The notes under the pieces: model-generated
Told to the model about the DNA's origin: nothing
What the model saw: the letters and a program-made list of their open reading frames with translations, nothing else
Databases searched by the model: none
Shown: in pieces, positions 1-64,000 of the stretch
Layout of the letters: every line of letters begins with the position of its first letter
Position numbering within the stretch: position 1 is the first letter of the stretch
Position numbers and translations under genes: made by a program
NCBI GenBank assembly: GCA_013002465.1
Contig: JABDJO010000130.1
Coordinates: 1 to 64,000, forward strand
Source: Silicimonas sp.
GTDB taxonomy: Bacteria > Pseudomonadota > Alphaproteobacteria > Rhodobacterales > Rhodobacteraceae
Direction: 5' to 3'
Length of the DNA: 64,000 nucleotides

Positions 1-481
1 GTTCACATGGTGGCCGCAGGTCTTTCTTGGGTTGGCCTTCAACTGGGGCGTCTTGCTGGCCTGGACGGCGGCGACTGGCAGTTTGGCGCTTCCCGCGGTT
101 CTCATCTATGCCGGGGGTATTGCCTGGACCCTGTTTTACGACACGATCTATGCCCATCAGGACAAAGAGGACGACGCCTTGATCGGGGTGAAATCCACCG
201 CCCGGCTGTTTGGCGACAACACCGCAACCTGGCTGAAATGGTTTCTGGTCGCACCCGTGACCCTGATCGGAGCAGGGCTGATCCTTGCCCTGGCGGGTCA
301 GGCGAACGTTCTGCAACTGACCGTTGCGCTATGTGGGGTTTGGGCCTTCGGCTGGCACATGGCCTGGCAGCTACGGCGACTTGAGATCGACAATTCCGAC
401 CGTTGCCTTGCCCTGTTCCGGTCGAATCGCGACGCAGGGCTCATTCCCGTGCTGTTTCTCGCCGTGGCGTGGTTCCTTTGA
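1..481 (+). CDS. ubiA: 4-hydroxybenzoate polyprenyltransferase UbiA, C-terminal part (gene starts outside the window)
   Basis: Integral membrane prenyltransferase that attaches the polyprenyl tail to 4-hydroxybenzoate in ubiquinone synthesis. The reading frame is open from base 2, so the 5' end of the gene is missing; about 160 of the roughly 315 residues usual for the family remain. The second Asp-rich motif is visible as [13 protein letters not shown], followed by the family sequence [11 protein letters not shown], and then hydrophobic helices to the C terminus. The next gene, an OmpA-family protein on the same strand, begins 35 bases after the stop. Identification is by the motif and membrane pattern and is firm. 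Confidence 0.93.
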
Positions 482-516
482 TTGCGTGCGCCCCCTTGGA
501 CGACTAACAAGACGCC

Positions 517-2445
517 ATGACCGCCCAAAGGCCCAGATTGCGCACCCGCACCTTGCCGCACCTTCTTGCGATTGCCCTAGGCGCTGCAGGCTGTGTCGGC
601 GTGGCTTTTTGGGCGAAGAACAAGATCGAGGCGGATGCCTTGACCGATCTGAACCTGGTTCTGTCCCAATCGGGCCATGACTGGGCCGATGTGAGTGTCG
701 ACGGCTTGTCCGTGATGCTGACCGGCATCGCGCCCGATGAAGCGACGCGGTTTGCGGCCCTTTCCGCTGCGGGGCGTGTGGTTGATGCCACGCGAATCAT
801 CGACGGAATGGATGTCGAGGCTGCGGCGGCCATTCGACCGCCGGATTTCTCGATCGAGATGCTGAAAAACGAAGACAGCGTGTCGTTGATTGGATTGGTA
901 CCTCTGTCGTCGGACCCCGAGGGGATCGTGGCGCGGGTGGAACAGCATTCTGACGGCGCGCCGATCTCGGATTTGTTGGAAAGCGCCGATTTCGACGCGC
1001 CGACCGGGTGGGAACAGGCTCTGGAATTCGGGATCGCCGCGCTTGATGTGCTGCCCCGTTCGAAGGTGTCAATCGGACCCCGGCGGGTGGCAATTACCGC
1101 CGTCGCCAAAGACCCCGAAGACAAGCGCAGCCTGGAACGCCGGTTGCGCCAGGACGCGCCGCCGGGCCTCAGGTTGGTTCTGAACATCTCGGCCCCGCGC
1201 CCCGTTGTGGCGCCGTTCACGCTGCGGTTTCTGATTGACGAAGCCGGGGCGCGTTTCGACGCCTGTGCTGCCGATAGCCGGGATGCGCGAACCGCCATCA
1301 TATCCGCTGCGGTCGAGGCCGGGGCGAAAAGCGGCATGTCTTGCACCCTGGGACTTGGGACTCCGTCAACCCGTTGGGGCGAAGCGGCGGTGGCTGGAAT
1401 ACGTGCTGTTTCTGAGTTGGGAGCAGGGACACTGACCTTATCCAACGCGGATGTGACCTTGCTGGCAAAGCAAGGCACGCCAGAGCCCTTGTTCGACAGG
1501 GTGGCTGCCGAGTTGGAAGCCGCCTTGCCGCCTGTGTTTTCGCTGAACGCCATTTTGCCCGACCCGCCCGAGCAAGAAACGGTGGGCGCATCGCTGCCGC
1601 CGGAATTCACCGCCATCCGGTCGCCCGAGGGGCAGGTGCAACTTCGGGGCCGATTGGGTGATGCCATGACCCGTTCCGCAGTGGAAAGCTATGCAGCCGC
1701 CCAGTTCGGCGGGGCGCGGATATATTCGGCCACACGGTTGGACCAAACGTTGCCCGTTGGCTGGCCCAAGCGGGTTCTGGCTGCCCTTGAGGCACTTCAT
1801 TACTTGCACAACGGCGTGGCCACGGTGACCGAAAATGAAATCGTGATCTCGGGTGCTACCGGCGACAAGGACGCTCAATCGGAAATGGCGCGTGTTTTGT
1901 CCGACCGCCTTGACGGCGGGGCAGCGTTTCAACTGGACGTGACGTATAACGAGGCGCTGGATCCGCTGGCTGCCTTGCCGACCCCCGACGAGTGTATTGC
2001 GCTGATCAACGAGGCGGGCAATCGCCAGAAGATCACCTTCGCGCCGTCATCTACGAATTTTGAAGATGACGCAGTCAAGACCATAGACGCCATTGCCGAG
2101 ATCCTGCGTGAATGCCAGTCGGTGCAGATCGAAATCGGCGGTCATACCGACAGTCAGGGCCGCGAGGTCATGAACGAACAACTGAGCCAGGCGCGGGCGG
2201 ATGCTGTGCTGAATGCCATCATGGCGCGCCGGGTGCTCACTTCAAACCTGTCAGCCAAGGGATATGGCGAAAGCCAGCCCATTGCCGATAATGAAACCGA
2301 GTCAGGGCGAGAGGCAAATCGCCGGATCGAGTTTCGCCTTGTGACCGAAGATGAACCGGCGGATGTTTCGACCGAAACGGACGGGGATGCGACTGCTGCA
2401 GAAGCCGGTTCGACCGAAGAAAGTGACGGAGAAAGCTCAGAATGA
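517..2445 (+). CDS. OmpA-family envelope protein with C-terminal peptidoglycan-binding domain
   Basis: 642 residues. One N-terminal hydrophobic segment (about 15-33) acts as an anchor or uncleaved signal. A long middle region with BON-like repeats follows. The C-terminal OmpA domain (about 500-620) carries the peptidoglycan-binding sequence GGHTDSQG and the closing ANRRIEF motif. It is likely an inner-membrane-anchored or periplasmic protein that grips the cell wall. The tail after the OmpA domain is acidic (Glu/Asp/Ser/Thr-rich). Its stop overlaps the start of the next small gene by 4 bases, so the two are translationally coupled. The exact cell-wall role cannot be read from sequence. Confidence 0.88.
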   Translation: MTAQRPRLRTRTLPHLLAIALGAAGCVGVAFWAKNKIEADALTDLNLVLSQSGHDWADVSVDGLSVMLTGIAPDEATRFAALSAAGRVVDATRIIDGMDVEAAAAIRPPDFSIEMLKNEDSVSLIGLVPLSSDPEGIVARVEQHSDGAPISDLLESADFDAPTGWEQALEFGIAALDVLPRSKVSIGPRRVAITAVAKDPEDKRSLERRLRQDAPPGLRLVLNISAPRPVVAPFTLRFLIDEAGARFDACAADSRDARTAIISAAVEAGAKSGMSCTLGLGTPSTRWGEAAVAGIRAVSELGAGTLTLSNADVTLLAKQGTPEPLFDRVAAELEAALPPVFSLNAILPDPPEQETVGASLPPEFTAIRSPEGQVQLRGRLGDAMTRSAVESYAAAQFGGARIYSATRLDQTLPVGWPKRVLAALEALHYLHNGVATVTENEIVISGATGDKDAQSEMARVLSDRLDGGAAFQLDVTYNEALDPLAALPTPDECIALINEAGNRQKITFAPSSTNFEDDAVKTIDAIAEILRECQSVQIEIGGHTDSQGREVMNEQLSQARADAVLNAIMARRVLTSNLSAKGYGESQPIADNETESGREANRRIEFRLVTEDEPADVSTETDGDATAAEAGSTEESDGESSE

Positions 2446-2768
2446 ACGGACCCGAGTTTATCGCCGCCACGGCGGCCATTTTGTTCATGGCCTTTCTTGC
2501 GGGATGGTTCACCCATTGGCTGATTTCGCGGATCACACGCGTCACGCGGTCGGACATGGACGATCTTGATAAAATGGCCCAGGAACTTCACCAGGCCGAA
2601 GAAGAACTTGACCGCACTGTGATCCATTATCAGCAGCGTGACGCGGAACTGACCAACAAGCTTCACCAGACCGAGGCCGAACTTGAGGCCGCCATGGACG
2701 GATTGCGAAACGCTCGGAGCGAGGCCGAAGAGCTTCGCTCATATATCGAGCGAGTGAATCAAGGCTAA
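2442..2768 (+). CDS. Small membrane-anchored coiled-coil protein
   Basis: 108 residues: one N-terminal transmembrane helix (about 8-30, FIAATAAILFMAFLAGWFTHW) followed by a charged, heptad-like region rich in Glu, Gln, Leu and Arg (about 40-105) that should form a coiled coil. It overlaps the upstream OmpA-family gene by ATGA, which implies coupled translation and probably a shared envelope task. I do not recognise a named family. The layout resembles small division- or envelope-associated scaffold proteins, but that is only analogy. Confidence 0.8.
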   Translation: MNGPEFIAATAAILFMAFLAGWFTHWLISRITRVTRSDMDDLDKMAQELHQAEEELDRTVIHYQQRDAELTNKLHQTEAELEAAMDGLRNARSEAEELRSYIERVNQG

Positions 2769-2781
2769 TAGGCGTCGCGAT

Positions 2782-3333
2782 TCAAGCTGCCCGAGCGTTT
2801 TCACCGATCAAAGATTTTTCCATTCCGTAAAGATCGACCCGCGCGCCGCTTTCCAGAACCGCACATTGCTTGTCTGTGACCCGGTAGCCAATGCGACGAT
2901 ATAGCGGCATGCCAGACAAGGTGGCGGTCATCGTCATTCGAGTCATGCCATGGTCGATGGCGTCGGTTTCGATGTGCTGCATGATGCGCCGTCCAAAGCC
3001 TTGCCGGGCCGAGGCCGGGTGTACATAGACCGAGCGGGTGATCGCGACCCTTCCGAACGTAGGTTTCGCGGCGGCCACTGCGGATTTGTAGGATGGCATC
3101 TTTTGCGACCATCCGCCGGATCCCATGACCTTGCCATTAGGGCCTTCCAGTACGAAGTAATGCCCCTCGTCGATCAGATCGACCGAGAACAGGGGCACTT
3201 CGCGAAGAACCTCATGCATAAGGTCAAGTGAGTAAAACGTGCTTGCCAGGCCAAGAAACGCTTGGGTCTGCAAGTCGAGAATTCCTGAAACATCCCTAAC
3301 GGCCGCTTTTCTGATTTGGCTAACGTCCGGCAT
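2782..3333 (-). CDS. GNAT-family N-acetyltransferase
   Basis: 183 residues. The acetyl-CoA-binding GNAT core is seen in the SVYVHPASARQGFGRRIM stretch (motif A, R-Q-G-x-G-R), preceded by the usual beta strands and followed by the motif B region ending GYRV. Substrate unknown. The start at 3333 is backed by a GAGGTG ribosome-binding site just upstream on the minus strand. It is divergent from the LysR gene at 3442, so the regulator may control it. Confidence 0.85.
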   Translation of the reverse strand: MPDVSQIRKAAVRDVSGILDLQTQAFLGLASTFYSLDLMHEVLREVPLFSVDLIDEGHYFVLEGPNGKVMGSGGWSQKMPSYKSAVAAAKPTFGRVAITRSVYVHPASARQGFGRRIMQHIETDAIDHGMTRMTMTATLSGMPLYRRIGYRVTDKQCAVLESGARVDLYGMEKSLIGENARAA

Positions 3334-3416
3334 CTGGCACCTCGCATTCGTTTATCGGGGTCAAGTCCACAAACGCGATTCCTTGTGATTAGTCGAACGA
3401 ATAATGTTTATACTAG

Positions 3417-3435
3417 CAATTAGAAATGTTAATTG
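3417..3435. promoter_or_regulatory. Perfect dyad in the GNAT/LysR divergent region
   Basis: CAATTA, a 7-base spacer, then TAATTG: a perfect 6-base inverted repeat in an AT-rich patch just upstream of the LysR start codon. Size and position fit a LysR-type operator used for autoregulation or for the divergent GNAT gene. A TATACT hexamer at 3410-3415 may be a -10 element. The assignment is inference from position. Confidence 0.45.
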
Positions 3436-3441
3436 TACACC

Positions 3442-4287
3442 ATGACACCTGACCTGCTGAAAACCTTTGTCGCAATCACCGAGACGGGAAACTTCACCGC
3501 AGCGTCGCAGCGTGTGGGGCGGACACAAGGTGCGGTCAGTCAGATGATCAAACGTTTGGAGTCCGAGCTGCGATGCACCCTTTTCGATCGCAAGGCCACG
3601 CCCGTGAAACTGACAGAGCACGGCAAGATGCTGTTGCCGCACGCCCGTGAAATCCTGGCGGCCAACATGCGCGCCCTTTCCGCCTTTGATCAGTCTGAAC
3701 TTGATGGGCTGGTGTCTTTGGGCATGCCAGAGATCTATGCCGAAGAACTGATACCCCGGATACTCCCCAGTTTTCAGGAGCGTTATCCAAAGGTGCGCAT
3801 TGACCTTGATTTGCGCGACACAACCGACCTGATGCGTCTTTTGGGGGCCGGGACCCTGGACCTGACCCTGGCCACTGACGGCGAGGTGCCGAATTTGACC
3901 GGCCCCGTCGTTCACGAGGCGCCGGTTGTCTGGATTGCCCCCGTAGGCCAGGCACTTGAGGCACGCGACCCCTTGCCCTTGGTGGTTTGGAAGCATGGCT
4001 CTAACTATGAACGCATTGTCCTTCGCACGCTGGCGGCGGCCAATCGCAATGCCACTGTTGTGGTCAACACACAGACGATCAGCGGCATGGTATCATCGAC
4101 CCGCGCAAACATGGGTGTGGCCGCGGTGACCGGGGGCCAGGCCTATGGCAAAGTGAGGGTGATCGACGACCCAGCAGTTTTGCCACGGATCGAGCCCAGA
4201 AAAGTACACTTGGAACGCGCCTATTCCGAGCGCAGCCCCGCGGTCGATCTTTTGCAGGAACACATTATGAGCGTTCTGGCCGGTTGA
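3442..4287 (+). CDS. LysR-family transcriptional regulator
   Basis: 281 residues from the ATG at 3442; an in-frame TTG at 3433 is less likely because it lies inside the upstream dyad. The N-terminal winged helix (about 1-62) has the typical TPDLLKTFVAITETGNFTAASQRVGRTQGAVSQMIKRLE pattern (given here only to mark the helix-turn-helix around residues 17-36). A periplasmic-binding-protein-like effector domain follows (about 88-275). Divergent from a GNAT gene, its most likely target along with itself; the effector is unknown. It ends 10 bases before the convergent permease gene. Confidence 0.88.
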   Translation: MTPDLLKTFVAITETGNFTAASQRVGRTQGAVSQMIKRLESELRCTLFDRKATPVKLTEHGKMLLPHAREILAANMRALSAFDQSELDGLVSLGMPEIYAEELIPRILPSFQERYPKVRIDLDLRDTTDLMRLLGAGTLDLTLATDGEVPNLTGPVVHEAPVVWIAPVGQALEARDPLPLVVWKHGSNYERIVLRTLAAANRNATVVVNTQTISGMVSSTRANMGVAAVTGGQAYGKVRVIDDPAVLPRIEPRKVHLERAYSERSPAVDLLQEHIMSVLAG

Positions 4288-4297
4288 AAGGGGCGGC

Positions 4298-6073
4298 CTA
4301 AAGTGGCCAGAAGAACAGAATAGCCGGCATCGCCACGACGATCACGAGGATCTCCAGCGGCAGGCCCATGCGCCAGTAATCCCCAAAATGATAGCCACCG
4401 GGGCCAAGGATGATCGTGTTGTTCTTGTGCCCGATGGGGGTCAGAAACGCGCACGAGGCGGCGACCGCCACGGCCATCAGCCAGGCGTCGGGGTTGGTGG
4501 TGGTCGCCGTTGCCATCCCGACGGCAATGGGGGCGGCGATCAGGGTTGTGGCGACGTTGTTCAGGAAATCCGACAGGGTCATCGTCACCACCATCAGAAC
4601 CAGCAAGGCGACCCAGTTGGGATAGCCTTCGGTCAATAAGATGATCTGCGACGCGATCAGCCGGGCTCCGCCCGATTGCTCGAACGCTTCGGCCAGGGGA
4701 ATGAGGCTTGCCAACAGAACGATGACTTTCCATTCGATGGACTCATAGACTTCGTTGCCCGACACAAGACCGACGGCGATGAATCCCACGACAGCAGCGG
4801 CCAAAGCGACGGGAAGCGACGCCCAGCCGAGAACCGCAGCCGCAATGGCCACGAGGAATATGCCGACAGACAGCCCGGCCTTGGAACGCTGCACAACAGC
4901 GGTTTCACGCCCTTCCAGGGGCAGAACGCCCAGCCACGACGCCGCGGCAGCGTTTCGCTGAGGTGTCCCAAGCAACAAGAGGACGTCGCCGGGTCGCACG
5001 GTCAACAGCCGCACCCTGTCGCGAAACCGCTGGCCATTGCGCGACACGCCCAGAAGCGTGACGGAATGGCGGTACAGAAGTTTGAGACTGCGCGCAGTGC
5101 GGCCCGCGATTCGGGCGCCTTCGGGCACGATGGCCTCGGTCAGGATCAGCCCGCCCTCGGTCACCCCGCCGGAGTGCTTTTCCGATCCGGCAAATTCCAG
5201 GGCGCCCTGGCCCATGAAGGTTTCGATTGATTTTGGCTCGCCCTCGACCACCAGGAAATCCCCGGCGCTGATTTCCTGACGCGCGGCAAACCCCGGCTGA
5301 CGCTTGCCGCGCCGCACCAGGCCAAGGATGTGAAGGTCGTGTTCGTCGGCCGCCGGGTACAGATCTCCCACGGTCAGCCCGCCTTCGACCGCCTTCTCGC
5401 TGACGAGCAGTTCGGCGATGTACCGTCCCTTGGCAAATTCGGCCTCTTGTTCCAGAGAGCCTTCGCGTTTTGGCAGCAACCGCCAACCGACAAGCGAGAC
5501 GAAGACAATCCCGGCGACGGCGACCGTCAGACCCACCGGGGCGAAATCAAACATGGCAAAGGGTGTGCCAAGGGCGTCCTGCCGGTATTCCGAGATCACG
5601 ATGTTCGGCGGCGTTCCGATCAACGTGATCATGCCGCCAAGGATGGTGGCAAAGGAAAGCGGCATCAGCGATTTCCCGACGGCGCGCTTGGCCTTTGCCG
5701 CGGTTTCCACATCCAGCGGCATCAAAAGGGCGAGCGCAGCGACGTTGTTGATGATCGCCGAGATGCTGGCCCCGACGATGGCCATCACCGCAATGTGCAG
5801 GGGCAATGGACGATCACTGTCCAACAGCCGTGCCGCCAGCTTTTCGATGGCGCCGGATCCGATCAGGCCCCGCGACACGATCAGAACCAGGGCGATGATC
5901 GCCACCGCCGAATGGCCGAACCCTGAAAACACCTTGCCCGATGGCACCAGCCCCAGCAGCGCGGCCACCACAAGCGCTCCGAACGCCACGAGATCATAGC
6001 GCAGCCGACCCCAGACCAAGAGAGCGAAAAGAACCGCAAAGATGGCGAAGATCTGGGTCTGGTCACTGGGCAT
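4298..6073 (-). CDS. SLC13/DASS-type anion permease with two TrkA-C domains
   Basis: 591 residues. Two halves of a sodium-coupled carboxylate/sulfate transporter (SLC13, DASS) flank a cytoplasmic insert of about 170 residues (roughly 215-390) that carries two TrkA-C (RCK-C) regulatory domains. Family signatures are the SxxxNNVAALALLMP and GTPPNIV stretches in the N-terminal half and DFLNNVATTLIAAPIAVGM in the C-terminal half. Transporters of this layout have been linked to sulfate, sulfite or dicarboxylate transport; substrate cannot be chosen here. It starts 9 bases after aroQ, so the two are likely co-transcribed. Confidence 0.87.
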   Translation of the reverse strand: MPSDQTQIFAIFAVLFALLVWGRLRYDLVAFGALVVAALLGLVPSGKVFSGFGHSAVAIIALVLIVSRGLIGSGAIEKLAARLLDSDRPLPLHIAVMAIVGASISAIINNVAALALLMPLDVETAAKAKRAVGKSLMPLSFATILGGMITLIGTPPNIVISEYRQDALGTPFAMFDFAPVGLTVAVAGIVFVSLVGWRLLPKREGSLEQEAEFAKGRYIAELLVSEKAVEGGLTVGDLYPAADEHDLHILGLVRRGKRQPGFAARQEISAGDFLVVEGEPKSIETFMGQGALEFAGSEKHSGGVTEGGLILTEAIVPEGARIAGRTARSLKLLYRHSVTLLGVSRNGQRFRDRVRLLTVRPGDVLLLLGTPQRNAAAASWLGVLPLEGRETAVVQRSKAGLSVGIFLVAIAAAVLGWASLPVALAAAVVGFIAVGLVSGNEVYESIEWKVIVLLASLIPLAEAFEQSGGARLIASQIILLTEGYPNWVALLVLMVVTMTLSDFLNNVATTLIAAPIAVGMATATTTNPDAWLMAVAVAASCAFLTPIGHKNNTIILGPGGYHFGDYWRMGLPLEILVIVVAMPAILFFWPL

Positions 6074-6082
6074 TGTGGCGTC

Positions 6083-6523
6083 CTACTTCTTCAGAAGCGC
6101 GCCCACGCGTTGCACGGCAAATCCATAGCCCTGGACACCGCAGCCAATGATGATCGCATCGGCGCGCTTCGAAACATATGAATGATGGCGAAAGCTTTCG
6201 CGAGCGTGGATATTCGACACGTGTACTTCGACCACGGGGCCTTCGAACATGTGAAGCGCATCCAAAATGGCGATCGACGTATGGGAATAGGCACCGGGAT
6301 TGATCACGATGCCAACAGCACTTTCGCGGGCGTCCTGGATCCAGTCGACAAGCTGACCCTCGAAGTTGGACTGGCGCATCTCGACGCCACAGTCGAAGGC
6401 GCTCGCCGCCTCCGCGCAAAGGCGCGCCACGTCATTCAGCGTTTCGTCCCCGTAAAGGTCGGGTTGCCGTTTGCCCAACATGTTCAGGTTCGGGCCGTTC
6501 AGGATAAGGATCGTATCTGCCAT
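6083..6523 (-). CDS. aroQ: 3-dehydroquinate dehydratase, type II
   Basis: Third step of the shikimate pathway: 3-dehydroquinate to 3-dehydroshikimate, in the cytosol. The protein has 146 residues, the normal length of the dodecameric type II enzyme. The N-terminal NGPNLNMLGKRQPDLYG contains the catalytic Arg and Tyr; NPGAYSHTSIAI and VEVHVSNIHARE supply the substrate-binding residues and the catalytic His. In many Rhodobacterales aroQ sits before accBC; here it leads into an SLC13-type permease gene. Confidence 0.95.
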   Translation of the reverse strand: MADTILILNGPNLNMLGKRQPDLYGDETLNDVARLCAEAASAFDCGVEMRQSNFEGQLVDWIQDARESAVGIVINPGAYSHTSIAILDALHMFEGPVVEVHVSNIHARESFRHHSYVSKRADAIIIGCGVQGYGFAVQRVGALLKK

Positions 6524-6589
6524 GCCCTGTCCCTAGCCGAGAGAGCGGGGACTGCCCAGATCCCGGTGATGGAATTCTTGCCTGTTGTG

Positions 6590-6937
6590 CTATTTCAGCG
6601 AGACCGGAAACCGCGTCGCACCCCATCCATCGGTGTTGGTCCGCGCCTCGATATAGACTGTTTGGGTCCCGTCCGGAATTTGCACTCCGCCAAGGGATCG
6701 GGTGAAAGGTTGTTCGTTAACATGTGGGTGGAAGAGCACACGGGTGCCCAGCACGGTGCCGTCTTCCAAGATAACGCGCCAGCCATCGGCATAGTCGTCC
6801 CAGCCGGTATCGCCATGGCTGAGTGTAACCGACACCGACCAGTTTTCCCCGGCGCTTTGCAACTTTGCGTCCACAATCACCGCATCATCCGCAAGTGCGA
6901 AGGTCGGGACCATGATCAATGCGAGAATCCGTTTCAT
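6590..6937 (-). CDS. Small secreted protein, function unknown
   Basis: 115 residues from the ATG at 6937, chosen because AGAG lies 5-8 bases upstream and a signal peptide (MKRILALIMVPTFALA) starts directly there; an upstream in-frame extension would spoil the signal. The mature part is about 100 residues, beta-rich, with the motif GDTGWDDYADGWRV and a His-containing FHPHVNEQPFTRS stretch. It resembles small periplasmic proteins found in Rhodobacterales, but I cannot name the family or a function. Confidence 0.75.
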   Translation of the reverse strand: MKRILALIMVPTFALADDAVIVDAKLQSAGENWSVSVTLSHGDTGWDDYADGWRVILEDGTVLGTRVLFHPHVNEQPFTRSLGGVQIPDGTQTVYIEARTNTDGWGATRFPVSLK

Positions 6938-7136
6938 GGGCTCTTTTAACATGCTGGACATCATGAAGACGACACGCCTGCGTGAGGGAAGTCGAAAATT
7001 GCATATTTTTGGCAAGATGAAGGGACAGTTTGCGTTGGATCACGCTTCATCTGTCAAAAAAACCCGAGGTTGAATTGGCCAACGGTGTAGAAGGGGCGGC
7101 GGCTCTTTCCACGCCACTAAATCTTGTGTCCGATGC

Positions 7137-7165
7137 GTGACAATCCCCCTAAAAACGCCTATATT
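7137..7165 (+). promoter_or_regulatory. Predicted sigma-70 promoter of gyrB
   Basis: GTGACA (-35, 7137-7142), a 17-base spacer, TATATT (-10, 7160-7165). Start of transcription would fall near 7172, giving a leader of about 22 bases before the gyrB ATG. Spacing and hexamers are close to consensus. The preceding 200 bases hold no gene. Confidence 0.65.
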
Positions 7166-7193
7166 TTCCAGGACAATAACAAGGACAATCGGC

Positions 7194-9611
7194 ATGGCAG
7201 AGGCCGCTAGCGCGCCAGAAGAATATGGCGCGGATTCCATTAAAGTTCTCAAAGGGTTAGAGGCGGTTCGCAAGCGCCCTGGGATGTATATTGGCGATAC
7301 CGACGATGGCTCGGGCCTGCACCATATGGTGTACGAGGTTGTCGACAACGGGATTGACGAGGCATTGGCCGGTCATGCGGACCGGGTGACGGTCACGGTT
7401 CACGCCGATTCCAGCGTTTCGGTCAGCGATAACGGGCGTGGGATTCCGGTTGATATTCACGAGGAGGAAGGCGTTTCCGCAGCCGAGGTCATCATGACCC
7501 AATTGCACGCCGGCGGGAAGTTCGATCAGAATTCCTACAAGGTCTCGGGCGGACTTCACGGGGTTGGGGTTTCCGTTGTGAATGCCTTGTCCGATTGGTT
7601 GGAATTGCGCATCTGGCGGGATGGCAAGGAACACGTGGCCCGTTTCGAGGGCGGCGAAACGGTGGATCATCTGAAGGTGGTCGGCGATGCCGATGGCAGA
7701 AAGGGCACCGAGGTGCGTTTCCTGGCATCGACCAACACGTTTTCGAACCTTGAGTACAGTTTCAAGATCTTGGAAAACCGGCTGCGTGAACTGGCCTTTC
7801 TGAATTCGGGTGTGCGCATTCTTCTGCGCGACGAACGCCACGCAGAGTTACAAGAGAGCGAGTTCTTCTATGACGGTGGCGTGCGCGAATTCGTGCGCTA
7901 TCTCGACCGGTCGAAGACCCCGATGATCGACGAACCAATATTCATCACCGGCGAGAAAGACGGCATCAACGTCGAGGTCGCCATGTGGTGGAATGACGGT
8001 TATCACGAAACGGTTTTGCCTTTCACGAACAACATTCCGCAGCGCGACGGCGGCACTCATCTGGCGGGGTTCCGGGGCGGGTTAACACGCACTATTAATC
8101 ACTATGCGGGCACGTCCGGCATCGCGAAGAAGGAGAAGATCAGTTTTACCGGTGATGATGCCCGCGAGGGGCTGACCTGCGTTCTGTCGGTCAAGGCGCC
8201 CGACCCGAAGTTCAGCTCGCAGACCAAGGACAAGCTGGTCTCGTCCGAAGTGCGCCCCGCCGTTGAAAGTCTGATGAACGAAAAGCTGGCCGAGTGGTTC
8301 GAAGAGCATCCGGGCGAGGCACGATTGATCGTTTCAAAGATCGTCGAAGCGGCCATGGCGCGCGAGGCGGCCAGAAAAGCGCGCGAATTGACGCGCAAGA
8401 AAGTGTCGAACGACGTGAACTTCCTGGCGGGGAAGTTAAAGGAATGTTCCGAAAAAGACCCGGCCAAGCGCGAAGTCTTCCTTGTCGAGGGCGACAGTGC
8501 CGGGGGCTCGGCGCAGACCGGGCGCGACCGGCGGACCCAGGCAATCCTTCCTTTACGCGGCAAGATCCTGAACGTTGAACGGGCGCGGTTCGACCGAATG
8601 CTGTCCAGTCAGGAGATCGGCAATCTGGTCATGGCTCTTGGCACCGGGATAGGGCGCGACGAGTTCGACATCGAGAAGCTGCGGTACCACAAGGTGGTCA
8701 TCATGACCGACGCCGATGTGGACGGTGCTCATATCCGTACGCTTTTGCTGACGTTCTTTTTCCGCCAGATGCCCGAGTTGATCGAGGGCGGGTATCTTTA
8801 TATCGCCCAGCCCCCCTTGTACAAAGTCGCCCGTGGCAAGTCCGAGGTCTATCTGAAGGACCAGGCCGCACTCGACGACTATCTGATCGAGATGGGCATT
8901 GACGGTGCCATACTGCGGCTGGAATCCGGCGAAGAGATCGTTGGTCAGGACCTGTTGCGTGTGGTCGAGGAGGCACGTCAGATACGTCGGGTTCTGCAGG
9001 CGTTTCCAACACATTATCCGCCAACCATTCTGGAACAGGCGGCGATTTCCGGGGCATTCCGCGCCGGGCAGGTCGATAGCGATCTGCAGGGCGTTGCCGA
9101 TGCGGTGGCCAAGCGGCTGGATTTGGTGGCCGTCGAGTATGAAAAGGGCTGGCAGGGCCGGATCACCCAGGATCACGGGATCCGTCTGACACGGTCGCTG
9201 CGTGGGGTCGAAGAGGTGCGAACTTTGGATGGGCCGATCCTTCGCTCGGTTGAAGCACGGCGATTGGGTGGATTCACCGATGCGCTGCAAGAGATTTACG
9301 CGCAACCGGCGAAACTGGTGCGCAAGGAACGCGATACGCCGGTCCACGGCCCGCTTGATCTGCTGCAGACCATTTTGACCGAAGGCGAGAAGGGGCTCAG
9401 CCTGCAGCGCTACAAAGGTTTGGGCGAAATGAACCCCGACCAGTTGTGGGAAACGACGCTCGATCCCGAGGCGCGGACCCTGTTGCAGGTCAAGGTCGAT
9501 GATTTGGCCGAAGCGGACGATCTGTTCACCAAGCTGATGGGCGACGTGGTCGAACCCCGGCGCGAGTTCATTCAGCAGAATGCGCTTAACGTCGAAAACC
9601 TGGATTTCTGA
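7194..9611 (+). CDS. gyrB: DNA gyrase subunit B
   Basis: ATPase subunit of DNA gyrase, which introduces negative supercoils. The start at 7194 is chosen over an upstream GTG at 7137 because AAGGA sits 8 bases before it and the GTG overlaps the predicted promoter; this gives 805 residues, normal for gyrB. Visible are the GHKL ATPase motifs (VDNGIDEA, GVGVSVVNALS), the Toprim domain (EGDSAGGSA, then TDADVDGAHI) and the long insert between Toprim and the tail seen in Gram-negative GyrB. The C-terminal GLGEMNPDQLWETT motif is intact. Its stop abuts the stop of the convergent ispD without a spare base. Confidence 0.97.
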   Translation: MAEAASAPEEYGADSIKVLKGLEAVRKRPGMYIGDTDDGSGLHHMVYEVVDNGIDEALAGHADRVTVTVHADSSVSVSDNGRGIPVDIHEEEGVSAAEVIMTQLHAGGKFDQNSYKVSGGLHGVGVSVVNALSDWLELRIWRDGKEHVARFEGGETVDHLKVVGDADGRKGTEVRFLASTNTFSNLEYSFKILENRLRELAFLNSGVRILLRDERHAELQESEFFYDGGVREFVRYLDRSKTPMIDEPIFITGEKDGINVEVAMWWNDGYHETVLPFTNNIPQRDGGTHLAGFRGGLTRTINHYAGTSGIAKKEKISFTGDDAREGLTCVLSVKAPDPKFSSQTKDKLVSSEVRPAVESLMNEKLAEWFEEHPGEARLIVSKIVEAAMAREAARKARELTRKKVSNDVNFLAGKLKECSEKDPAKREVFLVEGDSAGGSAQTGRDRRTQAILPLRGKILNVERARFDRMLSSQEIGNLVMALGTGIGRDEFDIEKLRYHKVVIMTDADVDGAHIRTLLLTFFFRQMPELIEGGYLYIAQPPLYKVARGKSEVYLKDQAALDDYLIEMGIDGAILRLESGEEIVGQDLLRVVEEARQIRRVLQAFPTHYPPTILEQAAISGAFRAGQVDSDLQGVADAVAKRLDLVAVEYEKGWQGRITQDHGIRLTRSLRGVEEVRTLDGPILRSVEARRLGGFTDALQEIYAQPAKLVRKERDTPVHGPLDLLQTILTEGEKGLSLQRYKGLGEMNPDQLWETTLDPEARTLLQVKVDDLAEADDLFTKLMGDVVEPRREFIQQNALNVENLDF

Positions 9612-10286
9612 TCAGGTTTTCGCCAGCCATTGTTCGGCGCGCGCCATATCCTCGGGCGTGGTGATCTTGAAGTTCGTCTCATCCCCCAGAACGACATTCA
9701 CTGTAAGCCCTGCCTGTTTGGCGACCTGGACGTCGTCCAGGGGGTCTCCCTCCTGGGTAAGGTGCGCCTCGACAATCGCCTGATATCGAAAGCCCTGAGG
9801 GGTCTGAGCGCGCCAAAGCGCGTGGCGCGGCACCGACTCCTGGGCCTCGCCGCGATCGACCCGCCAGAGGGCATCGACGACCGGAAGGGCGGCGAAGGCT
9901 CCGTCGGCGTCGCTGAGTTCGGCCAGGACAGCAGAGATCACACTCAACGGGCAGAATGGCCGCGCGGCGTCATGGATCAACACATGGTCCGGCGAGACAT
10001 CGGCCAGCGCTTCCAAACCGTTGCGTACCGAAGTGGCGCGCAGGCTGCCGCCATGCACCGGGGGCATGAGGCGCGCATCGGTCAGCCCCTCAAGAGCAGC
10101 GTCATAAAGCGGACGGTCGTCGGGATGAATAACGACCAATATATGTGCGATCCCTGGGTCCGCCAGAAACGTCCTTACAGTGTGTCTCAGCACCGGAATG
10201 CCTGCCAAATCCAGGTACTGCTTGGGCGTTTCACGCAGCATCCTTTGCCCACGCCCGGCGGCCACGATGATGGCAGCGGTGGTCAT
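9612..10286 (-). CDS. ispD: 2-C-methyl-D-erythritol 4-phosphate cytidylyltransferase
   Basis: MEP-pathway enzyme: MEP + CTP to CDP-methylerythritol, for isoprenoid synthesis. 224 residues. The N-terminal AAIIVAAGRGQRM is the CTP-binding loop; VLIHDAARPF and WRAQTPQGF are family signatures, and a KITTPEDMARAE motif closes the domain. In many alphaproteobacteria IspD is fused to IspF; here the protein stops after the IspD domain and no ispF follows, so the bifunctional form is absent at this locus. It is convergent with gyrB at zero distance. Confidence 0.95.
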   Translation of the reverse strand: MTTAAIIVAAGRGQRMLRETPKQYLDLAGIPVLRHTVRTFLADPGIAHILVVIHPDDRPLYDAALEGLTDARLMPPVHGGSLRATSVRNGLEALADVSPDHVLIHDAARPFCPLSVISAVLAELSDADGAFAALPVVDALWRVDRGEAQESVPRHALWRAQTPQGFRYQAIVEAHLTQEGDPLDDVQVAKQAGLTVNVVLGDETNFKITTPEDMARAEQWLAKT

Positions 10287-10835
10287 GGTTGAAAAGTCTC
10301 GGTCACGCGGATCTCGCAGGTCGGGAGGATTGCCTGTCCGAGTGTATCAGCGGGACCGTGGCACGACCAGATTGGGTTTGCAGTTCAGTCGTTAAAGACC
10401 GTTGCTGGCAATCGGGCGGTGGCCCCCATGGGCAGGCCGACAATTCAGAGCGTGGGAGTTAGGAGCCGATCCTGCGGACATTGCTGCGCCAGAAAATGAG
10501 ATCCGCAACAACAGCCAACCTCACAAGGCGGTCGCGAAACGTCGTGCCAATCGGATAGGACGGGTTATGAGAAGCACAGCTATTTCAGCCAGTTTTTTGC
10601 CGATACGCGGCCCTCGGGCGCCCGCCCCCCCAGAAGCACTTTGATTGTACTGAGTTACGAGGTCTTGCTCGTAGATTTTGATGAAAGTTCTTTCGTCAAT
10701 GTTTGGGTGCCACACGGTGATGCCTTTCAAGTGGTTGCGGTTGGTTTGTTCGTTTTGCACCGCACCCGGTGTCTCAACCGTTGTGCCAAGCGTGATCGGA
10801 TCGTAAAAAGTGACGTGAACGCGAAAAAAGCAACC
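10287..10835. other. 549-base stretch without a convincing gene
   Basis: Lies between ispD and the SARP-like regulator and looks less GC-rich than its surroundings in the half next to the regulator. On the minus strand the frame is open from 11051 down to 10521, and the part 10521-10814 translates into protein-like sequence (for example GITVWHPNIDERTFIKIYEQ), but no ATG or GTG in that frame could start it. It may be the remnant of a gene. No tRNA or terminator was seen; the promoter of the regulator should lie in this stretch but no clear hexamer pair stands out. Confidence 0.5.
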
Positions 10836-12800
10836 ATGTCGAACAATGATGGGCCTGTCGAAGTTCGACTGCTTGGAAAGTTCGTGATCACCGCTCCAAA
10901 CGGCAACGTATTTGAACTGCCAACGCAAAAGGCGAAAGCGCTGTTTGCAATGATTGCCCTTGCCAAAGGGGATGGCGTTGATCGTGCAGTCGCGGCCGCC
11001 AGGCTTTGGAGCCGGGGCACAGATGCGCAAGCCAGGACAAATCTCAGGCAAACATTGGCGACGATCAGAAAGGCCATGCAGGGAAGCGACATCATCGTCA
11101 GCGATGCATCAACGTTGCGTGTTCGCGATCATGCCGTTCGGTCCGACGTCGATGCATTGCACCAATCGGACTGTGGCGCGCTCTTGCCCCATGTCGAAAC
11201 CTTGGGTCCGTTTCTGGAAGGCCTTCGTCTGGATGAGCCTGGTTTCTCGGATTGGCTGAGCCAGGAACGTGCTTCCTTGCAGCGCCAGGTTACCACTTCA
11301 CTTTTCGAACTTTCCGAGGTGTTGATAACTGACAAAAGGCTAAGCGATGCCCTAAACGTCAATCAAAAGCTTGTTGCGCTTGATGAATTTGATGAAGGTG
11401 CGCACCGACAAGCGATGCGGATCTATGCGTTGCAAGGCGCGCCTGCCAAGGCGTTGCGGCATTATGAATCCCTTTGCGATCTTTTATCAAAAGAGCTCGA
11501 TACAAAGCCCGGCGAGGCGACCCAGAAACTGATGCAGTCGCTGCGGGAAACCGAAGGCGTAACGGAACAACCAAGGGAAGGGGTTCCGACGCAGCGCGCG
11601 CAAAACGTCGGTATCGAGCGCAATCAAAAAACGCCCATCGTCACATTCCCCTTCGTGCAATACGGCGCCGGTTTGGATGAGGGCTTCGGCGTCAGCCTTG
11701 CCGAAGACATCGCTGTGGAATTAGGGCGGTTCGCGACGCTGCGTGTATTGCGTCAAAGAGACGTTTCTCGGTCAGGAAATAGTGGCTCGGCCTATATCGT
11801 TGATGGCAGCTTAAGAACGTCCGGTCCGCGACTGCGCGTATCCGTCCAGCTTGTCGATGGCGAGACAGGCAATCTGATTTGGGCCGACCGCTATGAAATG
11901 GAAATGGGTGACAGCTTTGATCTATTGGAAGAGATCACCCGCCGTGCCGTTGCCACCATCCCCGGAAGGGTCCAGGCAGATGTCGCCGAGCGCGCGACCA
12001 GATCGTCGCTTGATGCGCTTAGCGCACATGAGCTTATGTTGCGTGGAAAGATGCTGCGCGACACGCTAAGTGCAGAAGCGATGTTGGAAGCGCGCGGCAT
12101 CCTTCAGCAGGCCGTTTCGCTCGATCCATCCAATGCGCGCGCCCATATGTATTTGTCCGACACCCATGTCATCGACGGCTGGCTTGGGCTGGGCGATGAA
12201 ACCACGGCGAAAAAAGCACTTCACCACGCGAAACTTGCCGTGTCTGCAGACCACACCGATGTTTTTGTTCAGGATCACCTTGGATTTGCCTACATGAGCA
12301 ACGCCATGTGGCAAGATGGGCGTGCGCAAATCGACCGAACATTGCAGCAAATCAAGCACGAGGTCGAATCCAACGCTTGGTGCGGGTACGCTCTTGCGCT
12401 TCTTGGTGAACACGAGGCGGCAATGCGCGAAGTCGAGGACGCGACATCGCGCGATCAGATGCCGCTTGCAACTTTCGGCTGGATCCGAGGGCAGGTGTTC
12501 TCTCTCAATGGCCGTTTCGCGGACGCTGTCGATGAGTTGCGTGGAGCGTCTTCGCTAAACTCACTGGCGCTGGCATTTCTTGCTGGGGATTATGCACGGC
12601 TTGGCCGCATGGAAGAAGCGGCCTCGACGCTTGCTGAGTTTGTCGAAAGGCGACGCGCGGAACTGAGTTCCAGGAAATTACCTTCGGGCGAGAACGCGGT
12701 TGGCGTTCTTGCAGATGGATACAAGGGCATGTGGCGCGACGCCAAGGATTGGCAGCACATCGCAAGCGGTCTGGCACGCGCGGGACTGAAGCATCGTTGA
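10836..12800 (+). CDS. SARP-like transcriptional regulator with BTAD, TolB/FlgO-like and TPR regions
   Basis: 654 residues from the ATG at 10836, where the DNA-binding domain begins (VEVRLLGKFVI); the frame is open further upstream to 10641 but that part has no domain character. Order: SARP-type winged helix (about 5-105), bacterial transcriptional activation domain (about 110-255, ending SKELDTKPGEAT), a TolB/FlgO-like segment (about 280-400, with YIVDGSLRTSGPRLRVSVQLVD), then TPR-like helices to the end. No transmembrane helix and no catalytic cyclase domain. Targets unknown. Codon use looks somewhat more AT-tolerant than its neighbours, consistent with acquisition; this was judged by eye. 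Confidence 0.82.
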   Translation: MSNNDGPVEVRLLGKFVITAPNGNVFELPTQKAKALFAMIALAKGDGVDRAVAAARLWSRGTDAQARTNLRQTLATIRKAMQGSDIIVSDASTLRVRDHAVRSDVDALHQSDCGALLPHVETLGPFLEGLRLDEPGFSDWLSQERASLQRQVTTSLFELSEVLITDKRLSDALNVNQKLVALDEFDEGAHRQAMRIYALQGAPAKALRHYESLCDLLSKELDTKPGEATQKLMQSLRETEGVTEQPREGVPTQRAQNVGIERNQKTPIVTFPFVQYGAGLDEGFGVSLAEDIAVELGRFATLRVLRQRDVSRSGNSGSAYIVDGSLRTSGPRLRVSVQLVDGETGNLIWADRYEMEMGDSFDLLEEITRRAVATIPGRVQADVAERATRSSLDALSAHELMLRGKMLRDTLSAEAMLEARGILQQAVSLDPSNARAHMYLSDTHVIDGWLGLGDETTAKKALHHAKLAVSADHTDVFVQDHLGFAYMSNAMWQDGRAQIDRTLQQIKHEVESNAWCGYALALLGEHEAAMREVEDATSRDQMPLATFGWIRGQVFSLNGRFADAVDELRGASSLNSLALAFLAGDYARLGRMEEAASTLAEFVERRRAELSSRKLPSGENAVGVLADGYKGMWRDAKDWQHIASGLARAGLKHR

Positions 12801-12875
12801 TCGGTCGACCAAGATCATCGGGCTGGTGAATGACGACGATCGGAAGACCGTGTCGAGCACTTCCATGACCCAAAA

Positions 12876-12905
12876 ATGAAACAGCCCCGGCGTTTCCGCC
12901 GGGGC
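12876..12905 (-). terminator. Rho-independent terminator of pnp
   Basis: A 9-base stem, GCCCCGGCG (12884-12892) with CGCCGGGGC (12897-12905) and loop TTTC. Read on the minus strand it lies just after the pnp stop and is followed by TGTTTCATTTTTG. It ends the pnp transcript and also insulates it from the convergent SARP gene. Confidence 0.8.
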
Positions 12906-12930
12906 TTGCGATTTCAGGATGAAAGGTGGA

Positions 12931-15072
12931 TCAGTCCGCCTTTTCTTCCTTTTTCTGGGGTGCTTCTTCTTCACCCGTCTCCTGGTTCACCATCTTCATG
13001 GCCAGACGCACCTTGCCGCGGTCGTCAAAGCCCAGAAGCTTGACAAAAACTTCCTGACCTTCCTTCAGAACGTCCGACGGATGGTTCAGGCGGCGGTTTT
13101 CGATCTGACTGACATGGACCAGACCGTCGCGCTTGCCGAAGAAGTTCACGAAGGCACCGAAATCGACGATCTTCACGACCTTGCCCTTATAAACCATGCC
13201 CTCTTCCGGCTCGGCCACGATCGAATGGATCATGTCGTAAGCTTTCTGAATAGCTTCCCCGTTGGGCGAGGCAATCTTGATGACGCCGTCGTCGTTGATG
13301 TCGACCTTGGCACCCGAAACCTCGACGATCTCGCGGATCACCTTGCCGCCCGAACCGATCACTTCGCGGATCTTGTCGGTCGGAACCGTCATCGTCTCGA
13401 TGCGCGGTGCGTGAACACTGAACTCGCCAGCGCCCGAAAGCGCCTTGTTCATTTCGCCCAAGATGTGCATCCGGCCGTCCTTGGCTTGCGCCAGGGCCTT
13501 CTCCATGATCTCGGGCGTGATGCCCGCGACCTTGATATCCATCTGCAAGGACGTGATACCGTTTTCGGTCCCCGCCACTTTGAAGTCCATGTCGCCAAGG
13601 TGGTCTTCGTCACCAAGGATGTCGGACAGGATGGCATACGAGCCGTCGTCTTCCAGCACCAGGCCCATGGCCACACCGGCAACCGCGTTTTTCAAGGGAA
13701 CGCCTGCATCCATCATCGAGAGCGATCCGCCGCAGACCGACGCCATCGACGACGAGCCGTTGGATTCGGTGATTTCCGAGACAACCCGCACCGTGTAGGG
13801 GAAGTCGGTCGCCGATGGCAGAACCGCCTGCAGCGCGCGCCAAGCCAGCTTACCGTGGCCGATTTCGCGGCGTCCGGTAAAGCCGAAGCGGCCAACCTCG
13901 CCGACCGAATAGGGCGGGAAGTTGTAGTGCAGAAGGAAGTTCGAGCGGAAGTTGCCGTGCAGCGCGTCGATGATCTGCTCGTCATCGCCCGTGCCAAGCG
14001 TGGTCACAACCAGGCCTTGGGTTTCACCACGTGTGAACAGCGCCGATCCGTGGGTTCTTGGCAGGATGCCGTTTTCGCAGACGATGGGGCGGATTTGATC
14101 CGTCGCGCGCCCGTCGATCCGGCGACCGTGCTTGACGACATCGCCGCGCAGCACACCCGATTCCAGCTTTTTGAGGGCCGATCCAAGGTTTTCGTCTTCT
14201 TGCTGTTCTTCCGAAAGCGTTGCCATGATGGCGTCGCGGGCAGCGCCCACGGCAGCGACACGTTCCTGCTTGTCGGTGATTGCATAGGCGGCGCGCATCT
14301 GCTCTTCACCGGCCGCTTTGACAGTTTCGTACAGCGCCGAATAATCGGGCGGCTGAAAGTCGAAGGGCTCGTTTGCAGCTTCCTCGGCCATGTCAATGAT
14401 CAGGTCGATCACCGGCTGGATCTGTTCGTGCGCAAAGGTCACGGCACCAAGCATTTCGGCTTCCGAAAGCTCGTAAGCTTCGGATTCGACCATCATCACG
14501 GCGTCTTTCGTGCCAGCGACCACAAGGTCAAGACGCTGATCCGGATTGTTACGCAGACCCTGCATGTCGTCGACGGTCGGATTCAGCACATATTCGCCAT
14601 CCTCGAAACCGACGCGGGCACCGGCAATCGGTCCCATGAAGGGCGCGCCCGACAACGTCAGGGCGGCCGAGGCAGCGATCATCGCCACAACATCGGGGTC
14701 ATTGACCAGGTCGTGCGAAAGGACCGTGCAGATCACCAGAACTTCGTTCTTGAACCCCGGAACAAACAAGGGTCGGATCGGACGGTCGATCAGGCGCGAG
14801 GTCAGCGTTTCTTTTTCCGTTGGACGGGCTTCGCGCTTGAAAAAGCCGCCAGGAATCTTGCCGGCGGCGTAATATTTCTCGTTGTAGTGAACCGTCAGCG
14901 GGAAGAAATCCTGCCCCGGCCTTTGTTCTTTTGCGAATGTGACGTTGGCCATCACAGATGTTTCGCCATAGGTTGCGATGACCGATCCATCGGCCTGACG
15001 GGCAACCTTTCCCGTTTCCAGTGTCAGCGTTTCTTCGCCCCACTGGATTGATTTTTTAACTTCGTTGAACAT
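12931..15072 (-). CDS. pnp: Polynucleotide phosphorylase
   Basis: 3'-5' phosphorolytic exoribonuclease and degradosome component. 713 residues, full length. Two RNase PH-like domains with the helical insert between them, then a KH domain ([15 protein letters not shown]) and an S1 domain ([29 protein letters not shown] lies at about 620-650). The C-terminal tail is short and charged ([13 protein letters not shown]). It is the last gene of the minus-strand rbfA-truB-rpsO-pnp run and has its own terminator. A leader with two small hairpins lies at 15093-15139. Confidence 0.97.
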
Positions 15073-15092
15073 TTTTCATCCTAGCTGGGATC

Positions 15093-15139
15093 AGACGGCG
15101 TTCCGTCTATCCCGTTGAAATGGCGGCCCCATTGCCGCC
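15093..15139 (-). promoter_or_regulatory. Two hairpins in the pnp leader
   Basis: AGACGG/CCGTCT (15093-15098 with 15103-15108, loop of 4) and GGCGGC/GCCGCC (15122-15127 with 15134-15139, loop of 6). They lie 21-67 bases upstream of the pnp start. In enterobacteria a double-stranded pnp leader is cut by RNase III and used by PNPase for autoregulation; a similar use here is inference only. Confidence 0.4.
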
Positions 15140-15341
15140 GACCCCTTTTCATCATTCCATGCGCCGGGGCCAGGCGTCACGTCTCAGATGAGCGCGCCAT
15201 ACAGGGTTTCCAAGGCTTTGGGAAGAGTAGCGTTTGCGCTTTCGGACGGGTCGTCCTGTCATGCACACAGAACGTCGGGTCACGTCCGCGCGCGACACCC
15301 TGTTTCGTTGCTGTTTGCCGTCTGAAAGTACGTGCGTTGGA

Positions 15342-15782
15342 TCAAAGCGAAGTTTCGTCGTAGGAACTGCAATTTCGACCAATCGCAGCCAGGCCTTCTT
15401 CCAGGTAATCGGGCAACAAGGGTGTTCCGACCAGGTATTTGGCCGTGTGATCGTTGTGCTCGTTCGTTGCGATCTCTTGGGCTTCTTCCCAGGTATCGGG
15501 TCCGTCGCCTCGGCCAAGCCACATGATCGAAACCAGATCGACCTGCGCACCGTCGTTCAAATCCGAAATGTACGAGATCAGTTCAAGCTCGACGGGATCC
15601 GATGGGCGGTCTTCCAACACGGCTGCGTCAATATCGTCGTCGTTGAGTTCGTGTGCGCGGGGGTCGCTCGAACCCGCTTTCACATTGAATTCCCGCGACT
15701 TCGAGATAATGAAACAGACCGTGTCAACCGGCACTCGAATATCTGGCGCATTGTCGTCGGGCGTTTGCTTGCTGAGTGTCAT
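15342..15782 (-). CDS. DUF3775 domain protein
   Basis: 146 residues, acidic, soluble, no signal peptide. Recognised as DUF3775 from the closing part, where WLGRGDGPDTWEEAQEIA, NEHNDHTAKYLVGTPLLPDYLEEGL are typical; function unknown. It sits between rpsO and pnp, two genes that are adjacent in most proteobacteria, and follows the strong rpsO terminator, so it is probably expressed separately. About 270 bases separate it from pnp, holding the pnp leader and no visible gene. Confidence 0.8.
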   Translation of the reverse strand: MTLSKQTPDDNAPDIRVPVDTVCFIISKSREFNVKAGSSDPRAHELNDDDIDAAVLEDRPSDPVELELISYISDLNDGAQVDLVSIMWLGRGDGPDTWEEAQEIATNEHNDHTAKYLVGTPLLPDYLEEGLAAIGRNCSSYDETSL

Positions 15783-15849
15783 TGCGATTCCTCCCGCATG
15801 AACATGAGGGATAGGGTGCTACGAGAGAATGACTTAGGTCAAATCTGGC

Positions 15850-15897
15850 ACTTTGAAAAACAAAGGGACGCAGGCCAATTCCTGCGTCCCTTTGTTA
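15850..15897 (-). terminator. Strong Rho-independent terminator after rpsO
   Basis: A perfect 16-base stem: AACAAAGGGACGCAGG (15860-15875), loop CCAATT, CCTGCGTCCCTTTGTT (15882-15897). On the minus strand the stem runs into GTTTTTC, giving the U-rich tail. It lies 35 bases after the rpsO stop and separates rpsO from the DUF3775 and pnp genes. Confidence 0.9.
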
Positions 15898-15931
15898 ATC
15901 TCATTGGTCGCCTTAACGACCGCGCGCGGCC

Positions 15932-16201
15932 TTAGCGACGCAGACCCAGACGTTTGATCAGGTCCTGATAGCGCGCATCGTCCTTGCCTTTGACATAGTC
16001 CAGAAGCTTCCGACGCTGCGCCACAAGTTTCAGCAATCCGCGACGCGAATGGTTGTCTTTCTTGTGGGTTTTGAAGTGTTCGGTCAGCGTCGCGATGCGC
16101 GACGACAAAATGGCGACCTGAACTTCGGGCGAACCAGTATCGCCGTCCTTGGCGCCAAACTCTTTGATGACCTTGGCTTTTTCTTCAGCGGTAATCGACA
16201 T
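15932..16201 (-). CDS. rpsO: 30S ribosomal protein S15
   Basis: 89 residues, the standard S15 length, from the ATG at 16201 ([16 protein letters not shown]). Signatures: [39 protein letters not shown] and the terminal RLGLRR. Binds 16S rRNA early in 30S assembly. An upstream in-frame extension exists but lacks homologous sequence. Part of the truB-rpsO-pnp group; the 120 bases upstream probably carry its own promoter. Confidence 0.97.
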
Positions 16202-16321
16202 CGGGGTCTCCTTCGTGTTCATGGCACAAGCCGGGATGTCGTCCAGCAAGGCCCGTGGAGGGATAAGAACCGCGCGTATAGGTGAGCCAGTTCAATTTGA
16301 AAAGTGTTTTTTCGCGGCGAG

Positions 16322-16837
16322 TCAGTTTGCGACTGGATCCCAGTGCTGTGGCTTGACGGCATAGGAAATGTAGAGCGGATGACGCGGATGGCCGTCTTTC
16401 GTCAGCCCAAGCGTCAAAAACGGCTTTGCGCGCGTGTTGATCGCCTTCAGAACGGCGCCGCTGTGTGACCGATGCGCCCCGTGAACGCCCCAGGCGCAAA
16501 GAATGTCGTCGGTCCAAACCACTGCTTCCTGCAGTTGCGCCATGTTGTCTGGTCCTTCGGGGCGGTCCGCCTTTTTCAACCTACCCGGGTCTGTTTCGCG
16601 CAGGGCAAACAGGTTGCAGGCCCGAAACCCGCCATAGCCCAACTTCCGCGCCCGGCGTTCGCAGCGCTCGATGGTTGGGTCATTGGCCAGTTCGGTTGCT
16701 TTCGACGGGTTCAGCATGATGTAAAGCAGCCGCCGCCCTTCAGTGTCCCAAACTCGGGTCAGGGAGTAACGGTATCTGTCGCAGGGCGAATACACCGCTT
16801 CGCTGATGCGGAACCCATCGTCGTGCTTGCGCGTCAC
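16322..16837 (-). CDS. DUF1643 family protein
   Basis: 171 residues if started at the GTG at 16837 (VTRKHDDGFRISEAVYS), which sits 5 bases after the truB stop; a GTG at 16846 overlapping the truB TGA is the alternative. The core is typical of DUF1643: LLYIMLNPSKATELANDPTIERCERRARKLGY lies at about 40-70, followed by FRACNLFALRETDP. Function unknown. Coupled to truB, so likely expressed with it. Confidence 0.82.
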   Translation of the reverse strand: MTRKHDDGFRISEAVYSPCDRYRYSLTRVWDTEGRRLLYIMLNPSKATELANDPTIERCERRARKLGYGGFRACNLFALRETDPGRLKKADRPEGPDNMAQLQEAVVWTDDILCAWGVHGAHRSHSGAVLKAINTRAKPFLTLGLTKDGHPRHPLYISYAVKPQHWDPVAN

Positions 16838-16842
16838 CAGGC

Positions 16843-17748
16843 TCACAGGCGAAAGACCCGAACCGGGTGCAATTCGCCCGCCATATAGGTGCCGACGGCG
16901 ACAGGTTCGCCTTGGTGCGAAGTCCAGCAAAGCTCGCCATAATCGGCGTCCGAGGCCAGGACCATGCCGGGATTGCCGTTGCGGATACGTGCCGCGCCTT
17001 CGGCTGTGGCAGGCAGGTGCGTAAGATCGGTTAACCCCGCCTCAAGCGGCAGCAAAAGCGCGTCGATCTCGGGCGTGCGGGCAAGGCTTTCGATCTGTTC
17101 GAAAGTCACCGCGTCGTCCAGTTCGAACGGCCCCGACCAGATGCGGCGAAGCGAGGTGACATGGCCAAGGCAGCCAAGGACCTGTCCCAAATCGCGGGCA
17201 ATGGCGCGGACATAGCCTCCCTTGCCGCAGACCATTTGCAACCGGGCGTGATCGGCATCTGGTCGGTCGGACAATTCAAGACTTTCAACGAACAGGGGCC
17301 TGGCCGCGAGTTCTACGTCTTCGCCGGCGCGGGCCTTTGCATAAGCCCGTTCGCCGTCGATCTTCACGGCCGAGAACGCAGGGGGAACCTGCATGATATC
17401 GCCCTGAAAGGCGGGAAGCGCCGCCCGAATTTCGTCGTCCGAAGGTCGCATGTCCGAGGTCCCGATCACCTCGCCGTCGGCATCGTCGGTGTTTGTGGAC
17501 TGACCGAAGCGCACAGTGAAATCATAGGCCTTCATGGCATCCGTGACATAAGGCACGGTTTTTGTGGCCACGCCCAAAGCCACGGCCAGAATTCCGGTCG
17601 CGTCCGGGTCAAGCGTCCCTGCGTGCCCGGCCTTCTTGGCGTCGAACGCCCAACGGACCTTGTTGACAACGGCGGTCGAGGTCAGCCCGGCGGGTTTGTC
17701 CACCACCAGCCAACCCGAAATGTCGCGCCCCTTTTTTCGCCGTGCCAT
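16843..17748 (-). CDS. truB: tRNA pseudouridine-55 synthase
   Basis: Makes the pseudouridine at position 55 in the T loop of tRNAs. 301 residues from the ATG at 17748 ([24 protein letters not shown]); the frame stays open upstream but without homology. The catalytic Asp is in the [14 protein letters not shown] motif; later signatures are [17 protein letters not shown] and [12 protein letters not shown]. It lies between the DUF2233 gene and rpsO in the conserved RNA/translation cluster. Confidence 0.96.
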
Positions 17749-17800
17749 GTACAGTCCTTTTGCGGGAAGGCGGCGTGCTAGCCCCGAGAGGGGCCGATTG

Positions 17801-18532
17801 TCAATCGCCGACAACGCCCAGCATCGGCCCCATCGGCAATCCCAGATCATGGCGCCCGATCCCCGGCGCATAGAGCCGGGACACCTTGCCGTCAAGAAAC
17901 AGGGCATTGGGGGTTTTCAGGATGTCCCTGAACAGACGGCCAAAAAGGTGAAAGTTCACCCGTTCATCCGAAATTGCGGCGATGACCCGCCCCTCCTCGG
18001 TCACACCTATCCCATTGCGGATATTGAGCGAGTCCGACTGTTCCAGGAACCGAGGATGCAATTTGCCTGAAATCACCAGCATTGGCCCGGATTGAGTGGC
18101 GTAATTGCATGGCAGCGGGTTGGCTTCAAATGCACGCGACTCGATCACCACGGCCTTCTGATCCAGAAGGCAAAAGACACCGTTTGGCAGCAATCCAAAG
18201 TTTCCCGGCCCTTCGCGTGTCACGATAGGCGCAAATTCAGTGCCGCCTTCGATATACAGGCCAACGGGTTGGCGGTCTGGGTGATACATCCCGGCATTCA
18301 TCGCGAATACCAGTTTGCGCCCCTCCAGGGCATCTTCGACATTGTTGAACGTGCCAAAGGGCGCACCGTCTTGATCGTTCAGAAACGAACGGATGTCGTC
18401 GTTTGCCGGATCGGCCTTGCAAACGGTGAAAGACGTTTCTTCAAAAAGCACCGGCCCGCATTCTGCCGCCCAGGACAGGCCCGGCAGCAAGAGAAGGCTA
18501 ATCGTTATCCAGATCGCGGCGTACATTTTCAT
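17801..18532 (-). CDS. Secreted DUF2233 / phosphodiester glycosidase-family protein
   Basis: 243 residues from the ATG at 18532, with a clear signal peptide ([21 protein letters not shown], about 1-23). The family core includes [45 protein letters not shown] and the C-terminal [13 protein letters not shown], as in the NAGPA-like family (DUF2233). Members may cleave sugar phosphodiesters; the substrate here is unknown. Its start overlaps the end of rbfA by 35 bases, so it is co-transcribed with rbfA and truB although the job looks unrelated to translation. Confidence 0.83.
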
Positions 18533-18905
18533 CTGCAAACATCGCCCGTGTGGTGTCCAGCCGGTCGAAAGTCTCGTCGATCTGAAACCGGATCTCGGGC
18601 GAGAACTTCAGGGCCATACCCTTGGCAACCGTTCGGCGGATGTCGTGGCGGTTGCGGCGGAGCGCTTCCAACGCTTCTTCCCGCCCGTCGCCGCCCAGGG
18701 GCAACACATATGCGGTCGCCACCTTCAAATCCGGCGAACAGGTCACCTCGCCCACTGTGATCGACATGCGGTTCAGGTCGGGGTCGTGAATATCGCCCTG
18801 TGCCAGAACGTCACTCAACCGTCGCCGGATCACTTCCGCGACGCGCAGTTGGCGCTGAGAGGGGCCGGGGCCTTCGTTGAACCTGGATCGTGCCATACTC
18901 GCCAT
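18498..18905 (-). CDS. rbfA: 30S ribosome-binding factor A
   Basis: 135 residues. Cold-shock-linked factor for late 30S maturation and 16S 5' end processing. Sequence shows the KH-like fold: RQLRVAEVIRRRLSDVL, DPDLNRMSITVGEVTCSPDLKVATAYV, and EIRFQIDETFDRLD. First gene of the minus-strand run rbfA-DUF2233-truB-DUF1643-rpsO. Divergent from dapB with about 60 bases between the two starts, which must contain both promoters. Confidence 0.93.
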   Translation of the reverse strand: MASMARSRFNEGPGPSQRQLRVAEVIRRRLSDVLAQGDIHDPDLNRMSITVGEVTCSPDLKVATAYVLPLGGDGREEALEALRRNRHDIRRTVAKGMALKFSPEIRFQIDETFDRLDTTRAMFADENVRRDLDND

Positions 18906-18966
18906 CTAAGTGCTGGCGGGGCGCGGGGCAAGCGCGTATGCAAATGTGACGACAAGGGAGAGAGCC

Positions 18967-19779
18967 ATGAGTGAGTTGCCGGGTGTGGTTGTCACGGGCG
19001 TTTCGGGCCGCATGGGCCAGATGCTGGTGGCCGAGGTCAATGCGTCAGAAGGGGCGGAACTGGTTGGTGCCGTGGAACGCGCCGGACACGACTGGATCGG
19101 CAGCGATCTGGGCCAGGCAACGGGCGGCGTGGCGTCGGGCGTGAAAGTTACCGATGATGCGCTTGAGGCCTTTGCCAATGCTCAGATCGTCATAGACTTC
19201 ACAACCCCCGAAGCCTCGGTTGCACATTCGGTTCTGACGGCACAGGCGCGGGCGGTGCATGTCATCGGCACCACGGGGTTTTCGGACGACGACCTGCAGA
19301 AACTCGAAGCTGCCGCCCGGCACGCAACGATTGTGCGCGCCGGCAACATGAGCCTCGGTGTCAATCTGTTGGTGCAACTGACCAAACAGGTTGCCGCCGC
19401 GCTGGATGAGGATTTCGACATTGAAATTGTCGAATCCCATCATCGCCATAAGGTCGACGCACCCTCGGGTACGGCCCTGATGCTGGGTGAAGCGGCGGCC
19501 AAGGGGCGTGGGGTCAGCTTGGAAGGCGTCTCGGACCGGGGCCGTGACGGAATCACCGGCGCTCGCAAACGCGGCAACATCGGCTTTGCCTCGCTTAGGG
19601 GCGGTGATGTTGTGGGCGAACATGACGTGGTTTTCGCTGCGGATGGTGAACGCATCGTGTTGCGCCATCTGGCGACGGACCGCGCGATATTTGCCCGGGG
19701 CGCACTGAAGGCCGCACTTTGGGCATTGGGTAAAGACCCGGGCAGTTATGATATGCTGGATGTTCTTGGGCTGAAGTGA
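18967..19779 (+). CDS. dapB: 4-hydroxy-tetrahydrodipicolinate reductase
   Basis: Lysine and diaminopimelate pathway: reduces hydroxy-tetrahydrodipicolinate with NAD(P)H. 270 residues from the ATG at 18967, which has AAGGGAG upstream; a frame extension to 18910 is not needed. The N-terminal Rossmann motif is [19 protein letters not shown] and the catalytic [15 protein letters not shown] stretch follow. The C-terminal part ends [23 protein letters not shown]. It is convergent with recQ, 7 bases apart. Confidence 0.96.
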
Positions 19780-19786
19780 TGCGCGC

Positions 19787-21838
19787 CTAACCCTCGGCCA
19801 GAACCTTGGCAAACGCGGGTCCGAACCGCGCCGCCAGGCGTTCGCCAAGCAAGCGTTCGATCTGGTCAATCGCATCGGGTCCAAGGGCCGCGACCTTCGC
19901 CAAAAGCGAGGCAGAGCAACTCATCGGCTTGCCGGTCCCGTCCTCGCCTCGTGTGAGCGACGCCTGAACGGCAAGCAACCGATCATAGATTTCGCCTGCC
20001 GCGCGTCCCGCCAGTTTGCGTCGTGCCGGATGAGGCGCGGCTTCGGTTTCGCCGGTGATCACGTCCAGAAAGATGCGGCCATAACGGTCCAGCTTCTTCG
20101 CACCCACGCCCGAGACTCCCGCAATATCGTCCAGAGTCTTGGGCCGCGTTTCGGCCATTTCGATCAGCGTGCGGTCTGGGAAAATGACATACGCCGGTGC
20201 CCGCGCGGCTTCCGCCAACTCGCGCCGCTTGGCCTTCAGGGCCGAAAGAAGCGGCGCGTCTTCTTCTGATACCAGCGTCTTCGCCTCGGGTCGCCGTCGG
20301 CTTGTGGAAAGCGCATCTTTCCTCAGTTCAATAGCCGCCTCACCCCTCAGGATCGGACGCGCCGCCTCGGTCATCCGCAAGGCGCCGTGCCGGGCCGGGT
20401 CAGGACGCACCAGATCGTGGCCCATCATCTGGCGAAAGATCGCGGCCCAGTGCCGCCGGTCGATGTCCTGTCCGACGCCAAAGGTCGGAAGCTGATCGTG
20501 CCCACGTTGCTTGACCTTGTCAGTGAGGGTGCCGACCAGAACATCCGTCAGGTGTCCGGCGCCGAAATTCTCCCCGGTTCTCAGGATCGCGGAAAGTGCC
20601 TTCATCACCGCCTCGGTTCCGTCGAAGGTTTCGGGCGGACGCTCGCAGGTGTCGCAATGGCCGCAAGGCGCGTGCTCTTCTCCGAAATAGCCAAGCAACT
20701 GCACTCGCCGACATTTCAGTGCTTCGGCAAGGCCCAAAAGCGCATTAAGCCGCCCATGATCGGCCATCCGTCGTTCCGCAGGTGCCGGGCTTTCGTCGAT
20801 CTGCATGCGGCGAAAGCGGATGTCGTCCGAGCCAAAAAGCGTCAGGGTCTCGGCCGGGGCGCCATCGCGGCCAGCACGGCCGATTTCCTGGTAATAGGCC
20901 TCGATCGACTTTGGCAGATCGGCGTGGGCCACCCAACGAATATCCGGCTTGTCCACACCCATGCCGAAGGCCACGGTTGCGACAACGATCAGCCCGTCGT
21001 CGGTCTGGAAACGGCGTTCGACTTCGCGCCGCCGCTCGGGTTCCATCCCGCCGTGATAGGCGATAGCATCTTGTCCAGCCTTGCAAAGGGCCGCCGCCAG
21101 GGTTTCGGTTTTGGCACGGGTGCCGCAATAGACGATCCCCGACTGACCCTTGCGGGCGGCAGCAAAGTTCAGGATCTGCTCGCGCGGTTTGTTCTTGGCG
21201 GCGAAGGCCAGGTGGATATTGGGCCGATCGAACCCGCCAAGAAACTGTCGCGGCTCAGTACCAACGAACAGGCGCGCAACGATTTCGCCCCGAGTTTCGG
21301 CGTCGGCCGTGGCGGTAAAGGCGGCAAGCGGAACATCAAGCGCGCGGCGCAGGGCGCCAATGCGCAGGTAATCGGGGCGAAAATCATGGCCCCACTGGCT
21401 GACGCAATGGGCCTCGTCCACCGCCAAAAGCGTAACCCCTGCCGCAGCCAGCAACCGGTCGGTCCCGCCCGAGGCAAGCCGTTCAGGCGCCATGTAAAGA
21501 AGCTTCAGTGTCCCGGCGTGCAACGCATCGAACACGGCGGCGGTTTCTTCCTCGGTGTTGCCCGAAGTGAGGGCGCCTGCCGCCACACCGGCTTCGTCCA
21601 ACGCGCGCACCTGATCCCGCATCAGGGCAATCAGGGGTGAAATCACCACCGTCAGGCCCGGGCGGATCAGGGCCGGAAGCTGAAAGCACAGGGACTTGCC
21701 ACCGCCTGTCGGAAGAATGGCCAGCACATCTTTGCCTTCGGCGACCGCCGTGACGATATCCTCCTGCATCGGGCGAAACCCGTCAAAGCCGAAAACGTCG
21801 GAAAGAAGCGCGCGGGCGTCCGGTTGGGACCCGTCCAT
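19787..21838 (-). CDS. recQ: ATP-dependent DNA helicase RecQ
   Basis: 683 residues. Superfamily 2 helicase for recombination and replication-fork repair. Walker A LPTGGGKSLCFQLPAL, DEAH box (VDEAHCVSQWGHDF), motif VI region YYQEIGRAGRDG, Zn-binding CGHCDTC with its partner Cys upstream, winged-helix RQC domain and a C-terminal HRDC domain (about 525-600, PAYVIFPDRTLIEMAETRP). After HRDC a tail of some 75 residues remains. All catalytic motifs are intact. Confidence 0.96.
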   Translation of the reverse strand: MDGSQPDARALLSDVFGFDGFRPMQEDIVTAVAEGKDVLAILPTGGGKSLCFQLPALIRPGLTVVISPLIALMRDQVRALDEAGVAAGALTSGNTEEETAAVFDALHAGTLKLLYMAPERLASGGTDRLLAAAGVTLLAVDEAHCVSQWGHDFRPDYLRIGALRRALDVPLAAFTATADAETRGEIVARLFVGTEPRQFLGGFDRPNIHLAFAAKNKPREQILNFAAARKGQSGIVYCGTRAKTETLAAALCKAGQDAIAYHGGMEPERRREVERRFQTDDGLIVVATVAFGMGVDKPDIRWVAHADLPKSIEAYYQEIGRAGRDGAPAETLTLFGSDDIRFRRMQIDESPAPAERRMADHGRLNALLGLAEALKCRRVQLLGYFGEEHAPCGHCDTCERPPETFDGTEAVMKALSAILRTGENFGAGHLTDVLVGTLTDKVKQRGHDQLPTFGVGQDIDRRHWAAIFRQMMGHDLVRPDPARHGALRMTEAARPILRGEAAIELRKDALSTSRRRPEAKTLVSEEDAPLLSALKAKRRELAEAARAPAYVIFPDRTLIEMAETRPKTLDDIAGVSGVGAKKLDRYGRIFLDVITGETEAAPHPARRKLAGRAAGEIYDRLLAVQASLTRGEDGTGKPMSCSASLLAKVAALGPDAIDQIERLLGERLAARFGPAFAKVLAEG

Positions 21839-21956
21839 TTTTGCCTCAGATTTTATTCAACTGCTCGTTGGCTACACTGTGGCACGTGAACAGGCGGTGA
21901 ACAAGCGGAGGCTGGGTTTTCAAGAACGTCCCGGCAAGGGGTTCTCTGCTTGTCGA

Positions 21957-22247
21957 TTAGATCATCGCGCGTGCCAAATCCGGCAGAATGATGTCGCGCA
22001 GGATGATGATGATCAGAAATGCCACCAGTGGTGCCAGATCCAACCCGCCGGTGTTCGGCATGTAACGGCGTATCGGGCGATATATCGGCTCTAACAGCCG
22101 GGTCAGCCCATCCCAGATCGAGGCAACAAGGGGTTGGCGCAGGTTCAGTACGTTGAAATTGATCAGCCAGCTCATGATCACGTGGATCAAAAGGATCATG
22201 AAAGCGACATCCAGAAAAAGCGCGATTATCTTGAAGATCGTAAGCAT
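21957..22247 (-). CDS. YggT family membrane protein
   Basis: 96 residues from the ATG at 22247. Two hydrophobic helices (about 10-30 and 70-90) around a cytoplasmic loop with the family sequence LINFNVLNLRQPLV...IYRPIRRYMPNTGGLDLAPLV. YggT proteins are linked to cell-division factors or osmotic stress in some bacteria; the role is not settled. It stands alone between recQ and the UMF1 transporter. Confidence 0.88.
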   Translation of the reverse strand: MLTIFKIIALFLDVAFMILLIHVIMSWLINFNVLNLRQPLVASIWDGLTRLLEPIYRPIRRYMPNTGGLDLAPLVAFLIIIILRDIILPDLARAMI

Positions 22248-22414
22248 GGCGGACCCATAATTGCTGCAGCCCCTCACCTAAGGCCCTGCGCCGCGCCCTG
22301 CAAGCCTGCTGTGGCAAGTGGTGCCCAATATGGTTAAGGCGCGGATCAGCCAATTGCGGTGTTGCAAGACAGGATACATGCAGGCTTAGTGCAGCCAATC
22401 AAGGGATGCGATGT

Positions 22415-23785
22415 ATGGCGGACCCAAGTCACAACAAACGGATTTGGGGCTGGTTCTTTTTCGATTGGGCCAGCCAGCCCTATCACACGCTTTTGGTGAC
22501 CTTCGTGTTCGGGCCCTATTTCGCCTCGGTCGCGACGCTCTATTTCATGGGCACCGGGTTGGAAGAACAGGCGGCGGATGCGCGGGCGCAATCGCTATGG
22601 TCGCTGGGTTTGACGATATCGGGGTTGGTCGTGGGGTTTGGCGGACCCGTCATGGGGGCACTTGCCGATGCGGCCGGGCGGCGCATGCCGTGGATCGTGG
22701 CGTTCTCGGTGCTTTATGTCTTGGGGGCCGGGTCGCTGTGGTGGACCTTGCCGGACGGATCGAACCTTTGGTTCGGGCTGATGGCCTTTGGACTGGGGTT
22801 CATTGGGGCCGAGTTCGCGCTGATTTTCACCAACGCGCAGCTTCCGACACTTGGTGACCGCAGCGACGTCGGCAAAATTTCGGGCACGGGTTTCGCCTTC
22901 GGCTATTTGGGCGGGCTCATATCGCTTGTCATCATGCTGTTGCTTTTTGTCGAACAGGGCACCGGCAGGACATTGATCGGCATCGCGCCCCTGTTCGGTC
23001 TGGATCCCGAAACCCGCGAAGGGACGCGATTTGTCGGACCCTTCGCAGCCGTGTGGTTTCTGGTTTTCATGATTCCATACTTCCGTTGGGTCCGGGAAGT
23101 TCGCACCCCGGCAACGCGGGTGCCCGCGGGCCAGACCCTGCGCCGGTTGCTCCAGACTGTTCGGGTTCTTGGTCACCGGCCCAGTCTTCTGTCGTTTCTT
23201 GGCGGCTCGATGCTGTATCGAGATGCCCTGAACGGGCTTTATGGGTTTGGCGGCACCTATGCGCTTCTGGTGCTGAACTGGGACATCACGCGGGTTGGCG
23301 TCTTTGGCATCATCAGCGTGATCTCGGCTGCTGTGATGACTTGGGTCGGGGGGCGGCTGGACAAGCGTTTCGGGCCGAAACCGGTGATCGTCGTGGCAGT
23401 GTTGTCGCTGATTGTGGTCTGCGTGATCATCGTCAACATGAGCCGAACGTCGCTTTTCGGAGTGTCCTTGTCCCATGGGTCGAGCCTACCTGACACTGTT
23501 TTCATGATTTGCGGCGTTCTGATCGGCGGTCTGGGTGGCATCGTTCAGGCGGCAAGCCGATCTCTTATGGTGCGACACACAACGCCCAAAACCGCGACGG
23601 AAAGCTTTGGTTTGTTCGGTTTGGCCGGGCGCGCAACGTCATTTTTGGCGCCGGCACTGATTGGGATTGTCACGCTGTCCACCGAAAATGCACGCTTTGG
23701 CGTGCTGCCGTTGATCGCACTCTTTATTCTGGGCCTTGTTCTGTTACGCTGGACGCACGCTGAAGGAGACCAGACAGCGCCATGA
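22415..23785 (+). CDS. MFS transporter of the UMF1 (Atg22-like) family
   Basis: 456 residues from the ATG at 22415, which has AAGGG at the right distance (the ATG at 22406 directly touches that site). About 12 transmembrane helices. The start RIWGWFFFDWASQPYHTLLVTFVFGPYF is the family signature (DWAxQPxxT). UMF1 proteins are related to yeast vacuolar amino-acid exporter Atg22; bacterial substrates are uncertain. It overlaps mepA by ATGA, so the two are co-translated. Confidence 0.87.
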   Translation: MADPSHNKRIWGWFFFDWASQPYHTLLVTFVFGPYFASVATLYFMGTGLEEQAADARAQSLWSLGLTISGLVVGFGGPVMGALADAAGRRMPWIVAFSVLYVLGAGSLWWTLPDGSNLWFGLMAFGLGFIGAEFALIFTNAQLPTLGDRSDVGKISGTGFAFGYLGGLISLVIMLLLFVEQGTGRTLIGIAPLFGLDPETREGTRFVGPFAAVWFLVFMIPYFRWVREVRTPATRVPAGQTLRRLLQTVRVLGHRPSLLSFLGGSMLYRDALNGLYGFGGTYALLVLNWDITRVGVFGIISVISAAVMTWVGGRLDKRFGPKPVIVVAVLSLIVVCVIIVNMSRTSLFGVSLSHGSSLPDTVFMICGVLIGGLGGIVQAASRSLMVRHTTPKTATESFGLFGLAGRATSFLAPALIGIVTLSTENARFGVLPLIALFILGLVLLRWTHAEGDQTAP

Positions 23786-24642
23786 TCCGACATTTCATTT
23801 GCACCCTGGCATTCACAGTTTTTGTGACCTCGACGTCCACCGCCGAACCTCTGGCAAAAGAGCTGTTCGGCGGCAAGACCACGAGTTCGAACGAACGCGC
23901 GACCCCATTTGGCGGCTATGCAAAAGGTTGCCTTGCTGGGGGGCTGCAGTTGCCTGAAACCGGGCCAACCTGGCAGGCCATGCGATTGTCCAGAAACCGT
24001 AACTGGGGCCACCCCGAAACCCTGTCGTTCATCAAAAAGCTTTCCGGTTTCGCGGCAAAGCAGAAGGGATGGGGCGGGTTGTATATCGGGGATATCTCGC
24101 AACCGCGCGGCGGTCCGATGCTGACCGGACACCGAAGCCACCAGATCGGCCTTGATATTGATATTTGGATGCGGCCTGCCAGCCGGTTGAACCTTTCTCG
24201 CAACGAACGTGAAAACCTGTCGTCAGTCTCGATGCGTCGCGCCAAGGGAGCGTTCGTGAACAAGAACTGGACGAAACAGCACCACGCGATCCTGAGGGCA
24301 GCGGCGAAAGACAAACGGGTGGCACGAATCTTCGTGTTCCCCGGTGCCAAGGTGCAGATGTGCAAGGATGAAACGGGTGACCGGCGGTGGCTGAGGAAAA
24401 TCCGGCCCTGGTGGGGACATCACTATCACTTTCATGTTCGTCTGAAGTGCCCCAAGGGGGCAAGAGGATGCGTTGAACAAGCGCCTCCTCCAGCCGGAGA
24501 TGGCTGCGACGCCGCACAAAAGTGGGTCAACGACATTCTCAATCCCCCGCCGCCCGATCCGAACGCAAAACCGGCCAAGCCACGCCGTGAGTATCTTCTT
24601 GCCGATTTGCCAAAGCAATGCGCCACCACGTTGTCGCGCTGA
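23782..24642 (+). CDS. mepA: Penicillin-insensitive murein endopeptidase MepA
   Basis: Periplasmic zinc endopeptidase that cuts the D-alanyl-meso-diaminopimelyl crosslink of peptidoglycan. 286 residues with a signal peptide (1-21, ending STA-EP). LAS-peptidase metal and catalytic motifs are present: HRSHQIGLDIDIWM (H117, H120, D127 region) and HHYHFHVRLKCP. The C-terminal part is Pro-rich. Sits in a tight three-gene operon between the UMF1 transporter (4-base overlap) and the phytase-like gene (25-base overlap). Confidence 0.94.
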   Translation: MIRHFICTLAFTVFVTSTSTAEPLAKELFGGKTTSSNERATPFGGYAKGCLAGGLQLPETGPTWQAMRLSRNRNWGHPETLSFIKKLSGFAAKQKGWGGLYIGDISQPRGGPMLTGHRSHQIGLDIDIWMRPASRLNLSRNERENLSSVSMRRAKGAFVNKNWTKQHHAILRAAAKDKRVARIFVFPGAKVQMCKDETGDRRWLRKIRPWWGHHYHFHVRLKCPKGARGCVEQAPPPAGDGCDAAQKWVNDILNPPPPDPNAKPAKPRREYLLADLPKQCATTLSR

Positions 24643-25484
24643 CCCTCGCGCTGATGGCGCCATTGTCGGCCTGGTCCGAGTCGCTGGAACTTATCGGACG
24701 GTTCGGATGGCAATCGGAGTCTTTCGTCGGCGTGTCGGGCATCGAGGTGTCGGCAGACGGCCGGGAATTCATCTCGGTTGCGGATCGGGGGTGGTGGCTG
24801 GAAGGCCAATTCATTCGCGAAGGTGAAAAGATCACTGGTGTTCAGATCAGGCGGCTTGAGGCCATCATCGGCCAGGATGGGCTACCGGTGGCCGCGCGCC
24901 GAGTCGGTGACTGGTCGGATGCCGAAGGTCTTGCCATTGCACCGGATGGAACGGCCTGGGTAACGTTTGAACGCTGGGCCCATGTCTGGTGGTTCGAAAA
25001 GCCGTATTCCCGCGCAAATTGGGTGAAGGATCACCCCACCTTTTACGACCACGCCGACAACTGGCAGTTGGAAGCCGCTGCCATTCATCCCGACGGCACA
25101 GTTTATGTCTTTTCGGAAAAGCCCCTGATCGAAGGCTTTCCGATCTATCGGCTGGGCGAAGATCGCCTTTGGACCATTGACGGATACCTGCCCGAGCGGG
25201 ATGTCTTTGCCATCGTTGGCGCGGATTTTGACGCTGACGGAACGCTCTATCTGCTTGAACGAAAACTGGTTGTCGGGCTTTGGTGGCAAAGTCGCATCCG
25301 GCGCGTCCGATTGACCGAAGATGTCGATGATACCCTTTGGACAAGCGAGCGCGGCGAATACGGCAATCTGGAAGGCATCTCGGTTTGGCGTGACGACAAA
25401 GGGCTTCGCCTGACACTTGTGGCAGACAACAACGGAGGCGAGTCCGAACCAACCGAATTCGTCGAGTTCCGATTGACCGATTAG
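24618..25484 (+). CDS. Secreted esterase-like / phytase-like beta-propeller protein
   Basis: 288 residues with a signal peptide (MRHHVVALTLALMAPLSAWS). Repeated beta-propeller-like segments, with VSGIEVSADGREFISVADRGWW, DAEGLAIAPDGTAWVTFE and NLEGISVWRDDKG matching the family annotated as esterase-like activity of phytase. No catalytic function can be proved from sequence. Overlaps the 3' end of mepA by 25 bases, so its translation is likely coupled. A small 6-base hairpin at 25514-25529 follows the gene but lacks a T run. Confidence 0.82.
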   Translation: MRHHVVALTLALMAPLSAWSESLELIGRFGWQSESFVGVSGIEVSADGREFISVADRGWWLEGQFIREGEKITGVQIRRLEAIIGQDGLPVAARRVGDWSDAEGLAIAPDGTAWVTFERWAHVWWFEKPYSRANWVKDHPTFYDHADNWQLEAAAIHPDGTVYVFSEKPLIEGFPIYRLGEDRLWTIDGYLPERDVFAIVGADFDADGTLYLLERKLVVGLWWQSRIRRVRLTEDVDDTLWTSERGEYGNLEGISVWRDDKGLRLTLVADNNGGESEPTEFVEFRLTD

Positions 25485-25613
25485 ATCCCCAGTCGTTTGC
25501 ATTACCCATCCCACAAGGCATTCGCCTTGACGTGAGATGATCGCGGCGGTATCTGCCCCCCGTCCTTATGAAAGGGCCAAGTCTCCGCCACCTTGTCAAA
25601 ACGGACCCAGATC

Positions 25614-26240
25614 ATGACCCGTATCCTTCCCGGCATAATTGCCATGGCCGCCATCGTGGTGGCATCGAACATCCTAGTGCAGTTCCTTGTCCTAGATGGG
25701 CTTTTGACCTGGGGCGCCTTTACCTATCCCTTCGCCTTTCTGGTGACCGACATCATGAACCGGGTTTATGGACCTGGGCCTGCCCGCCGGGTTGTGCTGG
25801 CTGGGTTTGTCACCGGGGTGGTCTGTTCGTTGGTCGGCAGCCAGATCATCGGGGAATTTGGCCCCCTGGTGCCCTTGCGCGTGGCGATCGCGTCGGGTGT
25901 GGCGTTTCTGACGGCCCAGTTGTTGGATGTGAGTATTTTCAACCGGTTGCGGAATGGACACTGGTGGCGCGCGCCATTGGTTTCGACCCTGGTCGCGTCG
26001 GCTGTGGACACCGCCTTGTTCTTCACCATCGCGTTTGCCGGTTTCCTGAGTTTCGGCGCCGCCGCCGACGCCAATGTGGCCTGGGCGCTTGATGCCGCAC
26101 CCTTGTTGCTGATCGGACCCGATATGCCGCTATGGATCACCCTCGCCCTGGCGGACTGGGGCGTGAAACTGGCCATCGCACTTGTGGCTTTGGTGCCATT
26201 TCGCGTGATTGTGCGCAAAATGACGCTTGGTGTTGCGTAA
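25614..26240 (+). CDS. Queuosine precursor transporter (YhhQ/VUT family)
   Basis: 208 residues from the ATG at 25614; the in-frame TTG at 25593 is less likely. About six transmembrane helices. Family marks: ASNILVQF, WGAFTYPFAFLVTDIMNRVYGPGPARRVV (near residues 35-65) and the C-terminal LALADWGVKLAIALVALVPFRVIV. YhhQ imports preQ0/preQ1 for the queuosine tRNA modification. I looked for a preQ1 riboswitch in the 129 bases upstream and did not find a convincing one. Confidence 0.87.
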   Translation: MTRILPGIIAMAAIVVASNILVQFLVLDGLLTWGAFTYPFAFLVTDIMNRVYGPGPARRVVLAGFVTGVVCSLVGSQIIGEFGPLVPLRVAIASGVAFLTAQLLDVSIFNRLRNGHWWRAPLVSTLVASAVDTALFFTIAFAGFLSFGAAADANVAWALDAAPLLLIGPDMPLWITLALADWGVKLAIALVALVPFRVIVRKMTLGVA

Positions 26241-26294
26241 ATTAATTTGACAGACACCAAATCTGTGCCAACCTGCCCCTATCGGTAACAAACG

Positions 26295-26309
26295 AAAGGA
26301 GGTGGTCCA
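26295..26309 (+). promoter_or_regulatory. Extended Shine-Dalgarno sequence
   Basis: AAAGGAGGTGGTCCA. The first 14 bases can pair with the last 14 of bacterial 16S rRNA (GGAUCACCUCCUUU) without a gap, using one G-U pair. The GGAGG core ends 7 bases before the GTG of the 18-codon ORF. No other gene in this window has so long a match. Confidence 0.8.
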
Positions 26310-26366
26310 GTGTCTAGAGCGATATTGGAGAGAGGTGTCCGGTCAGTCGGGAGGACCGACGTCTAG
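26310..26366 (+). CDS. 18-residue small ORF (MSRAILERGVRSVGRTDV)
   Basis: GTG start, 18 codons, TAG stop. The product is basic (four Arg), with no hydrophobic segment. It is supported by the extended Shine-Dalgarno sequence just upstream. Its 3' half can fold in two exclusive ways: GTCGG/CCGAC (26346-26350 with 26356-26360, loop GAGGA) or CGGTC/GACCG (26340s with 26354-26358). It may be a leader peptide or a small functional protein; sequence alone does not decide. Confidence 0.5.
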   Translation: MSRAILERGVRSVGRTDV

Positions 26367-26450
26367 CTGAAAAACTAGGCAAAACACTCCTGATTGGGCT
26401 TGTCGGATCCATCCGATCCCTAACTGGCCCATCTCCAAGATACTCGACAA

Positions 26451-26477
26451 GGGCCGCCCGATTGGGTGGCCCTTTTT
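26451..26477 (+). terminator. Rho-independent terminator of the small transcript
   Basis: GGGCCGCCC (26451-26459), loop GATT, GGGTGGCCC (26464-26472; one G-U pair), followed at once by TTTTT. It would end transcripts from yhhQ and the small ORF, leaving arfB to its own promoter. Confidence 0.88.
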
Positions 26478-26591
26478 CGTTGCCAAGGTCAGGCGCGCGA
26501 TCTTTCCGCGAAAAAATCGGTGCCTCCGGCGGGCATATTTCAGGAAGGTGAAGATTGTGGGGCCTTCGACCTTGAGAGTAGTCTGGCATCC

Positions 26592-27011
26592 ATGCGGATC
26601 ACAGAGGACATTGAACTTCAGGATTGGGAACTGACCGAACACTTCGTGCGCGCTTCGGGCCCCGGCGGGCAGAACGTCAACAAGGTGGCGACGGCCGTTG
26701 AACTTCGGTTCGAGGCGGCGCGGTCGCCGTCATTGACCGACCCCGTAAAACGGCGGCTGCAACGGATCGCAGGGCAGCGCTGGACCAAGGAGGGCGCCGT
26801 CGTAATACAGGTGTCGGATACCCGGTCACAGGCCCGCAACCGGGAGATCGCGCGCGAGCGGCTGGCCGAGATGATCAGACGTGCCCTGGTAAAACCAAAA
26901 CCCAGACGAAAAACCCGGGTGCCGCTGGGGCAAAAACGCAAACGGCTGGAGCAAAAGAAACGGCGGAGCACCGTGAAAGCGCTCCGCCGGTCCGATGGTG
27001 ACGCAGACTAG
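26592..27011 (+). CDS. arfB: Alternative ribosome-rescue factor ArfB (codon-independent peptidyl-tRNA hydrolase)
   Basis: 139 residues from the ATG at 26592 (MRITEDIELQDWELTEHF). The GGQ motif of class I release factors is present in RASGPGGQNVNKVATAVELRF, and the basic C-terminal tail (KPKPRRKTRVPLGQKRKRLEQKKRR, about 105-130) is the part that enters the empty mRNA channel. It frees ribosomes stalled on broken mRNAs. Preceded by the small-ORF transcript and its terminator; convergent with katG with 3 bases between the stops. Confidence 0.93.
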   Translation: MRITEDIELQDWELTEHFVRASGPGGQNVNKVATAVELRFEAARSPSLTDPVKRRLQRIAGQRWTKEGAVVIQVSDTRSQARNREIARERLAEMIRRALVKPKPRRKTRVPLGQKRKRLEQKKRRSTVKALRRSDGDAD

Positions 27012-27014
27012 GCC

Positions 27015-29186
<2,172 letters not shown>

Positions 29187-29226
29187 TCATGTGGTGGGCC
29201 GAGTGCAGATCCCGGCATCGCGACTT

Positions 29227-29270
29227 GATTAGCAGATCCGGGCAATTAGAAGAAGTTGGATTTGCTGATC
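29227..29270. promoter_or_regulatory. Imperfect inverted repeat between katG and oxyR, candidate OxyR operator
   Basis: GATTAGCAGATCC (29227-29239) and GGATTTGCTGATC (29258-29270) match as inverted arms at 11 of 13 positions, with an 18-base spacer. The dyad lies in the 118-base region between the two start codons, where OxyR should bind to control katG and itself. Assignment is by position, not by an exact OxyR consensus. Confidence 0.5.
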
Positions 29271-29289
29271 ATTCTGATAATGTCACCTT

Positions 29290-30171
29290 ATGATAAATCT
29301 GACGCTGAAACAGCTGCGCTATTTCGAAGCACTTGCGCGGCACAACCACTTCGGTCGCGCAGCCGAGGCTTCGGCGATATCGCAACCGGCCTTGTCAATG
29401 CAGATCAAGGACTTGGAAACGACACTTGGCACCGCCCTGGTCGAACGCGGCGGACGCCAGGTGCGGTTGACCGGCTTTGGCGAAGATGTGCTGCTACGTG
29501 CCAGGGGCATCTTGCGCGCGGTTGATGAGCTGAGCGACATGGCCCGCCAGTCGGGCGAACGGCTTAGCGGGCGGTTGCGGTTGGGCGTCATTCCGACGAT
29601 TGCGCCCTATCTTCTGCCCAAGGTCCTGCCAGTGTTTTCCCGGGACTTTCCCCAAGCTGACATCCACGTGCGCGAAACGCTCACACCCACCTTGCTGCGC
29701 GAGTTGTCCGAAGGGCGCCTTGACGCCGCGATTCTTGCGCTACCGGTTTCGGAACCCTCGTTGCACGAAATGCCGCTGTTTGACGAGGCATTCGTGTTGG
29801 TCCGGCCAAAGTCTGAACGGATGTCTCCAGCACCCGACATCGACGCTTTACACAACATTCGGTTGCTCTTGCTGGAAGAAGGCCATTGCTTTCGCGATCA
29901 GGCGCTTTCGTTCTGCAACATTCCGTCGATGGCGCGCGATGGCCTTGACGGAAGCTCGCTGACGACGCTGGTTCAGATGGTCAGTGCGGGGATCGGAGCG
30001 ACACTGATACCGGAAATGGCTGTTCCCGTTGAAACCCGCTCGGCCAAGGTGACGATCTCGCGTTTTGCGCCGCCGGAACCCTCGCGCCGGGTCGGCATGG
30101 TCTGGCGCAAGACCAGCCCCTTGGCCGCAGATCTCACGGAACTTGCAGCCATCGTGCAGCGCGCCGCCTGA
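29290..30171 (+). CDS. oxyR: Peroxide-sensing LysR-type regulator OxyR
   Basis: 293 residues. Winged helix at 1-60; redox domain with the two switch cysteines C200 and C209 in LLEEGHCFRDQALSFC, at the same spacing as the E. coli pair C199/C208. The disulfide formed by hydrogen peroxide switches the protein to an activator. Divergent from katG, its usual target. The ATG follows a run of AT-rich sequence without a strong ribosome-binding site. Confidence 0.94.
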   Translation: MINLTLKQLRYFEALARHNHFGRAAEASAISQPALSMQIKDLETTLGTALVERGGRQVRLTGFGEDVLLRARGILRAVDELSDMARQSGERLSGRLRLGVIPTIAPYLLPKVLPVFSRDFPQADIHVRETLTPTLLRELSEGRLDAAILALPVSEPSLHEMPLFDEAFVLVRPKSERMSPAPDIDALHNIRLLLLEEGHCFRDQALSFCNIPSMARDGLDGSSLTTLVQMVSAGIGATLIPEMAVPVETRSAKVTISRFAPPEPSRRVGMVWRKTSPLAADLTELAAIVQRAA

Positions 30172-30268
30172 ACGCCTTTTTTCGGCTGCCGGCCTTCGGG
30201 AAGGTCGTAGGCGCAGACAGCCCCCGCATTATCGCAACCGGCGAAAACCATCACAAAACTGAATGATA

Positions 30269-30892
30269 TCAGACGATTGCGCCCTCGGTTGCGGCGCGTA
30301 TATCGTCGTTCGTCACACCAGGCGCGGTCTCAAGGATGTGCAGGCCCTTGTGGCCCACTTCCAATACCCCAAGGTTCGTGATGATCAGATCAACCACGCC
30401 CTTTCCTGTCAGGGGCAGGGTGCATTCCCTCAACACCTTGGAATCGCCGTGTTTGTTGGTGTGATCCATCACCACGATGACCCGACCGACACCGGCGACC
30501 AGATCCATGGCACCACCCATGCCCTTCACCAACTTGCCCGGGATCATCCAGTTCGCCAGATCTCCCTTTTCCGAAACCTCCATCGCACCAAGGATCGCCG
30601 CAGCAATCTTGCCACCCCGGATCATTCCGAAGGACTGGGCGCTGTCGAAATAGGCCGTCCGACGCAATTCGGTGATGGTCTGCTTGCCGGCGTTGATTAG
30701 GTCGGGGTCTTCGTCGCCCTCGAACGGGAAAGGCCCCATTCCCAACATGCCGTTTTCGGATTGCAGCGTGATGTCCTTGTCGCCCACATAGTTCGCCACC
30801 AGCGTCGGGATCCCGATGCCAAGGTTCACATACATGCCGTCTTCAAGTTCCTTTGCGGCGCGTTCCGCCATCTGATTGCGATCCCAGGGCAT
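30269..30892 (-). CDS. scoB: 3-oxoacid CoA-transferase subunit B
   Basis: 207 residues. Beta subunit of succinyl-CoA:3-ketoacid CoA-transferase, which activates acetoacetate with succinyl-CoA. The catalytic Glu is in the LQSENGMLGMGPFP motif; GGAMDLV and LGVLEVGHKGLHILE are family marks. Starts on the A of the scoA stop (TAATG), so the two subunits are coupled. It may link the polyhydroxybutyrate breakdown encoded at 42.5-46 kb to central metabolism. Confidence 0.93.
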   Translation of the reverse strand: MPWDRNQMAERAAKELEDGMYVNLGIGIPTLVANYVGDKDITLQSENGMLGMGPFPFEGDEDPDLINAGKQTITELRRTAYFDSAQSFGMIRGGKIAAAILGAMEVSEKGDLANWMIPGKLVKGMGGAMDLVAGVGRVIVVMDHTNKHGDSKVLRECTLPLTGKGVVDLIITNLGVLEVGHKGLHILETAPGVTNDDIRAATEGAIV

Positions 30893-31596
30893 TAGGCTTG
30901 CTCCTTCTGACGGACGGTGCGTTGTTCGATGCGCTTTTCGTGCTCGCCCTGAATAAGACGATGCACATAGATGCCAGGCAGGTGAATGTGGTCCGGTTCA
31001 AGCGATCCGACCGGCACGATCTCTTCCACTTCCATCACGCAGACTTTGCCGCACATGGCAGCCGGAGGATTGAAGTTTCGCGCCGTCTTGCGGAATATGC
31101 AGTTCCCCGTCTCGTCCGCCTTCCAGGCCTTCACGATCGACAGGTCGGCAAAAATGCCCTCTTCCAGCACATAGGTTTCGCCGCGAAACTCTTTGTGCTC
31201 TTTCCCTTCGGCCACCTGGGTGCCGACACCGGTCTTGGTATAGAACCCTGGGATTCCACAACCACCGGCGCGCATCCGTTCGGCCAGGGTGCCCTGGGGG
31301 TTGAACTCGATCTCTAACTCGCCGGACAGGTACTGACGCATGAACTCGTCGTTCTCGCCCACATAAGACGACATCATCTTCCTGATCTGACGGGTATCCA
31401 GAAGCTTGCCCAGACCAAAGCCATCGACCCCGGCATTGTTCGACGCGAACGTCAGGTCCTTCACGCCGCTGGCGACGATAGCGTCGATCAGAAGTTCGGG
31501 AATACCGCAAAGCCCGAACCCCCCGGCGGCGATCAGCATGTCGTCGCTGAGAAGGCCGTCCAGGGCCTCGGTTGCGTTGTCATAGATTTTCTTCAT
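30892..31596 (-). CDS. scoA: 3-oxoacid CoA-transferase subunit A
   Basis: 234 residues from the ATG at 31596 ([16 protein letters not shown]), which has GAGGT 9 bases upstream. Alpha subunit: [20 protein letters not shown] is the CoA-binding glycine-rich start and [15 protein letters not shown] follows. It precedes scoB with a 1-base overlap. Some 90 bases upstream lies the 3' end of the CadC-like regulator on the same strand, without a clear terminator between. Confidence 0.92.
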
Positions 31597-31687
31597 GGGA
31601 TTACCTCGCCAGAGATGTTGCAACGCTTTTGCCTTCGAGGTCTGCCAAAGTCAATCGCTGCAGTGCGGCATGGGGCCTTTCTCGCCC

Positions 31688-33238
31688 CTAGAACCCAAGT
31701 TCGTTCAGGGCACGTTCCATGTGTCTGCGCGCGTCAACACCTTGCCGATACGGGAAGTCGGTGAAAAACATCTGGGCCGAAACACCTGGATTCCGCTCTT
31801 TGGCCACCTGTGCCCGCTCGGTTGCCTGAGCCAGGTTGCCGGCAAGTTGATGGGCTCCGGCGGCAATCAGGTCGATATAAAAATGCGCCCCCGGCAGATG
31901 ACAGGCCTTTTCCGTGAGATCGGCAGCTTTCGCGAAATCGCCCTCTCCAATCAAAGCTTTTGCGTGAACGCTAAGCATCGCGTATTTCAGCGGATCCAAA
32001 GGGCTAAGCTGCATCGCCCGCGACGAATACTCCTGGGCTTCCGATGTGCGACCGGTAAACCCCGAAGCAAGCGCCATCGAATACGTGCCTTGCGCGAAAT
32101 TCGGATTGATTGTCAGAGCACGCCCAAGCCATTCGGCGAAAGCGTCCACATCACCGCGCAGCCAATGCACCCGAGCCATGTTGTAGTTTGCAAATGGATC
32201 ATGCGGGTCGATGGCATTCGCCCTTTCGGCACTTTCAGCCGCCTGCGCTAAAGGAACCGCCCGATCATCGCCAAAATGCAAGAAGGCGGTTTGCCAGTGC
32301 GTGAACGACAAGCCCGCGTGGGCCCGTGCAAATTCAGGTTCGATCTCCAAAGCCTGTTTGAAGTGGTCGGCGGCAATCACATTGTCGGGTTGGTTGAACC
32401 GGTAAAGGTGTTGCAGCCCAAGGTGAAAATGCGACCAGGCCCCGATCTGGCTGGGATCCAACGACCGCGCCATCCGGGCTTCATTGAACGGTATATGGAT
32501 CTCCATGGCAGACACCGCGTCAGACACGATCTCGCCCCGCACATCGTGAATTCCGCCGACGTCGGTTGCATAGCGGCTTGACCAGATCACCGCACCGCTG
32601 TCGGTGCGCACCAGTTCCGTCGAAACTGTAAGCATGTCGCCCAGCATCTCGATATTGCCGGTCAGAACATAGCGCACGCCCAGCATCTCGCGCAGGGTTT
32701 CAGGCGTTGTTGCCGGATCGCGGAACCGAAAGGACGACCCGCGCGATGTCACGAACAGCCACCGCAACCGCGACAGCGCCGAAATCAACTCTGCAGGAAT
32801 CGCATCGCCGATCGCGGGGCCGAAAGCGCCTTCGCCAAGAACCGGAAAAGGAAGGACCGCGATCGAAGGTGTTTCCTCGACAATGACCGGTTTGGGATGC
32901 GTATCTTCCGGCTGCACGCTCGCTTCGGCTACGCGGCGTACCGAAGCGACGAAGCGAAACCCCCGACCGTGGACCGTCTTGATCACGGTTTGCCGGGCTC
33001 CGTCGTCGTCAACGGCGCGTCGCGCCATCTTGATTGCCGTCGACACGGCACTGTCCGAAACAAACCGTCCGTCCCAGATCTTTTCGATGATCTCGTCTTT
33101 TGACAGCACCCGCTCGGCGTTGTCGGCCAGAAGTACAAGCAGGTCGAATGCCTGCTTTTCCATCGGCACCAGTTCGCCGTTCTTGCGAAGTTCGGCCGCC
33201 GCCGGTTCCAGTTCAAAATCGCCGAAAACCAATCTCAT
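31688..33238 (-). CDS. CadC-like regulator: OmpR-type winged helix, TolB/FlgO-like domain, TPRs
   Basis: 516 residues from the ATG at 33238 (MRLVFGDFELEPAAAELRK). The winged helix occupies 1-100 (KTVHGRGFRFVASV closes it). A TolB/FlgO-like domain (about 130-250) includes PSIAVLPFPVLGEGAF and VLTGNIEMLGDMLTVSTELV. TPR-like repeats fill the rest. Unlike CadC there is no transmembrane helix, so it is cytosolic. It is divergent from the secreted-protein/methyltransferase pair at 33389, likely targets. Architecture of the rear part matches the regulator at 10836. Confidence 0.87.
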   Translation of the reverse strand: MRLVFGDFELEPAAAELRKNGELVPMEKQAFDLLVLLADNAERVLSKDEIIEKIWDGRFVSDSAVSTAIKMARRAVDDDGARQTVIKTVHGRGFRFVASVRRVAEASVQPEDTHPKPVIVEETPSIAVLPFPVLGEGAFGPAIGDAIPAELISALSRLRWLFVTSRGSSFRFRDPATTPETLREMLGVRYVLTGNIEMLGDMLTVSTELVRTDSGAVIWSSRYATDVGGIHDVRGEIVSDAVSAMEIHIPFNEARMARSLDPSQIGAWSHFHLGLQHLYRFNQPDNVIAADHFKQALEIEPEFARAHAGLSFTHWQTAFLHFGDDRAVPLAQAAESAERANAIDPHDPFANYNMARVHWLRGDVDAFAEWLGRALTINPNFAQGTYSMALASGFTGRTSEAQEYSSRAMQLSPLDPLKYAMLSVHAKALIGEGDFAKAADLTEKACHLPGAHFYIDLIAAGAHQLAGNLAQATERAQVAKERNPGVSAQMFFTDFPYRQGVDARRHMERALNELGF

Positions 33239-33257
33239 GAGCACAATGCTAGGCAAA

Positions 33258-33374
33258 TCTGAGGGATATTCCAGAGAATCCTCAGACTCTCCCCATACCG
33301 TCCCCAAGCTTGGTCAGCCCGCAATCCCTAAGCCTTGGTCATTCGCAACGAACAGCGACACACATTCTGACCAA
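33258..33374. promoter_or_regulatory. Repeated elements in the divergent region of the CadC-like regulator
   Basis: One inverted repeat, TCTGAGG (33258-33264) with CCTCAGA (33280-33286), and three copies of TTGGTCA: direct at 33310-33316 and 33335-33341 (25 bases apart), inverted as TGACCAA at 33368-33374. They lie in the 150 bases between the regulator and the secreted-protein gene, so at least one set is probably its binding site. Confidence 0.45.
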
Positions 33375-33388
33375 AAGGAACCAAGACA

Positions 33389-34027
33389 ATGACTAAACTT
33401 ATCACCCTTACCACTCTCGCCTCGCTAACGCTTGGCACAGCGGCGTTTGCCGATCCTGCTGAAACGTCGAAGGTCATCACCCACCCCAGCCAGGGTGACA
33501 AAACCGTCGTCGAAGGCGCAACCGCCCGCCTGGTGCGCCATGACACTGGTATCTTTGCAAGCTTTGAAACAAAGGGTCTGACCCCTGGCCACGCTCACAC
33601 CATCTGGTTTGTCGTGATCAATGAACCGGCCAAGTGCGAAACACCGAACGCCTGCACCTCAAAAGATGTGCTGAAGCGCTCGGACATCGTGAAATCGGAC
33701 GTCACTGGTGGCGCCGGCGTTGTTGTGGGCGAGGATGGCACGGCCAGCTTTACCTGGCACCAGTCCGAAGGCGACATTGCGGACGGTTGGTTCGTGGACG
33801 GCTTGGTCGAAGCGGACCACGCCGAGATTCACCTGGTGATCAACGACCACGGCCCCCTGCTGGAAGGCCGCGAAGCCGCGATGCTGTCGACGTATCGCGA
33901 AGGATGCGCCGAGGATACGATCCCCGGCCCCATGCCCGCCACCGCCCGTGCCTCCGGCAGCGAAGGCCCGAACACCTGCCGCCTTCTGCAAGTCGCGATC
34001 TTCCCCGCACCGGCACAAGCCAGCTAA
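33389..34027 (+). CDS. Secreted protein with four cysteines, family not recognised
   Basis: 212 residues. Signal peptide MTKLITLTTLASLTLGTAAFA; the mature part is beta-rich with GLTPGHAHTIWFVVINEP, two close cysteines (KCETPNAC) and two more near the C terminus (EGCAED, NTCRLL), so two disulfides are possible. His residues in PGHAH, HQSEG and EADHAEIH could bind metal, though this is only a guess. AAGGA lies 10 bases before the start. First gene of a pair with the methyltransferase at 34053; divergent from a CadC-like regulator. Confidence 0.8.
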   Translation: MTKLITLTTLASLTLGTAAFADPAETSKVITHPSQGDKTVVEGATARLVRHDTGIFASFETKGLTPGHAHTIWFVVINEPAKCETPNACTSKDVLKRSDIVKSDVTGGAGVVVGEDGTASFTWHQSEGDIADGWFVDGLVEADHAEIHLVINDHGPLLEGREAAMLSTYREGCAEDTIPGPMPATARASGSEGPNTCRLLQVAIFPAPAQAS

Positions 34028-34052
34028 TCCATCGAAGAAAAGGAATAATATC

Positions 34053-34874
34053 ATGAATACCCAAACAGACATCGCACCCGATTTCGGCGCCATCAAGGCC
34101 AAGCAACAGGCAACCTGGGGATCCGGAGATTACGCCAAGGTTGGCTCGACCCTGCAGATCGTCGGCGAAACCTTGTGCGAAGCGATTGACCTTAGATCCA
34201 ACGCCCGAGTCCTTGATGTGGCCGCAGGTAACGGCAATGCCACAATGGCCGCGGCCCGCCGGTTCGCCGACGTCACCTCGACGGACTATGTGCCGGGGCT
34301 TCTTGACGCCTCCCGCCGCCGGGCCGAGGCTCAGGGGTTCGACAACGTCGCCTATCAGGTGGCCGATGCCGAAGCGCTGCCCTTTGATGACGGCACTTTC
34401 GATGTGGTCCTGTCGACCTTCGGTGTGATGTTCACGCCGGACCAGACGAAGGCGGCCAGCGAGATGGCGCGGGTCTGCGCCAAGGGCGGCACCATCGCCA
34501 TGGCAAACTGGACGGCTGATGGTTTCATCGGGCAGGTCTTCAAGACCCTCGGTGGCCACATGCCGCCCCCTCCCGGCGTGAAGTCCCCAGCACTCTGGGG
34601 CGACGAAGCCACACTGGCCGCCATGTTCGCCGGCCAGGTCAGCGATATCCGGATTGAAAAGAAGGACTTTGTTTTCCGCTATCGCTCCTACGGCCACTTC
34701 ATGGACGTCTTCCGGACCTACTATGGACCCATCCACAAGGCGTTCCTTGCCCTTGGCGATAAGGGTGCAGCACTGGAAGCCGACATGGAGGCCCTTTGCC
34801 AGCGCTTCAACCGTGACCCGGACGGCGGTTTCACCCTGCCCTCGCAATACGCCGAGGTGATCATAACGAAATAA
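34053..34874 (+). CDS. Class I SAM-dependent methyltransferase
   Basis: 273 residues from the ATG at 34053 with AAAAGGA upstream. The SAM-binding motif I is VLDVAAGNGNATMAAAR, the acidic residue at the end of strand 2 is in TSTDYVPGLL, and motif post-I to II runs through VADAEALPFDDGTFDVVLSTFGVMF (about 95-118). Methyltransf_11-type; the substrate is unknown. It begins 25 bases after the secreted-protein gene and is probably in the same operon. Confidence 0.88.
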   Translation: MNTQTDIAPDFGAIKAKQQATWGSGDYAKVGSTLQIVGETLCEAIDLRSNARVLDVAAGNGNATMAAARRFADVTSTDYVPGLLDASRRRAEAQGFDNVAYQVADAEALPFDDGTFDVVLSTFGVMFTPDQTKAASEMARVCAKGGTIAMANWTADGFIGQVFKTLGGHMPPPPGVKSPALWGDEATLAAMFAGQVSDIRIEKKDFVFRYRSYGHFMDVFRTYYGPIHKAFLALGDKGAALEADMEALCQRFNRDPDGGFTLPSQYAEVIITK

Positions 34875-34928
34875 CCCATGTCCCCACCGCCGTTTCCGGG
34901 CGGTCCCCCGGGACGTGGTCGCGATCGA

Positions 34929-34955
34929 AAGGCGGGCGGAATTTCCGCCCGCCTT
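34929..34955 (+). terminator. Strong hairpin after the methyltransferase gene, weak terminator candidate
   Basis: AAGGCGGGCGGA (34929-34940), loop ATT, TCCGCCCGCCTT (34944-34955): a perfect 12-base stem located between the methyltransferase and yaaA. No run of T follows on either strand, so it may stabilise the 3' end rather than terminate alone. Confidence 0.5.
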
Positions 34956-35019
34956 GCCGTGCCGGGTCTGGACGAAGCGCGCCTATGTGTTAGGTCGGTT
35001 GGGAAAAAGGAGAGCGCCA

Positions 35020-35768
35020 ATGCTGGTTGTTGTTTCCCCCGCAAAACGTCTGGACTGGACCGATCGCGACTTCGACACGACTGCCCCCGAATTCAGTGCC
35101 GAGGCGAACCGGCTTGCGTCCCACGCCCGCCAACTGACGCTCGGCAAACTGAAGTCGATGATGGACCTTTCAGATGACCTGGCCCGCCTGAACCGCGACC
35201 GGTTCCGCGCCTTTGCTGACCAGCCCACCAAGGACACCACGCGCCCCGCCCTTTATGCCTTTGCGGGCGATACCTACCTTGGGTTCGACGCCGGATCGCT
35301 TGATGCCGAAGGCCGCGCACGCGCTCAAAGCCACATGCGCATCCTCAGCGGGCTTTACGGAATCCTCCGACCCATGGATACGATCCAACCCTACCGTCTG
35401 GAAATGGGCAGCCGCCTGAAAACCCGGCGCGGCAAGTCCCTTTACGATTTCTGGGGCACGCAAATTTCCAAGGCCCTGAACGCCGTTGCCGATGACACAG
35501 GTTCAGAAGTTCTGGTGAACTGCGCCAGCCAGGAATACTTCGGCGCTGTTGAGCAGAAGGCGCTGAAACCCACTGTCATCACACCGCAATTCCATGAATT
35601 GAAGAACGGCACGCCCAAGATCGTCAGCTTTTTCGCCAAGAAGGCGCGTGGCTCCATGGCCCGCTTCATAATCGAAAACCGTGTCACTGATCCCGAGGGC
35701 CTGAAGGACTTCGACCTTGGCGGATACCGCTTTTCCGGCACCTCGTCGGATGGGCAAACCTTGAATTT

Positions 35769-35796
<28 letters not shown>
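35020..35796 (+). CDS. yaaA: Peroxide-stress protein of the YaaA family
   Basis: 258 residues from the ATG at 35020, with AAAAAGGAGA upstream. The N-terminal [13 protein letters not shown] and the core [36 protein letters not shown] and VNCASQEYF stretches are diagnostic (DUF328). In E. coli YaaA lowers free iron under peroxide stress and binds DNA. Its 3' end overlaps the convergent histidine kinase gene by 28 bases. Confidence 0.93.
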
Positions 35797-38582
<2,786 letters not shown>

Positions 38583-38720
38583 CCGCGTTGCATCCCTCCT
38601 TGGAACGTGCCGCAGTTATGGATTCATTTAGGTAAACAGGGGGTTAAACTCGCTCTGCCGAGTGGCGGGCAAATCGGCGCTGGAATCTGCGACGGAAATG
38701 ACGGGGTGCTCCGTTTAACC

Positions 38721-38729
38721 TGGTATAAT
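38721..38729 (+). promoter_or_regulatory. Extended -10 promoter of the EF-hand/ECF operon
   Basis: TGG followed by a consensus TATAAT at 38724-38729. The -35 region 17 bases upstream (ACGGGG) is poor, as expected for an extended -10 type. Transcription would start near 38736, leaving a 15-base leader with GGAG before the ATG at 38751. Confidence 0.55.
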
Positions 38730-38750
38730 CCAAATAACGGAGACGAAAGA

Positions 38751-39248
38751 ATGGATAAGGCAACGAAAAAAATCCTGACCGCGACAGCCCTGATTGTCGC
38801 CGGTGCCAGCATGGCAATGGCCCGCGGGCCGGAGTTTGGCGGCGAGCATATGAACTTTGAGCACTTCGATGCCGATGGCAGCGGCGAGATCACGCAAGAA
38901 GACCTTGCGCTCCTGGCGGACGAAAAGTTCGGCACCCTCGATGCCGACGGCAGCGGCGGCGTCAGCGAAGCCGAATTCGTCGCCGCCGCCGAAGGCCGTG
39001 CAGCCGAACGTGCTGCCCGGATGTTTGCCCGGCTTGATGCCGATGGTGATGGGGTTCTCAGCCGAGACGCCCTGGAAAACCGCCGTCAGCGCGGTTTTGG
39101 CGAACGGATGATCTCGCGCCTTGACGAAGACGACTCAGGTGGCGTCAGCGCCGAAGAGTTCGAAGCCGGCATGGAGCGGATGGCCGGGCGCGGCAAGGAC
39201 CGTCGCGGCGGCGGAAAAGAGCGCGGTTGGGGCCGTTGGCACAACTAA
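38751..39248 (+). CDS. Secreted EF-hand calcium-binding protein
   Basis: 165 residues from the ATG at 38751. Signal peptide about 1-25 (TATALIVAGASMAMA). Four EF-hand loops: DADGSGEITQED, DADGSGGVSEAE, DADGDGVLSRDA and DEDDSGGVSAEE. Loops 2 and 4 have the canonical Glu at position 12; loop 1 has Asp and loop 3 Ala, so calcium affinity should differ. A basic, Gly/Arg-rich tail follows. It starts the group with an ECF sigma factor, a membrane protein and a CnrX-like protein. Confidence 0.87.
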   Translation: MDKATKKILTATALIVAGASMAMARGPEFGGEHMNFEHFDADGSGEITQEDLALLADEKFGTLDADGSGGVSEAEFVAAAEGRAAERAARMFARLDADGDGVLSRDALENRRQRGFGERMISRLDEDDSGGVSAEEFEAGMERMAGRGKDRRGGGKERGWGRWHN

Positions 39249-39303
39249 GCCAAGTCAGCGCCGGATTGCCCTCGGGCTTGTCCGGCGCTACTCCGACTCC
39301 AGG

Positions 39304-39909
39304 ATGGGTCAAGACAATCGCACTTCCGCATCTGCGGTCGATGATGCGCCCGATGGTGCGCTTCTTGTTGCATTCGCCAATGGCGATGCAGCGGCCGGTC
39401 GCGAATTGCTTGACCGGATCGCGCCCAGGATTTTCGGATACGCCGCCCGTGTTCTTGGCGACCGGACCGAAGCCGAAGACGTCGTGCAGGACACCATGCT
39501 GAGGCTTTGGAAAATGGCGCCCGACTGGCGTCAGGGCGAAGCGCAGGTGTCCACCTGGGCCTATCGCGTGGCCGTCAATCTTTGCACGGATCGTCTGCGC
39601 AAGCGGCAATCCCGGCCTCAGGTCGCGCTGGATCAGGTGGCCGAACCGCCAGCGGATCTGGCCACGGCGGTCGAACGGATGACCGAAAGCGCGCGCGCGG
39701 ATGCGCTTCAAGCGGCCCTTGGCCAACTGCCCGACCGGCAAAGACAAGCGGTGGTCCTGCGTCATCTTGAAGGTCTGTCAAACCCCGAGATCGCCCAGAT
39801 CATGGACATCGGGGTCGAGGCCGTGGAAAGTCTGACGGCCCGCGCAAAACGCAGCTTAAAGGCCGCGCTTGGCGGTCGGAAGGAAGAACTGGGGTACGAT
39901 GATGGATAA
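39304..39909 (+). CDS. ECF-type RNA polymerase sigma factor
   Basis: 201 residues from the ATG at 39304. Sigma2 region (GYAARVLGDRTEAEDVVQDTMLRLWKMAPDW around 45-75) and sigma4 region (LPDRQRQAVVLRHLEGLSNPEIAQIMDIGVEAVESLTARAKRSLK around 140-185) are both complete; there is no sigma3. It is followed, with stop/start overlap, by a one-helix membrane protein and then by a CnrX-like protein, so it is probably held by a membrane anti-sigma complex. The target promoter is unknown. Confidence 0.92.
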   Translation: MGQDNRTSASAVDDAPDGALLVAFANGDAAAGRELLDRIAPRIFGYAARVLGDRTEAEDVVQDTMLRLWKMAPDWRQGEAQVSTWAYRVAVNLCTDRLRKRQSRPQVALDQVAEPPADLATAVERMTESARADALQAALGQLPDRQRQAVVLRHLEGLSNPEIAQIMDIGVEAVESLTARAKRSLKAALGGRKEELGYDDG

Positions 39910-40240
39910 GGAAAAGCACGACGATGCGGCACTGGACGCGCTGTTTTCAGCCGCCGCCGCTCGGCCAGAGCGCCCATCCGACGACTTCATGGCGCGATTG
40001 GCGGACCAGGCCATTCCTGCCCCGCCCCCGGCTGCACCTGCCACGCCTCCTTCATCCCGCGCAGGGTGGCTGACGGGTTTTTTCGCGGCCTCGGGCCTCT
40101 CGGGTGCCGCGGTCCTTGGGGTCTGGATCGGTTTTGTCATGCCCGAAGCCCTGGACACCTTTTCGCTAAGCACTGACGATACCGTGGCGCTTTCCACCTT
40201 TCTTCCTGGCGCCGATCTTGGCGCGGCTTTAAGCGAGTAA
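39899..40240 (+). CDS. Small single-helix membrane protein, probable anti-sigma factor
   Basis: 113 residues. Starts inside the end of the sigma factor gene (ATGATG at 39899). The cytosolic N-terminal part (about 1-60) has ALDALFSAAAARPERPSDDFMARLADQAI, then a Pro-rich stretch and one transmembrane helix (about 65-88, GWLTGFFAASGLSGAAVLGVWIGF). Size, topology and position fit a CnrY-like or ZAS-less anti-sigma factor for the preceding ECF sigma. No sequence motif proves this. Confidence 0.75.
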   Translation: MMDKEKHDDAALDALFSAAAARPERPSDDFMARLADQAIPAPPPAAPATPPSSRAGWLTGFFAASGLSGAAVLGVWIGFVMPEALDTFSLSTDDTVALSTFLPGADLGAALSE

Positions 40241-40246
40241 CCCCCG

Positions 40247-40735
40247 ATGACCGACACGCCACCGGAAAAACCCCGCCGCTCCTGGATCAAAGCCATTTTG
40301 TTCGTATCGCTGGCGCTGAACCTTCTGGTCGTGGGCGCGATCGTCGGGCGCTTCCTGTCCCCGGATGGTCCGCGCAGTCGCGACCGGGTCGAAGGCCCGG
40401 TCCGCAGCGTAATCGGCGAACCCTTCGTGCGCGCCCTGTCGTGGGACGATCGGCGCGCACTTCTGGAAGATCTCAAGTCTGAAACTCCCCGCATCCGCGA
40501 AACCCGCGAAAACCTGCGCCAAAGGTTCGAGGCCTTTCTGGTCGCCCTGCGCGCCGATCCTTTCGTGCCCGAAGACATCGGGCGACTTCTGGAAGATCAA
40601 CGCCAGGTTGCCAAGGGCCGCCAGGAACTGGGAGAAATGCTGCTGTTGCGCCGCCTTGAAGCCATGAGCGCCGAAGAACGCGCCGCCTATGCCGACCGGC
40701 TTGAGCGGTCGCTCAGACGCCTGCGGCGGCGCTGA
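40247..40735 (+). CDS. CnrX/CpxP-like periplasmic sensor protein lacking His and Cys
   Basis: 162 residues. One N-terminal membrane anchor (about 15-37) and a periplasmic all-helical domain resembling the family usually annotated as periplasmic heavy-metal sensor (CnrX/ZraP/CpxP). LRQRFEAFLVALRADPFVPEDIGRLLEDQR and the closing MSAEERAAYADRLERS are family-like. There is no His or Cys anywhere in the protein, so the CnrX-type metal site cannot exist. It probably closes the sensing chain EF-hand protein - sensor - anti-sigma - sigma. Overlaps the convergent pleD-like gene by 23 bases. Confidence 0.8.
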   Translation: MTDTPPEKPRRSWIKAILFVSLALNLLVVGAIVGRFLSPDGPRSRDRVEGPVRSVIGEPFVRALSWDDRRALLEDLKSETPRIRETRENLRQRFEAFLVALRADPFVPEDIGRLLEDQRQVAKGRQELGEMLLLRRLEAMSAEERAAYADRLERSLRRLRRR

Positions 40736-42131
40736 ACTCGACCCGGTTTCTGCCCTTCACCTTGGCGCGGTAAAGCGCGGCATCAGCGGCATCGAACACC
40801 TGGCGCAACGGTGGCAGGTTGGACGCTTCTTCGATGTCAAAGGTGCCGGTTCGCGCGGAAACAGCCTCGGTTTCAATGTCCTGCCCGAAGGCAACCCCGA
40901 TACTGGCAGTGATGCTGACCTGCACGCCATTTTCCAGTGGAATGGGCATGCCGGCGATCGACTGGCGCAGGCGCTCGGCAGTCCGCTCGGCCTCGATGAC
41001 GCCAGTGTCGGGAAGGACGGCCAGAAACTCCTCGCCCCCGTGGCGTGAAATCAGGTCACATGCCCTCAGGTTGTCGCGAATACGGTTGGCCACTTCGCAC
41101 AGCACTCGGTCGCCAGCCGAGTGGCCATACCTGTCGTTAACCACTTTGAAGTGATCTAGATCGACCACCATCATCACGAACCCGCGTTCATGTTCCTGTT
41201 CGCGCATCATCAGGTCGGCCAGATAGGCCTCGGCATAACGCCGGTTGTAAAGCCCGGTCAGCGGGTCAGTGGCAGCCAGGCGATAACTTTGCTCGTCAGT
41301 TTTGCGCAACCGGTCGCGCATGCGTTTGCGTTCCAGCATCGCGTCGATGCGGATCGCCAGTTCTTCGCCCGTGGCATTGTCGGCGGTGATGTCGCTGGCA
41401 CCCAGGTTCAAGGCCCGGACGGCCAGCTTGGGATGCTCGGCTGGATGCAGAACCAGCACCGACGCATGTCGCGAATGACTGCGGTCGCGCAACTCGGGCA
41501 ACAGGGTTTCCAGGGTCGCACCATCCTGCCCTGCCACGATCACATAGGCATCCAAAGACGGCAGGCTGTCGTCGCCCCGCATGGCGTCATCAAGCCCAAG
41601 ACGGTCGATCCGATGCCCCAATGTGGCACGCAGAACCTCGGGCAACTGAGGCAGCCGGTCACTGTTGTTGACAACCGCGATCCGGGCCGTGCGCGAAAAC
41701 TCCGACGGCGCCTCGGCAAACCCGAAGCTTGATGCGGCGACGCGCCGGCGCTGACATTCCAGTTCGGCATCCCCTTCACGGATCAACCCCCGAAGGCGCC
41801 CCAACAAAAGCCGGTCGGGCAACGACCTTGGCAACACATCGCGCGCACCCGCCCGCAATGCCTGAAGCCGCCGCATCGGCGAGGCATCGGCATCAATGCA
41901 CAACAGGGGAATGTCGGCAGAGAAACTCTGGGTGCGGAAAGACCGGATTACCTGTCGCGGCTGGTCCGACTGTATCCCCAGAATCACCAGATCGGGATCA
42001 CAATAGGCAAGCCTCGCGGCCTCTTCCGGGGTCGCCGCCGTAACCACATCGTAATGAGCGCTTTCGAACGCTGCCGAAAGCCGAATGCGGTTTGTCGGAA
42101 CCGGATCTATGACAAGAAGGCACTTGGGCAT
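40713..42131 (-). CDS. PleD-like diguanylate cyclase with two degenerate receivers
   Basis: 472 residues: receiver (1-120), second receiver-like domain (about 148-270), GGDEF domain (about 280-472). The active site is RHGGEEF (GGEEF at 365-369) and the RxxD inhibitory site RACD is at 356-359, five residues before it, so the enzyme should make c-di-GMP and be product-inhibited. The position of the phospho-acceptor in receiver 1 is Gly (DPDLVILGIQ, G52), and receiver 2 shows no Asp there either. Divergent from the DUF3572 gene. Confidence 0.9.
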   Translation of the reverse strand: MPKCLLVIDPVPTNRIRLSAAFESAHYDVVTAATPEEAARLAYCDPDLVILGIQSDQPRQVIRSFRTQSFSADIPLLCIDADASPMRRLQALRAGARDVLPRSLPDRLLLGRLRGLIREGDAELECQRRRVAASSFGFAEAPSEFSRTARIAVVNNSDRLPQLPEVLRATLGHRIDRLGLDDAMRGDDSLPSLDAYVIVAGQDGATLETLLPELRDRSHSRHASVLVLHPAEHPKLAVRALNLGASDITADNATGEELAIRIDAMLERKRMRDRLRKTDEQSYRLAATDPLTGLYNRRYAEAYLADLMMREQEHERGFVMMVVDLDHFKVVNDRYGHSAGDRVLCEVANRIRDNLRACDLISRHGGEEFLAVLPDTGVIEAERTAERLRQSIAGMPIPLENGVQVSITASIGVAFGQDIETEAVSARTGTFDIEEASNLPPLRQVFDAADAALYRAKVKGRNRVEFSAAAGV

Positions 42132-42215
42132 GCAGTCCAGATTTGACTCGAATTTTCTGTTCTCTCGTTAAGTAATTCCGCATAACGGTTAACAAACTCT
42201 TTCCACGGATCGCCG

Positions 42216-42503
42216 ATGACGCCACTGACACAGGATTCTGCCGAGGTTCTTGCCATCGAAGCCCTGTCCTGGCTGGTCGGAAATGACGACCTTTTGCCTG
42301 TTTTTCTTGGGGCAACCGGTGCAACCGAAGGCGACATCCGGCAACGCGCCAAGGATCCGGAGTTCCTGGCCTCGGTTCTGGATTTTCTCTTGATGGATGA
42401 TGCCTGGATCCAGGCGTTCTGCGCCTCGGAGGACTATGGCCCCGATTTTCCGGTGCGCGCCCGTGCAGCATTGCCGGGCGGTGCAGATGTCAACTGGACT
42501 TAA
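42216..42503 (+). CDS. DUF3572 family protein
   Basis: 95 residues, soluble, acidic, all-helical. Typical DUF3572 sequence: AIEALSWLVGNDDLLPVFLGATG, FLASVLDFLLMDDAWIQAFC. Function unknown; small proteins of this family often sit beside pleD in Rhodobacterales. Its TAA stop shares the bases TTAA with the stop of the convergent phaZ. Confidence 0.85.
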   Translation: MTPLTQDSAEVLAIEALSWLVGNDDLLPVFLGATGATEGDIRQRAKDPEFLASVLDFLLMDDAWIQAFCASEDYGPDFPVRARAALPGGADVNWT

Positions 42504-43759
42504 GCGGTCTTTTTCTTCCGCTTGCGGCGTGGCGCGTTCTGGTCGATGAAATCCAGAACCAGCGGGCGGATGTTGTTACGCCAGCTTTTGCCCGCAAATA
42601 TCCCGTAATGGCCTGCGTTCGGCTCAAGGTGCGACGCCTTTTTTGCGTCAGGCAACCCGGTCAGCAGATCAAGCGCGGCAAGGCACTGACCCGGGGCCGA
42701 AATATCGTCGTTTTCGCCCTCGACGGTCTTCACGGCAACATTGGTGATCGCTGCAATGTCCACCTGGCGCCCGGCCACGGTGAACTTGTTTTGGGCAATC
42801 TCGCGTTCCTTGAAAATCCGTTCGACTGTCGACAGATAAAACTCGGCCGTCATATCCATGACCGCCAGATATTCATCATAGAACCGGTTGTGCTTGTCGT
42901 GATCACCCGCCTCGCCCTTGGCGACGCGCAGGATCTGATCGGTAAAGGCGCGGGTGTGCGTTTCGCCGTTCATCGACATGAACGAGGCAAGCTGCAACAG
43001 CCCTGGGTAAACCATTCGGCCGACGCCGGCATAGTTGAACCCGACCCGCTGAATGATGAAGTGTTCCAACTGGCCCATCGTTACACGGCGGCCAAAATCG
43101 GTGACATCGGTACGCGCCGCATCGGGGTCGATCGGCCCGCCGATCAGGGTCAGCGTGCGCGGCTGCGCTTTGGGATCCTTGGCCGCCAGATAGGCCGTCG
43201 CGGCCAACGCCAGCGGGGCAGGCTGGCACACGGCGATCACGTTGATATTGGGGCCGGTGTGGCGAATGAAATCCGACAGGTAAAGCGTGTAATCCTCGAT
43301 GTCGAACTTGCCTTCGCTGACCGGAATATCGCGGGCATTGTGCCAGTCCGTGATCCAGACCTCGGCATCGGGCAAAAGGCTTTGCACCGTCGATCGCAGC
43401 AAGGTCGCATAGTGCCCGGACATCGGCGCGACCAGCAGGATACGGCGCCGTTTTTCAGGTCGGCCATTCACTCTGAATCGGATCAGATCGCCAAACGGAC
43501 GGGCCACCTCGACTTCGACTGAAACCAGATGATCGCGCCCGTCGCTTGCCACAACCGAGTCGATGCCCCAGTCGGGTTTGGTGATCATGCGCGAAAACGT
43601 ACGTTCGGTGACCTCGCCCCAGGCCGCCATCATGCGGAATCCAGGGTTGGGCACGATGCCCCAGATCGGGTATGATGCCATTGACGTCGCGGTCGCACCG
43701 ATCCACTGATTGGTGTTCCTGACCGTCTCCATCAGGTCGTATGTCATCATATGCCGCAT
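42500..43759 (-). CDS. phaZ: Intracellular polyhydroxyalkanoate depolymerase
   Basis: Releases hydroxyacid monomers from storage granules. 419 residues from the ATG at 43759 (MRHMMTYDLMETVRNTNQWIG), the family start; the longer open frame to 44026 runs over phaC. The catalytic Cys is in NVIAVCQPAPLALA, the intracellular-type replacement of the Ser box. The C terminus keeps the His region NAGHYGIFAGKSWR. Divergent from phaC. Confidence 0.93.
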   Translation of the reverse strand: MRHMMTYDLMETVRNTNQWIGATATSMASYPIWGIVPNPGFRMMAAWGEVTERTFSRMITKPDWGIDSVVASDGRDHLVSVEVEVARPFGDLIRFRVNGRPEKRRRILLVAPMSGHYATLLRSTVQSLLPDAEVWITDWHNARDIPVSEGKFDIEDYTLYLSDFIRHTGPNINVIAVCQPAPLALAATAYLAAKDPKAQPRTLTLIGGPIDPDAARTDVTDFGRRVTMGQLEHFIIQRVGFNYAGVGRMVYPGLLQLASFMSMNGETHTRAFTDQILRVAKGEAGDHDKHNRFYDEYLAVMDMTAEFYLSTVERIFKEREIAQNKFTVAGRQVDIAAITNVAVKTVEGENDDISAPGQCLAALDLLTGLPDAKKASHLEPNAGHYGIFAGKSWRNNIRPLVLDFIDQNAPRRKRKKKTA

Positions 43760-43795
43760 ATGCAAATCTCCGACCGATTGAGCCAAAACGTCGCT

Positions 43796-43845
43796 TTGCC
43801 AGATGCTTCCGGCGAAGGTACAGTGACCCAATGCTGCAGGTGCAA
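43796..43845 (+). promoter_or_regulatory. Predicted phaC promoter with TGC-rich element
   Basis: TTGCCA (-35, 43796-43801), 17-base spacer, TACAGT (-10, 43819-43824). Just downstream, ATGCTGCAGGTGCA (43831-43844) resembles the PhaR sites seen before phaP but is an imperfect CTGC-N3-GCAG, so it would be a weaker operator. Confidence 0.5.
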
Positions 43846-43865
43846 AATAGAGTGAATTATTGGCT

Positions 43866-45668
43866 ATGACAACTAAAGAAACAGATAACACTGCGGAAAA
43901 TATCGAGGTGTTGAACGAAAACCTCGCCAAAATCAACGAGTTGTCCAAGCGGCTGGCGGGCGCTTTGTCGCAGAAGAAGCCGACGAACCCCAGTTTGCAG
44001 GGCCCAGGGCAGGATTTTTTTGCCATGACAGCCGCCGCTTATGCCTCGGACGTGATGGCAAACCCGTCCAAGATGATCGAAACCCAGGTGGATTACTGGG
44101 GCAAAGCGTTGACCCATTATATCGACGCCCAGCAGAACCTGATGCGCGGCAAACTTGAACCACCCGAAGACAACTCGCCTGCCGATCCGCGCTTTGCCAG
44201 CCCGCTTTGGAACGAGCATCCCTATTTCAATTTCCTTAAGCAGCAATACCTCTACTCCGCCGAAGCCATTTCCAGCGCGGTCGATAATCTGGAGGATCTG
44301 GACGACAAGGATCGCAAACGGGTGCGCTATTTCACCCGGCAGATCGTCGACATGATGAGCCCGGCGAACTTTCTTGGCACCAACCCCGAAGCGCTCGCCA
44401 AGGCGGCTGAAACCAACGGCCAGTCCCTGGTCGACGGGCTGGAAAACCTTGTGCGCGACATCGAATCCTCGGATGGCGAACTGATGGTCACGCTGGCCGA
44501 CAAAACCGCCTTCGAAATTGGCGAAAACATCGGCACCAGTGAAGGGTCGGTCGTTTACCGCAATGAAATCATGGAGTTGATCCAATACGCTCCGACCACC
44601 GAAAAGGTCCACAAAACGCCCTTGGTCGTCTTCCCGCCCTGGATCAACCGGTTCTACATCATGGACCTCAAGCCCAAGAACAGCCTGATCAAATGGATCG
44701 TCGATCAAGGCTATACGCTGTTCATCGTAAGCTGGAAAAACCCCGACCAGACGTATCGCGACTTTGCCTTGGGGGATTACGTTGAAAAGGGATACATGAC
44801 CGCAATCGAAGCGGCCAAGGCAATCACCGGCGAAGACAAGGTGAACGCCGTCGGCTATTGCATTGCGGGCACGACTCTGGCTCTGACACTGGCGCTTCTG
44901 GAAAAGGCCGGTGACAAGTCGGTCAAGTCGGCCACATTCTTTACCACCTTGACGGATTTCGAGGATCAGGGGGAATTTGGTGTCTTCCTGACCGACGACT
45001 TTGTCGACGCGATCGAAGATCAGGCCTCAAAGACCGGCGTTCTGGAATACCCTATCATGAGTCGCACGTTCAGCTTCCTGCGGGCAAACGACCTGGTCTA
45101 TGGACCCGCGATCCGAAGCTATATGATGGGCGAGGCGCCTCCGGCGTTCGATCTTCTGTATTGGAATGGTGACGGCACCCATCTGCCCGCGGCCATGGTC
45201 ATCGAATACCTGCGCGAACTTTGCCAGGGCAACAAACTGGCCAAGGGCGGCTTTGACGTTCTGGGCGAAACGGTCACCCTCAGCGATATCAAGGTGCCGG
45301 TCTGCTCGGTCGCCTGCGAAACCGACCACATCGCCGCCTGGAAATCCTGTTATTCCGGGTTCCGCCAGATGGGCAGCAAATCCAAGACCTTTATATTGTC
45401 CGAGTCGGGCCACATCGCTGGCATCGTCAATCCGCCGTCCAAAAAGAAATATGGGCATTACACCAACGAAGATGTTCCCGGTGAATCGTCCGATTGGCTG
45501 GACAGCGCGACTTTCAACGAAGGATCGTGGTGGCCGACATGGGATAAATGGCTGAAAACCCGCTCGGGCGCCAAGGTCGCGGCCCGAGTCCCCGGTTCGG
45601 AAAAAAAGTACCCGATTTTGGCTGCTGCACCGGGCATTTACGTTAAAGAAAAAGTAAAAATCAGCTAA
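43866..45668 (+). CDS. phaC: Class I poly(3-hydroxyalkanoate) synthase
   Basis: Polymerises hydroxyacyl-CoA into PHA at the granule surface. 600 residues from the ATG at 43866 (an in-frame TTG two codons earlier is unlikely). Catalytic Cys in the lipase-like box VGYCIAGT (about residue 332); the general Asp is in ACETDHIAAWKS and the His in SESGHIAGIVNPP. No subunit PhaE is present, as expected for class I. Divergent from phaZ, followed by phaP. Confidence 0.96.
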   Translation: MTTKETDNTAENIEVLNENLAKINELSKRLAGALSQKKPTNPSLQGPGQDFFAMTAAAYASDVMANPSKMIETQVDYWGKALTHYIDAQQNLMRGKLEPPEDNSPADPRFASPLWNEHPYFNFLKQQYLYSAEAISSAVDNLEDLDDKDRKRVRYFTRQIVDMMSPANFLGTNPEALAKAAETNGQSLVDGLENLVRDIESSDGELMVTLADKTAFEIGENIGTSEGSVVYRNEIMELIQYAPTTEKVHKTPLVVFPPWINRFYIMDLKPKNSLIKWIVDQGYTLFIVSWKNPDQTYRDFALGDYVEKGYMTAIEAAKAITGEDKVNAVGYCIAGTTLALTLALLEKAGDKSVKSATFFTTLTDFEDQGEFGVFLTDDFVDAIEDQASKTGVLEYPIMSRTFSFLRANDLVYGPAIRSYMMGEAPPAFDLLYWNGDGTHLPAAMVIEYLRELCQGNKLAKGGFDVLGETVTLSDIKVPVCSVACETDHIAAWKSCYSGFRQMGSKSKTFILSESGHIAGIVNPPSKKKYGHYTNEDVPGESSDWLDSATFNEGSWWPTWDKWLKTRSGAKVAARVPGSEKKYPILAAAPGIYVKEKVKIS

Positions 45669-45696
45669 CTTTCTGATAAAACACAGTAAAAAATTT

Positions 45697-45746
45697 ATGC
45701 TGCGGTGCAGAAATGGGTTGATTTGCTGCACCGCAGCATCTATGTT
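45697..45746 (+). promoter_or_regulatory. phaP promoter with two PhaR-type operators in an inverted repeat
   Basis: Perfect 14-base arms, ATGCTGCGGTGCAG (45697-45710) and CTGCACCGCAGCAT (45726-45739). Each arm contains CTGC-N3-GCAG, the motif described for the PHA repressor PhaR in Paracoccus. TTGATT (45718-45723) and TATGTT (45741-45746) with 17 bases between form a sigma-70 promoter, and the second operator fills its spacer. PhaR bound there would block the polymerase. Confidence 0.75.
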
Positions 45747-45801
45747 TTCTGCATACGCAAAAAGGGCGGGACGGTCCGCCACATATTTTTGGAGAGAGAC
45801 C

Positions 45802-46248
45802 ATGGCCAAGAACACGAATGACTACACCAAGATGATGAACGACATGCTTGGTGCCTTCCCCGTTGACACCTCTGCTTTCCAGGAAGCCTTCAAAAGCCAG
45901 GCTGCCTTTGCTGACAAGATGTCGAAAGTTGTCCTCGACGCCGCTGAAAAATCCACCGAGATTTCTGCTGGCTGGACCAAGTCGACCATCGGCAAGCTGG
46001 GCGTTGTCACCAACGTGAAAGAAGACCCTGCTGATTACACCAAAGCCATGACTGACTTTGCTTCGACCCAAGCCGAGATGAGCGCCGAATCCATGGCCGC
46101 TTTCGCCGAGGTTGCCAAGAAAGTTCAGATGGAAACGGTCGAGCTGATGCTGGCTGCTGGCAAGGACATGGGCGAAGACGCCACCAAAGCCGTCAAGAAA
46201 GCAACTGACGATCTGTCCGCCGCCGCCAAGAAAGCGACTGCGAAGTAA
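45802..46248 (+). CDS. phaP: Phasin
   Basis: 148 residues from the ATG at 45802 with GGAGAGAGACC upstream; granule-coating protein that keeps PHA granules dispersed. Amphipathic helices with MAAFAEVAKKVQMETVELMLAAGKDMGEDATKAVKKATDDL (about 95-135) and a Lys/Ala-rich tail (AAAKKATAK). Codon use is strongly biased, as expected for an abundant protein. phaR, which commonly follows phaP in this order, is not here. Confidence 0.92.
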   Translation: MAKNTNDYTKMMNDMLGAFPVDTSAFQEAFKSQAAFADKMSKVVLDAAEKSTEISAGWTKSTIGKLGVVTNVKEDPADYTKAMTDFASTQAEMSAESMAAFAEVAKKVQMETVELMLAAGKDMGEDATKAVKKATDDLSAAAKKATAK

Positions 46249-46297
46249 GTTTCACGATCGGACCTACCAACTCCTCCCTGTTGGTACATCCCAAACT

Positions 46298-46325
46298 GGC
46301 GGGCCCCTGTGGCCCGCCTTTTTTT
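46298..46325 (+). terminator. Rho-independent terminator of phaP
   Basis: GGCGGGCC (46298-46305), loop CCTGT, GGCCCGCC (46311-46318), followed by seven T. About 50 bases after the phasin stop. Confidence 0.92.
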
Positions 46326-46389
46326 GGGAACTGGCAAGAAGATCGGGCATCAACGGGCCATTGGCCAATTCGCTGCTGCTGCGGCAAAA

Positions 46390-47583
46390 TCAACTGAACT
46401 TTGAATTCCAAACCCGACGCCGCATACGGTCACGGCTTTCATATTGTGCAATTGCGGCTTCCAAATCGCCAGGCGCAAGCGCAGCCTCACCTTTCGCAAT
46501 TCGCGTAATCTGCATCGTGTACCATGCGGTTACGCCGCCTTCGGGCGGGTTCTTGAAACGTGGAAACTGCGGCTCGCCGCGCCGACCAGCCAACCAAAAA
46601 GACGGCAGTTCAGGATCGACCACTAGCGCGCGAGCCAGGCCAATAAGATCGGCCTTGCCTTCGACAATGGCGCTTTCGGCTTGGATGAGCGTCTTGAACC
46701 CGCCCGTGACCATCAATGGTATGTTCGTCTTTGCGCGGGCGCGCCCGGCGAAATCCAAAAAATAGGGACCAGAGCCTGCCCGATCAGACGATGATGCTGC
46801 ACCGGGGAAGTATGTGCCGCCACTGATGTCGATCAGGTCTATTGCCAACTGGTCAACTGCGGCAATGACCTCAAGGGCCTCATCTTCGGCAAATCCGCCT
46901 TCAAGCTGATCCGTGGCATTCAATTTGAGACCGACTGGAAACTCAAGCCCAACAGCTTGGCGCACTGCGCTGATCACTTCCAGTAACAGCCGCATCCGGT
47001 TCTTCAGAGAACCGCCATAGCCATCTTCTCGTTTGTTGAACAATGGTGACAAAAACTGATTGAGCAGGAATCCATGCGCCCCATGCAACTCGACGCCACC
47101 GAACCCAAGTTCCTTTGCAAGGCTGGCGGTGCGGGCAAATTCGGCGGGCAGCGCGTGAATCTCGTCCAAAGACAACGCACCGCAAGTCAGGCCGGGCAAG
47201 TCAAGCGCGCTCGGCCCTTTCGGTGTGCTGATTGGGACATCTGCCATTGCACCCGCGTGTCCAAGTTGGGGCCACAGTTGCGCGCCGTCAGTTGCCCCTG
47301 CCTTTGCAAGGCGTTCAAGCTGGTTCCGATCCGAGTGGCTGTTCAAAACTAGATTGCCGGGCTTCTCTGCGAAATAGGGGGTACCTTGAACCTCGCCGAT
47401 GATTGACAACGCCAGACCACCCTTGGCCCACCGTTCGTAAAGCGCGATCTGATCATTGGTTGGATTGCCAGCGCCGTCGCCAAGAGAGTCCGACATCGCG
47501 GACTTGGCTATCCGGTTCTTTAGCGTTGCGCCGCATGGCAAAAGCAATGGTTGCGCGAGTGGTGAATTTTGCGTGTCGGACAT
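46390..47583 (-). CDS. NADH:flavin oxidoreductase / Old Yellow Enzyme family
   Basis: 397 residues from the ATG at 47583 (MSDTQNSPLAQPLLLPCG). FMN-binding TIM barrel with NRIAKSAMSDSLGDGAGNPT, the catalytic His region GGVELHGAHGFLLNQFLSPLFNKR and YGGSLKNRMRLLLEV, and the phosphate-binding VTGGFKT / DLIGLARALVVDP. No additional iron-sulfur or pyridine-nucleotide domain, so it is a single-domain ene-reductase type. It lies 127 bases after potC on the same strand and could be part of that operon, or a separate unit. Confidence 0.88.
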   Translation of the reverse strand: MSDTQNSPLAQPLLLPCGATLKNRIAKSAMSDSLGDGAGNPTNDQIALYERWAKGGLALSIIGEVQGTPYFAEKPGNLVLNSHSDRNQLERLAKAGATDGAQLWPQLGHAGAMADVPISTPKGPSALDLPGLTCGALSLDEIHALPAEFARTASLAKELGFGGVELHGAHGFLLNQFLSPLFNKREDGYGGSLKNRMRLLLEVISAVRQAVGLEFPVGLKLNATDQLEGGFAEDEALEVIAAVDQLAIDLIDISGGTYFPGAASSSDRAGSGPYFLDFAGRARAKTNIPLMVTGGFKTLIQAESAIVEGKADLIGLARALVVDPELPSFWLAGRRGEPQFPRFKNPPEGGVTAWYTMQITRIAKGEAALAPGDLEAAIAQYESRDRMRRRVWNSKFS

Positions 47584-47710
47584 GCGGATTCTACAATTCC
47601 ATTGCCGTGATACGCCAAGGCAACCATTCGTGCAAAGCGCAGTATCAGTCGATCTGGGCTCTATGCCGCCATCCAAGGTTGGCTTGTATTCCCGGTGAAG
47701 AGGAGGCGCC

Positions 47711-48565
47711 TCAGCCCGGCGACAATCCTCTCAGCCGCTCGGATCTGCGGCGCAGCAACTCCAGGGTTGTCAGCAACATGATCGACAGGACAACCAGGAT
47801 CGTCGCAACGGCCAGAATGGTCGGGCTGATTTGCTCGCGCAGGCCCGTGAACATCTGCCAGGGCAGGGTCTTTTGACCTGCCGAACCGACAAACAGAACC
47901 ACGACCACTTCGTCGAAAGAGGTGATGAAAGCGAACAGGGCCCCCGAGATCACGCCGGGCAGGATCAGGGGCATCTGCACCCGAAAGAACGTGGTGACCG
48001 GATCGGCCCCCATGTTCGCCGCCGCCCGCGTCAGCGACCGGTCAAATCCCACAAGCGTCGCGGTCACCGTTATGATTACGAACGGAATGCCCAGGGCAGC
48101 ATGCGCCAGAACGACGCCCCAATAGGTGCCCTGCAGGCCGATGCGGCTGTAAAAGAAGTACATGCCGGCGGCTGAAATGATCAACGGCACGATCATCGGC
48201 GAAATCAGGATCGCCATGATCGCCCGCCGGAACGGCACATGGGGTTGGCTAAGGCCGATAGCCGCCAGTGTCCCGAAACTCACCGACAGGAAGGTCGCCA
48301 TCGGCGCGATCCGAACCGAATTCCACAGGGAAGACTGCCAGTCATGGCTGGTCATGAAGTCTTCGTAGTGCTTCAGCGAATACCCCTCGGGCTTCAGCGC
48401 CAGCATTTCAGGCGTGAAGGTAAAAAAGTCCTGCGCATTGAACGACAAGGGAATGATCACCACGATCGGCGCGATCAGGAAGAAAAAGATCAGCCCGCAA
48501 ATCACCCGGAACGAGTAATACCAGGCCTTCTGGCCGGTCGAGGCATATGGCGGAAGTCCAGACAT
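47711..48565 (-). CDS. ABC transporter permease, PotC type
   Basis: 284 residues, six predicted transmembrane helices. The coupling-helix (EAA) region is LTRAAANMGADPVTTFFRVQMPLILPGVISG. Second permease of the spermidine/putrescine-type ABC importer encoded from 52758 down to 47711; starts 1 base after potB. Substrate inferred from the linked creatinase gene, not from the permease. Confidence 0.88.
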   Translation of the reverse strand: MSGLPPYASTGQKAWYYSFRVICGLIFFFLIAPIVVIIPLSFNAQDFFTFTPEMLALKPEGYSLKHYEDFMTSHDWQSSLWNSVRIAPMATFLSVSFGTLAAIGLSQPHVPFRRAIMAILISPMIVPLIISAAGMYFFYSRIGLQGTYWGVVLAHAALGIPFVIITVTATLVGFDRSLTRAAANMGADPVTTFFRVQMPLILPGVISGALFAFITSFDEVVVVLFVGSAGQKTLPWQMFTGLREQISPTILAVATILVVLSIMLLTTLELLRRRSERLRGLSPG

Positions 48566-48566
48566 A

Positions 48567-50102
48567 TCAGCCTCCCAACTTTACGTTGTCGATGCCGACG
48601 ATCTTGTCGTAGGCCCAGTAAAGGATCAGAACCGCCACAAGCAGGATGGTGCCCAAGGCGGCAGCCAACCCCCAGTTCAGCGATGACGAGATGTGATAGG
48701 CGATCCGGTTCGAGATAAAGACACCCTTGGTGCCGCCGACCAGTTCGGGCGTGATGTAATACCCAATCGCCAGAATGAAGACCAGGATGGAACCCGCGCC
48801 GATCCCCGGCACCGAGTTCGGGAAATAGACCCGCCAGAACGCCGTCCAGTCCGTCGCACCAAGGGACTTGGCCGCGCGAACGTATGATAGTGGGATAGTC
48901 TTCATCACCGAGTACAAGGGCAGGATCATGAACGGCAACAGGATATGGGTCATCGCGATGATCGTGCCGGTCTGATTGTTGATCAACTGCAATCGGCTGT
49001 CATCGGCGACAATCCCGATCCAGACCAGCACATCATTGATCACCCCTTGCTGTTGCAACAGCACCTTCCAGGAACTGGTTCGCACCAGAAGCGAGGTCCA
49101 GAACGGCAGCAACACCAGGATCATCAGAACATTCGCTGAACGCATCGGCAGGTTGGCCAGAAGAAACGCGATCGGATAGCCCAGAAGAATGCAGGAAAAA
49201 GTGATCATCATCGACATGATCAGGGTGCGCTGGAACAACAGAATGTAAATCCGCTCGTTATCGTCGCGCGTCGTGACGCCTTCGGGCGTCAACTGGCGGT
49301 CGACCGAATTCAGGAAGTACCCGGGAGTGTACTTGGCGGCATAGGTCTGAATGGTCTTCCAGACTTCGGGATTGGTCCAGTCTTCGTCAATATCTTCGAA
49401 CTGTTGTGTGTAGGAAATCGGGTCAAGCCCGGCACTGGCAGTCTTTGCGGCCTGTAAAAGCGGATCGTCGTAACTGGCATCATAGGCGACAAGGTCGCTG
49501 TGCAGCGCTCCGAACAGAACATCCCAGGGGTCTTCTTCCAGGGGGTCGTCCCCCTCGGCGATCAGGGTTTCGCGCCAACCGACATAGGCCGATGCCGTCC
49601 GTGGCCCGGGAAAGCCTTCGCGACTAAGCCGGTCCCATGTGGCGGGATCCTCCCAGGCTGCATCAAGATCGGTATAGGCCTTTTCGTAATCCTTGGTGTC
49701 GAACTTCCCGACGCTCCGCCCCGATTTGCGGAACAGGGATGAAATCCCCGGTTTTTCATAGTTCAGGCGGCTGCCAAGACGCGTATGAAGCTTCAGTTCC
49801 TCGGCAAAGACCATGTCGGTGTAAAGCGCCTGAAAGGTGCCTTCATCGGGCAGTTCGGTCTCATCGGGATCCCAGGCTCTTAGCGCATCGGTGGTGCGTG
49901 GAATGGTTTCTTGTACGATTGAGTTTTCCACTGACCGGAACAGCATGTCCGCAATCGGCGCAATGAATGTCACCAGCACGAACAACAGCAAAGGCGACAC
50001 CAGCAGAAAGGCACGAAGTTTCTCGCGGCGCAGTGCCCGGTTCAGGCTGACTTTCAGTGGCCTGCCATCAGCGGCAAGGACTGGTCCGGCGGTGTCGCTC
50101 AT
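48567..50102 (-). CDS. ABC transporter permease, PotB type, with a large periplasmic insertion
   Basis: 511 residues, against about 290 for usual PotB. TM1 at about 31-53, then roughly 230 extra residues (about 55-284), acidic and rich in Asp/Trp/Tyr, before TM2 (about 286-315). The rest is a normal permease, with EAA-like sequence AAKSLGATDWTAFWRVYFPNSVPGI. Starts on the ATGA of the DUF1330 gene. The insertion should face the periplasm and may take part in substrate delivery. Confidence 0.87.
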   Translation of the reverse strand: MSDTAGPVLAADGRPLKVSLNRALRREKLRAFLLVSPLLLFVLVTFIAPIADMLFRSVENSIVQETIPRTTDALRAWDPDETELPDEGTFQALYTDMVFAEELKLHTRLGSRLNYEKPGISSLFRKSGRSVGKFDTKDYEKAYTDLDAAWEDPATWDRLSREGFPGPRTASAYVGWRETLIAEGDDPLEEDPWDVLFGALHSDLVAYDASYDDPLLQAAKTASAGLDPISYTQQFEDIDEDWTNPEVWKTIQTYAAKYTPGYFLNSVDRQLTPEGVTTRDDNERIYILLFQRTLIMSMMITFSCILLGYPIAFLLANLPMRSANVLMILVLLPFWTSLLVRTSSWKVLLQQQGVINDVLVWIGIVADDSRLQLINNQTGTIIAMTHILLPFMILPLYSVMKTIPLSYVRAAKSLGATDWTAFWRVYFPNSVPGIGAGSILVFILAIGYYITPELVGGTKGVFISNRIAYHISSSLNWGLAAALGTILLVAVLILYWAYDKIVGIDNVKLGG

Positions 50103-50392
50103 GCCTCGTGCCCCTCGACAAGAATGAATGTGCTGTCGGCGTTTTTCAGCCGGATTTGCATGACCTCCTGGTAGGCGGGGTCATTATAGGCCGCGACGGC
50201 GGCCTCGTAGGATGGGAATTCGATGACGACATGGCGCTCGTGCGCATCGCCCTCGACAAGCTGACTTTGCCCGCCGCGCACGATAAATCGTCCCCCAAGG
50301 CCTTCCAGGATCGGCGTGTCCTTTTCGACGTACTCTTTGTACGCCTCCGGATTCCGGACAGTGACGTGGACGATCATGTAACCTTTGGGCAT
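50099..50392 (-). CDS. DUF1330 family protein
   Basis: 97 residues, dimeric ferredoxin-like (dimeric alpha-beta barrel) fold expected: MIVHVTVRNPEAYKEYVEK, GRFIVRGGQ, RHVVIEFPSYEAAVAAYNDPAYQ. No known reaction. It sits inside the ABC importer operon between the binding protein and the first permease and overlaps potB by 4 bases, so it probably acts on or with the imported compound. Confidence 0.85.
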   Translation of the reverse strand: MPKGYMIVHVTVRNPEAYKEYVEKDTPILEGLGGRFIVRGGQSQLVEGDAHERHVVIEFPSYEAAVAAYNDPAYQEVMQIRLKNADSTFILVEGHEA

Positions 50393-50413
50393 TGCGCTTC
50401 CCCCCTAAGCGGA

Positions 50414-50435
50414 AGGGCGGGGAAATCCCCGCCCT
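50414..50435 (-). promoter_or_regulatory. Intra-operon hairpin after the binding-protein gene
   Basis: AGGGCGGGG (50414-50422), loop AAAT, CCCCGCCCT (50427-50435), a 9-base GC-rich stem between potD-like and DUF1330 genes. On the coding (minus) strand no T run follows. Such hairpins protect the upstream mRNA and raise the level of binding protein over permeases in several ABC operons; this role is inferred. Confidence 0.55.
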
Positions 50436-50444
50436 GCACTTTTT

Positions 50445-51554
50445 TTATTGTGCCAACCAGGCCTGGAACTTGGCCTCGATGTCGTCGCGGTAGTCAGCCC
50501 AGAACTCATAGTTGTACAGGAATGTGTTCTTGGCGTTCTCCGGATCGGTCGGCATATGCGGTGCCATGTCGATGCCAAGATCGGCGTGCTTGCCAACCAG
50601 CGGAGCCGAGGACGCACGCGCCGGGCCATAGCTGATGTACTTGGCCTGATCTGCCAGACGCTGGGTGTCGGTGGCGAACTTCACAAAGTCCTTCACGCGG
50701 GCCAGACGATCGTCGGGCAGACCTGCGGGAATGATCCAGCCGTCCAGGTCGAAGATCTGAGCGTCCCACAGCATTGCAACCGGCTGGTCCTGCTCTTCGA
50801 TGACCGAGAACAGACGACCGTTATAGGTCGACCCCATGACAATCTCGCCATCTGCAAGAAGCTGCGGCGTATCAGCGCCCGCCGACCACCAGATCACATC
50901 GTCCTTGATGGTATCCAGCTTGGCCAGGGCCTGCGCCTGACCTTCCTCGGTCTCCAGCACGTCATAGACATCGTCCTTGGCGACACCGTCGCAGATCAGA
51001 GCCCATTCCATGTTGTTGATGGCGCGCTTTTCCAGGCTGCGCTTGCCGGGATAGGTCGCGGTGTCGAAAACGGCGCAGACATCGGTCGGCGGCGTGTCGC
51101 CAACCAGATCGGTGCGATAGCCGAAGGTCGTCGAATAAACGATCTGCGGGATAAAGCAGTCGCTGACCAGAAGGTCGCCGAAATCATCCGAGGCGCTGGT
51201 GCCATCAGGCGCAGCGGCCAGCACTTCGTCAGCATCGATCTCCATCGCCAGGCCCTCGTCGCACAGACGAATGGCGTCAGCGGCCACAACATCGACCAGA
51301 TCCCAGGTCACGTTGCCGGCTTCGTTCATGGCGCGCAGTTTCGCAACGGCCTCGGCAGAACTTTCGTCCCAGATCGCCGATACGCCAGAGTTGGCCGCGA
51401 TATAGGGTTCAACATAGGCGCGCTGCTGGCTTTTCTGGTAAGCGCCGCCCCAGGATACAAGCGTCATGTCGCCGGCCATGTGACCATCGGCAAAGCTCGC
51501 TCCCGCCGACAGCACCAGAGCGCCAGTCGCTAGAAGAGTAGTTGTCAGTTTCAT
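50445..51554 (-). CDS. ABC transporter substrate-binding protein, PotD type
   Basis: 369 residues. Signal peptide 1-22 (LLATGALVLSAGASFA-DG). Family marks: MTLVSWGGAYQKSQQRAYVEPY at the mature start, WDLVDVVAADAIRLCDEGL, GSTYNGRLFSVIEE and DGWIIPAG. Three or more Cys residues (for example DCFIPQ, DVCAVF, LICDGV) are unusual for a PotD-type protein. Ligand unknown; creatine or a related amine is suggested by the linked creatinase. Followed by a stable hairpin. Confidence 0.88.
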   Translation of the reverse strand: MKLTTTLLATGALVLSAGASFADGHMAGDMTLVSWGGAYQKSQQRAYVEPYIAANSGVSAIWDESSAEAVAKLRAMNEAGNVTWDLVDVVAADAIRLCDEGLAMEIDADEVLAAAPDGTSASDDFGDLLVSDCFIPQIVYSTTFGYRTDLVGDTPPTDVCAVFDTATYPGKRSLEKRAINNMEWALICDGVAKDDVYDVLETEEGQAQALAKLDTIKDDVIWWSAGADTPQLLADGEIVMGSTYNGRLFSVIEEQDQPVAMLWDAQIFDLDGWIIPAGLPDDRLARVKDFVKFATDTQRLADQAKYISYGPARASSAPLVGKHADLGIDMAPHMPTDPENAKNTFLYNYEFWADYRDDIEAKFQAWLAQ

Positions 51555-51657
51555 TTCGTTCTCCCAATTCGTCCCGATTTGGTGTTGGGAACCGGGTCTC
51601 GGGACAGACGGCGGTTACCCTGATGATGCGCCCCCGACCCGAGGCGCGGTTATTTGC

Positions 51658-52758
51658 TCAGGCGTCCAGCGCCCGGCAATCCTGCGGCAACCACCCGATC
51701 TCGATCTGCTCGCCCGGTTTCAGACGAGCCTGATCGGGGGCGTTCCGTGTCTTGACGACAAAGTCATCATGGCCCGCAACCCGAAGGCGGGTGCGAAAGA
51801 TATCACCCATATAGATGAACTCAAGCACCTCGGCCTTAAGTGTGTGAACGCCCTCCATCAGGCGTTCCTTGTTGAATTCGACCCGCTCGGGGCGGATCGA
51901 CACCAGTGTGCGGTCCCCCGGTGCGGAAACGTTCACGGGTTTCGCATCAATGATCTCGCCGGAATCCAGTTTTACCGTGCAAGCGTCCCCGTCAATGGTT
52001 TCGACCACACCCGACAGCGTGTTGTTTTCGCCGATAAACTGGGCGACAAAGCTGTTTTCCGGTTCTTCGTACAACTTGTCCGGCGGAGCCAACTGCTGAA
52101 TGCGCCCGTCGTCAAAGACCGCAACTCGGTCCGACATGGTCAGGGCCTCGGTCTGGTCGTGGGTCACATAGACGGTGGTAATCCCCAGATCGTGCGCCAG
52201 GTTCGTGATTTCGAACTGCATGTGTTCGCGAAGCTGTTTGTCCAGCGCGCCCAGGGGTTCGTCCATCAAAACCAACTCGGGCTCGAAGACCAGCGCGCGG
52301 GCCAGGGCGACCCGTTGCTGCTGACCGCCCGACAGTTGCGCCGGGCGTCGCCCGCCAAAGTCGCCCATCTGCACCATGTCCAGCGCGCGCTTGACCTTTT
52401 CCTCGCGCACCGATTTGTCCAGCTTCCGCACTTCCAGCGGAAAAGCCAGGTTCTCGGCCACGGTCATATGCGGGAAAAGGGCGTAATTCTGGAACACCAT
52501 CCCGATGCCGCGCTTGTGCGGAGGAATGTTGTTGATCGGGTTCCCGTCCAGCAGGATCTCACCATGGGTGGCGGTTTCAAACCCGGCCAACATCATCAGA
52601 CAGGTCGTCTTTCCTGACCCCGATGGCCCCAACATGGTCAGGAATTCACCTTTCCCGATCGACAGGTTCAGGTCTTTCACGACAAGAATTTCGCCGTCAT
52701 AGCTTTTCTGAACCCGGTCAAAGACGACAAAGCCGTCTTGCGTGGTGTCTTTTGGCAT
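51658..52758 (-). CDS. ABC transporter ATP-binding protein, PotA type
   Basis: 366 residues from the ATG at 52758, with a G-rich ribosome-binding stretch just before it. Walker A LGPSGSGKTTCLMMLAG, Q loop, signature LSGGQQQRVALARAL, Walker B ELVLMDEPLGALD and the H loop are all intact; a TOBE domain (about 280-365) follows. Energises the importer formed with the two permeases. Separated from the creatinase stop by about 130 bases and from the binding-protein start by about 100. Confidence 0.92.
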   Translation of the reverse strand: MPKDTTQDGFVVFDRVQKSYDGEILVVKDLNLSIGKGEFLTMLGPSGSGKTTCLMMLAGFETATHGEILLDGNPINNIPPHKRGIGMVFQNYALFPHMTVAENLAFPLEVRKLDKSVREEKVKRALDMVQMGDFGGRRPAQLSGGQQQRVALARALVFEPELVLMDEPLGALDKQLREHMQFEITNLAHDLGITTVYVTHDQTEALTMSDRVAVFDDGRIQQLAPPDKLYEEPENSFVAQFIGENNTLSGVVETIDGDACTVKLDSGEIIDAKPVNVSAPGDRTLVSIRPERVEFNKERLMEGVHTLKAEVLEFIYMGDIFRTRLRVAGHDDFVVKTRNAPDQARLKPGEQIEIGWLPQDCRALDA

Positions 52759-52887
52759 GCACCCCCCTGTGGGCGTTTTGTTTCCCAATAACCAACACGA
52801 TACGCGTCAGCAGATCAACAGTAGTTAGATCCCTTTGTTGGTCGAATTCCGTCACGTTTCATTGCTTCTGCGACGAAAAAGATCGTT

Positions 52888-54102
52888 TCACGGCGCGATG
52901 ATGTTCGCCTCGGGCCCATAAGGAAAGCCGGTGATGTTGGTGGCATGGCCGTCCCCAACCACCAGTATGTCGTGTTCCCGATAGCCACCGGCCCCGGGTT
53001 CGCCCTCGGGCACCAAAAGCATCGGCTCCATGGAAACGACCATACCGGGTTCCAGCACGGTGTCGATATCCTCGCGCAGTTCCAGACCGGCCTCGCGCCC
53101 ATAGTAATGGCTGAGAATACCGAAAGAGTGCCCATAGCCAAACGATCGGTACTGCAACAGATTCTCGTCGGCAAAGAACCGGTTGATCTCGGCGCAGATA
53201 CCCGAACACGTCGCACCGGGCTTGATCAGCGATAGACCCAATTCATGAGCCGCAACGTTCGCCTTCCAGATCCGCAGCGTGTCGGCATCTGGGTCGCCAA
53301 GGAACAGGCTCCGCTCCAGCGCCGTGTAATACCCTGAAATCATCGGAAATGTGTTCAGGCTCAACAGATCGCCCGCCCGCAGCTTCCGCCCGGTGACCGG
53401 GTTGTGCGCGCCGTCAGTGTTGATCCCCGACTGAAACCAGACCCAGGTGTCGCGATACTCGGCGTCGGGGTGCGCTTCGGCTATCGCCAGTTCCATCGCA
53501 GCGCGCCCGGCCATGGCCACGTCAATCTCGCGCGCGCCGACGCGGATCGCCTCTTTCACTGCCGCACCGCCGATATCGGCCACCCGCGCGCCATCGGTGA
53601 TCAGCGCGATCTCGGCCGCCGACTTGATCATCCGCAACGTCATGACGTCGGGCGCGATATCCTCCAGTTCGGCAATCCCCAGCATCTCGCGGCACGTCCG
53701 CTCGGCTGCAAGCGTCATGTGATCGCCTTCAATCCCCAGCCGCCCGGGCTGACCCAGGACCGAGGCCACGGCGCGCCAATAGTTATCGCGCTTCCAATCG
53801 GTAAAGATCACGTTGTCGCCAAACGACCGCCGCCAGGGTTGGCCAGCGTCAATGTTGGCGGAAATCGTGGTGCAGCGATCCTGCGTGACAACACAGCCAT
53901 AGGGCCGCCCGAAGCTGCAGTAAAGAAAGCCCGAGTAATAGGCGATATTGTGCATCGAGGTGAACAGAACGGCGGGCATGTCGCGGTCGCTCATCATCTG
54001 GCGAAGCCTTGCCAGCCGCCCGGCGTATTCATCGGCCGCAAAAGGCAATGTCGCCTTGTCGCCGTTCTCAAGGGTGAAAAAATCAGGACGTGTATCAGCC
54101 AT
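52888..54102 (-). CDS. Creatinase (creatine amidinohydrolase)
   Basis: Hydrolyses creatine to sarcosine and urea. 404 residues from the ATG at 54102, with GGGGAG upstream. From memory it matches Pseudomonas creatinase closely along its length: CSFGRPYGCVVT, SANIDAGQPWRR, WFQSGINTDGAHNPVT with H233 (catalytic His, 232 in Pseudomonas), YYTALERSLFL with the substrate Glu, YGHSFGILSHYYGREAGLELREDIDTVLEPGMVVSMEP (near 325-365). The pita-bread fold lacks the metal ligands of aminopeptidase P relatives. It leads the minus-strand group with a PotABCD-like importer. A homologous activity on another guanidino compound remains possible. Confidence 0.87.
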   Translation of the reverse strand: MADTRPDFFTLENGDKATLPFAADEYAGRLARLRQMMSDRDMPAVLFTSMHNIAYYSGFLYCSFGRPYGCVVTQDRCTTISANIDAGQPWRRSFGDNVIFTDWKRDNYWRAVASVLGQPGRLGIEGDHMTLAAERTCREMLGIAELEDIAPDVMTLRMIKSAAEIALITDGARVADIGGAAVKEAIRVGAREIDVAMAGRAAMELAIAEAHPDAEYRDTWVWFQSGINTDGAHNPVTGRKLRAGDLLSLNTFPMISGYYTALERSLFLGDPDADTLRIWKANVAAHELGLSLIKPGATCSGICAEINRFFADENLLQYRSFGYGHSFGILSHYYGREAGLELREDIDTVLEPGMVVSMEPMLLVPEGEPGAGGYREHDILVVGDGHATNITGFPYGPEANIIAP

Positions 54103-54334
54103 TTTGGTTGCTCCCCAGGCCATCGCCCTGGCGTGCCGGGCCATGATCTGCCGAACAAGGGGGCAACCCCGGGGCAGCGACGCCATCGCTGCAGGCGCGG
54201 GGATAATAGGGTCGCCAAATTCGATTCGGCAAGCACGCCGAAAATCTTTCCCACCGGTAAGGACAAACTCGTGCTTTTAATGAAGACCGCCACCACATAT
54301 AGTGCGCAAAACACGACAAAAGCGGGCGGGACAA

Positions 54335-55144
54335 GTGGCGCATATCATAGTCGTCGGCAACGAAAAGGGCGGCGCGGGCAAATCGACCGTGGCCATGCAC
54401 ATCGCAACGGCCCTGGTGCGACTGAAACACTCTGTCGGGGTCCTCGACCTTGACCTGAGGCAGCGCAGCTTTGGCCGCTATGTCGCCAACCGCAGGAAAT
54501 TCATGGCGGCCGAGAACCTCGACTTGCCGTGTCCGGTCTATCGCGAACTTCCCAACATCGCCACGGAAAGCCTGGGTCCGGGTGAAAACATCTATGACCA
54601 GCGTCTCTCTGCCGCCGTCACAGGGTTGGAAAAAGAAGTCGAATTCATTCTGATCGACTGCCCCGGTTCGCACACCCGTCTCAGTCAGGTTGCCCACTCG
54701 CTGGCCGACACACTGGTCACGCCACTGAATGACAGTTTTGTCGACTTCGACCTTTTGGCGCATCTGGATCCGAAGACCAACAAGGTGCTGGGGCCCTCGG
54801 TCTATGCCGAGATGGTCTGGAACGCCCGCCAACTCAGGGCCCAGGCGGGGCTTGAACCGATCGACTGGGTGGTGGTCCGCAACCGTGTCGGTGCCCAGGC
54901 GATGCACAACAAGGCCAAGATGGCCCAGGCGGTGGAAGTTCTGTCAAAGCGGATCGGGTTCCGCGTCGCCCCGGGGTTTTCCGAACGTGTGATCTTTCGC
55001 GAATTGTTCCCGCGCGGCCTGACGCTTCTTGATCTGCGCGACATCGGCATTCAGAACCTGAACCTTTCAAACGTCGCGGCCCGCCAAGAGCTGCGCGAAC
55101 TTGTGAAAGAGCTACGGCTTCCCGGCGTTACTGTTGATTTTTGA
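54335..55144 (+). CDS. mipZ: Division-plane positioning ATPase MipZ
   Basis: 269 residues from the GTG at 54335 (VAHIIVVGNEKGGAGKST); an upstream GTG at 54302 is the alternative. ParA/MinD-type ATPase with deviant Walker A GNEKGGAGKST and the MipZ-specific stretches DLDLRQRSFGRYVANRR, VTPLNDSFVDFDLL, DWVVVRNRV and VIYRELFP-like VIFRELFPRGLTLLDL. In Caulobacter MipZ forms a gradient from the ParB-bound poles and blocks FtsZ away from mid-cell. Divergent from the creatinase; its end overlaps the convergent next gene by 17 bases. Confidence 0.9.
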   Translation: MAHIIVVGNEKGGAGKSTVAMHIATALVRLKHSVGVLDLDLRQRSFGRYVANRRKFMAAENLDLPCPVYRELPNIATESLGPGENIYDQRLSAAVTGLEKEVEFILIDCPGSHTRLSQVAHSLADTLVTPLNDSFVDFDLLAHLDPKTNKVLGPSVYAEMVWNARQLRAQAGLEPIDWVVVRNRVGAQAMHNKAKMAQAVEVLSKRIGFRVAPGFSERVIFRELFPRGLTLLDLRDIGIQNLNLSNVAARQELRELVKELRLPGVTVDF

Positions 55145-56141
55145 CCGGCCTCAGGGCATCAGCGGCGCTGTCGGCCACCTGACCGGCGATCCGTGACAAT
55201 TTGCGGCGCGTCGAGGGTTCTGCCTTTTGCGCCTGTTCCTGTTCCCTGGCGATTTCTGCCTGGGTGCGGATCGGCTGGAATATTGCGGGAAAGGAATGCA
55301 CAGACGGCACTTCTTCGACCGATTCCTTGCGCGGTCTGTGGATCAACTGGGCAAGGGGAACACGTGCAATCAGGGCAATCCCGACCAGCAGGATCGCAGC
55401 CCAGATCAGTGCCTGACGCAAAGGGGCCAGGTCGCGAATGGCCAATTCGGTCGCGCGCGGATCGGAATAGGGCGACACCATCAGGGCACCCGGAATGATA
55501 CCCATGCCCTGGCGTTCCATCGCCACGGCGGCACTGTCGAAAAGCGTCGCACCTTCCAGTTCAACTCCGACGATGCGCACAAGGGGCCCGTGTAAACCAC
55601 TGCCCAGAACAGGCAGCCCCAGATCGGCTGGCCTGAGCAAAGTTGCATCCCCGTTCAGATCGGCCATGATCACCCCCAAGGCCTGTCGTTCCAGCATCCG
55701 CGTCGCGATGGCGGATTTGGCCAGAAGCGGCGCATTGGCACGCGGCATCGGACGGCGCGGCTTGCCGCTTGCCACCGCCGCACGTTGCGCAAGAAATGGT
55801 TCAGACACAGTGCTTACCGCATAGATTGGCACCAGCCCCACCCATTTGGCATTCTCGTCACTGCCCACGTTTATCCGAGTGGCCTTCGACATCCCGATCT
55901 CAGCCAGGACCTGAAGTTCATCAACCATGTTGGTATGGACGTCGGGGATAAAGTCCTGCAACAGCACTTCTTCGGGCAATCCGACCTTTTGGGCCAGAAC
56001 CGAATTCGCCGCCATCTGATCCTGATGATAGCCGACGACGATCGACGAACCGAAACAGAATACACCTGCGGCAAGCCAAACCCTTGGCGAAAAAATGATA
56101 TGCGACAGGCGACTGATCAACGGAATCCTCGTACGGCTCAC
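55128..56141 (-). CDS. Membrane protein with two transmembrane helices, family unknown
   Basis: 337 residues. TM1 at about 20-38 (VWLAAGVFCFGSSIVVGY), a periplasmic domain of about 200 residues with LGVIMADLNGDATLLRPADLGLPVLGSG and GALMVSPYSDPRATELAIRDL, TM2 at about 243-262, then a cytosolic tail rich in Glu/Gln/Arg that may be coiled coil. I do not recognise the family. It overlaps mipZ tail to tail. The upstream region before the glutathione transferase holds about 120 bases. Confidence 0.75.
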   Translation of the reverse strand: MSRTRIPLISRLSHIIFSPRVWLAAGVFCFGSSIVVGYHQDQMAANSVLAQKVGLPEEVLLQDFIPDVHTNMVDELQVLAEIGMSKATRINVGSDENAKWVGLVPIYAVSTVSEPFLAQRAAVASGKPRRPMPRANAPLLAKSAIATRMLERQALGVIMADLNGDATLLRPADLGLPVLGSGLHGPLVRIVGVELEGATLFDSAAVAMERQGMGIIPGALMVSPYSDPRATELAIRDLAPLRQALIWAAILLVGIALIARVPLAQLIHRPRKESVEEVPSVHSFPAIFQPIRTQAEIAREQEQAQKAEPSTRRKLSRIAGQVADSAADALRPVKNQQ

Positions 56142-56264
56142 TTACACAACGAGCTTAAATATCCCGGTCCAAAGGGGCAGGAACGTGGCGCTTTGAAGGT
56201 CTATTGTTCCCCGACAGGGAACAGTCTGTTTTGCCTGGATTTCAAGGGGTTCCTCTGGCCCGGG

Positions 56265-57242
56265 TCAATCACCGCGCCCATGGGGTTCGTTCCAGTCAAG
56301 CTGCGGATTTATCGGGATAATTCGATGCGGATTGATGCTATCGTGGCTGTAATGATAGTGTCGCACGATGTGTTCGAAGTTCACCGTCTCGGCGACACCC
56401 GGCCATTGATACAACGCCCGCGCATAGGCCCATAGATTGGGATAATCGCGCAGATAATTCCGGTTGCACTTGAAGTGAGTGTGATAGACCGGATCGAACC
56501 TGAACAGCGTCGGCACCAGCCGCCAGTCGGCCTCGGTCACCCTATCCCCCATCAGATAGCGATTGTCGCCAAGCCGATCCTCCAGCCAGTCCAGCGTATC
56601 GAACAACAGGCCAACCGCCTCGTCATAGGCTTCCTGCGTGGTGGCGAACCCCGACCTGTAAACGCCGTTATTCAGCGTTTCATAGATGCGATCGTTGACC
56701 GGTTCGATTGCCTCTCGCAACTCCTCGGGCCAGAAATCATCCGTATTGCCGGTGATCCCGTCAAAGGCCGAATTGAACATGCGGATGATCTCGGACGACT
56801 CGTTTGAAACAATCGTCTCATTCACCTTGTCCCAAAGGACAGGCACCGTCACGCGCCCCGAGATCTGCGGATCCGCCTTAAGGTAAATCTCCCGCAGAAA
56901 CGGCAGACCATAAAGCGTGTCGCCCGTCGCGCCGGGAAAGTCGTCCGACAGCGTCCAGCCATCCGACAACATGTCCGGATGCACAACCGACACCGTGATC
57001 AGATCGGTTAGCCCCTTCAACGCCCGGAATATCAGTGTCCGGTGCGCCCAGGGGCAGGCGTAAGAGACATAAAGGTGGTACCGCCCCGCTTCGGCCTTGA
57101 ACCCGCGTTCGCCGCTTGGGCCAGGGCTACCGTCGGCGGTGATCCAATTCCGAAACTTCGCCGTCGAGCGCACGAACCGCCCGCCCGAAGCCCCGGTGTC
57201 GTACCAAACGTCATGCCAATCGCCGTCAACAAGCTGTCCCAT
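56265..57242 (-). CDS. Glutathionyl-hydroquinone reductase (xi-class glutathione transferase)
   Basis: 325 residues. Reduces glutathionyl-hydroquinones with GSH. The catalytic Cys is C63 in YACPWAHRTL; the family features GLTDLITVSVVHP, SGRVTVPVLWDK, SNESSEIIRMFN and DVRLVPTLFRFD-like WRLVPTLFRFDPVYHTHFKCN are all present, along with the C-terminal YPNLWAYARALYQWPGVAETV. AAAGGAGGTT lies just before the start codon. It works alone in the cytosol; the ring-cleavage dioxygenase-like gene at 63162 might supply or use related quinols. Confidence 0.92.
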   Translation of the reverse strand: MGQLVDGDWHDVWYDTGASGGRFVRSTAKFRNWITADGSPGPSGERGFKAEAGRYHLYVSYACPWAHRTLIFRALKGLTDLITVSVVHPDMLSDGWTLSDDFPGATGDTLYGLPFLREIYLKADPQISGRVTVPVLWDKVNETIVSNESSEIIRMFNSAFDGITGNTDDFWPEELREAIEPVNDRIYETLNNGVYRSGFATTQEAYDEAVGLLFDTLDWLEDRLGDNRYLMGDRVTEADWRLVPTLFRFDPVYHTHFKCNRNYLRDYPNLWAYARALYQWPGVAETVNFEHIVRHYHYSHDSINPHRIIPINPQLDWNEPHGRGD

Positions 57243-57492
57243 AGAGAACCTCCTTTGTTGATGGTGACCTAGTTCCGCACGCAGGAAATGTCACTGCGCG
57301 CCATCTGTTCGGATTTGCACAGAGCCGAGACTCTTGGGGCTCTCAGCATCAGCCGCAAAAAAGTCTGCGGACCAAACCCGCGATCCCGGTTTCTGATCGA
57401 CATGGGAAATTCGCAACCGGGCACTTCCGGGTAAACCTTTGCTTCACCCAGTGCGTCTATGGGAGGGCGACGGTTTTGTTGGAGTCGCCAAA

Positions 57493-60465
57493 ATGAAAAT
57501 TCTCAACTCGATTCCCATTGGGCTGAAGCTGGCCGGAATCTCCTCCGGCCTCATGATTGCCACCGTTGTTGCGATCTCGGTCACGAACTTCATGAGCATT
57601 CGGGATTCGATTGTCGGCAAAACCGAAGAAAAGCTGGACGGGATCACCCAGGTACAATCCGAACGTATCGCGGATTTCTTCAACGTGCTTGACCGCGATC
57701 TTACGTTGCGGGCCGAAAGCGGTGTTGTTGCCGAAGCGATCAAGGCTTTTGCGGGTGCCTTTGCTGCCTATGAAAACCCGAAGGAAGATCTGCAAACCAT
57801 CTACATTCATGACAATCCGCACCCTGCCGGCGAAAAGGACCAACTTACCACGGCCGGGACCAACCATGTCTATGATTGGACCCACACGAAGTACCATCCG
57901 TATTTTGACGCTTTGCAGGATGCCATGGGATATTATGACGTCTTTCTTTTCGATACCGATGGCAATCTCGTTTACAGCGTCTTCAAAGAACTGGACTACG
58001 CCACGAACATGGAAACTGGCGAATGGCGGGAAACCGGGCTTGCCGCCGTATTCCGCCAGGCCAACGAAGCCACCGCAGAAGATACAACGACATTCCAGGA
58101 TTTCGCCCCCTACGAACCCAGCTTTGGTGCGCCCGCCGCGTTCTTTGCGCGCCCGGTTTTCGATGCCGCCGGCAAACGGATCGGCGTTCTGGCGTTCCAG
58201 GCGCCGATTGATGCCATCAACCAGATGATGAACGGTCTCGATGCACTTGACGGAACAGGTGACGCCATTCTCGTTGGGGGTGACTCATTACTTCGCAGCG
58301 ACTCGCCGCTTAGTGAAGAAAGCGACATTCTGCAGACCAGGATTGATACAGGGTTTGTCCGCGACGGATTGGCTGGCGGCGCAGGGTTCCTGCAACATGT
58401 CAATGCAGCGGGTGACCTGTATCTGGTTTCGTACAGACCGATTGATATCTTTGGTGCACGCTGGGTGGTTGTCGCAAGGCAGGATTCTACCGAGCTGAAT
58501 TCCCAGCTGAACAATGCCCTGACGGAAACGGCAATGGTCGCCCTTGTCGCCATTGCCATTGCGGGCGCCATAATGCTCGCGCTTGCACGCAGCATCAGTC
58601 AACCGCTCAAGAACCTGACGTCCACGGTTGAAGCCATTGCCAGAAAACAGTTCGAAGTTGCGGTTCCTGCCACCGATCGTGGCGATGAGCTTGGCCACAT
58701 CGCGGCCGCCGTTGAAACTTTCCGCGTCAAGTTGAAAACGGCCGAGGAAAACCTGTTCGAAATCGCCTTCAAAAGCGCAGCCTTCGAGGTATCGGGCGCG
58801 CCGATGCTGATGACCGACATGGACTTCAACATTCGGCTTTTGAACGAGTCCCTTTCAAATATGATGCGCGAACGGGCCGACGATTTTCGCACCATCATCA
58901 AGGATTTCGATCCCGATCAACTGATGGGAAAGAACATGGATGTGTTCCATGTGATACCCGAAAAGGCGCGAAAAATTCTGGCGAACCCGGAAAATCTTCC
59001 TTTCAAGACAAAGATTGCTGTCGGCAATGCGTTTGTTGGCCTTCTGGTTGATGCCATTCTGGACGTGGACGGCAATCAGATCGGCTATGTCCTGGATTGG
59101 AAGGACCAGACCTTTCATATGGAAAACCAGGTCATCATGGAGGCCATCGACAGCGGTCAGGGGCGTGTCGAGATTGATCTGGACCACCGGATCAGAACGA
59201 CGAACAGCCTGTTCGCGGACTGTATTGGCAATGACCCCGACGACGTTGTGGGAATGTCACTGGAAAGGGTACTCACGCGTGAAAGTGACGACGGCGCGGA
59301 CACCGATTTATGGGACGCGGCCGGCGGTGGCGAAGTTGTCTTCGACCGGTTCCGCCTTGCCCTTGGCACGAAGGATATCATCATCGCCGGATGCATGTCG
59401 CGGGTTCCGAACCACAAGGGTCAAACAAAAGGCTATCTCTTGTTGGGCACGGATGTGACCGAGGATCGCAAGGCCGCCATTGACACCGAAAGGCGTCAAC
59501 AGGAAATGGCGGCGGCGCAGGCCAGTGTGGTCGAGGCGTTTCAATCAAGTCTAACCAAGCTTTCCGGGGGGGATCTGATGGCGGAAATCGACGCCGAGTT
59601 CTCCGAGGAATACGAAGCGCTTCGCATGAACTACAACAACGCGGTTACCAGCCTGCACGATGCGATGCTGGACGTCCTTGAAGCGAATGTGCTCATTCGG
59701 GAAAACTCCGAAGAAATTCGCAGCGCAACAGACGACCTTTCCAAACGCACGGAAAAACAGGCGGCGACGCTGGAAGAAACGTCGGCCGCCTTGAACGAGT
59801 TGACGACGTCGGTGAAATCCGCATCCGAAGGCGCCCAGCAGGCCTCCTCGGTCGTCAATCACGCACGCGAAAATGCCGAAACCAGCGGCGAAGTGGTGCG
59901 CGACGCCGTGGCGGCAATGGGCGAGATCGAAAAGTCGTCGCAGGCCATTTCGAATATCACCAGCGTGATTGACGACATTGCCTTCCAGACCAATCTTCTT
60001 GCACTGAACGCGGGCGTCGAGGCTGCTCGGGCAGGGGATGCCGGTCGGGGATTTGCCGTTGTGGCTTCGGAAGTGCGCGCGCTGGCGCAACGCTCGTCCG
60101 AGGCAGCCAAAGAGATCAGCGACCTGATCACATCCTCCAGCAAACAGGTTGAACACGGCGTGTCGCTTGTTCACAAGGCCGGCAATGCCCTGACCGAGAT
60201 CGTGGTTTCGGTGAAAGACATTGCCGATCATGTGTCTGCCATCGCCAACTCTGCACAGGAACAATCGACGGGCCTGAACGAGATCAACGATTCGGTCTCC
60301 GAACTGGACAAGGCCACGCAGCACAACACCGCCATGGTCGAAGAAACCACGGCGACCAGTCAAAGTCTTAAAGGTCAGGCCGACTTCTTGTCGAAAACCA
60401 CATCCAGGTTCCGCACAAAGGACACGACCGCAGCCCCCGAACCCATTGTTGCCAAGGCAAGCTGA
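57493..60465 (+). CDS. Methyl-accepting chemotaxis protein with dCache, HAMP and PAS regions
   Basis: 990 residues from the ATG at 57493 with GGAG upstream. TM1 at about 14-32; large periplasmic Cache domain (about 35-340, with the motif YDVFLFDTDGNLVYSVFKELD); TM2 at about 350-372; HAMP; two PAS-like domains in the cytosol (about 430-700); a second HAMP-like segment; then the signalling hairpin (IDDIAFQTNLLALNAGVEAARAGDAGRGFAVVASEVRALAQRS at about 830-875). No C-terminal pentapeptide for CheR/CheB. The ligand is unknown; the combination of an outer Cache and inner PAS suggests two inputs. Confidence 0.92.
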   Translation: MKILNSIPIGLKLAGISSGLMIATVVAISVTNFMSIRDSIVGKTEEKLDGITQVQSERIADFFNVLDRDLTLRAESGVVAEAIKAFAGAFAAYENPKEDLQTIYIHDNPHPAGEKDQLTTAGTNHVYDWTHTKYHPYFDALQDAMGYYDVFLFDTDGNLVYSVFKELDYATNMETGEWRETGLAAVFRQANEATAEDTTTFQDFAPYEPSFGAPAAFFARPVFDAAGKRIGVLAFQAPIDAINQMMNGLDALDGTGDAILVGGDSLLRSDSPLSEESDILQTRIDTGFVRDGLAGGAGFLQHVNAAGDLYLVSYRPIDIFGARWVVVARQDSTELNSQLNNALTETAMVALVAIAIAGAIMLALARSISQPLKNLTSTVEAIARKQFEVAVPATDRGDELGHIAAAVETFRVKLKTAEENLFEIAFKSAAFEVSGAPMLMTDMDFNIRLLNESLSNMMRERADDFRTIIKDFDPDQLMGKNMDVFHVIPEKARKILANPENLPFKTKIAVGNAFVGLLVDAILDVDGNQIGYVLDWKDQTFHMENQVIMEAIDSGQGRVEIDLDHRIRTTNSLFADCIGNDPDDVVGMSLERVLTRESDDGADTDLWDAAGGGEVVFDRFRLALGTKDIIIAGCMSRVPNHKGQTKGYLLLGTDVTEDRKAAIDTERRQQEMAAAQASVVEAFQSSLTKLSGGDLMAEIDAEFSEEYEALRMNYNNAVTSLHDAMLDVLEANVLIRENSEEIRSATDDLSKRTEKQAATLEETSAALNELTTSVKSASEGAQQASSVVNHARENAETSGEVVRDAVAAMGEIEKSSQAISNITSVIDDIAFQTNLLALNAGVEAARAGDAGRGFAVVASEVRALAQRSSEAAKEISDLITSSSKQVEHGVSLVHKAGNALTEIVVSVKDIADHVSAIANSAQEQSTGLNEINDSVSELDKATQHNTAMVEETTATSQSLKGQADFLSKTTSRFRTKDTTAAPEPIVAKAS

Positions 60466-60882
60466 ACCGTCGGACTATTTCGTAACTTTTACTGTTCGGC
60501 ACGCCGAAATCCACCAAACCACGCGGCGCATCCAATCTCCGGCGACAGTGCAATGACCCGCCACCTTGAACGGATGAAAAACCGTCAGAACCCCGTTCGG
60601 TTCCCGTCGGTGTCGCAAGATTTGAAAGCCTTCGTGGTGATGAAGGGCCTGGTCAGTGGGTATCTGTGATGATTGCACCGGAATGATCCCCGAAGGTGCA
60701 AGCGACGCCGATACAACAGTCATTGAAAAAGCAAAGACGAATCCACGGCATTGCCAGTATTTCCCGGACACACCCTACGCGGTGTAGTACCCATTGACCG
60801 CAGTCATCCTACCGCAAAAGGCCACGAATTTTGGGTAATCACACATGTCCGGCAGCCGAATGAGCAGAAGTTACGATCGCCC
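60466..60882. other. 417-base stretch between the chemoreceptor and the methyltransferase
   Basis: No convincing gene on the plus strand. The minus-strand candidate at 60475-60771 is listed separately. No terminator with a T run was seen after the chemoreceptor; a promoter for the methyltransferase at 60883 should lie in this stretch, but no clear hexamer pair was found. Confidence 0.5.
60475..60771 (-). CDS. Possible small secreted protein (doubtful)
   Basis: 98 codons from a GTG at 60771. The N-terminal part looks like a signal peptide (CRGFVFAFSMTVVSASLAPSG) and the C-terminal part is AGHCTVAGDWMRRVVWWISACRTVKVTK in the last 28 residues. No family is recognised and the ribosome-binding site is weak, so this may be chance. 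Confidence 0.3.
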   Translation of the reverse strand: MSGKYWQCRGFVFAFSMTVVSASLAPSGIIPVQSSQIPTDQALHHHEGFQILRHRREPNGVLTVFHPFKVAGHCTVAGDWMRRVVWWISACRTVKVTK

Positions 60883-61704
60883 ATGACCGATGCGCTGGAT
60901 CAGTATATCTCCGGGAATCTTCGAAAGGTCGATGGCTGGTTGACTGCGTTCGATGCCCGTCTGATCGCGGCGTTGCTGCGGTGGCAGAATGCCAATGGCG
61001 TGTCGGGCTGTCTTGGCGAGATCGGCGTCCATCACGGCAAACTGCTGATCCTGCTGCAACTCGCAGCAAGCGCGGATGATGCTGTATTCGGTGTCGATCT
61101 TTTCGAGGACCAATCCGAGAATATCGACCGGTCCGGCCGGGGTGACCGCCAGATGCTTGAAAGCAACGCGGATCGCTATGGCGTCGGCGCCGCGGGTCTC
61201 AACCTTCTGCAGCGAAATTCTCTGGAACTGGAATGGCCTGAACTCAGGCGACTGACCGGCGCAGAGTGTCGGTTCTTCAGCGTCGATGGCGGCCACACGG
61301 CTGATATCACAGCGAATGATCTGGCGATTGCCGATCAATCGCTGACCAGCGATGGCGTGATCTGCCTGGACGATTATTTCAACAAGATGTTCCCGGAGGT
61401 ATCCGTGGGTCTGTGCCGTTTCATGCAGAATGCAGACCTCGCCCCGTTCGCGATATCGGCAAACAAGGTGTTCCTTTGCCGTCCCGATTTCCAAGCGAAG
61501 TACTCCGATTGCCTGCGGGCGTCGGTTGGCCAGGCCGAACATGCCTCGGACGTCGATTTCTTTGGTTACCCGACCCCCGTTCTGCGACAGCCCAAAGGCG
61601 CATACGAGCGTGTGAAGACATCCAGGCTTGCGCGAAAGCTGCGTGATACGGCATTGGGCGAAGCGCTGAAGCCTCTGGTGCGCCGGGTCCTGTTCCGCCA
61701 GTAA
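60883..61704 (+). CDS. Class I SAM-dependent methyltransferase (TylF/Methyltransf_24 type)
   Basis: 273 residues from the ATG at 60883. SAM-binding motif I GCLGEIGVHHGKLLILL, followed by VFGVDLFEDQSENIDRSG with the acidic residue of motif II, and the metal-binding-like FFSVDGGHTADITANDL and VICLDDYFNKMFPEVSVG. This set resembles methyltransferases that modify sugars or surface glycans. The next gene, a GSCFA protein, fits a surface-polysaccharide theme, but the substrate is not known. Confidence 0.8.
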   Translation: MTDALDQYISGNLRKVDGWLTAFDARLIAALLRWQNANGVSGCLGEIGVHHGKLLILLQLAASADDAVFGVDLFEDQSENIDRSGRGDRQMLESNADRYGVGAAGLNLLQRNSLELEWPELRRLTGAECRFFSVDGGHTADITANDLAIADQSLTSDGVICLDDYFNKMFPEVSVGLCRFMQNADLAPFAISANKVFLCRPDFQAKYSDCLRASVGQAEHASDVDFFGYPTPVLRQPKGAYERVKTSRLARKLRDTALGEALKPLVRRVLFRQ

Positions 61705-61847
61705 TTCGCCCAGGCTTGCAGACTTCGGCAGTTGACGCCGGTGCCTTTACACCGCTCAGCGCCCGCCAAACGAAAGGTGCCCGTCTTTCCCGCCGTTGAC
61801 CCCGCTCGGGCCTTCAGGCAAATTTGCCGAAAATCAAGGAGAGCAGT

Positions 61848-63065
61848 TTGGCAGACCCCGCCAGCCCCGACGAAACCGCTACGAAAGCGGTCGATGTGGC
61901 GTTCCAGCATACCTCGGCCAAGGGTGCCGAGTTTCGCACCTGGTTCCGGGGCGAACACACGAACTTCAATCCCAAGCTCGACCAGATCATGGCGCTTGAC
62001 GGGCCGGAAAACTTTGTGCTGCAAGGCTGGCTCCCGAATGAACCCCTGATCGACAAGACCACCCAGATCACCGCTTTCGGATCCTGCTTTGCCGCCAATA
62101 TCTCGAACTGGCTTTCGGAACGAAACTTCCGCATTCTGAACCGCGCCGAAGACGCCAGCCGCGCCTATGTGGTGACCATGGGCGAAGGCATGGTGAATTC
62201 TTTCGTCATCCGCCAACAGTTCGAATGGGCCTGGGAAAACAAGGTTTTCGACCAGGCGCTTTGGCACGGCTATTCGGCCGAGGCCTATGGCTATGACGAA
62301 GACGTTCGGCTTGAAACCAAACGCATCTTTGACGAGACCGAGGTGTTCATCCTGACCTTCGGCCTCTCCGAAGTCTGGTACGATGAACCCACCGGCAATG
62401 TCTTCTGGCGCACCATCCCGAAAGACGCATACGACCCCAAGCGCCACAAGTTCCGCCTCTCCTCGGTCGATGAAAACCGTGACAACATCCGCGCGATCTA
62501 CGACCTGATCCGCAAATACCGCCCCTACGCCAAGGTCATTGTGACCCTTTCGCCCGTGCCCCTGATCGCCACCTTCCGCGATGTCTCCTGCATCACCGCC
62601 AACTCGGTTTCCAAGGCCACCCTGCGCGTCGCCGTCGACGAAGTGGTCCGTGAAGTTCATGACGAGGGCCACCTGTTCTACTGGCCCTCCTATGAACTGG
62701 TCACCGACGTCTTCCGCAGCCCATACCGTGCCGACCGCCGCCATGTCCGCCCGGTGGTGCTGAATTATATCATGCGGCTGTTCGAAACCGCATGGTGCAA
62801 GGACGGCGACGTCGCCAAGGGCGAACTCCTGGAATCCTGGGTCCGCGCCCATGTGGCCGCCGGCACGCTTCCGGCAGAGCTTCAGCGGATCCTCGCCAAA
62901 CGCCGCCCCTATCCTCTGAAAAAGTTCCTCTCGGGTGCCAGATTCCACGAAGACGAAAAGGCCAACACGGCAATTCACGCCCTTCTTGGACAAATCCTTG
63001 AAAACTGGCGCGCCGAACGCGCCGAACGCGAAGCGGCAGACCAGGAAGAACCGGCCGCACCATAA
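61848..63065 (+). CDS. GSCFA domain protein
   Basis: 405 residues from the TTG at 61848, chosen because AAGGAG ends 6 bases upstream; an in-frame TTG at 61824 lacks a site. The GSCFA signature is in ITAFGSCFAANISNWL; the family (SGNH-like) also shows TFGLSEVWYDE and VTLSPVPLIATF. Proteins of this family are thought to be hydrolases or esterases acting on glycans, but no reaction is proven. It probably forms a unit with the methyltransferase upstream. Confidence 0.85.
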   Translation: MADPASPDETATKAVDVAFQHTSAKGAEFRTWFRGEHTNFNPKLDQIMALDGPENFVLQGWLPNEPLIDKTTQITAFGSCFAANISNWLSERNFRILNRAEDASRAYVVTMGEGMVNSFVIRQQFEWAWENKVFDQALWHGYSAEAYGYDEDVRLETKRIFDETEVFILTFGLSEVWYDEPTGNVFWRTIPKDAYDPKRHKFRLSSVDENRDNIRAIYDLIRKYRPYAKVIVTLSPVPLIATFRDVSCITANSVSKATLRVAVDEVVREVHDEGHLFYWPSYELVTDVFRSPYRADRRHVRPVVLNYIMRLFETAWCKDGDVAKGELLESWVRAHVAAGTLPAELQRILAKRRPYPLKKFLSGARFHEDEKANTAIHALLGQILENWRAERAEREAADQEEPAAP

Positions 63066-63070
63066 GTCCA

Positions 63071-63128
63071 TGTGCGAAAATGCGCAGATAGCATGCGTAA
63101 TTTCCGGTTTATACGCATTTTTCGCACA
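63071..63128. promoter_or_regulatory. Nested inverted repeats upstream of the dioxygenase-like gene
   Basis: Outer arms TGTGCGAAAATGCG (63071-63084) and CGCATTTTTCGCACA (63114-63128; one extra T); inner arms ATGCGTA (63093-63099) and TACGCAT (63112-63118). They lie between the GSCFA stop and the next ATG at 63162, where an operator is expected. The hairpin has no T run in the plus direction that would mark it as a terminator. Confidence 0.5.
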
Positions 63129-63161
63129 GTATATTCGGGTCAACCAAACCGGAGCACCCTC

Positions 63162-64000
63162 ATGCTGAACCAGATCAACGGCCTGCACCACGTCACATCG
63201 CTGGCCTCATCCGCCCGCGCCAACAACGCCTTCTTCACCGATGCCCTCGGTCTCAGACGGGTGAAAAAGACGGTGAACTTCGACAACCCCAATGTCTATC
63301 ACCTCTACTATGGCGACGAAACGGGAACCCCCGGCACGGTCATGACCTATTTCCCTTTCCCCCACGCCAAGCGCGGCCAGAAAGGCACGGGCGAGGTCGG
63401 CCGCACCGCGTTTTCCGTCCCCGAAGGCAGTCTTGCCGCCTGGGCCGACCGCCTCGCGACCCTCGGTGCGACCGGGCTCGGCCAGGACACCCGGTTTGGC
63501 GAACACCGCCTGCTCTTCGACGGCCCGGACGGCGACAGCTTCGCCCTTGTCGAAACCGCCGATGATTCCCGCAACCCATGGACCGAAGGCGGTGTCAGCG
63601 ACCAGATGGCCATCCGCGGCTTCCATTCCGCCGACATGCGACTTGCCGATGCCGGCGCCACCGGCGAGCTTCTCCGATACATGGGCTACGAAGAAACCGA
63701 CAAGCAAGACGCCGTCACCCGCTACCACGTCCGGGGCGGCAACGAAGCCAACGTCATCGACATCGAAACCCTGCCCGAAACTCCGGCGCATCAGGGGGCC
63801 GGTTCGGTTCACCACATCGCCTTTTCTGTCGATAACCGCGCCCGTCAACTTGAGGTCCGCGAAGCCCTGATCGACTCCGGGCACGCCGTCACTCCGGTCA
63901 TCGACCGTGATTATTTCTGGGCGATCTACTTCCGTGCGCCCGGCGGTGTCCTGTTCGAAGTGGCCACAAATGAACCGGGCTTCAATACCGACGAAGACAC
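63162..64000 (+). CDS. VOC-family ring-cleaving dioxygenase-like protein (gene runs off the window)
   Basis: At least 279 residues; the frame is open at 64000. ATG at 63162 with GGAG 8 bases upstream. Two vicinal-oxygen-chelate modules: GLHHVTSLASSARANNAFFTDALGL at the start and SVHHIAFSVDN in the second module, with the Glu ligand region GGVLFEVATNEPGF at the end. This pattern fits the PcpA/LinE/MhqO group that cleaves hydroquinones. Metal and substrate are inferred. A glutathionyl-hydroquinone reductase at 56265 is in the same stretch. Confidence 0.85.
   Translation, partial: MLNQINGLHHVTSLASSARANNAFFTDALGLRRVKKTVNFDNPNVYHLYYGDETGTPGTVMTYFPFPHAKRGQKGTGEVGRTAFSVPEGSLAAWADRLATLGATGLGQDTRFGEHRLLFDGPDGDSFALVETADDSRNPWTEGGVSDQMAIRGFHSADMRLADAGATGELLRYMGYEETDKQDAVTRYHVRGGNEANVIDIETLPETPAHQGAGSVHHIAFSVDNRARQLEVREALIDSGHAVTPVIDRDYFWAIYFRAPGGVLFEVATNEPGFNTDED

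Follow-up and report, generated by a model that had tools for sequence, protein, structure and literature searches.

A predicted CnrYXH-type sigma factor relay devoid of the CnrX metal site and autoregulated via an EF-hand gene in Rhodobacteraceae

The four-gene locus and its conservation

The DNA analyzed here, referred to as the window, is a 64,000-nt stretch of a Silicimonas sp. contig (JABDJO010000130.1; host family Rhodobacteraceae). It carries four successive genes on the plus strand, preceded by a putative promoter (Table 1). All four open reading frames listed in an earlier note, made from the sequence alone, were found at the positions it had given. The last three genes are tightly coupled, with an 11-nt overlap between the sigma and one-helix genes and a gap of 6 nt between the one-helix and sensor genes. 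At its stop end (40713-40735), the sensor gene overlaps convergently, over 23 nt, the end of a minus-strand gene (40713-42131) encoding a REC-REC-GGDEF (PleD-like) protein.

Table 1. Genes and predicted promoter of the locus (positions in the window)
Feature	Position	Strand	Evidence
Predicted ECF-type operon promoter, CGACGGAA-N14-CGTTTAA	38690..38718	+	Only motif match in window
Exported EF-hand protein, 165 aa	38751..39248	+	Pfam EF-hand_1, E 1e-17
ECF sigma factor, 201 aa	39304..39909	+	NCBIfam PRK12524; Sigma70_r2 and r4_2
Putative one-helix anti-sigma factor, 113 aa	39899..40240	+	AlphaFold model, conserved residues, weak HMM match
Predicted CnrX/CpxP-like membrane-anchored periplasmic sensor, 162 aa	40247..40735	+	PF13801, AlphaFold, Foldseek

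The product of the first gene begins with a hydrophobic signal-like stretch and is matched by Pfam EF-hand_1 in four stretches. Its loops at aa 40, 64, 96 and 125 (DADGSGEITQED, DADGSGGVSEAE, DADGDGVLSRDA and DEDDSGGVSAEE, respectively) comprise two canonical ones, one with Asp at position 12 and one with Ala there, as the earlier note had read them. Four canonical loops are kept in 72 of the 94 EF-hand proteins of the related loci described below. Lanmodulin EF loops carry Pro at position 2; in the EF-hand proteins of the host family, this position is mostly Ala, Thr or Ser, and the NCBIfam LanM model reaches 32.6 bits on the window protein against a cut-off of 135; a lanmodulin-like lanthanide protein was therefore rejected. 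A match to the XopAW effector, far under its cut-off, was discarded as generic EF-hand similarity.

The sigma factor scores 291.6 bits with NCBIfam PRK12524 (cut-off 264) and matches solved ECF sigma structures including CnrH (4cxf, E 1e-11), CnrH not being specifically the closest among them. The one-helix protein has no Pfam match and a weak NCBIfam match to 'anti-sigma factor' (E 0.003). Its AlphaFold model displays two cytoplasmic helices (aa 5-21 and 28-38), a transmembrane segment at about aa 57-80 and a short periplasmic tail, with residues 11-40 forming a block of pLDDT 90-95 and the transmembrane region being less confident; the conserved residues are L12, F16, R33, A38, G74 and G78. 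This predicted topology is that of a CnrY-like anti-sigma factor, CnrY wrapping CnrH by the two-helix layout (PMC7406223). The anti-sigma factors found in other alphaproteobacterial families (L228-L247) are longer and start with a YGADPxRWP-like segment that is missing in the short form of the window; searched against Pfam and NCBIfam, the class-wide anti-sigma factors returned no convincing family.

We then compared the gene order in 100 fetched loci and the window, one per genus of the host family. Three loci were set aside, two at a contig edge (L037, L069) and one without a sigma gene (L123), and two were counted in, L042 by reading its ORF, and L035. The order EF-hand, sigma, one-helix protein, sensor is kept in 96 of the 98 usable loci, the two exceptions (L084 and L100) having no EF-hand gene in the operon. 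The EF-hand gene thus travels with the sigma, anti-sigma and sensor genes in relatives, as the grouping in the earlier note implied, and conservation across about 98 genera indicates more than a chance arrangement. In the open-access literature, we found no description of the four-gene arrangement as such.

A first-pass search detected the sensor in 165 of 198 host-family genomes, one per genus. Twenty genomes without a first-pass match were searched again with a profile, which recovered a sensor in six, strongly in four (the match in G047 spans 32 positions only). A sigma orthologue (49-61% identity) was found in these four and in no other of the re-examined genomes, which have only sigma paralogues at ≤38% identity, or none. 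Co-occurrence of the sigma orthologue and a strong sensor match therefore holds in 19 of the 20 re-examined genomes, the exception being G008, whose sensor match is weaker (E 1e-9) and which has no sigma orthologue.

Promoter motif and predicted regulon

An unsupervised count of two-box patterns ahead of the EF-hand gene in 94 loci, with shuffled sequence as a control, returned GACGG-16-CGTT and its shifted forms in 62 loci, against ≤4 in shuffled sequence. The motif CGACGGAA-N14-CGT is found there in 89 of the 94 loci, its first base being free in a few, and the spacer is exactly 14 in 88 of these 89. Upstream of the sigma gene, nothing comparable is common to the 99 loci inspected, so that a second promoter at this position was dropped, and a single promoter upstream of the EF-hand gene probably serves all four genes. 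Just downstream of the ECF -10 box of the window lies a perfect TATAAT (38724-38729), either an overlapping housekeeping promoter or a chance occurrence.

The genomes were scanned with a strict form of the motif, CGACGGAA-N14-CGTTTRA, and with the reversed pattern as a control. We counted 82 sites in 67 of the 198 genomes, against 2 for the control, and the strict form occupies the same place ahead of the EF-hand gene in many host-family genomes. Thirty-six strict sites, in 28 genomes, lie away from the operon. Such sites occur in 28 of the 170 genomes with a sensor and in 0 of the 28 without (Fisher p 0.01, relatedness uncorrected), 13 of the latter having been judged sensor-less by single-protein search only. 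A shared promoter motif, as predicted earlier, is thus present upstream of position 38751 and recurs elsewhere in the genomes.

The predicted regulon is small and varies among genera. In nine of them, the strict motif stands shortly upstream of the start codon of an RND periplasmic adaptor gene (L174, L176, L177, L181, L183, L186, L189, L190 and L193), which is followed in L190 by an RND permease gene. RpoH-type sigma genes bear it in two genera (L153, L170), which suggests a sigma cascade. A small exported DRLEDRIDRRE-repeat protein of 90-94 aa, belonging to no Pfam family, is encoded behind the motif in three genera (L166, L187 and, in the genome of the window, L133 at G000:C64:9047-9074, the last by a looser motif match). 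Genes for a small membrane protein (L179, L180, L185), for b-type cytochromes and for dioxygenase-like exported proteins also recur behind it, as do EF-hand genes located away from the operon (L145, L163, L164). In the genome of the window, the ten-base -35 form has three perfect sites, one at the operon, one at the gene for the small exported protein and one at a gene for an exported hydrolase. Since only two perfect sites besides that of the operon were found and the orthologue of the RND adaptor gene (L195) has no motif, the adaptor was rejected as a target there.

The sensor and its relatives

The sensor matches PF13801 (Metal_resist) with 54.1 bits for a cut-off of 29.2; it is the sole match to itself in its own genome, and the plasmids searched gave no match. 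It contains no His or Cys among its 162 residues, and no column is conserved for either residue in 99 sensors (column maximum 16% for His and 3% for Cys), so that the earlier statement that it has no CnrX-type ligands stands. Met140 (86%) is the only conserved soft residue and has no conserved partner ligand. The invariant residues in a 69-member alignment are S21, N25 and G30, within the transmembrane helix, and R145.

The AlphaFold model of the sensor is confident (pLDDT 90.5), with helix 12-37 as the transmembrane anchor. Foldseek placed NccX, CpxP and CnrX on top, followed by Spy and ZraP; note that the NccX and CnrX matches have probabilities of 0.9-1.0 but E values of 0.06-0.5, i.e. all above 0.05. 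By sequence alone, no convincing relative was found in the PDB, and a DNA polymerase match, not significant with the profile, was dismissed as a chance helical match. CpxP, Spy and ZraP share the fold of the sensor domain (Foldseek), a fold that needs no metal; with CpxP and Spy so near in structure, a sensor of this fold that has no metal ligands is nothing unusual. These three proteins are soluble, periplasmic and linked to two-component systems, whereas the sensor of the window is predicted to be membrane-anchored and is linked to an ECF sigma factor.

In Cupriavidus metallidurans, the signal passes from CnrX to CnrY and on to CnrH, which drives the RND pump genes cnrCBA (PMC7689651). The window system has in common with CnrYXH and NccYXH an ECF sigma factor, a short anti-sigma factor with two predicted cytoplasmic helices and one transmembrane segment, a membrane-anchored sensor of the same predicted fold and, by prediction in nine other genera, RND efflux genes among the targets. 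The resemblance to CnrYXH drawn in the earlier note therefore holds for content and topology, but not for gene order, which is anti-sigma, sensor, sigma in CnrYXH versus EF-hand, sigma, anti-sigma, sensor here; the order sigma, anti-sigma, sensor is found in nearly all loci. The window system also lacks the metal site of CnrX (His ligands and Met123) and has an additional EF-hand gene. Judged from the sequences and the predicted structures, it is a putative relay of the CnrYXH type, devoid of such a metal site and autoregulated via its EF-hand gene.

These likenesses, namely the Metal_resist match, the high rank of NccX and CnrX in the fold comparison and the RND efflux genes among the predicted targets, as for CnrH and cnrCBA (PMC7689651), could also be read as those of an ordinary heavy-metal resistance switch like CnrYXH, in which a transition metal would be sensed through an unrecognised site. 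In view of the lack of His and Cys, both in the window sensor and as conserved columns in its homologues, and with a partnerless Met140 as the sole conserved soft residue, we regard this as very improbable.

The matches to CpxP and Spy alongside CnrX, together with a sensor that keeps charged residues and not metal ligands, raise a variant of the envelope-stress relay proposed below, in which a CpxP/Spy-like sensor surface would detect a misfolded envelope protein or low pH, calcium acting indirectly via the envelope. It would fit the acid induction reported for the Caulobacter counterpart (PMC13171946) and the RpoH-type sigma genes of the predicted regulon; unlike CpxP, however, the sensor keeps a transmembrane anchor and a linked anti-sigma gene, and we hold this variant to be possible rather than expected.

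The Caulobacter counterpart and the role of the EF-hand protein

A counterpart was described in Caulobacter, where the transcription of cabp, whose periplasmic product has three EF hands, depends on SigV, encoded by sigV (PMC13171946, 2026). The cabp-sigV circuit is induced by EGTA (calcium chelation) and by pH 4, its membrane link was not identified in that paper, and the cabp promoter reads GGAAA-13 nt-CGTTCA (PMC13171946). Common to this circuit and the window are an ECF sigma gene immediately preceded by the gene for a periplasmic EF-hand protein and the promoter GGAA-N14-CGTT; the differences are that CaBP has three EF hands and the window protein four, and that PMC13171946 names neither an anti-sigma factor nor a sensor. 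Monocistronic transcripts and a separate sigV promoter inside cabp were also reported (PMC13171946), which argues against the one-promoter operon model, whereas no such motif was found upstream of the sigma gene in the loci compared here.

Caulobacter genomes were located by name, via a PopZ query and via PF13801. In four of them, C. vibrioides OR37 (L363) and T5M6 (L361) and Caulobacter sp. RHG1 (L366) and Root343 (L373), a three-EF-hand gene, a sigma gene, an anti-sigma-like gene and a PF13801 sensor gene succeed one another behind CGACGGAA-N14-CGTT, the -10 box being CGTTCA in RHG1 and Root343. A C. vibrioides metagenome-assembled genome (L358) has the sigma, anti-sigma and sensor genes, its contig beginning inside the sigma gene. 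From their layout and promoter, rather than from the NA1000 sequence, these loci are evidently the cabp-sigV locus (CCNA_02838/CCNA_02837). Because the same genes and promoter are found in Caulobacter, the genes for the anti-sigma factor and the sensor may encode the membrane link missing from the circuit of PMC13171946.

The EF-hand gene is less constant outside the host family. The sigma and sensor genes stand together in 18 loci from other alphaproteobacterial families, and the EF-hand gene accompanies them in 5 and is missing in 13; in L238, L241 and Phenylobacterium L369, which have none, the motif precedes the sigma gene instead. Within the host family, G063 has no EF-hand gene in its operon (L084) but carries one on a different contig, behind the same promoter (L145). 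In the small set of genomes from other families without an EF-hand gene in the operon, no motif site pointed to an EF-hand gene elsewhere (downstream genes unread). The relay therefore exists without the EF-hand protein, at least in other families, which makes this protein more probably an output under regulation, with a modulating role, than an obligate sensor.

The proposal of the earlier note, that the EF-hand protein signals to the relay by binding calcium, is not supported in that form, in view of the loci lacking the gene and of the separately located gene of G063. It draws on the near-universal synteny in the host family, extending to Caulobacter and five other alphaproteobacterial loci, on the frequency of proteins with four canonical loops, and on the CaBP-dependent EGTA induction of Fig. 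5 in PMC13171946, according to which the EF-hand protein would be part of the signal input. However, EGTA induction is similar with and without CaBP in Fig. 6A of the same paper, in disagreement with Fig. 5, where CaBP moreover attenuates acid induction, and the Caulobacter results indicate that depletion of calcium, rather than calcium, is the stronger inducer (PMC13171946). We therefore find the calcium-input reading rather unlikely. Similarly doubtful, in our estimate, is a calcium-gated pathway in which the EF-hand protein would dock on or leave the sensor according to its Ca2+ load and so set the sigma factor free, in most host-family genera and in Caulobacter.

Two further alphaproteobacterial systems can be set beside the locus. 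The Azospirillum brasilense RpoE8 operon is alike by annotation, with a sigma gene, a hypothetical protein and a 'periplasmic heavy metal sensor' (PF13801-type), no EF-hand gene being mentioned (PMC12826043). RpoE1/RpoE4 of Sinorhizobium meliloti (ECF26; PMC3511301), likened here by description only, also belong to an autoregulated ECF operon, which may start with a gene for a secreted protein, but have a COG5662-type anti-sigma factor and respond to sulfite.

We consider it reasonably probable that the four genes are a single autoregulated operon for envelope stress, working as follows. In the resting state, the one-helix protein would hold the ECF sigma factor at the membrane via its two N-terminal helices, as CnrY holds CnrH, with the sensor beside it, anchored by a single transmembrane helix and exposing a periplasmic helical domain. 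A periplasmic change, most likely an ionic or acid envelope stress including calcium depletion, would alter the sensor, and the altered contact between sensor and anti-sigma factor would release the sigma factor. The latter would then read CGACGGAA-N14-CGTT promoters, first that of its own operon, from the EF-hand gene onward, and besides it a small regulon comprising, in various genera, RND efflux genes, an RpoH-type sigma factor and small exported proteins. The EF-hand protein, strongly induced and periplasmic, would bind Ca2+ and adjust the response without being an obligate part of the relay.

Highly conserved in the host family, this operon has nevertheless carried generic names ('periplasmic heavy metal sensor', 'hypothetical protein', 'EF-hand protein'). 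It can now be given a promoter code, together with a predicted regulon and a relay model built on the folds, and the heavy-metal function implied by its annotation is corrected. The analysis also supplies candidates for the membrane component left unidentified in the 2026 Caulobacter paper (PMC13171946), so that a route from calcium to a sigma factor via a periplasmic EF-hand protein becomes testable by gene removal.
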